Shown here: piece after piece, positions 1 through 35,774 of the stretch
Layout of the letters: each line of letters opens with the position of its first letter
Position numbering within the stretch: position 1 is the stretch's first letter
NCBI GenBank assembly: GCA_016180925.1
Contig: JACPAH010000004.1
Span: 1 to 35,774, forward strand
DNA length: 35,774 nucleotides
DNA from: Candidatus Aenigmatarchaeota archaeon
GTDB lineage: Archaea > Aenigmatarchaeota > Aenigmatarchaeia > GW2011-AR5
Direction of reading: 5' to 3'
Notes under the pieces: generated by a model
What the model was told of the DNA's origin: nothing
The model's database searches: none
The model's input: the letters and a program-made list of their open reading frames with translations, nothing else
Translations under genes and position numbers: made by a program

Positions 1-75
1 TTCTACCTGTACAACACCGCGGAAGAAGTGGAAAGATTCGGAGATGCGCTGAAGAAAATCTCCGCGCTCCTGTAA
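1..75 (+). CDS. C-terminal end of a cysteine desulfurase (SufS/class V aminotransferase-like), truncated by window edge
   Basis: Frame 1 reads FYLYNTAEEVERFGDALKKISALL*, the typical C-terminal 'YNTxEEvdrf..aL' of SufS-like enzymes. Only 24 residues are visible. Confidence 0.5.
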   Translation, partial: FYLYNTAEEVERFGDALKKISALL

Positions 76-119
76 AGCGGCAGCGTTATCTATTTATTCG
101 GCCGGATGAACATATTTGT

Positions 120-254
120 ATGGACCCGGTTTGCTCAGGCAGGCGGTATTTTGAAGAAATCATTCCGACAGGCTCGGAAACAAACAAATGCCCTCTCGGC
201 CTGCCGAAACCATGCAGAGAATGCGAATTTTATGGCGAATTCACAAAAGCATAA
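120..254 (+). CDS. Small Cys-rich protein (44 aa), putative metal-binding microprotein
   Basis: Read by hand, below the track's apparent length cutoff: MDPVCSGRRYFEEIIPTGSETNKCPLGLPKPCRECEFYGEFTKA*. Four Cys including CPLGLPKPCREC. TATA-like tatttatt about 26 nt upstream of the ATG, compatible with a leaderless mRNA. Confidence 0.5.
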   Translation: MDPVCSGRRYFEEIIPTGSETNKCPLGLPKPCRECEFYGEFTKA

Positions 255-333
255 GGAAAGAAAATCAGGATGGCTATACCCTGCATCCACATCCCTTTTC
301 ACCAGAATGTTTTTCTGCTCTTCCCTCGTGACA

Positions 334-364
334 AAACTTATAAGGTATAAAAGCACATAAGTTT
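334..364. promoter_or_regulatory. Inverted repeat bracketing the TATA box upstream of the DsbA-like gene
   Basis: AAACTTAT (334-341) / ATAAGTTT (357-364), with ggtataaaag between; the ATG follows at 375. Confidence 0.45.
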
Positions 365-374
365 ACATTATTGC

Positions 375-965
375 ATGAAGAAATCCTATGTTGCCGGGAT
401 TATAGTTGTTGTAATACTCCTTCTGGCCGTTGGGATGCTTCTTGGCGGCAAGAAATACAGTCCCACAGGCCAGTATATAGACACGACTTTCAAGGGCGGG
501 GCTGGTGCCGAAGTCATCATTGTCGAATACTCGGACTTCCAGTGCCCCGCATGCAAGGCGGCTTCCGGAATAAGCGATGCCTTGGTGGAAAAATACGGGG
601 ACAGCGTAAAATTCGTATACAAGAACTTTCCTCTGAGAAGCATACATCCGCAGTCGCAGAAGGCTGCAGAGGCGGCTGAATGCGTGAAGGACCTCGGAGG
701 CGACTATTGGGCATACCACGACATTCTTTTCCAGAACCAGAACGCCCTGTACCCGGCGAACCTGAAGGATTATGCGTCGCGACTTGGAGTTGACATAGAC
801 GCATGCCTTGACAGCGGGGCCATGTACGGCCTCGTCAACGGCGACTACACCGAAGGCATACAGAAAGGCGTGAAGGCGACCCCGACATTCTTCATAAACT
901 CCCAGCGCGTAGAGGGCTCAAACCAGGCCGCGGTATTCACCGCAGTTGACAGGGAACTGAAATGA
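375..965 (+). CDS. DsbA-family thioredoxin-fold protein, membrane anchored
   Basis: N-terminal TM segment; EYSDFQCPACKA (CPAC active site); KFVYKNFPL..HPQSQKAAEAAEC; GVKATPTFFINSQRVEG. Confidence 0.9.
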   Translation: MKKSYVAGIIVVVILLLAVGMLLGGKKYSPTGQYIDTTFKGGAGAEVIIVEYSDFQCPACKAASGISDALVEKYGDSVKFVYKNFPLRSIHPQSQKAAEAAECVKDLGGDYWAYHDILFQNQNALYPANLKDYASRLGVDIDACLDSGAMYGLVNGDYTEGIQKGVKATPTFFINSQRVEGSNQAAVFTAVDRELK

Positions 966-1081
966 GCAAAGATGTTTATATCTCCGACATCTGAAGATGT
1001 CGGTTTCTACATCTTTGTCATGTCAACGGCATTGTGTTTCATCCTCTGTCTAAAGACAGAGGTTTTCAATGCCGTTGTACA
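966..1081. other. Two tandem interrupted hairpins in a convergent intergenic region
   Basis: HP1: CAAAGATGT(967-975)/ACATCTTTG(1009-1017) around CCGACATC-TGAA-GATGTCGG. HP2: CAACGGCATTG(1024-1034)/CAATGCCGTTG(1067-1077) around CCTCTGTC-TAAA-GACAGAGG. Confidence 0.7.
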
Positions 1082-1104
1082 TAATCAAGCTCCTTGTCGA
1101 TGCA

Positions 1105-2163
1105 TTAAATCATTGTCAGTTTTTCAGGAGCCCTCGAGAGCATAACCGGCCTGCCATTCTTCACGACTATATCGTCCTCTATGCGCACGCCGCCGAACCC
1201 TTCCTGATAGTATCCGGGCTCCACCGTCACGCACATGCCATCTTTAATGATATAGCGGTTTTTTGGCGACAAAGATTCGGGATAATCATGGACTTCTATT
1301 CCGAGGCCGTGGCCAAGGCTGTGTATCATATCCTTCCCATAGGACTCCTTTATCTCGCTGTTCGCCGCGTTGAACACATCAGCAGCCACAGCACCGCGCC
1401 TTATTGCACCCAGGGCGGCTTTTCTTGCCCTGTTGACTACGGCATACATGTGATTGTGCATCGCCGTCGGCTTGCCGACATAGAACATCCTCGTCATATC
1501 ACTGCAATATCCGTTGTATATAACACCGATATCTGCAAGAACCATGCCTTCCCCTATCCTAGTCTTTCCGGGCATGTGATGGGGAACAGCGCTGTTCCTT
1601 CCGAAGGCTATTATGGGCGGAAACGAAACGGACTCAGCACCCGACCTCTTAACTTTGGCCTCAACGAAGTTAGACAACTCAATCTCGGTCTTTCCGCGTT
1701 TTATTTCTGCCTGCAATTCAGAGAATATATCCTCAGTAATCCTGCACGCCTGCCTTATATTCTTTATCTCTTCCTTCGTCTTGACGGAGCGCATCCCGGC
1801 GAAGGCTTTCGAAACGTCCATGAATTTCCTGCCGCGCAGAAGCGACCTCATCTTCTTCATAGAATTGACAGAGACATAATCGCAGTTGATGCCGACCTTC
1901 CGGCCCAAGCTCCTGTTTAGAAGCCTCCTGAGGTGCTCTCTGCTGTCAGCCTGAGCGGCCCTGAAATTTTTCCTGCCTTTAAGCGTCCCGAGTTCAAGGG
2001 CATTAGTCACCAGAACCGGCCTGCCTTTGCCAAGCGCCAGATAGCCGCTCAGGCGGCGCGTGCGGCTCAGTTTCGCGGCGTAATAGAAGTTCGGGTCGAT
2101 TCTATCCTCGCTGGTATACAGAAGAACTGAGTCGGCGCCGGACTTCTTCAGGATGCTTTCCAT
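1105..2163 (-). CDS. Xaa-Pro aminopeptidase / M24 family metallopeptidase
   Basis: PPIIAFGRNSAVPHHMPG, VLADIGVIYNGYCSDMTRMFYVG, HSLGHGLGIEVHDYP, VTVEPGYY..GGVRIEDDIVV: M24 metal ligands. Confidence 0.92.
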   Translation of the reverse strand: MESILKKSGADSVLLYTSEDRIDPNFYYAAKLSRTRRLSGYLALGKGRPVLVTNALELGTLKGRKNFRAAQADSREHLRRLLNRSLGRKVGINCDYVSVNSMKKMRSLLRGRKFMDVSKAFAGMRSVKTKEEIKNIRQACRITEDIFSELQAEIKRGKTEIELSNFVEAKVKRSGAESVSFPPIIAFGRNSAVPHHMPGKTRIGEGMVLADIGVIYNGYCSDMTRMFYVGKPTAMHNHMYAVVNRARKAALGAIRRGAVAADVFNAANSEIKESYGKDMIHSLGHGLGIEVHDYPESLSPKNRYIIKDGMCVTVEPGYYQEGFGGVRIEDDIVVKNGRPVMLSRAPEKLTMI

Positions 2164-2194
2164 AAGAATATCTGAACCGGCATTAATAAATCAT

Positions 2195-3301
2195 TCATAT
2201 ACGGCAGAACTTGCACGCCCTGAGGACGCGCTCCTTGGCGAGCTTCATGGCGCAGTGGCGCGAACTCTCGGCATGGTCCGAGACGCACTGGAGGACAGCT
2301 TTCGTATTAGAGGAGACTTTCTTCTCGACGAGCCTGAACATCTCCTTGTCATCCTTGCCGATGTATTCAGCATAGCTGCTTATGACGCCCCCGGCGTTCG
2401 CAACTATGTCAGGAACTATGAGGACTTTCCTCCTTGCTAGAAGGTCTTCGACTTCAGACGTCATGGGTATGTTGGAGCCTTCAATGATTATCTTTGCCTT
2501 GACCCTGTCTACATCGCCTATGCCTATCAGGTTGGGGACGGCGGCAGGTATGAGCATGTCGACATCAACGCTTATTATATCCCTGTTCGAAAGCACGCGG
2601 CCTTTCCTGTAGTTTACAACGCTCCCCTCTTTTTCCTTTACCCTGCTGAGATCCTTGAAATCCAGGCCCTTCTCACTGTAAATCGTTCCCCTGGAATCAG
2701 AAGCCGCGACAAGCGTGGCGCCGTGCTCAGTAAGGAATTTCGCGGCGAACATGCCCACGTTGCCGAAGCCCTCGACTGCGAAAGTAACGCTGTTCATATC
2801 AAGATTCAGATGCCCGACTGCGGCTTTTGCCGCGTGAAACACGCCGAAGCCCGTGCTCCCGAGCTCGTGCGGTATGCCGCCCATGTCCTTCGGCTTGCCT
2901 GTGGCCGACTTGCGCGAGCCGTTTGCGTTCACAAAAATGCGCATCTCTTCCTCGGCCATGTACATGTCGGGCGCCGCGATGTACTGGGAGGGGCATACGG
3001 GCTTCACGGCCTCGGCAAAGGCCTCTATCATCTCCTTCTTCCGCTGGGAACTGAGCTGCTTCGAATCGGCGATGATGCCGGATTTGGCGCCGCCGAAAGG
3101 CAGCTCCGCTATGGCGCACTTCCATGTCATGTTCCTTGCCAGCTTAGACACTTCGTCTATGTTCACAGACGGCGTCATGCGTATGCCCCCCTTCCCGGGA
3201 CCGAGCGCCGTGTTGTCTATTACAAGAAAGCCGCGCATCCCGCTCTTCGGATGGTAGACGTCGATTATCTTCTCCGGCCCGAACTCGTCGTATTCAACCA
3301 T
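2195..3301 (-). CDS. Glu/Leu/Phe/Val dehydrogenase family (glutamate dehydrogenase-like, short form)
   Basis: GPGKGGIRMTPSV, WKCAIAELPFGGAKSGI, TFAVEGFGNVGMFAAKFL, IIEGSNIPMTSEVE. Confidence 0.9.
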   Translation of the reverse strand: MVEYDEFGPEKIIDVYHPKSGMRGFLVIDNTALGPGKGGIRMTPSVNIDEVSKLARNMTWKCAIAELPFGGAKSGIIADSKQLSSQRKKEMIEAFAEAVKPVCPSQYIAAPDMYMAEEEMRIFVNANGSRKSATGKPKDMGGIPHELGSTGFGVFHAAKAAVGHLNLDMNSVTFAVEGFGNVGMFAAKFLTEHGATLVAASDSRGTIYSEKGLDFKDLSRVKEKEGSVVNYRKGRVLSNRDIISVDVDMLIPAAVPNLIGIGDVDRVKAKIIIEGSNIPMTSEVEDLLARRKVLIVPDIVANAGGVISSYAEYIGKDDKEMFRLVEKKVSSNTKAVLQCVSDHAESSRHCAMKLAKERVLRACKFCRI

Positions 3302-3402
3302 ATGTATCGCATAAACTATTTTCCGGGAGGAGTAATAAAGGTTTGTTGCAAGAGCTGTTATCTGTCTCGAATACCTGGAGAGATTCGAACGCAGCGAGAA
3401 AG

Positions 3403-3477
3403 TTTTTGCTCGCCTAAAACAGGGGTGTTGCGGGGTTTTAGAGGATTTTTAATGGGGAATTGATAAGTGAGCAAAAA
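3403..3477. repeat. Nested palindrome at the left end of the putative cassette locus
   Basis: TTTTTGCTC (3403-3411)/GAGCAAAAA (3469-3477), with inner CTAAAAC (3414-3420)/GTTTTAG (3435-3441). Confidence 0.6.
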
Positions 3478-3483
3478 TTGAAG

Positions 3484-3630
3484 ATAACGTATGCGCTTAT
3501 ACGCAGTTTTGCGGAGCGTAGCGGAGCAAAATTTGGGAAAGCGAAGTGCAACGAGCTTTCCGTATAGTCGCTGTTATGTGCCCTGAGCGATAGCGAAAGT
3601 GCAACGTGGTTCGACGAACGAAGTGAGGAG
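3484..3630. repeat. Structured repeat copy A (multi-hairpin, attC-like by geometry)
   Basis: ATAACGTATGCGCTTAT... hairpin TTTTGC/GCAAAA, linker TTTGG, hairpin GGAAAGC/GCTTTCC, closing CGTAT, then GCCCTGAGCGATAGCG...GAACGAAGTGAGGAG. Aligns with copy B. Confidence 0.7.
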
Positions 3631-3651
3631 AAAGTCGGGCGGAGGCGGGCG

Positions 3652-4050
3652 TTATCCAATTTCTTTGACCAATTTTTCAACTAATTTTTTAATTTCATCT
3701 CTTATTTGGCGATGGAACTCCAATGATTTATCTTTTGCATCTTCAATATTCCAGAAAACAACTTTTTTCATATCAACATAATCGGGTAAATTTTCTTTTT
3801 CGGTCATGACAATAATTTTGCCAACATTTTTGACCATTTCAGGAGTAAGTTGTTTTCTGGTGTTTTTTGATAAATCATAACCCGATTCAGACATACACTG
3901 AATTACGAATGGATGCAAAGGTTCTCCCTCATGATTATCAACATGAGTTCCAGCGCCAACTGCTTTGTGCTTCTTGGATAATCTATTAAAGAAAGCAGAA
4001 GCCATTTGGCTTCTTCCAATATTTGCCCTACAAATAAAAAGCACTTCCAT
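3652..4050 (-). CDS. Low-molecular-weight protein tyrosine phosphatase / arsenate reductase-family protein
   Basis: MEVLFICRANIGRSQMASAFFNRLS (CX5R-like P-loop, LMW-PTP fold); AT-rich codons; own TATA-like ctatatataaag upstream. Confidence 0.8.
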   Translation of the reverse strand: MEVLFICRANIGRSQMASAFFNRLSKKHKAVGAGTHVDNHEGEPLHPFVIQCMSESGYDLSKNTRKQLTPEMVKNVGKIIVMTEKENLPDYVDMKKVVFWNIEDAKDKSLEFHRQIRDEIKKLVEKLVKEIG

Positions 4051-4112
4051 ATATTATTGAAAAATTAGTCTATATATAAAGTTTCTTCTAGCCCGCCGTA
4101 GCCCGATTGCAC

Positions 4113-4254
4113 ATAACGTGGCGTTATGAGAAGTTTTTGCGAAGCAAAAATTTGGGAAAATTGCGAGCAGAGCAATTTTCCTCATAACGCATGTTGGGCG
4201 GCCCGAGCGTAAGCGAGAGCGCAGCGGGGTCGAGCACCGCAGCGAAGCGAGGAG
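4113..4254. repeat. Structured repeat copy B (multi-hairpin, attC-like by geometry)
   Basis: ATAACGTGGCGTTAT..., outer stem GCGTTATGAG/CTCATAACGC enclosing TTTTTGC-GAA-GCAAAAA and GGAAAATTGC/GCAATTTTCC, then GTTGGGC, GGCCCGAGCGTAAGCG...GCGAAGCGAGGAG. Same layout as copy A. Confidence 0.75.
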
Positions 4255-4262
4255 CGGAGAAG

Positions 4263-4456
4263 TTGAAATTTGTTCTCATCCGATTTCGCAGCGTAGTTCT
4301 GAAAGAATTTCGTTTAAACATTGTTAGGATCAGCAGTGAAGCTGCTGATTTATTTTTCGCCTGTTCTGTTTAAACGAAGCGAGAAATCATAAGGATGAGA
4401 ATTGCGAACGAAGTGAGCAACCTGAAGCGACTGAAAGGAGCGAAGGCAAATTTCAA
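4263..4456. repeat. Large nested palindrome upstream of the recombinase
   Basis: Four nested arms: TTGAAATTTG/CAAATTTCAA (4263-4272/4447-4456), TTCTCATCC/GGATGAGAA (4273-4281/4393-4401), CGTTTAAACA/TGTTTAAACG (4311-4320/4367-4376), ATCAGCAG/CTGCTGAT (4329-4336/4342-4349). Confidence 0.75.
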
Positions 4457-4469
4457 TTCCGCCGCAACA

Positions 4470-4503
4470 TAATCATATCATGATTTTGGTTATGATATGA
4501 TTA
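4470..4503. promoter_or_regulatory. Perfect 12-bp inverted repeat upstream of the xerA-like gene (dif-like, operator or terminator)
   Basis: TAATCATATCAT (4470-4481) - 10 nt - ATGATATGATTA (4492-4503). Confidence 0.6.
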
Positions 4504-4539
4504 CGCATGGGTGTGTTATCATGACTTATAAGGTTTGTT

Positions 4540-5355
4540 TTGCATTGGTTTATTATGGAAAATATGGAAAAACTCGTAAGAGAGCTGGAAATAAGGAATT
4601 TTTCCGGAAAAACCGTAAAATCTTATGTTTATTCTGCCCAGAAATTCATTGATTATGCTAAAGGCAGGAATATGGATGAGGACGCAGTAAAAGATTACGT
4701 ACAAATCCTGATAAGAAAACAAAGCCCTTCGACAGTGTCGGCTAACATAAGCGCCATAGAGTTCTTTTTCAAGAACGTTCTGGGGAAAAGGCTGGATATC
4801 AGGCACCCGAAAAGAAACAAGCCGATACCGGAAGTGCTGACAACAGAGGAGGTGAAGAAGCTAATTGGCGCGACTGCCAACATCAAGCACAGGCTTATTG
4901 TCAAAATGCTCTATGGATGCGGCCTGAGAGTCTCGGAACTCGTCAATTTAAAAAAACGGGACATGAATTTCGAGGAAGGGTTAATATATGTAAGGCTTTC
5001 CAAGGGAAGAAAAGACAGGTTTGTCAAGATACCAGATTCCGCCATAGATGAACTGGAAAGCTATTCAAAATTGGGCAGTGAAGACGTTCTTTTTGCTTCA
5101 AACAGGGGCGGAAAGCTGACAGCAGCGACCATACAGAAAATCATAAAGAATTCCTCGAAGAAGTCCGGAATAAAGAAAAATATTCATCCGCACACATTGC
5201 GCCACAGCTTTGCAACGCATCTTCTGGAGCAGGGCATTGACTTGAGAGTCATCCAGAAGCTGCTCGGGCACAGCGATATCAAAACGACACAAATTTATCT
5301 TTCAGTATCCAACCAGACAATAAAAAATGTCAAGAGCCCTCTTGATAATTTGTGA
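4540..5355 (+). CDS. xerA: Tyrosine recombinase/integrase, XerA-like
   Basis: Catalytic signatures: GCGLRVSELVNLK (R), SKGRKDRFVKIP (K), HPHTLRHSFATHLLEQG (HxxR), LLGHSDIKTTQIYL (H...Y). ATG at 4540 or 4555. Confidence 0.92.
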   Translation: MHWFIMENMEKLVRELEIRNFSGKTVKSYVYSAQKFIDYAKGRNMDEDAVKDYVQILIRKQSPSTVSANISAIEFFFKNVLGKRLDIRHPKRNKPIPEVLTTEEVKKLIGATANIKHRLIVKMLYGCGLRVSELVNLKKRDMNFEEGLIYVRLSKGRKDRFVKIPDSAIDELESYSKLGSEDVLFASNRGGKLTAATIQKIIKNSSKKSGIKKNIHPHTLRHSFATHLLEQGIDLRVIQKLLGHSDIKTTQIYLSVSNQTIKNVKSPLDNL

Positions 5356-5365
5356 CGGTGAAAAA

Positions 5366-6511
5366 ATGAGCGAAATCCTGCTTTCAATAGGCCTTTTGAT
5401 AATATTGGCCAAATTGCTGGGAATCGTCACGCAAAGGATAGGGCTGACGTCTCTCATAGGGCAGATAATAGCCGGCGTCATAGCCGGGCCGGTCCTCGGC
5501 ATCGTGTTCTTCGACGACTTCATAGGCAGCTTCATAATGATAGGTATAATAGCCGTCCTTTTCCTTGCCGGCCTTGAGGTGAAGTTTGACGAGATAAAGC
5601 AGAGCACCTACAAGGCCAGCTTCATCGCCGTCATGGCCGGGCTGCTATCGTTCGCCGGCGGGTTCATGGTAGGCATGTACTTCTTCGGCGATTACGTGGT
5701 GGGCGTCGCCATAGGCACAATATTAGTCTCTTCCAGCAACATAACGCTTTTTTCCATTCTGCAGAAGACGGGGCATTTCCACTCCTATACAGGCAAATTC
5801 ATCGTGGCCATAACGATAGCGGACGACGTCGTCGGGATAATGGTACTCTCCATGTTCAACTTCATCGTGAAGAACAACGCGCTGGACGTATTCGACATCT
5901 TAAAAATATTCCTCCTTACGATAGGGTTTTATCTGTTCATCCTGACCCTGGGCTCCAGGGTGCTGTCAAGGACCGTGAAATGGCTTAGCCTGTTCAGGGA
6001 TGAGTTCGTTCTTTTCACGATACCAATAGCGGCCGCTTTCGCCGTCTCGTTCGTTACCGAGAATCTGGGCCTCAGCCTGGCAACCGGCGCATTCATGTCC
6101 GGCATGGCAATCGCGAATTCCGACCTCAAGGGCATCATAGAGAACAAAACCCGCGTGGTTTCGGAGGGCTTCCTTGAGCCGCTTTTCTACGCGTCCATAG
6201 GCACCCTGCTGGTTTTCAGCGGCCTGGATTTCACCATCATAGCGGTCATATTCATAGCATCGGTGCTGGCAAAGCTTCTCGGGGCCGGCCTGCTGTCAAG
6301 GCTCTTCGGCTTCAGCAGGAAGGAGGCGGCGCTCATAGGGATATCCCTGATACCCAGGGGGAATGAAAACATAGTCATAGCCCAGATAATATTCGCTTTG
6401 GGAATAATATCTCCTACACTCTACAGCTCCATCATCTTCGCCATAATAGCAACTGTCGTCATATCCCCCGTTCTTTTAAGTCTGTTCTGCAGGAATATGA
6501 AATATACATGA
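5366..6511 (+). CDS. CPA2-type cation:proton antiporter (Kef/NapA-like membrane domain)
   Basis: Polytopic; LIGQIIAGVIAGPVLG, FLAGLEVKFDEIK, TIADDVVGIMVLS. ATG at 5366 after ggtga is preferred to the upstream in-frame ATG overlapping xerA. Confidence 0.88.
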   Translation: MSEILLSIGLLIILAKLLGIVTQRIGLTSLIGQIIAGVIAGPVLGIVFFDDFIGSFIMIGIIAVLFLAGLEVKFDEIKQSTYKASFIAVMAGLLSFAGGFMVGMYFFGDYVVGVAIGTILVSSSNITLFSILQKTGHFHSYTGKFIVAITIADDVVGIMVLSMFNFIVKNNALDVFDILKIFLLTIGFYLFILTLGSRVLSRTVKWLSLFRDEFVLFTIPIAAAFAVSFVTENLGLSLATGAFMSGMAIANSDLKGIIENKTRVVSEGFLEPLFYASIGTLLVFSGLDFTIIAVIFIASVLAKLLGAGLLSRLFGFSRKEAALIGISLIPRGNENIVIAQIIFALGIISPTLYSSIIFAIIATVVISPVLLSLFCRNMKYT

Positions 6512-7095
6512 AATACTACGCGCCTGCATTGTGCGGCGTGATTTTTGCCGTGTTCCTGCTGCAGCAGATACCTGGCTTCACCGAGGCCTTCCTGCTTTCC
6601 GGATTCGACAGGCCGTGGACTCTCGTAACATCAGTGTTCCTGCACGGCGACCCGATGCATCTCCTGTCCAATCTTTTCGCCCTGGGCCTGTTCGGCCTTA
6701 TATTCGAGAGCAGGTTCGGCGAGAAAAGGCTGCTTGCAGTCTTCTTTGCGGGCGGCATCGCCTCATCTATAGCGTCGGCGTTCTTTTATGACGCATCGCT
6801 CGGCGCATCGGGGGCTATATTCGCAGTCATAGGGGTCGTCGCGGTGACGATGCCCAGGATGATAGTGTGGAATCTGGGCGTCCCGATGCCCATGATAGTC
6901 GCCGCTATTGTATGGCTTCTGCTCGACGTAGCAGGCGTCTTCTTCCCGAGCAGCACCGCAAACATGGCCCACATAGCGGGCATGATATTCGGGGCTGTCG
7001 TAGGACTTGCGTGGCGAAAGCCCGAAAACCGCAAAGACTCTAGAGCTGTTGACGAAAAAGAAATAGACGAATGGGAGGAGAGGTGGATGGAATGA
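6508..7095 (+). CDS. Rhomboid-family intramembrane serine protease
   Basis: TSVFLHGDPMHLLSNLFALGLFG, GASGAIFAVIG (GxSG), NMAHIAGMIFGAVVG (catalytic His). Confidence 0.9.
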   Translation: MKYYAPALCGVIFAVFLLQQIPGFTEAFLLSGFDRPWTLVTSVFLHGDPMHLLSNLFALGLFGLIFESRFGEKRLLAVFFAGGIASSIASAFFYDASLGASGAIFAVIGVVAVTMPRMIVWNLGVPMPMIVAAIVWLLLDVAGVFFPSSTANMAHIAGMIFGAVVGLAWRKPENRKDSRAVDEKEIDEWEERWME

Positions 7096-7538
7096 AGACT
7101 GACATGACCGTTGCCGGATACTTGATTCATGATGGAAAACTGCTTCTAATATTCCATAAAAAACTCAAGAGATGGCTGCCTATAGGGGGTCATATAGAAA
7201 AAGACGAGATACCTGACGATGCAGTCATCAGAGAAATAAAGGAAGAGACAGAATTGGAAGCCGAAATAGTGAGAAATGACAAGCCAAATACTAGGTGTAA
7301 TGTGAGTAATACAGCTATTCCTTTTCATACAAATGTGCATTCGGTAGGCGACCACGACCATTACTGTTTGTTCTATCTATGCAAAACGAACGACATCAAA
7401 AAACTGAAAATAAACAGCGAGCTGGAAGATTTCAGATGGTTCACAAAAAGTGAACTTGAAAATAGAGATGTATCAGAAGATGTCAGAAATATAGGATTAA
7501 AGGCGTTTGAATTGTACGAGAAAATTCACGCCGATTGA
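7092..7538 (+). CDS. NUDIX hydrolase
   Basis: GGHIEKDEIPDDAVIREIKEETELEAEI Nudix-box-like; ATGA overlap with the rhomboid gene. Confidence 0.88.
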   Translation: MKTDMTVAGYLIHDGKLLLIFHKKLKRWLPIGGHIEKDEIPDDAVIREIKEETELEAEIVRNDKPNTRCNVSNTAIPFHTNVHSVGDHDHYCLFYLCKTNDIKKLKINSELEDFRWFTKSELENRDVSEDVRNIGLKAFELYEKIHAD

Positions 7539-8020
7539 TTCCACAAACACCCTGTTTTACCGGCTTTTGCCGCCTGCGCTGCCTCTTTCAGGGCATCGTT
7601 GTATCTGGAGTTCGGCTCAATAAAATAGAGATACGCGTAGCCTTCGCGGACAAGAAGCTCGTTCACGAATGTCCCGTTGAGGAATATGTACCGCAGGGAG
7701 CGCTTGTACCTGTCCTTGTCCTCGATATCCCGCTCGACATCGACATCCTTCTTCAGTATAAGCTCCTTCAGCCTCTCGGTGGCTTCCTTGTAACATTCCT
7801 GGCCGCGCTCCGGCGTGTCTATGCCGAGCAGGCGGACGCTTTCCCCGCTTTCAAGAACGACGGTGTCGCCGTCCACGACTCTCGTCACAAGATATGTTTC
7901 TCTTGGATGCGCAAGAGCTTCGCCGCTTACGGCATATCCCGACGGACCGGAAAGATAAAGAAATAATGCAACAGCCATCACTGCAATAACCGCAACAGCA
8001 ACCGCAATAACTGCCCTCAT
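7526..8020 (-). CDS. Thermonuclease-like (SNase) nuclease, N-terminal TM/signal
   Basis: VTRVVDGDTVVLESGESVRLLGIDTPERGQECYKEAT...; N-terminal hydrophobic anchor. Confidence 0.9.
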   Translation of the reverse strand: MRAVIAVAVAVIAVMAVALFLYLSGPSGYAVSGEALAHPRETYLVTRVVDGDTVVLESGESVRLLGIDTPERGQECYKEATERLKELILKKDVDVERDIEDKDRYKRSLRYIFLNGTFVNELLVREGYAYLYFIEPNSRYNDALKEAAQAAKAGKTGCLWNQSA

Positions 8021-11000
8021 GACGACACCTTGGATTTCTTGTCTTTAATCCTTGTGTGGTGCGGCTTTGTCCTTACAGAAAGATAAGCGACAACTGCCAC
8101 AACCACAATGCCGGCCGATATTGCAATAATTTCCACGTTCCCTATTCCTTCCGGTTCCACCGGCGCCGCGGGGCATTCGTCAACCACTGTGGCATTAACA
8201 GGGACATCACAAGTGCTGTTGTACATCACGCAGGAGCCATTGGACATCACGAAGGTCGTGGCATTGAGGCACAGGACGACAGGCTTCTCCTCCGTCTTGT
8301 TATGGGTTACATTGACCACTGGCGGCGGCTGTTCTGTCTTGTTCTGCACGGGCGTCGACGATGCGCCCCCTCCGCCACCCGAGCTGGATGATGAAGACGG
8401 CGATGAAGGGGTTGACGGCGCGCTGTAGGTGAAGGTGACGGTGCTGTGGTTTGCGTTTCCGGAAGAATCGTTGGCGCCGACGATTATCGTATTCGAGCCT
8501 GATGCCGCTATGAAAGTGACGTTCCGGCAGCTGCCAAGCGTTGAATTGCCGTCGGAGTTCAGCTTATACCAGCATGAATCAATGACGACATTGTCGCCGG
8601 CAGTGAAATTGAGGGATATGTTTGAAGATGTGTACGTCCCGGATGGCGACTGCACCCCGAGTTCTGGGGCCTTCGTGTCGTTGCCCGCCGCCGCACCGGA
8701 GAAGCCGGAAAGATAGAGGGAAGTACTGTTCGCCGACAGGACAAAGCATGGAGTGTTGTTCCTGGCCGAGTTGCATTCCGTCGTGAATCTCGTCATGTTC
8801 GGCTGCTGCGGCGTGCCGTTCATGTAATAGTATATCCTGTAGAGTCTGGGGAACGAGACGTATGCCGTGTAGTTCTCCGCAAGAAAACTGTTCAGGTTGA
8901 CCCATACGTAATCGTCCACAACGCCGCCGGCGGACGTGAAATTCGACGTGACATTGTCCAGAGTTATGTTTCTTGTGACATTGACGACATTGGAAGTGTT
9001 GGCCTGGTACCACGTGAAGTTCAATATCTCGGCGACAAGGCCGCTCGTGTTGAACCTGAATGTATAAGACTCGTCAGCAAGCACGTTGTTAATGTCGGCC
9101 AGCTGGCCCGCCGAATTGATGAAGGTAAAATTCGACGACGATGCATTTGCAGTGCTATTTATATTTTGTATGAACGACGTCTCGTTCCTCGTTATGTTGA
9201 TGAAGAGCCAGCGCGTTCCCGACATATTCACGTTGCCTCCCCTGTCCTGGAGCGTCACATTGAACGTATAATTGCCGTGAGTGAGATTGGCGGTGAAATT
9301 GGCAGACGTTCCGGACAGCGTCATGTTATAAAGGGTCCCGTTCAGGTTCAGCACCGAGGAGTTGAGGAAATCAGATGACGTTACATTCACCGTCAGGTTC
9401 CTCGTTGTGGTGAAGCTCTCGTTGTTTGGAGTGGGGCTCTGGAGGATGACAGAAGGCGGCACCAGGTCAACGCTGAAAAAGACTATGCTGGAATTCTCGT
9501 TTCCGAGGGTGTCGTTGGCAAGGACAGTTATGTTGTTTTGGCCCGTTTTAGCAATGAAAGTAATATTGCGGCATTGCGTGAGATTTGTTCTTTCATCATT
9601 GGTGGTGTTCATGAACCAGCACAGGTCGAGGCCGTTGTTCGCGCTTGCAGAGAAATTGAGCGTTATATTGGTGTAATTGTATGTCAGGTTGGAGGGCGAC
9701 GTTATATTCACGACAGGCCTTATGTCCGTGCTGAAAAATATCTGGGTGGTGTTTATGTTCCCCCTGCTGTCGTTGGCGGAAACGTTTATTTCATTGAAGG
9801 CATCGATGGCTGCTATAAATGTTATGTTGGTGCAGCCCAGGCTGATGTTCGAGCCCGTCGAATTCGTATACCAGCACTTGTCGAGGGATATCTCATCCCC
9901 AACGGTATAATTTATCGATATGTTTGTGGTGAAATAGGTCTGGTTCACCGGGGACGTCACGTTTATCGAGGGCGCCTTCGTGTCTATGTCAAGGAGGGCC
10001 GCAAATATGTTTATCCTGGTGAAGTTGAGCTGCGTGACAGTATCCTGTATGAGCCGCCCTGTCCTGTTGAACGCGTCGAGTATGGCCGAAGGGAGCATTA
10101 CAGTCCCGTTCTCCAGGCGCTTGTACTGCCGTAAAATAGCGAAGGCGCCAGAAACGTGCGGTGCTGACATCGAGGTTCCGCTGTTTGTGGTGACGCCTCC
10201 TGCAACGCTGAGGGACGTTATGACGGAGCCCGGAGCCAGGAGGTCGAGGGCAGCCGCCCTGTTGGTGAAACATGATATAACGTCGGCCGCCGTCGTTGAG
10301 TCGGTGCACGAAGCCGATGACCATGTTTTTGAGCCGACATCGGCATCGTACACGGAGCCCACGGCGGTCGCATTTTTTATGCAGGCTGGGGAAGACATGA
10401 TGCCGCTCGTGTCGCCGTTGTTCCCCGAAGCCGCTATGATTGATATGTTATTGAACGTGGCGTTGTTTATGGCGCCTGTCAGGTTGACCTCGCCGGCGCC
10501 GCCGTCAAAGCTGGCGTCGCAGAATCCCGAATACCTGTCCGACGTCCCGAGGCTCATGCTTATCACCGATATGTTGAACAGAGTCGCATTGTTGGTGCAC
10601 CAGCGCATGGCGGACTCGACTTCCGCCATCGTCCCGGCGCCGCCGGTGGAGTTGAAAACGCGCATCGACACTATACTGGCGCCCGGGGCGACGCCCCTGT
10701 AAGTCCCGTTCATGGAAGCGGCGATGCCGGCAACGTGGGTACCGTGGCCGTATGTATCGTTGAAATCCGTGTTTTCCGCCGTACAGCTTTCGTTGGCGCA
10801 ATAATTATAGCCGCCTATGACCTTCCCTGAGAGGCTTGGGTGGGAAGCATTGACACCGGTGTCTATGACGCATATGGTTTCGCCTGTGCCGTTGATTTTC
10901 GTCCCGGTCACGGAAAAGTTCCACACCGAAGTGGCGTTCACAAGCGGCGCCGATTCCGCCAGAAAAGGCACGACTATAGGAACGAGAGTAACGCTGGAGA

Positions 11001-11232
11001 CGCCGGGCGAGTTTTTCAGCTCCTCAAATTCATCCATGGTGACAGCGGCTATGAAACTGCTGTCCGAGACGTTCCTTATCTCCTGTATTCCGACGCTGCC
11101 AACGGCATTTTCCGTTACTATGACCTTCACTATTTCCCTTTCCTCAAAGGCGTCCTCTATATCCGGGTCTATGAAAGCCAGGGAAGTGTTGGATACCAAA
11201 ATGATAATGACCGCGACAAAAAAGACTCTCAT
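8017..11232 (-). CDS. Subtilisin-like (S8) surface protease with repeated Cys-containing beta domains, low-complexity stalk and C-terminal TM
   Basis: CVIDTGVNASHP, GHGTHVAGIAA, GTSMSAPHVSGA triad motifs; signal peptide; three 'CWY..(S/N)..C(R/T)N(I/V)TFIA' repeats; STPSSPSSSSSSGGGGG stalk; C-terminal TM plus basic tail. Confidence 0.93.
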   Translation of the reverse strand: MRVFFVAVIIILVSNTSLAFIDPDIEDAFEEREIVKVIVTENAVGSVGIQEIRNVSDSSFIAAVTMDEFEELKNSPGVSSVTLVPIVVPFLAESAPLVNATSVWNFSVTGTKINGTGETICVIDTGVNASHPSLSGKVIGGYNYCANESCTAENTDFNDTYGHGTHVAGIAASMNGTYRGVAPGASIVSMRVFNSTGGAGTMAEVESAMRWCTNNATLFNISVISMSLGTSDRYSGFCDASFDGGAGEVNLTGAINNATFNNISIIAASGNNGDTSGIMSSPACIKNATAVGSVYDADVGSKTWSSASCTDSTTAADVISCFTNRAAALDLLAPGSVITSLSVAGGVTTNSGTSMSAPHVSGAFAILRQYKRLENGTVMLPSAILDAFNRTGRLIQDTVTQLNFTRINIFAALLDIDTKAPSINVTSPVNQTYFTTNISINYTVGDEISLDKCWYTNSTGSNISLGCTNITFIAAIDAFNEINVSANDSRGNINTTQIFFSTDIRPVVNITSPSNLTYNYTNITLNFSASANNGLDLCWFMNTTNDERTNLTQCRNITFIAKTGQNNITVLANDTLGNENSSIVFFSVDLVPPSVILQSPTPNNESFTTTRNLTVNVTSSDFLNSSVLNLNGTLYNMTLSGTSANFTANLTHGNYTFNVTLQDRGGNVNMSGTRWLFINITRNETSFIQNINSTANASSSNFTFINSAGQLADINNVLADESYTFRFNTSGLVAEILNFTWYQANTSNVVNVTRNITLDNVTSNFTSAGGVVDDYVWVNLNSFLAENYTAYVSFPRLYRIYYYMNGTPQQPNMTRFTTECNSARNNTPCFVLSANSTSLYLSGFSGAAAGNDTKAPELGVQSPSGTYTSSNISLNFTAGDNVVIDSCWYKLNSDGNSTLGSCRNVTFIAASGSNTIIVGANDSSGNANHSTVTFTYSAPSTPSSPSSSSSSGGGGGASSTPVQNKTEQPPPVVNVTHNKTEEKPVVLCLNATTFVMSNGSCVMYNSTCDVPVNATVVDECPAAPVEPEGIGNVEIIAISAGIVVVAVVAYLSVRTKPHHTRIKDKKSKVSS

Positions 11233-11284
11233 GATTTATATAATCCGGACATTAAACTAAATACTTTTCCGTCATAATTAAAAA

Positions 11285-12520
11285 ATGCTAGGGCTTTTCA
11301 AACAGGGCCGTGCAGAGGTGGAGCTTGAAGGCCTCGAAAGGTTCATGTCCGATTCCTTCGCCGGTGATATAGAGAACAGCGGAAAGAAGATGTCAAGGCT
11401 GGAGGACGAGAGCCTCTCGGTAATCGAGTCCCTTAAGAAATCCGTAGAAGAGCTGAGGTCCATAGAAAATGCCAGCACCTTCACCAGCGTGCTAAAAAAC
11501 AGGTACTGCGACAAGAGCATGGAAGCTGCGAGCTCTGTTTCGAAGCCGCCGGAAGACTACGTCTCAAGAAAACTGTTCTCTGATTCCCTGGCCGCGGCAA
11601 TAAGCGAAATAAGCAACATAGACATAAAGGAATTCAGGCATCTCGGGGCTTTCAGCATAAAGATGTCGAAAATATCGTCATATGTATCACAGCTGAAAAA
11701 GCTTCATTCGTCGTACGCTTCCATCCTGAAAAGCTCGCGCCTGGAAGACGTCTTCGCCGCCGGGGCGTCTGTCAGGAACTTAACAGCCAAATATGATAAA
11801 TGCGCCTCCCTCCGCGATGAGGTGAAAAAGAGCGGGAAATCCGCCGAATTCATCGGGAACAGCCTGAAATCCCTCAAGATACGGATTCATGAGCTGGAAA
11901 AAAAGATAGAGGAGGCCGGGTCAAAAACCCAGAGCGTTTATGACGACGAGAAAAGGAAGGACATGATAGAGACTTCGCTGTCGACGGAATTCGGCTCCCT
12001 GGAGAGGAGCATAAGAAAATTCCTCCACGATTGTGAGGACATGATAGAGAAGGGTGACACCGAAACGATGAAGCTGTACGCGGAAAACCCCGGGAGCGCC
12101 TTCCTCAGGCACGACGACGGCTCGGTATTCAGGCGGAACGTGATAAAGATGAGGGAGGCCATATCATCCGGCAGGCTGAAGAGCGACGACAGCCTCGAAA
12201 AGATTGACAGGATGATAAGGAGAATGGACTTTTTCCTTGCAATGAAGAAGGAGCATTCGGATATCAGCAAATCGCTGGAAAAGCTCCTCCTGAAGGCGGA
12301 AAGCGCAAAGAAACCCATAATGAATCAGAAACAGGACGCGGAAAGGCAGGCTGAAGCCCTCTCATCCGAGCTGGAAAAAATCTCCGAAAGCGAGAGGAGG
12401 ATGTCGTCCGAAATCAGGCAACTCACAGAGGAAATAAGGTCCGGCATGGAAAAGCTTTCGTCGTGGTCGTCGGAGAAGACGGGCAAAAGGATAGAAATAA
12501 AGCATTCATTTATCCTGTGA
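11285..12520 (+). CDS. Coiled-coil protein of unknown function (411 aa)
   Basis: Long heptad-rich charged helices; no recognised catalytic motif. Confidence 0.8.
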   Translation: MLGLFKQGRAEVELEGLERFMSDSFAGDIENSGKKMSRLEDESLSVIESLKKSVEELRSIENASTFTSVLKNRYCDKSMEAASSVSKPPEDYVSRKLFSDSLAAAISEISNIDIKEFRHLGAFSIKMSKISSYVSQLKKLHSSYASILKSSRLEDVFAAGASVRNLTAKYDKCASLRDEVKKSGKSAEFIGNSLKSLKIRIHELEKKIEEAGSKTQSVYDDEKRKDMIETSLSTEFGSLERSIRKFLHDCEDMIEKGDTETMKLYAENPGSAFLRHDDGSVFRRNVIKMREAISSGRLKSDDSLEKIDRMIRRMDFFLAMKKEHSDISKSLEKLLLKAESAKKPIMNQKQDAERQAEALSSELEKISESERRMSSEIRQLTEEIRSGMEKLSSWSSEKTGKRIEIKHSFIL

Positions 12521-13277
12521 CGCCATCCTCACGCATACCGTAATACAGCTCCATGAGCTCTTCTATGGTGCCGGCCTCCACGATTGTCATGTTGAGCGGG
12601 CCGCTCACGCTCACCTTCTCCCTGACGTACCTGACACTGCATACTGTGACGGAACCGTATTCAGTGCATTCCCTTTCCCTCCTTGATATCGTGTCCTCCG
12701 ACTGTCCGGAAGGCACTATGAAGATTTCCGCGCCGGCGGCCTTCGCCGCCATGGCCTTCTCCTCTATGGCCCCGACCGAGCCTATGGCGCCGCTGTCCTC
12801 TATCGTCCCGGTCATCATAATCCTGCTGTCCGCCTGGCTGCCGCTAAGTGCCAGAATTACTGAAGCAGCCATGGCCGAACCGGCTGAAGGCCCTTCAATA
12901 ATCGTCGCGTTGACCTTGAGGGTGAATATGACATCTATCATCCCCGAATCGAGCTTCATGTAATCGGCCGCGACCTTGACAGCCGTCCTGGAGGAGAACT
13001 GGGTGTCTATCTGCGACAGGATATTGTCGACATTCACAAGTATCCTTCCGGTACCGGGCTTGACGGTCGTGAAAAGCGTCCCGATGACGCCGTTGTTCTC
13101 CGCATCAACGGCGGGTATCCCCACAACAACGGAATACTCGGAAATCTCAACCGGCTCTTCAGCCGGCCGGGCCGGCATGAAAGATATCCCGAGTATCGCC
13201 CCCACGAGGAATATGGCCGCGACTATGAAAATGAAATCGTTCCTCTTCATCCTTATCTCGTTCCGTCTCATCAGCAA
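12510..13277 (-). CDS. Membrane-anchored standalone Lon-like (S16) protease domain, no AAA+ module
   Basis: IIEGPSAGSAMAASVILAL (Ser), GTIEDSGAIGSVGAIEEKAMAAKAAGAEIFIVPSG (Lys); N-terminal TM. Confidence 0.87.
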   Translation of the reverse strand: MLMRRNEIRMKRNDFIFIVAAIFLVGAILGISFMPARPAEEPVEISEYSVVVGIPAVDAENNGVIGTLFTTVKPGTGRILVNVDNILSQIDTQFSSRTAVKVAADYMKLDSGMIDVIFTLKVNATIIEGPSAGSAMAASVILALSGSQADSRIMMTGTIEDSGAIGSVGAIEEKAMAAKAAGAEIFIVPSGQSEDTISRRERECTEYGSVTVCSVRYVREKVSVSGPLNMTIVEAGTIEELMELYYGMREDGVTG

Positions 13278-13783
13278 ACCCTCACCGACTTCTCCGCGAA
13301 AAGACTGCCGTCGAAATATACCGGCAGGTTCTGGCGCAGGGCAAGCGCTATCGAGTCGCTGGGCCTCGCGTCCAGGACAAGGATGTCGTCGCCCCTCCTC
13401 ATCGTGAGCGTCGCATAGTATATCTCATCCTCATACCTGTCTATCTTCACCTGCAACAGCTTCACCCCGAAGTTGTCGAGCACGTCCTTCATTATATCCT
13501 GCGTCAGCGGCCGGACGGACCACGCGCCATGGAGACCGTTGTATATGGCGAGAGACTGGTCGGCCGTGACATCGAAAGCCACGCGCCTGCATGAATTATC
13601 AAGCCTGACATTCGGCGGCTCCATTGAGACATCGACCTCCACGAGCCCGTCGAAGGACACCCCGTAAGGCGACAATTTCACCACGTCGGATACGGCCAGA
13701 TGATGGATGTATCCCACGTAAACACCGCCCGAGAATGCCGCGACTGCTGCCAGCACAATAGCCAGGAGGATTCTTCCTTTCAT
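13271..13783 (-). CDS. Bifunctional nuclease (BFN/DUF151) family protein, N-terminal TM
   Basis: LDARPSDSIALALRQNLPVYFDGSLF; RPLTQDIMKDVLDNFGVKLLQVKID. Confidence 0.82.
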   Translation of the reverse strand: MKGRILLAIVLAAVAAFSGGVYVGYIHHLAVSDVVKLSPYGVSFDGLVEVDVSMEPPNVRLDNSCRRVAFDVTADQSLAIYNGLHGAWSVRPLTQDIMKDVLDNFGVKLLQVKIDRYEDEIYYATLTMRRGDDILVLDARPSDSIALALRQNLPVYFDGSLFAEKSVRVC

Positions 13784-13828
13784 CAGATTAGATTAGAAAC
13801 AACGCTTATTATAGTTTCGGTCGCAATC

Positions 13829-15673
13829 CTAATTCTTCCTTCCCCACATGTACCAGTAATCCGTGAAAAGCCTCCTCTCCTTCCTTATGTCCAGGGAAAC
13901 ATTCCCCGGGAAGAGCTTACGGACGCTTTCCTCGTCCTTCAGGAATTCGGGGGCGGGAAAAATGAAGCTCCGCCCGAAGCTGAGGAACGAGAATCGGCCG
14001 CCCTTTTTTAGCATCCTGACAAGCTTTCTCACCGGCACGTGCGGGTAATCGAGGTGCTCCAAAACCCCGACGGCAGAGACCGCGTCGAAAGTTCCCGGAG
14101 GAAAGGCGAGCTCATGGGACTTGATGAAAATGACGTTGTCAAAGCCAGTTTTCTTCACGGCCTTTTTCATCTGGCCGGCGCTTATGTCGACCGCCACCAC
14201 TTTCGCTGCCTTCGAAGAAACGGCCCTGGTGGTGAAGCCGGAGCCGCATCCGAAATCCAGCGCGACGGATTTCTTAGAAAGCCCCATTCTTGAGACGACC
14301 TTCGACTCCTCCCTCTTCGAATACCACCTGGAGAACAGCATGTCCCAGAAGAACGATATCCTGTCGTAGAATTTCTCCGTGAAGCTGCTGTCGCTCTGGA
14401 GCTTTATCAGGATGTAAAGCGGTATCCCGAAAAGAAGGAAGAATATTCCCATCGCAAGCGAATACACGGCGTTCTCGACCTCGTGAATCCACATGTATAG
14501 AAGAAGAACGTTGAACGCCATTATGGCGAAAGGCCCGGCCCTCCCGAAGGGCGCCCTGAAATAGCGCTTCGCATCGGGCATCGTGCGCCTCAGCTTCGCC
14601 ACGGAAAGCACCACGCACGAATACATTATCATCGCAAGGGGGAGCAGAAGCCACAGTATCGACGTGAAGTCGCCCAGGGCCACGACAGTGACGAATATGG
14701 TCACCGCAGCCTGGAAGATGATTGCATTGTGCGGGGTCTTGTATCTCGGATGCACCTTCGAGAAGGAAGGCGGAAGAACCCTGTCGCGCGACATCGCGTA
14801 AAGAAGGCGCGGCGACGACACTATCCACGAGGCGGCCGTGCCTATAAGCGGCATGAAAACAAGCAGCATGAATATTCCGAGGAACTCTTTCGGAAAGATT
14901 TCAGAGGCCACGAGAAGCGAGGAATTCTCGCTTTCCCCCATCCTGCCCGAGCCCAGCACCCCTATCGACACGAAGACAAAAAGAAGCGAAAGAAGTGACA
15001 TCACAACAGTGGAAAGCACGAGCATCTTCGGAATGACCTTCCTCGCATTCTTCACTTCTTCCGTTAGATAAGTGGCTATCTCCCACCCGAAGAACGTCTC
15101 GGATATGAAATAAAGGGCTATCAGGACCGACGCGAGCGGAAACGCGAAAAACGGCTCGAAATTGGCCGGATTCACCTCAAGCGAGCCCGGGACTATCACG
15201 ACGAGTATGGAAACCATCGTTATGAGGCCGAAGAAAACCAGGAGCTTCGATGCCCAGTCTATGCCGCGGTAGCTGACAAAATTGAAGAGCAGTATTATCG
15301 CCACGGAATACGTGATGTTGAAGATGAAGTCTGCCGACGGGAAGAGGAATTTAAGGGAGCCGACCACCAGCATGGCTATCGTGATGTTGGCGATTATCCA
15401 CGATACCCATCCCACAAGGAACGAAGGAAACTCCCCGAACGCCCTCTTGACGTACTCATAGACGCCCCCCGACTTGGGGAACATGGAGACGAGCTCGGCA
15501 AAATAGCATGCTATGAAGACCGATACAACCGCCATTATCGCCCACGATATCAGCGATTCAGCCCCCGCATAGCGGGCGCCTATCGAAGGGAGAAAATAAA
15601 TCCCAGTCCCGATTATGCCGTTTACCATCAAGAGGAAAAGCGTCTTCCTCCCTATGCTCTGCTTCAGTCCCAT
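13829..15673 (-). CDS. APC-family amino acid permease fused to a C-terminal class I SAM-dependent methyltransferase domain
   Basis: N-terminal ~430 aa polytopic APC (NGIIGTGIYFLPSIGARYAG..FPKSGGVYEYVKRAFGEFPSFLVGW). C-terminal ~180 aa VALDFGCGSGFTTRAVSSKAAKVVAVDISAGQM...FDAVSAVGVLEHLDYPHVPVRKLVRMLKKGGRF. Confidence 0.9.
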   Translation of the reverse strand: MGLKQSIGRKTLFLLMVNGIIGTGIYFLPSIGARYAGAESLISWAIMAVVSVFIACYFAELVSMFPKSGGVYEYVKRAFGEFPSFLVGWVSWIIANITIAMLVVGSLKFLFPSADFIFNITYSVAIILLFNFVSYRGIDWASKLLVFFGLITMVSILVVIVPGSLEVNPANFEPFFAFPLASVLIALYFISETFFGWEIATYLTEEVKNARKVIPKMLVLSTVVMSLLSLLFVFVSIGVLGSGRMGESENSSLLVASEIFPKEFLGIFMLLVFMPLIGTAASWIVSSPRLLYAMSRDRVLPPSFSKVHPRYKTPHNAIIFQAAVTIFVTVVALGDFTSILWLLLPLAMIMYSCVVLSVAKLRRTMPDAKRYFRAPFGRAGPFAIMAFNVLLLYMWIHEVENAVYSLAMGIFFLLFGIPLYILIKLQSDSSFTEKFYDRISFFWDMLFSRWYSKREESKVVSRMGLSKKSVALDFGCGSGFTTRAVSSKAAKVVAVDISAGQMKKAVKKTGFDNVIFIKSHELAFPPGTFDAVSAVGVLEHLDYPHVPVRKLVRMLKKGGRFSFLSFGRSFIFPAPEFLKDEESVRKLFPGNVSLDIRKERRLFTDYWYMWGRKN

Positions 15674-15756
15674 AGAATTATTGTAAACCAGCCGAATAAA
15701 TAGGATATTATTACTGATTTACAATATGCAACCAGCTTTATGGAACATTAAGCTGG

Positions 15757-18381
15757 TTAGCCATAGTTGGACGGGGCGGTATTTATTTGGCTACGCCTCA
15801 GAAGCTTCTCGGCCTCCAGAAGGATGAAAAGGGCGAGCATGGCGCCTATGACCACGAGCCAGTGGCCTGCCCCCAGAGACACGGTCTTGAATACCGGGTT
15901 GAAGAACGGAACGTTTACGACCAAAGCCTGGAGGACGGCGACCGACGCAAGAGCCATCACCAGCTTCCTGTTCTTCAGGTATCCTATCCTGTGCACCGGC
16001 TCCCTCGACCTTATGCTCATGGCAACTGAAATCTGCAGGAACACGAGGGTGGTAAAGGCCATCGTAATGGCCAGGGAGTAGTCGCTCATGTAATAGTAGA
16101 ACACGCCGAGCGTTATCGCCGCCATCAACACTCCTGTGGATAATATGTAAAGGAGGCTTCGCCTGCCGATTATCTTCTCGTCCTTTCTTCTGGGCTTCCT
16201 CTGCATAGTGTCCGGGTCGCTCGGCTCCACGCCCAGCGCGAGGGCTGGCAGGCCGTCCGTTATAAGGTTCATCCACAGTATCTGGAGAGGCAGGAGTGGT
16301 AGCGGAAATCCGATGAGGATTGAAGTGAATATAGTCATAACTTCGCCCATGTTGCACGCAAGGAGGTAATAGACGAACTTCTTTATGTTGTCATAGATCT
16401 CCCTTCCCTCCTTCACTGCCCCGACGATGGTGGCGAAATTATCGTCCGCAAGCACCATGTCGCTTGCCTCCTTTGACACGTCGGTGCCGGATATCCCCAT
16501 CGAGACCCCTATGTCGGCGTTCTTGAGAGCCGGAGCATCGTTCACGCCGTCGCCAGTCATGGCAACGACATGCCCCTTTTTCTTCAGCGCCTCGGCTATC
16601 CTCACCTTGTGCTCGGGCGACACCCTCGCATAAACGGAGACGTCGTTGACTATATCACCAAACGAATCGTCGCTCATCGATTCCATGTCCTCGCCTGTAA
16701 GGACTCTGCCGCCATCCGCAATGCCCAGCTCCTTCGCTATCGCAACAGCCGTGTTCATGTGGTCGCCCGTTATCATGACGACCTTTATCCCGGCCTTTTT
16801 GCACTGCTCAATGGAGCTCTTCACTTCGGGGCGCGGCGGGTCGAGCATCCCCTGGAGGCCGGCAAAAATAAGCTCGCCCTCGTCGTAGCCGCGGGAAATT
16901 TTCCTGTAGGCAAAGGCGAGGACCCGGAGGGCGGCCTTCCCGAACTCATCGTTTATGTCCATAATCTCCTTCCTGCCCTTTTCGGTGAGCCTGTCGACGC
17001 GGCCGTCTTTCTGGATGCCCTTGCATCTCTTCAGGACTTCCTCCACTGCACCTTTCGTGTACATTATCCTTTGATTACCTTTCTGGTACACGACGGACAT
17101 GAGCTTCCTCTGCGAGTCGAAGGGTATTTCATGCACCCTCCTGCCTTCCTTTTCAAGCCCCAACTTCCCGGCCGACACCAGGAGGGCGATTTCCGTGGGG
17201 TCGCCAACCGCGCTTTCTCCCAGAGAGGCGTTGTTGCAGAACATGCCAGTTTCGAGCAGCAGCCTCACGTCCCCGCCGCTTTCCGCCCTTTTTCCGCCCT
17301 CAAGGAAATATCCCGTGGCGGAATAGCCGTCACCAGTGACCTCCATGATGCGTCCCGGAACGTATACCTTCCTCACCGTCATCTCGTTCTTCGTGAGCGT
17401 GCCCGTCTTGTCCGAGCATATCACGGTAGCCGCTCCAAGCGTCTCCACCGCAGGCAGCTTCCGCACGATGGAATTTTTCTTCGCCATCCTGACAAGGCCG
17501 ATGGCTAACGTTATGGTCACGACAGCCGGAAGACCTTCAGGTATGGCGGCAACAGCCAGGGAAACGGCGACGAGGAATATTTCCACCGTCTCCATGCCCC
17601 TGGCCATGCCTGCGGCAAAAACGGCGGCGCATATGAGGATTATGAGAACGCCGATGTTCCTTCCGAGCGCTCCCAGATTCTTCTGCAAAGGCGTCTTCTC
17701 CTCGCCTACCTGGAGGTTTTCCGCTATCTTTCCGAACTCTGTCTTCATGCCAGTGCCGACGACGACAGCTGTGCACGTCCCGTAGACCGCGGTGGTCCCC
17801 ATGTAAACCATGTCCTTCCTGTCAGCCACCATAACACTGCCGGCAGGAGCCGGGTTTTTCGTGACAGCGACAGATTCTCCCGTGAGGACGGATTCGTCGA
17901 CTTTGAAGCTGGAGCATTCCATGACGCGCGAATCGGCCGGCACCCTGCTCCCGGCTTCCATGTAAAGTATGTCGCCAGGAACGACTGAGGAGGCGTCCAC
18001 CATCATTTTCTCCCCGCCCCTCACGACAGTGGTCTGCGGCGCGGCAAATTTTTTCAGCGATTCGAGCGCCTTCTCGGCCTTCCTTTCCTGGACGAAGCCG
18101 AAAAGCGCATTGAGGAGTATTATGGCGGATATGACGGCCGCGTCGGCGGCCTCACCCACGGCAAACGACACGACAGCCGCCACTATAAGAATTATGACAA
18201 GGAAGCTCGCGAACTGCTGCAGAAAAAGGCGGAAGCCTGATGTCTTCTTCCTCTCCACGAGCTCATTGCGGCCATACTTATTAAGGCGCCTTGAAGATTC
18301 TGATTTTGAAAGTCCTTTGCGGCCAGACTCGAGCGCCTTAAGCGCCTCTTCGGCGGTCATCCTGTGCCATTCCTTCATCAT
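15757..18381 (-). CDS. P-type cation-transporting ATPase (PMCA/SERCA-like, probable Ca2+)
   Basis: DKTGTLTKNEMT, PEGLPAVVTITLAIG, MVADRKDMVYMGT, MTGDGVNDAPALKNADIGVSMG. Confidence 0.94.
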   Translation of the reverse strand: MMKEWHRMTAEEALKALESGRKGLSKSESSRRLNKYGRNELVERKKTSGFRLFLQQFASFLVIILIVAAVVSFAVGEAADAAVISAIILLNALFGFVQERKAEKALESLKKFAAPQTTVVRGGEKMMVDASSVVPGDILYMEAGSRVPADSRVMECSSFKVDESVLTGESVAVTKNPAPAGSVMVADRKDMVYMGTTAVYGTCTAVVVGTGMKTEFGKIAENLQVGEEKTPLQKNLGALGRNIGVLIILICAAVFAAGMARGMETVEIFLVAVSLAVAAIPEGLPAVVTITLAIGLVRMAKKNSIVRKLPAVETLGAATVICSDKTGTLTKNEMTVRKVYVPGRIMEVTGDGYSATGYFLEGGKRAESGGDVRLLLETGMFCNNASLGESAVGDPTEIALLVSAGKLGLEKEGRRVHEIPFDSQRKLMSVVYQKGNQRIMYTKGAVEEVLKRCKGIQKDGRVDRLTEKGRKEIMDINDEFGKAALRVLAFAYRKISRGYDEGELIFAGLQGMLDPPRPEVKSSIEQCKKAGIKVVMITGDHMNTAVAIAKELGIADGGRVLTGEDMESMSDDSFGDIVNDVSVYARVSPEHKVRIAEALKKKGHVVAMTGDGVNDAPALKNADIGVSMGISGTDVSKEASDMVLADDNFATIVGAVKEGREIYDNIKKFVYYLLACNMGEVMTIFTSILIGFPLPLLPLQILWMNLITDGLPALALGVEPSDPDTMQRKPRRKDEKIIGRRSLLYILSTGVLMAAITLGVFYYYMSDYSLAITMAFTTLVFLQISVAMSIRSREPVHRIGYLKNRKLVMALASVAVLQALVVNVPFFNPVFKTVSLGAGHWLVVIGAMLALFILLEAEKLLRRSQINTAPSNYG

Positions 18382-18425
18382 AAGAATTCATAATTATACC
18401 TGATGGCTTAAAGCCCGCTAGCCTC

Positions 18426-19346
18426 TTATGACACAACTATCTTCATGAAATCCTTCGCCAGCTTGACCCCCTCATAATCCTTCAACTTCTCCTTGAGGTC
18501 GTGGCTGCTCTGATAGCGGCGGCTTATATGGGTCAGAACAAGCTGCTTCACCCCTGCCTTCTTAGATATGTTTATTACCTCGTCGAAGTTGCTGTGCCTG
18601 TAGTTGCTGTCGTCAGCGGCATCCTCAAAAAATGTCGAATCATGTATAAGCATGTCCGCATCCCGGGAAATAGTGATTACATTTTTGCACGGCATTGTGT
18701 CGCCCGTGTAAACGACTCTCTTTCCCCTTTCGACTATTGACATGTCCTCCAGCCTTATTTTTTTGCCCTTGAATACCGCGGAGCCTTTCTCCTTTATTTC
18801 CCCGTACACGGGTCCCTTCTCCGGCAGGCCCAGCTCTTTGGCTTTGAGCTTGTCAACATTCACCCGCTCCTTCTCGGCCAGGGCATACGCAACCGCAGGT
18901 ATGCTGTGCTTGACCGGTATAGAGAGGATTTGGAACTCCTCGTTGTCCAGCAGAACCTGCGGACTCGTTCCCTCAAACCACGCGTCATGGGCTACCACCT
19001 GATACTTCTTGCTCGAATATCCGAGCTCCTGAAGGATGTCCACGAAGCGCGCGGCTTCCGGCCCATAGATGTTCAGAGGCTTCGTCCTGCCTTCGAGGTT
19101 CATCGTCTCCATGAGGCCCAGAATGCCGGCGAAGTGGTCGGCGTGCCAATGCGTAATAAAGATGTCGTCTATTCTCATGAAATTAACGTCCGTGAAGAGG
19201 ATTTGCCTCTGGGTGCCCTCGCCGCAGTCGAAGAGGCACGAGTACTCCTGCTCCGACCTGTACTTTATGTGGACGGCAGGATGCCCCCTGTCCTTGGTCG
19301 GCACGCCGGCCGTCGTGCCGAGGAACGTAATCTCGATTTGCGTCAT
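18426..19346 (-). CDS. rnz: Ribonuclease Z (tRNA 3' processing)
   Basis: FLGTTAGVPTKDRGHPAVHIKY, FDCGEGTQRQIL, FITHWHADHFAGILGL, VVYTGDTMPC, HDSTFFED, LTHISRRY. Confidence 0.95.
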   Translation of the reverse strand: MTQIEITFLGTTAGVPTKDRGHPAVHIKYRSEQEYSCLFDCGEGTQRQILFTDVNFMRIDDIFITHWHADHFAGILGLMETMNLEGRTKPLNIYGPEAARFVDILQELGYSSKKYQVVAHDAWFEGTSPQVLLDNEEFQILSIPVKHSIPAVAYALAEKERVNVDKLKAKELGLPEKGPVYGEIKEKGSAVFKGKKIRLEDMSIVERGKRVVYTGDTMPCKNVITISRDADMLIHDSTFFEDAADDSNYRHSNFDEVINISKKAGVKQLVLTHISRRYQSSHDLKEKLKDYEGVKLAKDFMKIVVS

Positions 19347-19384
19347 GAAAGAAATTGGCTTGGAAGGTTTTTATAAGATATTTC

Positions 19385-19717
19385 TCATCGTTTATCGCTG
19401 AAAAAATCACTGGCCTCTTCTTCCGTCACTACCCTGTCCCCGTTTGCATCAATCTGCCCGAGAAGCTTCCTGCTTAAACCGGCTTTGCGCCTTCTGATTT
19501 CAAAAAACGCTGGGACGGCTATGGCGTAATCAGGCTCCTTGGATATCGGCCTGCTTGAGAAATAAAATATGCTGGTAGGGTCTCTATTGCCCGTGACCTC
19601 CATCGCCTTCCTTGACAGCTCATATTCTCCTATTTCATAGGGAGCGATATTGCTGACTCTTTGAGCGCAACCTGAAATCATTAGAGCGGCGGGCAGCAGG
19701 TAGCTCACAAGCCTCAT
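19385..19717 (-). CDS. Small lipoprotein with an EF-hand-like Ca2+ loop
   Basis: Start chosen at MRLVSYLLPAALMISGCAQ (lipobox ISGC); C-terminal DANGDRVVTEEE matches EF-hand loop spacing. Confidence 0.6.
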   Translation of the reverse strand: MRLVSYLLPAALMISGCAQRVSNIAPYEIGEYELSRKAMEVTGNRDPTSIFYFSSRPISKEPDYAIAVPAFFEIRRRKAGLSRKLLGQIDANGDRVVTEEEASDFFSDKR

Positions 19718-19747
19718 ATTTACATAATTTACAGCCAGATATAAGTA

Positions 19748-20209
19748 ATGCAAACACAGTTCGAAAGCATAAAGCGCCTCCTTGACGAAAAAAGGATGAA
19801 ATACGAGGTAAGCGAGCATGAGCCCGTGTATACGTCCGAGGACGCGGCCAGGATACGCGGCGAGGACATAAAAACAGGAGTGAAGGCACTGGTTTTCAAG
19901 GGAAAAAACGAATTCTTCCTTGCCCTTGTTTCAGGCGACAAAAAGATAGATATGAAAAAGCTGAAAGTGATAATAAAAAGCGATGCGCATCTCGCAAGCC
20001 CTCAGGAAGTCTTGAAGGTCTGCGGCTGCGAAATCGGCAGCGTCCACCCTGTCGGGACGCTTATGAACCTGAAGACCTACGCGGACAGGCGCATCCTCGA
20101 CAACGAGTACGTCAACTTCAACGCCGGCCTCCACACCGCCAGCATACGCATGAAAAGCAGGGACTTCCTTTCTCTGGTAAAGCCTGAAATAGTTGATTAT
20201 GCGAAGTGA
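19748..20209 (+). CDS. YbaK/ProX-type aminoacyl-tRNA deacylase family protein
   Basis: EHEPVYTSEDAARIRGEDIKTGVKALVFKGKNEFFLALVSGDKKIDMKKL..; PVGTLMNLKTYADRRILDNEYVNFNAG. Confidence 0.87.
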   Translation: MQTQFESIKRLLDEKRMKYEVSEHEPVYTSEDAARIRGEDIKTGVKALVFKGKNEFFLALVSGDKKIDMKKLKVIIKSDAHLASPQEVLKVCGCEIGSVHPVGTLMNLKTYADRRILDNEYVNFNAGLHTASIRMKSRDFLSLVKPEIVDYAK

Positions 20210-20622
20210 AAAGCATGAAGATTTATTTTGCAGGCTCGATACGGGGTGGCCGGGAAGACAAAGAGATATATTCGGAAATGATAGGTCGCCTCAAAAAACG
20301 TGGCGTTGTCCTCACAGAACATGTCGGAAATAAGGACCTGGAAGAATCCGGTGAAATCATGCCTGACGAGGAAATTTTCAAGAGGGATGTCAAGTGGCTC
20401 AAGAGTGCCGATTTTGTCGTGGCTGAGGTGACTACAGCATCGCTTGGTGTTGGGTATGAAATTGGCCTTGCGGAAGCTTTGGGGAAGAAAATCCTGTGCC
20501 TCCACAGGCATCGGGACAGGAGATTATCTGCAATGATTGCAGGGAACAAAAACGTCACTACCGCATTCTACAACGATGTAAGCGAAGCCTTGAGAATAAT
20601 AGACAATTTTCTGTCAGGGTGA
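20206..20622 (+). CDS. Nucleoside 2-deoxyribosyltransferase-like protein (DNPH1/RCL family)
   Basis: KIYFAGSIRGGREDKEIYSEMI..., DFVVAEVTTASLGVGYEIGLAEALGKKILCL. GTG at 20206 or ATG at 20215. Confidence 0.87.
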   Translation: MKSMKIYFAGSIRGGREDKEIYSEMIGRLKKRGVVLTEHVGNKDLEESGEIMPDEEIFKRDVKWLKSADFVVAEVTTASLGVGYEIGLAEALGKKILCLHRHRDRRLSAMIAGNKNVTTAFYNDVSEALRIIDNFLSG

Positions 20623-20640
20623 GCGGTCATGCCATGCGGT

Positions 20641-21432
20641 TCAGTTAGCAACTTGGACGTCCATCACGGCATGCCATCTTCGCGGGGCGATGCTCTTGAC
20701 CTTTCTTTTCGAGAGGAGCCTGAAATCACCCAGCACCTTCAGCTGCTCTTCCGGCTTCTTCCAAAGCTCATCCTCACGGTAGGCATTGTGGAAATGAACA
20801 ATGCCGTGAGGCTTGAGTATCTTCAGCGCGAAAGGCAAGAACTTTTCCGTATGCGGGAAGTAACCCATGATTATCCTGTCGGCAACGCCCTGCATCTGCA
20901 CGTCCCTGCAATCGGCATTCATTGCTTCCACATTTTGTAATTTGTTCGAAGAAATATTTTCCTCAAGATAGCCAAATGAAATAGGATTCTTCTCTATTGC
21001 ATACATCTTCTTCACATGCTTCGCAATCGGCAGCGAGAAATACCCTATTCCGGCAAACATGTCCACGACAACCTCGTTCTTTTTTACCTCACCCAGAAGG
21101 CGCTGCCTCTCTAAATGGTTGCCCTTCGAGAACATGAGCTTCGCCGCGTCAAGCTTGTAAAATATACCATTCTCCTTATGGACTGTTTCGGTGCCGTTGC
21201 CGGCGAGCTTCCTGACAAAAGGCTGGCGGAGCTCGCCGGAAACGCCTTTCGTCTCGCAAACCGTCTTTACGTATGGATAGAGCTGAAGAATTGTATCTGC
21301 TATTTTCTTCTTCTCAACTTCGCTGCACCCGAATTTGAGGAGCATTACATCGCCCAGTATTTGGTAGCTGGCGGGCACTTTTTCAGCGGAAATTCCCGTT
21401 TCCCGCGCGATTTTTTGCCTGAAGTTCATCAT
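20641..21432 (-). CDS. Trm5/TYW2-family tRNA methyltransferase/aminocarboxypropyltransferase
   Basis: VVVDMFAGIGYFSLPIAKHVKKMYAIEKNPISFGYLEENI, DRIIMGYFPHTEKFLPFAL. Confidence 0.85.
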   Translation of the reverse strand: MMNFRQKIARETGISAEKVPASYQILGDVMLLKFGCSEVEKKKIADTILQLYPYVKTVCETKGVSGELRQPFVRKLAGNGTETVHKENGIFYKLDAAKLMFSKGNHLERQRLLGEVKKNEVVVDMFAGIGYFSLPIAKHVKKMYAIEKNPISFGYLEENISSNKLQNVEAMNADCRDVQMQGVADRIIMGYFPHTEKFLPFALKILKPHGIVHFHNAYREDELWKKPEEQLKVLGDFRLLSKRKVKSIAPRRWHAVMDVQVAN

Positions 21433-21491
21433 TTATTTTAGCCTTTTGTTCTCTAAATATTTTAGTTATAGCCATGACATTCTTGAGTCAT

Positions 21492-21525
21492 ATAAACTAA
21501 CCAGAATTATAAACTAACCAGAATA
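21492..21525. repeat. Two-copy 17-bp tandem repeat at a gene 3' end
   Basis: ATAAACTAACCAGAATT ATAAACTAACCAGAATA. Confidence 0.8.
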
Positions 21526-21912
21526 TTTGTTTTTGATATCTTCAAACTCTTCAATGTAATTGATATCAAAAGTATATCTCTCAAAAACAATTTCACATGT
21601 ATTTTTATAATACATATTTCCCTGATTTCTGCATATACTTAGATCTCCGGTAACGGAAGCAATGAATCCTAAACAAAAGGCTTTATTTGCCTGTCTCTCA
21701 TTTACATCTTCCGGCATTTTCTCACAAATTTTATAATCAACGTTCTTGTACGCCAAAGCGGTATAACAATCCCTTTCTTCATCATAATTGCCTGTTTTAC
21801 AATTATCCAATACGCCATTATCTTTCCCTTTTGGTTCCTGAGATACGCATCCGGTTACATATATAACAGCAGTTAAAGAAATTGCCAACAAAATAACATA
21901 ATTTAATTTCAT
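21514..21912 (-). CDS. Small AT-rich Cys-containing lipoprotein
   Basis: MKLNYVILLAISLTAVIYVTGCVSQ (lipobox VTGC); several Cys (DNC, RDC, KIC, AFC, SIC, NTC). Confidence 0.7.
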   Translation of the reverse strand: MKLNYVILLAISLTAVIYVTGCVSQEPKGKDNGVLDNCKTGNYDEERDCYTALAYKNVDYKICEKMPEDVNERQANKAFCLGFIASVTGDLSICRNQGNMYYKNTCEIVFERYTFDINYIEEFEDIKNKYSG

Positions 21913-21991
21913 AATAATGAATTAACTTAAAAGCTTTATAAATATACTTTAGTTACTGAGAGTTTATTATAGTCCGAATCAAATACTTTCA

Positions 21992-23980
21992 ATGAAACTA
22001 GGCAAAATTTACTGGATTCTTGCACTGGCTTTAATAATTCTCATCGGCGGATGCGTCCAGCAGCAGAAAGAAGTCATAAACGCAGACGCAAAATTTTCCT
22101 GCGAGAACGACAACAGCGTCAAGAGCAGGGGTTATATTCTGCTAATGGGTCTTGGGGACCATACCAAGGAAGGATGGGCTGCCGAAAAAATCCTCATGGA
22201 ACAGGACCCCAAAGCGCGGTTTGTGCTGATATACGACCAGGACGAGAATTCCCATATTGAAAACATCAGCAAGAAATTCCTCGCCGACGCGCATGCGATT
22301 CTCACGGAGAACCCGGTAGAAGAGCTTGTCATTTTTGGCTCAAGCGCAGGCGGCGTCACCGCATCATACTCGATAAGCAGGCTGGACTTTTCCGGACCGG
22401 TGGCTCTGCATACACTGGCTTCCCCTATCGGGGGCTACGACCTCACAGGATGGAAGGCCCAATTCCTTGGCGACAGGCAGGGATTTTTGAGGGATATTGC
22501 AGTCGGATTCGAGCCTTTTGAAAAGCCCGGAAGCAACGTGAAGGTATACCACCACAAGACCGTCATGGATTCCGTATTGAAAGACTATTATTGCGGCGAG
22601 ATGGCGGATTTCTGCAATGTCTATGAAATCCAGAACAACAACATAGAAGGCAGCAGGGAGTTCTACTATCCCCAGCATGACCACGATACCATAATGGGAG
22701 CGGTGGTAAGGGACGTCCTGGAATGCTACAACCCCGCCATCCAGGAATCGCTTCAAAACGAGGCATCATCCCCCAGATTGGGCAGCCTCTGCCTGGGGGA
22801 AGAAGCATGCAACATTTTCTGCAAGGACAACCTGGCCAAGTGCCAGGAATACTGCGGCATGGATTCCGGAAATCCGCTATGCCAGAAGCCTTTTGCATTC
22901 CAGTCATCCCCGGAACAGCCCGGAAAATCGCCGGAAGACGCCAACAGGGAGCTTTGCACCGGAAACGAAATTAAGTTCGATTATGCGCCTGTGAATCTTG
23001 AAAAAACCCTTGTCTTCCTTCCTATCGGCCTTACAGCAGGAGGCCATGTAACGCCCATCGACCACCATTATTTCCAGAACTTCAAAAACGACGGGTTTGA
23101 CATCGAAGTCTACTCACCGGGCGACGGCTATGTGACGAGCATAGGGCACATGCCCGGAGCCGGGGAAGGGGAAGACTACAGGATTGTTATAGAGCATACG
23201 TGCACCGTTTCCAGCATCTATATCCATGTCGGCACTTTGTCTGAGAAACTGAAAACAAATGCGGTATGGAGAAATGGCTACTCAAGCGCCAGAATACCCG
23301 TCAAAGCCGGGGAAATCATAGGATACTACGAGAAAAATGTAGATTACAACCTTGTTGACGAGAATTTCGTGCTGCAAGGATTCGTGGTGCCGGAGCATTA
23401 CGACGGGGAAGAATGGAAAATCCATGTGCCAAATACGTATGATTACTTCAACGAGCCTGTAAGAAGCCAGCTTGTCGGAAAAAGCGTGCGGACCGCTGAG
23501 CCAATCGCCGGAAAAATAGACTACGATATTGACGGAAGGCTGGTCGGGAACTGGTTTGTCGAGAACACATACGGCTATGGGGGCGGCGGAGCCTCGGCGG
23601 ATTATTGGACTACGCACCTCTCATTCGTTTACAACGGCTACGACCCTTCCCAGATAATCGTCTCGATCGGGGACTTCAACGGCGAGCCGAAGCAGTTCGC
23701 CGTCAAAGGCAACTCGCCGGATCCGGCTGATGTAAGCACGGCAAGCGGACTGGTGAAATATGAGCTTCTGCCTGAATTCGACTACATAACAAAGGAAGGG
23801 AATATATGGGACAGAGTCAGCTTTGCAAAAGTCTCCAGTGCTGCCGGGACAGGCAGCGTGGCAGGCGTCGTGCTTGTCCAGATGACCGGTGACAGGAAGA
23901 TCAAGTTCGAGGCATTCCCGGGCAAAACAGCCTCCCAAGTCTCGGGATTCACGGAAAACGCCAAGATTTACGAGAGATGA
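21992..23980 (+). CDS. Multidomain lipoprotein: N-terminal alpha/beta-hydrolase-like, Cys-rich linker, C-terminal M23/LytM-like beta barrel
   Basis: Lipobox LIGGC; EELVIFGSSAGGVTASYS (nucleophile elbow); CLGEEACNIFCKDNLAKCQEYC; HVTPIDHHYFQN...DGYVTSIGHMPGAGEGEDYRIVIEHTCTVSSIYIHVGTLS. Confidence 0.65.
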   Translation: MKLGKIYWILALALIILIGGCVQQQKEVINADAKFSCENDNSVKSRGYILLMGLGDHTKEGWAAEKILMEQDPKARFVLIYDQDENSHIENISKKFLADAHAILTENPVEELVIFGSSAGGVTASYSISRLDFSGPVALHTLASPIGGYDLTGWKAQFLGDRQGFLRDIAVGFEPFEKPGSNVKVYHHKTVMDSVLKDYYCGEMADFCNVYEIQNNNIEGSREFYYPQHDHDTIMGAVVRDVLECYNPAIQESLQNEASSPRLGSLCLGEEACNIFCKDNLAKCQEYCGMDSGNPLCQKPFAFQSSPEQPGKSPEDANRELCTGNEIKFDYAPVNLEKTLVFLPIGLTAGGHVTPIDHHYFQNFKNDGFDIEVYSPGDGYVTSIGHMPGAGEGEDYRIVIEHTCTVSSIYIHVGTLSEKLKTNAVWRNGYSSARIPVKAGEIIGYYEKNVDYNLVDENFVLQGFVVPEHYDGEEWKIHVPNTYDYFNEPVRSQLVGKSVRTAEPIAGKIDYDIDGRLVGNWFVENTYGYGGGGASADYWTTHLSFVYNGYDPSQIIVSIGDFNGEPKQFAVKGNSPDPADVSTASGLVKYELLPEFDYITKEGNIWDRVSFAKVSSAAGTGSVAGVVLVQMTGDRKIKFEAFPGKTASQVSGFTENAKIYER

Positions 23981-24014
23981 CAGACTTTTTTAAACCCTTC
24001 CGCGAATTCATACT

Positions 24015-25058
24015 ATGCTCAAGATATTGAACCAGCCGCAAGCCGAATGCAACGCCATACCAGACGGCTTCGTGGACGTTCCGGAAGAAATAAGTGATAA
24101 AATAGATGCAAAACTGGACTTCATGCGCGAAAAGACGACACAGATGGGATACCGCTTCGTGGGCAGGCACTCGGCGATAAAGGTCTGCAACTGGACGAAG
24201 GAGAGCATACGCGGGAAGAATGTATGCTACAAGAACAAGTTCTACGGCATAGAGAGCAACCAGTGCGTCCAGATGACCCCGGTCATGTTCTTCTGCAATT
24301 TCAACTGCCTGCACTGCTGGAGGAACTTCGACTACATGCTCCCAAGGAAGGAGGAGCAGTGGGACGAGCCCGTATCGGTCGTGAACGGCTGCATAGACGC
24401 GCAGAGGCAGGTGCTCCAGGGCTTCTGGGGAAACGAGAACGCGGATTTCAAGAAGCTGGAGGAAGCAATGATGCCGAAGCACTTTGCCATATCGCTTTCA
24501 GGCGAGCCGATGCTTTACCCTTACCTGCCCGGGATGATAGACGAAATCAAGTCCAGGGGCATGACTGCGTACCTGGTGAGCAACGGCACGGTGCCCGGGA
24601 TGACGGAGCGCCTGCTTGAGCACCAGCCGACCAACCTTTACATTTCCGTATATGGAACGACGCCCGAGATGTACAAGCGCACGGCCGTGCCCATGGTGAA
24701 GGGCTTCTGGGAGAACGTGCAGAAATCCCTCTCGCTGATAAAGGAATTCTCGTGCAACACCGTTTTCCGGCTGACGCTGACGAAAGGCCTGAACCTCAGG
24801 GACCCGGAGGGATATGCAAAACTCATAGAAAGCGCGATGCCGAAGTTCGTGGAAGTAAAAGCATTCATGGCCGTGGGCGGTTCCCGCCGCGTTCTTCAGT
24901 ATACCGACATGCCCCTTCACAGCGAGATGCAAGAATTTGCAAGAAAGATAGAGGAGAATTCATCATACAAAATAATAAATGAGAAGGCCGACAGCAGGGT
25001 CGTTCTCCTATCAAGAAAAGGCAAGCCCGCAGAAAATATTTCTACTTCTCCTCAATGA
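24015..25058 (+). CDS. taw1: 4-demethylwyosine synthase TYW1/Taw1 (radical SAM)
   Basis: VMFFCNFNCLHCWRNF cluster motif; HFAISLSGEPMLYPYLPGMIDEIKSRGMTAYLVSNGT; NLYISVYGTTPEMYKR. Confidence 0.93.
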   Translation: MLKILNQPQAECNAIPDGFVDVPEEISDKIDAKLDFMREKTTQMGYRFVGRHSAIKVCNWTKESIRGKNVCYKNKFYGIESNQCVQMTPVMFFCNFNCLHCWRNFDYMLPRKEEQWDEPVSVVNGCIDAQRQVLQGFWGNENADFKKLEEAMMPKHFAISLSGEPMLYPYLPGMIDEIKSRGMTAYLVSNGTVPGMTERLLEHQPTNLYISVYGTTPEMYKRTAVPMVKGFWENVQKSLSLIKEFSCNTVFRLTLTKGLNLRDPEGYAKLIESAMPKFVEVKAFMAVGGSRRVLQYTDMPLHSEMQEFARKIEENSSYKIINEKADSRVVLLSRKGKPAENISTSPQ

Positions 25059-25548
25059 CCCTCTTCCCCTTCTCCTGGGGGACGATGCGCATCTTCGCAT
25101 TCCTGAACTTCTTCGGCCTGCAGCATTCGTTCAGGAAGACGGCGAGCGCGGCGACCTCGGAATGGGGCTGGTTCTCAATCGAAACGTTATAATCAGACAT
25201 CTGATATACTTCAGGCTGTACCTTCTCCCCGCCTATTATAATGAGCATTTTTTTGTGCTTCTTCATTTTTGACTTTTTCAGAGATACTCCATACATGGTC
25301 AAATGAGTAATTTTGTACCCTTTCTTCCTGTATTCCGCTATGCATTTCTTCCAGTTGGCTTCATAGCGGACGGAAAAAGGGCCTCCCCACCTCTGAACAG
25401 TCTCCTCTATGCCTTTCAGGAGGGACTCGTCGTGCTCCCCGCTGTAGATTATCTCGTCGGCTCCCAGCGCCCTTGCGACGAGGCCGCAATGGGTGGATAT
25501 GCGGGGGTCCCTGGCGAGCCTGTGCCCGAGCCTCAAAACAGACATCAT
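25042..25548 (-). CDS. tRNA (cytidine(56)-2'-O)-methyltransferase (aTrm56)
   Basis: LRLGHRLARDPRISTHCGLVARALGADEIIYSG; GEKVQPEVYQMSDYNVSIENQPHSEVAALAVFL. Confidence 0.9.
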   Translation of the reverse strand: MMSVLRLGHRLARDPRISTHCGLVARALGADEIIYSGEHDESLLKGIEETVQRWGGPFSVRYEANWKKCIAEYRKKGYKITHLTMYGVSLKKSKMKKHKKMLIIIGGEKVQPEVYQMSDYNVSIENQPHSEVAALAVFLNECCRPKKFRNAKMRIVPQEKGKRVIEEK

Positions 25549-25650
25549 GCAATCACAATCTTTATCTCATCCGCGGACATTATAATAGACGAAACGATTC
25601 AAAAGCTTTAAAAGCATTTTGTTACTATTTAATAGTTAAAGGTTAACCCC

Positions 25651-27177
25651 ATGGCACAGAAAGAAGACGATGACATATTCATAGACAGAATACCACTCGA
25701 TGAACTTAAAGTAGGAGATGTACTCAGGGGGGTAACAGGAAAGGACGGGGTGGATAAAGAGGGAGATTTGAGGGATATGCGCTTCGGCGAAGACGCGACG
25801 CCCCTTGTTACGGCAAAGACTCCGGTTGTTGATGAAGATACATTAAAACAATATAAAAAGGACCTGCCGGGAAGGGCTCTCAACGACGAGTTCCCTTATC
25901 TTCTGGTTGCCAGAAAAAGAAGCCTGGGCAGGACGCCAAGAATTATAACCCCAGACGAATTTGCTTATCAGGTCCAGGCGGCGCAGAATAATATGTCTGA
26001 AACCGCCGCGAAATTATACAGGGACTATGCAGACGAACTATTCAGGCAGTCACAGAAACATCTTTTACAAATCGTTTCAAACGGGGCCCAGAGCCAGCGC
26101 GCCATGGAGGAAACAGATGCCTACAGGGCATTTGCTGACTTCGTCGACGGTGATATTAAAAAGGCTTCTGCGCGCGTCATGGAAATAATGACGCGTGTTG
26201 AAAGGCAGCATCTGCCTCTCTGGCCTATTCTAAAAACTTTTGTCGGTCCCGGAGATAGGTATAAGCATCTCGGAGAGGTCGCCACCGGCTCGGCAGCTTT
26301 CGGGACCAAGATCGGCATGAAGGACGACGAGCTGCAGAGAGCCGCTGTTTGCGGGGTGCTTCATGAAATAGGCAGTGTTGCGGCCTCTAGGGCAAAAGAT
26401 CCCAAGCATATGGAAAGACTGAGAAAATTATCACCCGTTCTAACCTACAAGATACTTCAGGGCCTGGACCAGGGCATAGCACTTGACACTTTTGCTTCCC
26501 AATTAAGATACGACGGAAGGGTGCCTACAGAAAAGAATGGACTGACTCAACACCCGTTTGTATACCCGTTCGACGGAAGATTCATCGTCGCCGGCCCGAG
26601 ATACATAGGCGGGGACAGGTTCAGGAAGGACTACCTCACATACCGCACAAATATAAGACCCATAAGCAGACCTGCATCTGTCGTCTCTTTTGTGGACAGG
26701 CTGCTGACAGAACATGATACGGAAAAACTTCTAGACAGGCTTGGCAGCGACCCGGATGTCGTCGACCCTGATATCTTATACCAGTTTGTCTCGCATACGG
26801 ATTACCTTCCGAAAGGGACAGTAGTTGAACTTCAGTCCACTGAGAGAACAAGACCAGGCGACAATCTGTCTGGATACCATGGAGTCGTGCTCGTAAGCGG
26901 CGGGAAATATCAGGAATATCATATCGCAGTTTTTTCGGACAATTACGGCGGGCCCCTGAGGGAAGACTTGACAGGGGGTGCCAAAGAAGTCAGGGAAACC
27001 CTTAGAGGAACCAGAAGAACTGCAGAAAGTCTGCCCAGATATGAAGATGGCCGCATAAAATATATAGTGGCGTCTGAAGGTATACCGAGAGGCGTCGATT
27101 GTACAAAGGTTGGCGTGGAGCCGCATCTTTACGGGATGTGGTTCGAGAAAATCGGGAGACTTCCGGGCAAACCATAA
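25651..27177 (+). CDS. Degenerate HD-GYP-like domain protein (508 aa)
   Basis: N-terminal IPLDELKVGDVLRGV...VVDEDTLKQYKK resembles HD-GYP-associated N-domains; HLGEVATGSAAFGTKIGMKDDELQRAAVCGVLHEIGSVAA resembles an HD-domain core with HE in place of HD; LRYDGRVP at the expected HHExxDGxGYP position. Confidence 0.6.
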   Translation: MAQKEDDDIFIDRIPLDELKVGDVLRGVTGKDGVDKEGDLRDMRFGEDATPLVTAKTPVVDEDTLKQYKKDLPGRALNDEFPYLLVARKRSLGRTPRIITPDEFAYQVQAAQNNMSETAAKLYRDYADELFRQSQKHLLQIVSNGAQSQRAMEETDAYRAFADFVDGDIKKASARVMEIMTRVERQHLPLWPILKTFVGPGDRYKHLGEVATGSAAFGTKIGMKDDELQRAAVCGVLHEIGSVAASRAKDPKHMERLRKLSPVLTYKILQGLDQGIALDTFASQLRYDGRVPTEKNGLTQHPFVYPFDGRFIVAGPRYIGGDRFRKDYLTYRTNIRPISRPASVVSFVDRLLTEHDTEKLLDRLGSDPDVVDPDILYQFVSHTDYLPKGTVVELQSTERTRPGDNLSGYHGVVLVSGGKYQEYHIAVFSDNYGGPLREDLTGGAKEVRETLRGTRRTAESLPRYEDGRIKYIVASEGIPRGVDCTKVGVEPHLYGMWFEKIGRLPGKP

Positions 27178-27232
27178 AAGTAAATTTACGCCTCGTTCAC
27201 ATGCTTAAATCAATAGTTTCAGATTATTAATC

Positions 27233-27595
27233 ATGAAAAGCGATGGCAAGGGCCTGCCGTTTCTTAACGTTCTGAAATATCTACAATTAGGGAAGAGCGA
27301 GCTTAAGGTGTATGCGGCCCTTGCAAAAGGCCCCATGGGCATAAAGGAGCTGAAAAAAACCACGAACCTATCGGAACGCATGCTAAGGGCTTCCATAAGC
27401 AATCTCCTGAAAAAGGATTTCGTCAACAGGTCGGCTGTGGGCGGCGACAGGCTGAAATATGTCTACCAGGCTAACCAGCCGGTGAACGTACTGGATTTTC
27501 TGAGAAATAAAATGGCCAAAATCGAGGAGAACCGCCTCAGGTCGAAGGAAGAAATAATCAAGGGCATAAAATACTACGGCCCGAAGAGAAAATAG
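27233..27595 (+). CDS. Winged-helix transcriptional regulator
   Basis: LGKSELKVYAALAKGPMGIKELKKTTNLSERMLRASISNLLKKDFVNR. Confidence 0.8.
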   Translation: MKSDGKGLPFLNVLKYLQLGKSELKVYAALAKGPMGIKELKKTTNLSERMLRASISNLLKKDFVNRSAVGGDRLKYVYQANQPVNVLDFLRNKMAKIEENRLRSKEEIIKGIKYYGPKRK

Positions 27596-27796
27596 CCCCG
27601 CCAGGAAAATCGGCCTGCGAGCTTGGCTCGCAATGCTTTCGAACCTGGGTCCGAAGCTCTCCTTAAACTTTCCATTTTGATTAAACCCATGGAAGAAGCT
27701 TATAGCTTCTTCGTGGTCCTGAAGAACTTTCGTTCTTCACGGATTTTCTGAAAAGTCTACCAAAGGCTTCTATGCTTGCCGCTACACCACGGGGCT
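27593..27796 (-). tRNA. tRNA-Gln(TTG) with two introns
   Basis: Minus-strand cloverleaf: AGCCCCG/CGGGGCT acceptor, A73; D-arm GTGT..GCAT; anticodon stem GAAGC/GCTTC, loop CTTTGG-A; T-stem CCAGG/CCTGG, T-loop TTCGAA-T. Intron 1: 27659-27759 (37/38). Intron 2: about 27607-27637 (T-loop). Confidence 0.92.
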
Positions 27797-27897
27797 GTCC
27801 ATTATGAAATTCTATCGCGCTGTTTTAAATGCCTAAAAATCCTCAATTTTCCCGCTCAATTGCCGGCATTTCTACTACTGAATCTTGATTTCATATG

Positions 27898-27916
27898 TAT
27901 GCAAAAATATTGCATA
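27898..27916. promoter_or_regulatory. Inverted repeat just upstream of a TATA box (putative operator)
   Basis: TATGCAA-AAATA-TTGCATA followed by tttaaata (about 27919-27926), about 26 nt before the ATG at 27949. Confidence 0.5.
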
Positions 27917-27948
27917 TGTTTAAATACATTCGTTTTCAATGGATATGA

Positions 27949-28488
27949 ATGGACAGAAGAGATTTCCTGGCAGGATTTGGGAGCTTAATATGTATTGCCG
28001 CTGCGAAGCCGTCAGAAGCATTGGGAGTTTTGGGCGGAAAAACGCCCGGAACCACGCCCGGTTTTTCATACAGGGTTGTCGACGGCGTGAAATTTACCGC
28101 GTATACCATAGATTGCGGCCCTGGAAGGGGCTATACAGCATCTGGAAGGCCGTATTCCGAGCTCAGGACGTACGCGGCAGACCCGGACTTCTATGACATG
28201 GGGACGACGATATACAACCCGTGGACCGACACCGAATCGGGGCAGTTCCGCGAGCTCCCGCCCGTCGTCAAAGAGTATATCCTGTCGGAAAAAAGACGCC
28301 ACAAAGCTGACGGGTTCGGAAAGATTCTAGACACCGGAAGCGCAATAAAAGGGCCCAGAATAGTTGATGTCCCGATAAACGACAGGACGGTGGCCCTGCA
28401 TTTCGGAAAAAGACACGGGCCGCTTTACGTCTTTGACAGGCCGTTTATCACTCCTTTAGAGCTTGACGAAACAGAGGTATATTCATGA
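27949..28488 (+). CDS. Tat-signal protein with a 3D-type (double-psi beta-barrel) domain
   Basis: MDRRDFLAGFGSLICIAAA twin-Arg signal; ADPDFYDMGTTIYNPW...GFGKILDTGSAIKGPRIVDVPINDR matches 3D-domain spacing. Confidence 0.68.
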   Translation: MDRRDFLAGFGSLICIAAAKPSEALGVLGGKTPGTTPGFSYRVVDGVKFTAYTIDCGPGRGYTASGRPYSELRTYAADPDFYDMGTTIYNPWTDTESGQFRELPPVVKEYILSEKRRHKADGFGKILDTGSAIKGPRIVDVPINDRTVALHFGKRHGPLYVFDRPFITPLELDETEVYS

Positions 28489-28754
28489 ACTACAAACTAA
28501 GCCGGGAAACGGCAATGAAAGCGAGAGCGCGGTGGGGAGTCTATACCGGGAGTTTTTTCGGGGGATTTGGAGGATATCACCAGGTTCTTCAGGACCCTAT
28601 ACTCAATGACGTCTTCGGGCGCCAGCTAAAATACCCTAATTTTGCGAGAGCGAGGGAGGAATGGCTCCGATACAAAGAGTCTCGAGCAGAGCCTGCGGAC
28701 GTCCTGATGAATCCCGATATCGATGACTTTTTTCAGGGCATAGCAAAGGACTAA
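28485..28754 (+). CDS. Hypothetical protein (89 aa), translationally coupled to the 3D-domain gene
   Basis: ATGA overlap with upstream stop; same strand. Confidence 0.6.
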   Translation: MNYKLSRETAMKARARWGVYTGSFFGGFGGYHQVLQDPILNDVFGRQLKYPNFARAREEWLRYKESRAEPADVLMNPDIDDFFQGIAKD

Positions 28755-28822
28755 AATTACAGGTTTTAGAGAGGCTTCCGTAAATAGCCAGTTTTTAAAT
28801 TTGCGTCAACACAGTTATCCTC

Positions 28823-30982
28823 ATGAAGATACTGCAGATGCACTGCAACTGGGTCGAATATGAGCCCCTTGAGAAAGAGATAAAACAGGCCGAAGACACC
28901 GAAAGGAAGAAATGCAGGCATACGGAGACGCTTCTCCTTCTTACAAGCGTCGAAACAGGCGACACGCCGGCTGTCGGCGGGGCCGCGATGGAGGAAATCA
29001 ACGGCTTTCTCCAGAAGATAGGGTGCAATTCTGTCACGATATATCCGTTTGCCCACATAAGCCAGAACCTTGCGAAGCCCGGCGAGGCCCTTGATGTGAT
29101 AAAGGCCATGGAAGAGAAAGCGAAGAGCCTCGGCATAACCACTTTCAGGGCGCCGTTCGGCTGGAACAAGAAGCTCGCCATGGACATAAAGGGGCATCCG
29201 CTGGCAGAGCAGTCAAAGTCATTCTCCTCGGCAGGCGCCGCACAGACAAGGAAGAAAGACCTTACGATACTCACGTACGAAGCCAAAAAACAGAAGGACA
29301 TCCTGTGGTATTCCGGCGCGATGCTGCTTGCGGCCGCCGTGAAAAGGCTTTATCCTGAAGTGAAGCTTGGCGGCGGAATGCCGGCAGACGAGGGATTCTA
29401 CTACGACTTCGACGGCAGGCATTTCTCCGACGACGACTTCGGGAAGATAGAGAAGGAGATGAACTCCATAATGAAGGGGGACGAGTTCTTCGAAAGGAAA
29501 TCGCTGCCAAAGGACAAAGCCAACAAGCTGTTCGACGGCGAGAAATACAAGCTGGAACTCATAGAAGAGACGGAAGGCAAAATCGCCATAATCAAGCTCG
29601 GCAGCTTCCACGACGTATCGAAAGGCGGCTTTGTCGAAAGAACCGGCAAGATAGGGGCAGTCAAGCTGACGAAGGTCGGCGGCGCGTTCTGGCTGGGCAG
29701 CTCAAAGAACGCGATGCTGCAGAGGATACATGGCATCGCGTTCGAGACGAAGAAGGAGATGCAGGAATACCTGGAAATGAGGAAGAAGGCTGAGGAGATA
29801 GACCACAGGAAGCTCGGCAGAGCCCTTGATTTGTTCAGTTTCCAGGAAGAGGCGCCTGGCATGGTGTTCATGCACCCGAAAGGCATGATAATAAGGAACA
29901 TGCTTCTGGATTTCTGGAGAGAGGAGCATAGAAGGCATGGCTACCAGGAAATAAACACGCCGATAATAATGAACAGGAGCCTGTGGGAGAAGAGCGGGCA
30001 CTGGGACCACTACAAGGAGAACATGTATTTCACCGACATCGACAACCAGGAATTCGCGGTGAAGCCGATGAACTGCCCCGGCGCTATCCTTACATACAAG
30101 ACGACCAACAGGAGCTACAAAGAGCTGCCGTTAAGGCTGGCAGAAATAGGGCTCGTCCACAGGCACGAGCTGTCCGGCGTGCTTTCCGGGCTCTTCAGGG
30201 TGCGCAGCTTCAACCAGGACGACGCCCATATCTTCGTGACGCAGGAACAGATAGAAGACGAAGTCTCAAAAGTCATCGAAATGATAGATTATTTCTACAA
30301 GACGTTCGGGTTCGAATACCATACGGAGCTTTCGACGAAGCCTGAGAACTCCATAGGGAGCGGCAACATGTGGGACAAGGCCGAAAGCATGCTGAAAAGC
30401 GTCCTTGACAAGAGAAAAATGAAGTACAAGCTGAACGAATGCGACGGCGCCTTCTACGGGCCGAAGATAGACTTCCACATAAAAGACGCGATAGGCCGGA
30501 CATGGCAGTGCGCCACGGTGCAGCTGGATTTATTCATGCCGGAGCGCTTCAACATGGAGTACGCAGGCCAGGACGGGAAGCTCCACAGGCCCGTCATAAT
30601 ACACAGGGTCCTTTACGGGGCAATAGAGCGCTTCATGGGAATACTCATAGAGCATTATGCAGGCGCGTTCCCGCTGTGGCTGGCGCCCCTGCAGGCGGCG
30701 GTGCTGCCCATAACGGACAACAACACAGAATATGCCGAAAGCGTAAGAAGCCTAATGGCGGAAGCAGGGCTGCGCGTCTCGCTGAACGACGACTCGAAGA
30801 CCCTGCAGTACAAGATACGCGAGGCCCAGCTGCAGAAAGTGCCCTACATGCTCATAGCCGGGGACAAGGAACAGCAGGCTGGAACAATAGCCGTCCGCAA
30901 CAGGGAAGGCAAGACCGCTTACGGCGTGAAAGCAGAGGCGTTCATAGAGCAGATGAAGAAAGAAATAGAGGAGAGAAAATAA
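28823..30982 (+). CDS. thrS: Threonyl-tRNA synthetase with archaeal N-terminal editing domain plus bacterial N2-like domain
   Basis: MKILQMHCNWVEYEPLEKEIKQAED (archaeal ED); YSGAMLLAAAVKRLYPEVKLGGGMPADEGFYYDF (N2-like); MNCPGAI, LVHRHELSGVLSGLFRVRSFNQDDAHIF, GAFPLWLAPLQ. Confidence 0.95.
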   Translation: MKILQMHCNWVEYEPLEKEIKQAEDTERKKCRHTETLLLLTSVETGDTPAVGGAAMEEINGFLQKIGCNSVTIYPFAHISQNLAKPGEALDVIKAMEEKAKSLGITTFRAPFGWNKKLAMDIKGHPLAEQSKSFSSAGAAQTRKKDLTILTYEAKKQKDILWYSGAMLLAAAVKRLYPEVKLGGGMPADEGFYYDFDGRHFSDDDFGKIEKEMNSIMKGDEFFERKSLPKDKANKLFDGEKYKLELIEETEGKIAIIKLGSFHDVSKGGFVERTGKIGAVKLTKVGGAFWLGSSKNAMLQRIHGIAFETKKEMQEYLEMRKKAEEIDHRKLGRALDLFSFQEEAPGMVFMHPKGMIIRNMLLDFWREEHRRHGYQEINTPIIMNRSLWEKSGHWDHYKENMYFTDIDNQEFAVKPMNCPGAILTYKTTNRSYKELPLRLAEIGLVHRHELSGVLSGLFRVRSFNQDDAHIFVTQEQIEDEVSKVIEMIDYFYKTFGFEYHTELSTKPENSIGSGNMWDKAESMLKSVLDKRKMKYKLNECDGAFYGPKIDFHIKDAIGRTWQCATVQLDLFMPERFNMEYAGQDGKLHRPVIIHRVLYGAIERFMGILIEHYAGAFPLWLAPLQAAVLPITDNNTEYAESVRSLMAEAGLRVSLNDDSKTLQYKIREAQLQKVPYMLIAGDKEQQAGTIAVRNREGKTAYGVKAEAFIEQMKKEIEERK

Positions 30983-31711
30983 ATGGTCTTTTCCGAGCTT
31001 GTTTCCGGTCTCATCGCATGGACATTCGAATTCGTCAGGCAGTTCGGCGCCCTGAGCGTCTTCATGGTCGTCATCCTAGAGGAAATCCTCATCCCGATAC
31101 CTTCGCCGCTCGTGATAATGGGCGCGAGCTTCATACTAATCCCGGCGGGCATACCGCTCCCCGAGGCGATAGCGCAGATAATCCTGCTCATCGTCATACC
31201 GGCATCCGTTGCATCGACAATAGGCTCGTTCTTCACCTACGGGATAGGATACTACGGCGGCAGGCCCGCCATAAACAGGCTCCACCGCTTCCTCGGCATG
31301 TCGTGGAAAGATGTCGAGAAGCAGGAAAAGAGGCTGGAGCAGGGGAAAAAGATATGGACGACGATAGTCATCTTCAGGGCCATACCGTTCTTCCCGATAT
31401 CCCTCGTATCCATTGCCGCAGGCGTGCTCCGCGTCTCGAGAAAAAAATACGCAATAGCGACCTTTATCGGCTCGGTGCCACGCATATTCGTTCTGGGCTT
31501 CATGGGCTGGTATTTCGGAAGCGCCTATGTCGGCATCGCCTCGCAGTTCAACATCCTCGAAAACATACTGATTATCGTCGTTCTCGGCGTGCTCGCCTTC
31601 CTCCTGTACAGATACAGGCATCACGTGAAGCGCCACACGGCGCGCATAGCCACCCATGTAAGAAAGAAGTCAGAGGAGCACTACAAAAAGCTAAAGGGGC
31701 CTATTTCATGA
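30983..31711 (+). CDS. DedA/VTT-domain membrane protein
   Basis: FGALSVFMVVILEEILIPIPSPLVIMGAS; GSFFTYGIGYYGGRPAI; RAIPFFPISLVSIAAGVLRVSRKKY. Confidence 0.88.
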   Translation: MVFSELVSGLIAWTFEFVRQFGALSVFMVVILEEILIPIPSPLVIMGASFILIPAGIPLPEAIAQIILLIVIPASVASTIGSFFTYGIGYYGGRPAINRLHRFLGMSWKDVEKQEKRLEQGKKIWTTIVIFRAIPFFPISLVSIAAGVLRVSRKKYAIATFIGSVPRIFVLGFMGWYFGSAYVGIASQFNILENILIIVVLGVLAFLLYRYRHHVKRHTARIATHVRKKSEEHYKKLKGPIS

Positions 31712-31922
31712 GCCCGGCAAGAGTCGTCTGCTTCTCCTTCCTCTCGTCGGGATAGAAATACGACCTCAAAGAATCAGTATCGCTCGCCAGCTTTTTCCTT
31801 ATCCCAATGAGATGGAGCACACGGGCCTGCAGCTTTTCCAGCTCCTCGTCTATCTGCTGCATCTCCTTCTCCATCTTCCTTATCTCGTTCTGCATCTCCT
31901 CGTCGAGGGACATAAGAATCAT
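31701..31922 (-). CDS. Small coiled-coil protein (73 aa)
   Basis: MILMSLDEEMQNEIRKMEKEMQQIDEELEKLQARVLHLIGIRKKLAS; Elp3-proximal, same strand. Confidence 0.65.
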   Translation of the reverse strand: MILMSLDEEMQNEIRKMEKEMQQIDEELEKLQARVLHLIGIRKKLASDTDSLRSYFYPDERKEKQTTLAGLMK

Positions 31923-32015
31923 AAGTCTTCTTAATGAATACTCATGCCATAAGAAGACTTTGATTTCAAAGAGAATGCTGTAAGCATACTCTTGTGAAAT
32001 TAATCATATTATGGC
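31923..32015. other. Structured intergenic segment with consecutive hairpins
   Basis: AAGTCTTCTTA (31923-31933)/TAAGAAGACTT (31950-31960), then ATTTCA..AAGAG-A-ATGC-TGTAA-GCAT-A-CTCTT..TGAAAT (about 31963-32000). Confidence 0.6.
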
Positions 32016-32049
32016 TGAAAAATTATTTCAAACTGATTTTTAAAGGAAT

Positions 32050-33576
32050 TCACAACCTTTTGGTCATGTAAAACCCTTCAAGAGCGTAGCCACGCTTTCT
32101 GTAATAATCGCGGACCCCGATGCCTGATGTGACCTGCATAGAGGATTTTCCATTCTGCCTCGCGAGCTCTTCGGCCTTTTCGAGCAGGAGCGAGCCGAAG
32201 CCCCGGTGCTGGGCATTCGCATCCGAATGCAGGGGTGCCATCCTGCCGTATACATGGAGTTCGCGCACTTTTGCCGGGCCGCCGTCGAGGCGCAGGCGCA
32301 AAAACGCTAGGATGCTATCGCCGGCATCGAACGAAAGAAACACCTCTTTGCCTCCGGACGCATCGTATTCCGCGATGTTGAACGCGCAGCCTTCGTAATC
32401 TTTCAGGCGTATCTCCCTGCAGCGTATGCACCGGCACTTCACGCCGAGTTCCTCCATCCGCATATGGGCGAGCTGGCGCAAGTTGGTGGTCTTTGCGCCG
32501 GCCGACACTTTCTTCTCGGATATGTCGCGCATTATCCTCTTTATCCTCACATAGGGCGGCACGACTTTCTTCATCTCGATAAGAAGGGAGATCATCCCAT
32601 CCGACGACATGGCTGCGAATTCCCCTCTTTCCCACATGGAATGCAATTCGGTGCCTGGTATCACAAGCGTCGGATATATCTTGAGCTCATCAGGCATGTA
32701 ATCCTGCCTGAAAAGCTCCCTGAACATGGACATCTCCTTATTCATGTCGATGCTGCCGTAAATCCCGGTAAGCCCGGGCATCCAGTGAGCGCATACCTTC
32801 AGGCCGGCTTCCTTCAGTTTTTTGAAGGCAACTATGTTCGCGTGAGCATCGTGCCCGCGCTTCGTCTTTACCAGTATATCGTCATCAGTGCTCTGCACCC
32901 CGACTTCTACACGGGTGCAGCCGTACGAAAGCATTTCCTCCGGCAGGCAGACGTCGGCCCGCGTCTCTAGCGTGAGGCCTATGCAACGGTTAGCCGCATA
33001 TTCATTCCTTGCATGCGCTTCCGGAAGCGTCGGGCTTGGCTGGCCGTTGAAGGCGTCAAAGCACTGCCTGATGAAGCTTTGCTGGAAAGAGGGCGGCGTG
33101 CACATGAAGGTGCCTCCCATGATGATAAGCTCGCACTTGTCGGTCGTATGTCCTATCATATGGAATTGCCTGAGACGGCCCTGAACCTGCCTTACCGGGT
33201 CGTATCCATTGCGTATGGCCCTCATAGTCGTCGGCTCCACTCCGGTGTAGCTCTTCGGGGCTATGTATTCGCCGCCTTCCACGCCCTGCGGGCAGTATAT
33301 GCAGGAGAACGGGCAGCTGTTCGAAAGCTCTTTGTATTTCCACATCACCGCTATGTTGGCTATACCGGAAGAAGTGCGGACCGGCTTCGTGAGCAGGAAC
33401 TTCTTCATCGCTCCGTAGTCGGCGCTGCCTTCGGCAGCTTCAAGGATTTCCGCGTTCTTTATGACGCGGCCGGTTCCAAGCTGCTTCGCGAGCCGGTTTT
33501 TCTCGACCTCAAGGGCGGCCTGGCTTGATATGTCGCCGGAGCGTATGCGCCCAAGGAGCAGGCGGTTTATGTCCAT
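32050..33576 (-). CDS. elp3: Elp3-type tRNA U34 carboxymethyltransferase (radical SAM + GNAT)
   Basis: SCPFSCIYCPQGVEGGEYIAPKSYTGVEPTTMRAIRNGYDP; LTLETRADVC; C-terminal GNAT HRGFGSLLLEKAEELA. Confidence 0.95.
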   Translation of the reverse strand: MDINRLLLGRIRSGDISSQAALEVEKNRLAKQLGTGRVIKNAEILEAAEGSADYGAMKKFLLTKPVRTSSGIANIAVMWKYKELSNSCPFSCIYCPQGVEGGEYIAPKSYTGVEPTTMRAIRNGYDPVRQVQGRLRQFHMIGHTTDKCELIIMGGTFMCTPPSFQQSFIRQCFDAFNGQPSPTLPEAHARNEYAANRCIGLTLETRADVCLPEEMLSYGCTRVEVGVQSTDDDILVKTKRGHDAHANIVAFKKLKEAGLKVCAHWMPGLTGIYGSIDMNKEMSMFRELFRQDYMPDELKIYPTLVIPGTELHSMWERGEFAAMSSDGMISLLIEMKKVVPPYVRIKRIMRDISEKKVSAGAKTTNLRQLAHMRMEELGVKCRCIRCREIRLKDYEGCAFNIAEYDASGGKEVFLSFDAGDSILAFLRLRLDGGPAKVRELHVYGRMAPLHSDANAQHRGFGSLLLEKAEELARQNGKSSMQVTSGIGVRDYYRKRGYALEGFYMTKRL

Positions 33577-33653
33577 TGTAAGACGTCAGCAGAAGTCTTT
33601 ATATATTTAACTATGTATAATTATGTTTAACAAAGTATTATAGAGGCAATGAG

Positions 33654-33863
33654 ATGGAAATAGAATGCACAGCAAGAAAAGTCGGCAATTCGATAGGCAT
33701 TATTTTGCCTAAGGGTTTTGTAATAAAAGAAGGCATAAAACCAAGCCAAAACCTGAGAATTGAAATAAAGAAACAAATAAAAGTGAAGGACGTCTTTGGG
33801 CTGTTTCCTGAGTGGAAGACACCTACACAAAAGCTAAAAGATGAGGCGAGAAAAGGATGGTGA
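33654..33863 (+). CDS. AbrB/MazE-fold antitoxin (VapB-like)
   Basis: MEIECTARKVGNSIGIILPKGFVIKEGIKPSQNLRIEIKK swapped-hairpin motif; overlaps the PIN gene. Confidence 0.82.
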   Translation: MEIECTARKVGNSIGIILPKGFVIKEGIKPSQNLRIEIKKQIKVKDVFGLFPEWKTPTQKLKDEARKGW

Positions 33864-34222
33864 AATATTTCTTTGATACATACGCACTTATTGAAATTAC
33901 AAAGAACAAACCCAATTACATCAAATTCGTCGAAGAAACAATAGCAACTTCAAAATTCAATCTTGTAGAGCTTATTTATATCACTTTATCTGACTTGGGA
34001 GAAGAATCAGCAAAAAAAATCTTTCAAAGATTCAAGGACTCTGAAATTGGCATTCCTGACGATATTTTGTTCAAAGCTATGATATTTAGATTTAGGAACA
34101 GGAAAAAAGGGCTTTCATATGTCGATTGCATAGGATATGTATTTGCGTTAGAAAATGGATTGACTTTTCTTACAGGCGACAGCGCATTTGAAAACATGGA
34201 AAATGTAGAATTCGTGAAGTGA
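33857..34222 (+). CDS. PIN-domain toxin (VapC-like)
   Basis: MVKYFFDTYALIEI (D4), NLVELIYI (E), SYVDCIGYVFA (D), FLTGDSAFENM (D). Confidence 0.87.
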   Translation: MVKYFFDTYALIEITKNKPNYIKFVEETIATSKFNLVELIYITLSDLGEESAKKIFQRFKDSEIGIPDDILFKAMIFRFRNRKKGLSYVDCIGYVFALENGLTFLTGDSAFENMENVEFVK

Positions 34223-34255
34223 AAAATCTTTATTAGACGTAAATCCAATCCTTAT

Positions 34256-34681
34256 TTGATGACCCCTCTTGAAATGGAAATCGCAATAAAAATCGTCATA
34301 GCCGCAATAGTAGGCCTTCTCATAGGTCTGGAAAGAGAAATACGGAAAAAGCCTGCAGGCATGAGGACACACGCACTTGTCTGCATAGGTGCGACCCTTT
34401 TCACCGTCCTTTCCTTCTCATTTGTCGGCAGCACTGTCGACACATCAAGGATAGCCGCAGGCATAGTCACAGGCATCGGGTTCCTGGGCGCCGGCGTCAT
34501 ATTCCGTGCTGAAGACCGCGTGAAGGGCATAACAACTGCGGCGGAACTCTGGGTGCTCGCCGCGATAGGCGTTGCGATAGGGATGGGCATGTACTTTGCC
34601 GCTGCGATATCCACGCTTGTCGTGCTCGTAGTATTGTGGCCGGCAAAGATGCTTGAAAGAAGGGTCATAAGAAAAAATTAA
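34256..34681 (+). CDS. MgtC/SapB-family membrane protein
   Basis: GLLIGLEREIRKKPAGMRTHALVCIGATLFT; GIGFLGAGVIFRAEDRVKGITTAAELW. Confidence 0.92.
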   Translation: MMTPLEMEIAIKIVIAAIVGLLIGLEREIRKKPAGMRTHALVCIGATLFTVLSFSFVGSTVDTSRIAAGIVTGIGFLGAGVIFRAEDRVKGITTAAELWVLAAIGVAIGMGMYFAAAISTLVVLVVLWPAKMLERRVIRKN

Positions 34682-35506
34682 TTAGTTCTTTACGGGCTTC
34701 GCGTGCTGCCAGACCAAGTCGAACATCGGCTCGAATATCTGCGAGGCTGCGTGCTGGCTCTGCGTCCAGAAAGCGACATCCTGGGTCGGATGGGTCTTGT
34801 CGTCCGTAAGCCCCATCAGGAATTCCTGCCCGTCGACGGAGCAGAACCTTCCGAGCATCTTCTCTATGTGCTCGACGTCCGAAACGTCCCTTACCTGGGC
34901 GTATTTCATGAGCTCCTTCACCAGTTCCTCATTCTGCTTCGTGAGCGGCACTGCAACCTGCACCTTCACGCCCGAATCGGCGGCCTTCTTCAGCAAAGCG
35001 CCGTGGCTCTCCATCATCTCTTGCATGGAGCTTTCGGTCATGGTAAGCTTTATGCTTTTCTTGGCTTTCTTGAACATCGTCTCGAACTGCTGCAGCATGG
35101 CGTACCTGCCCTTCAGGGCGCCGGTAACGTCCTCCATCTTTACAGTCTTAATATTATCCTTGTGGAGCCTTTCAAGCTCCTTTACGGCGTCGCTCTTGGA
35201 AAGCCTGTCTATCTTGTCGGAAAGCTCGGCGGCCTCTTCAGTTATCTTCTTTTTTGCGCGTTCAAGCGCCTCCCTCGGGTTGACCGCCAGGTACTTCATG
35301 GGCTTCCCGGGCTGCAATATCACAAATCCTCGGTCCGAAAGCGACTCAAGGACGTCGTAGCACCTCGACCTGGGCACGTTTGAGATGTCCGAAAGCTCCC
35401 CCGCGGTAGAGGCGCCCCTAGAAAGAAGGGCCGCCCAGAGGTTCCTTTCGTACTTGTTCAGCCCTATCGTCTTCAATGAATCAAGCGTTCTGGAGCTTAC
35501 AACCAT
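34682..35506 (-). CDS. TrmB-family transcriptional regulator
   Basis: LKTIGLNKYERNLWAALLSRGASTAGELSDISNVPRSRCYDVLESLSDRGFVILQPGKPMKYLAVNPREAL. Confidence 0.88.
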   Translation of the reverse strand: MVVSSRTLDSLKTIGLNKYERNLWAALLSRGASTAGELSDISNVPRSRCYDVLESLSDRGFVILQPGKPMKYLAVNPREALERAKKKITEEAAELSDKIDRLSKSDAVKELERLHKDNIKTVKMEDVTGALKGRYAMLQQFETMFKKAKKSIKLTMTESSMQEMMESHGALLKKAADSGVKVQVAVPLTKQNEELVKELMKYAQVRDVSDVEHIEKMLGRFCSVDGQEFLMGLTDDKTHPTQDVAFWTQSQHAASQIFEPMFDLVWQHAKPVKN

Positions 35507-35774
35507 GTCTATCCACTACCTTTCATATTGAAAGCAACTTATATAAATATGACTCTCCCATAGTAACAAAAGATAGTCGCAGAAGTCTTTTTAAGCCTTT
35601 AAAAACGGGCCGCAGACACCTGTATTCCTTCATTACTGTGACTGAATGTCAACCGAGAACCAGAAAGAATCGACGCGAAGGACTGCATTCCGAAGTTCGC
35701 CTTTATAGTGAAACCAGAAAAGAATCCGGATATGTTATGACTTGTTTCACATCATGGAAAGTCCAAAGGAAAAA

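Follow-up and report, generated by a model that had tools for sequence, protein, structure and literature searches.

The window analysed here, a 35,774-nucleotide stretch of a Candidatus Aenigmatarchaeota archaeon genome (assembly GCA_016180925.1, contig JACPAH010000004.1, positions 1 to 35,774), contains a tyrosine recombinase gene on the plus strand and, pointing away from it on the minus strand, a perfect inverted repeat, a gene-less unit, a folded repeat (B), a gene for a low-molecular-weight phosphatase/ArsC-like protein, a second folded repeat (A) and a further short unit without a gene (Table 1). The contig also carries archaeal-type genes (TYW1, Elp3, ThrRS). In the same genome (81% complete), the 16S rRNA gene (contig C9, 2376-6382) spans about 4 kb for 1478 model positions, suggesting large introns or insertions.

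Table 1. Features of the locus, in window coordinates. R1 and R2 are the covariance models built from 6 and 104 sites, respectively; ^ marks the inferred cut; G060 is a genome of the same genus.
Feature	Position	Strand	Description	Support
Cassette 3	3357..3487	-	Short, no gene; ends at a decayed terminal site with R'' GACAGATAAC (3357-3366); host sequence follows and is shared with G060	R'' matches R' of A apart from one base; 89.5% host identity resumes at 3371
Site A	3480..3582	-	attC-type site; R'' GCACATAAC (3573-3581), R' G^TTATCTTC (3480-3488); inferred cut between 3488 and 3487	R1 83.9 bits (a seed site), R2 77.0 bits; R'' of A is the exact complement of R' of B, 9/9
Cassette 2	3488..4116	-	One gene followed by its attC (A)	Same cassette in G060 with a different attC in front of it; 83.7% over 644 nt across the cassette and its flanking site
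Outer-stem arm, end of cassette 2	3635..3650	-		Inverted-repeat search
Cassette gene	3652..4050	-	132 aa, low-molecular-weight phosphatase/arsenate-reductase-like	Pfam LMWPc E 3.5e-17; TIGR02689 E 2.1e-16, below its equivalog cut-off
TATA-like box	4070..4080	-	TTATATATAG, about 20-30 nt before the ATG of the cassette gene	Read from sequence
Outer-stem arm, start of cassette 2	4091..4106	-		81% complementary to 3635-3650
Site B	4109..4202	-	attC-type site; R'' CCGCCCAAC (4193-4201), L''/L' stem GCGTTATGAG/CTCATAACGC (4121-4130/4181-4190), hairpin 1 GGAAAATTGC/GCAATTTTCC (4155-4164/4172-4181), linker CCCAAAT, hairpin 2 TTTTTGC/GCAAAAA, R' G^TTATGTGC (4109-4117); inferred cut between 4117 and 4116	R1 77.7 bits (a seed site), R2 73.6 bits; L''/L' stem and hairpin 1 both 10/10 complementary
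Cassette 1	4117..4467	-	About 350 bp, no gene, ending in site B; outer-stem arms 4447-4465 and 4254-4272	Arms 84% over 19 nt; R'' of B (CCGCCCAAC) matches GTTGCGGCGG at the attI junction apart from one bulged base
Second hairpin element	4309..4378		YGYTTAAC...hairpin...CTAACAN(1-3)GKTTAARCG	Shared by gene-less first cassettes in three genomes
attI-like site	4470..4503	-	Perfect 12-bp inverted repeat around 10 nt, then ATG^TTGCGGCGG (cut between 4468 and 4467)	Single copy in the genome at up to 3 mismatches
Tyrosine recombinase	4555..5355	+	XerA-type, proposed integrase; ATG 4555, the ORF can start at TTG 4540	Pfam Phage_integrase E 2.7e-47; NF040815 XerA 257 bits over cut-off 220; TIGR02249 IntI 210 bits under cut-off 265
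Serine protease	8017..11232	-	Subtilisin-like, 1071 aa, outside the finding	

An earlier note had described A and B as two diverged direct repeats whose stems differ in sequence while pairing is kept, and had inferred selection on structure (ssDNA or RNA) rather than on primary sequence. We first checked this description by inverted-repeat search and folding. Every stem is present: those of B (Table 1), GGAAAGC/GCTTTCC and TATACG/CGTATA in A, and the two TTTTGC/GCAAAA hairpins with the linker ATTTGGGAAA. The coordinates given were about right, although the sites proper are read on the minus strand, and the shared GCCC(T)GAGCG... tail is the 3' end of each cassette just before the site. B folds far better than shuffled sequence (DNA z -4.0, RNA z -3.4). 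By contrast, A in its present array context does not (DNA z -0.15), because its outer boxes belong to two different cassettes (see below). The note did not recognize that the two repeats bracket a cassette, nor that a recombinase and an attI-like site lie beside them.

To obtain homologues, we turned to the recombinase. Rfam and tRNA scans gave nothing, a DNA search of the window's own genome returned only A and B plus a 19-nt chance match, and an exact linker pattern gave, besides the window, only hits across the phylum that look like chance, in other sequence. Recombinase homologues led to the same arrangement in G060 and in three other genomes of the phylum (G071, G078 and G119). Six sites were used to build the covariance model R1, which finds the element in 54 of 156 genomes of the phylum, often in series; R2, built from 104 sites, finds it in 62. 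A scan of named genomes with the recombinase, from which the window's own genome was left out, returned mostly other phyla, and R1 found no site beside the eleven of those loci that were checked. Read on the minus strand, each of the two repeats has the anatomy R''-(YYAAC)-A-L''-hairpin 1-CCCAAAT-hairpin 2-CTTC-L'-ATAY-G^TT(R').

We then determined whether the predicted pairs covary. In the six-site alignment, 12 of 26 pairs showed two-sided changes, with a covariation score of 0.421 against 0.141 +/- 0.035 for shuffled and at most 0.103 for slid alignments. Over 104 sites, 22 of 26 pairs did so, with 607 double-change cells against 214 +/- 13 shuffled and at most 112 slid. Note that the 104-site alignment was fitted to the model and thus leans towards the structure, while the six-site alignment was an independent MAFFT alignment, although the structure was drawn from those same six sites. 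Selection on structure, as inferred in the note, is therefore supported. A one-base bulge improved pairing by two or more in only 1 of 85 sites, and these sites thus lack the extra-helical bases in L'' that are typical of canonical attC sites (PMC2727003).

If the element is an attC-type site bounding cassettes, the outer box R' of a site should pair with R'' of the next site. For 81 sites, we searched for the exact reverse complement of R' 100-2000 nt downstream and found it in 16 cases, against 1 upstream and 1 for a shuffled target; each of the 16 is followed by an attC start. Among 43 cassettes (median length 893), the sense ORF is longer than the antisense one in 34. TATA-like motifs lie within 45 nt of the ORF in 19 of the 43, albeit without a computed background rate, and we infer that the cassette between B and A carries its own archaeal promoter. 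By eye, cassette genes upstream of the recombinase in G078 include those for a 2H-phosphoesterase-like and a DUF262-like (restriction-type) protein. The second hairpin element of the gene-less first cassettes, whose role is unknown, recurs in two further genomes (loci L016, about 2440-2515, and L026, about 290-365).

To locate the junctions, we compared cassettes shared between genomes. The ArsC cassette lies in G060 behind a different site, with 17/60 identity before G^TT and 60/60 after it. Similarly, a 1092-bp cassette is the first of three homologous cassettes in G152 and the last in G146, two genomes of different genera; it is 97.7% identical over 1113 nt, and homology starts at the same G^TT (16/60 before, 58/60 after). 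Other cassettes are shared between different families of the phylum, at 82% (G125:C63 and G147:C58, where C denotes the contig) and 85% (G061:C3 and G105:C9) nucleotide identity, suggesting transfer between lineages. In a single case (G074:C26), the contig breaks off right at the GTT of the attI-like site, as expected if different cassettes follow in the population. An excess of sites near contig ends was weak (9 observed, 4.5 expected).

The two ends of a cassette also pair in an outer stem beyond R''/R': the first ~30 nt behind R' pair with a stretch about 45-95 nt before R''. The mean score was 10.7 within true cassettes and 7.0 for mismatched ones (0 of 20000 permutations); in an earlier run, a score of at least 10 was reached by 62% of adjacent pairs, 14.5% of random pairs and 12% within one array site. 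Joining cassette end to start in silico improved folding in 20 of 21 cases on each strand, the bottom strand averaging -36.5 and the top strand -31.4 kcal/mol. This explains why A looks weak in the array, where its halves belong to different cassettes. We found no such outer stem in the integron papers read, but a control on two IntI loci found no attC by simple pattern, so that canonical cassettes were represented only by the published statement of 9-11 nt R pairing (PMC2727003).

We next examined the recombinase. It scores as XerA above cut-off and as IntI below, and matches P. abyssi XerA (4A8E) end to end without the IntI insertion. Against VchIntI4 (2A3V), it aligns in two pieces, leaving residues 179-241 of IntI unmatched against 19 residues, i.e. 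about 44 residues without counterpart. Motif spacing is 59-66 in the array-adjacent enzymes and 106-107 in two bacterial IntI-like enzymes used as controls. None of the 156 genomes has an IntI above cut-off, hits being split around the missing domain. The recombinase lies next to the array in the window, G060, G071, G078, G119 and others, with the first cassette starting at G^TT behind an inverted repeat, and equivalents of the attI-like site lie next to the recombinase in G071, G078, G079 and others. Genomes sorted by hand showed that recombinase and sites co-occur (32/47 genomes with the recombinase have sites, against 30/109 without; Fisher p 2.9e-6). However, 30 genomes have sites but no recognized integrase of this type (MAG gaps or cassette clusters without one) and 15 have the recombinase but no detected site. 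In a tree, IntI and XerA-like enzymes group apart from a set of other Xer-like enzymes, and the array-adjacent recombinases fall in at least three branches, so one dedicated integrase family is not shown.

Taken together, these data make it very likely that A and B are attC-type sites of a chromosomal integron-like cassette array worked by a XerA-type enzyme, although no recombination, circle or ssDNA was observed. That the process is DNA recombination at G^TT is close to shown by the junctions, whereas the involvement of this recombinase, the folded ssDNA substrate (the bottom strand being likelier), the circular intermediate and the use by cassettes of their own promoters are inferred. In the cycle that we propose, the recombinase would recognize a folded single strand of the site and recombine it between G and TT of R'; two sites would recombine and release a circular cassette; and the site of the circle, in which R''/R' and the outer stem now match, would be joined to the attI-like inverted repeat or to another site, inserting the cassette in fixed orientation.

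Could a standard IntI located elsewhere in the genome or community move the cassettes, the neighbouring XerA doing something else? Cassettes without a local integrase are common in a published study of archaeal integrons (PMC9668308), an E. coli class 1 integrase recombined most archaeal attC sites tested there, and 30 genomes here have sites without a recognized integrase. We consider this unlikely, given the absence of an IntI above cut-off in the 156 genomes, the position of the XerA gene at the array head with an attI-like site in between in many genomes, and the co-occurrence of gene and sites. It is also unlikely, though somewhat less so, that XerA is the chromosome-dimer resolvase, the inverted repeat its dif site, and the cassettes parasites that borrow it. 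The enzyme matches archaeal XerA and the inverted repeat is dif-like and single-copy, but only about a third of the 156 genomes have such a recombinase, unlike a housekeeping resolvase, with the caveat that the genomes are incomplete. A double role cannot be excluded in the window's genome, where it is the only match of its kind, although another recombinase could be missing from this incomplete assembly.

Two other readings appear very improbable. Strong covariation and the RNA fold of B would also fit a structured RNA, or an RNA element at gene ends, but there is no Rfam match, and an RNA function explains neither the match of R' to the R'' of the next site rather than its own nor the break of homology inside the element at G^TT; ssDNA is thus the better fit of the two options raised in the note. 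Likewise, the repeats are multi-copy and structured and flank genes, and short ORF-less units exist (cassettes 1 and 3), as would fit the ends of a hairpin transposon or MITE-like repeat, but the outer boxes are cassette-specific and pair within a cassette, each unit has one site, behind the gene, and junctions are at G^TT.

Single-strand (attC) recombination by integron integrases is held to have been gained by acquisition of the I2 helix, and intermediates are lacking (PMC7790495). Here, arrays with full cassette logic sit next to enzymes that lack the whole inserted region, across one archaeal phylum. It is somewhat more likely than not that these XerA-type recombinases recombine folded attC-like single strands, helped by the outer stem; attC recombination would then not depend on the I2 domain, and the enzymes could resemble the missing intermediate of IntI evolution or be an independent origin. 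If the enzyme works on these sites, the current view needs revising and a natural system exists to test it. The array also adds a cassette-exchange system to small-genomed archaea and suggests why automatic tools, which ask for the IntI domain, would label such loci as clusters without integrase.

Integrons in archaea are known, and attC sites in Aenigmatarchaeota, with restricted diversity, have been reported (PMC9668308), so that some of the present sites may be in that set; the XerA-associated arrangement nevertheless appears new. With the integrons of bacteria and archaea, the array shares series of cassettes with one short gene each, the attC behind the gene, the G^TT junction, folded sites with R and L stems and conserved AAC...GTT, an attI-like site next to the integrase gene, and arrays that are reordered and shared. 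It differs in that the recombinase lacks the IntI-specific domain by which archaeal IntI is defined (PMC9668308), in the absence of an extra-helical base in L'', in the two-hairpin top with conserved CCCAAAT and CTTC, and in the TATA-like boxes inside cassettes. Since the IntI-specific domain and the extra-helical bases are defining features, we regard it as a variant that works like an integron and not as a canonical member. With archaeal XerA and dif, it shares the recombinase sequence and the dif-like inverted repeat, but here the gene is patchy and sits at the head of an array.
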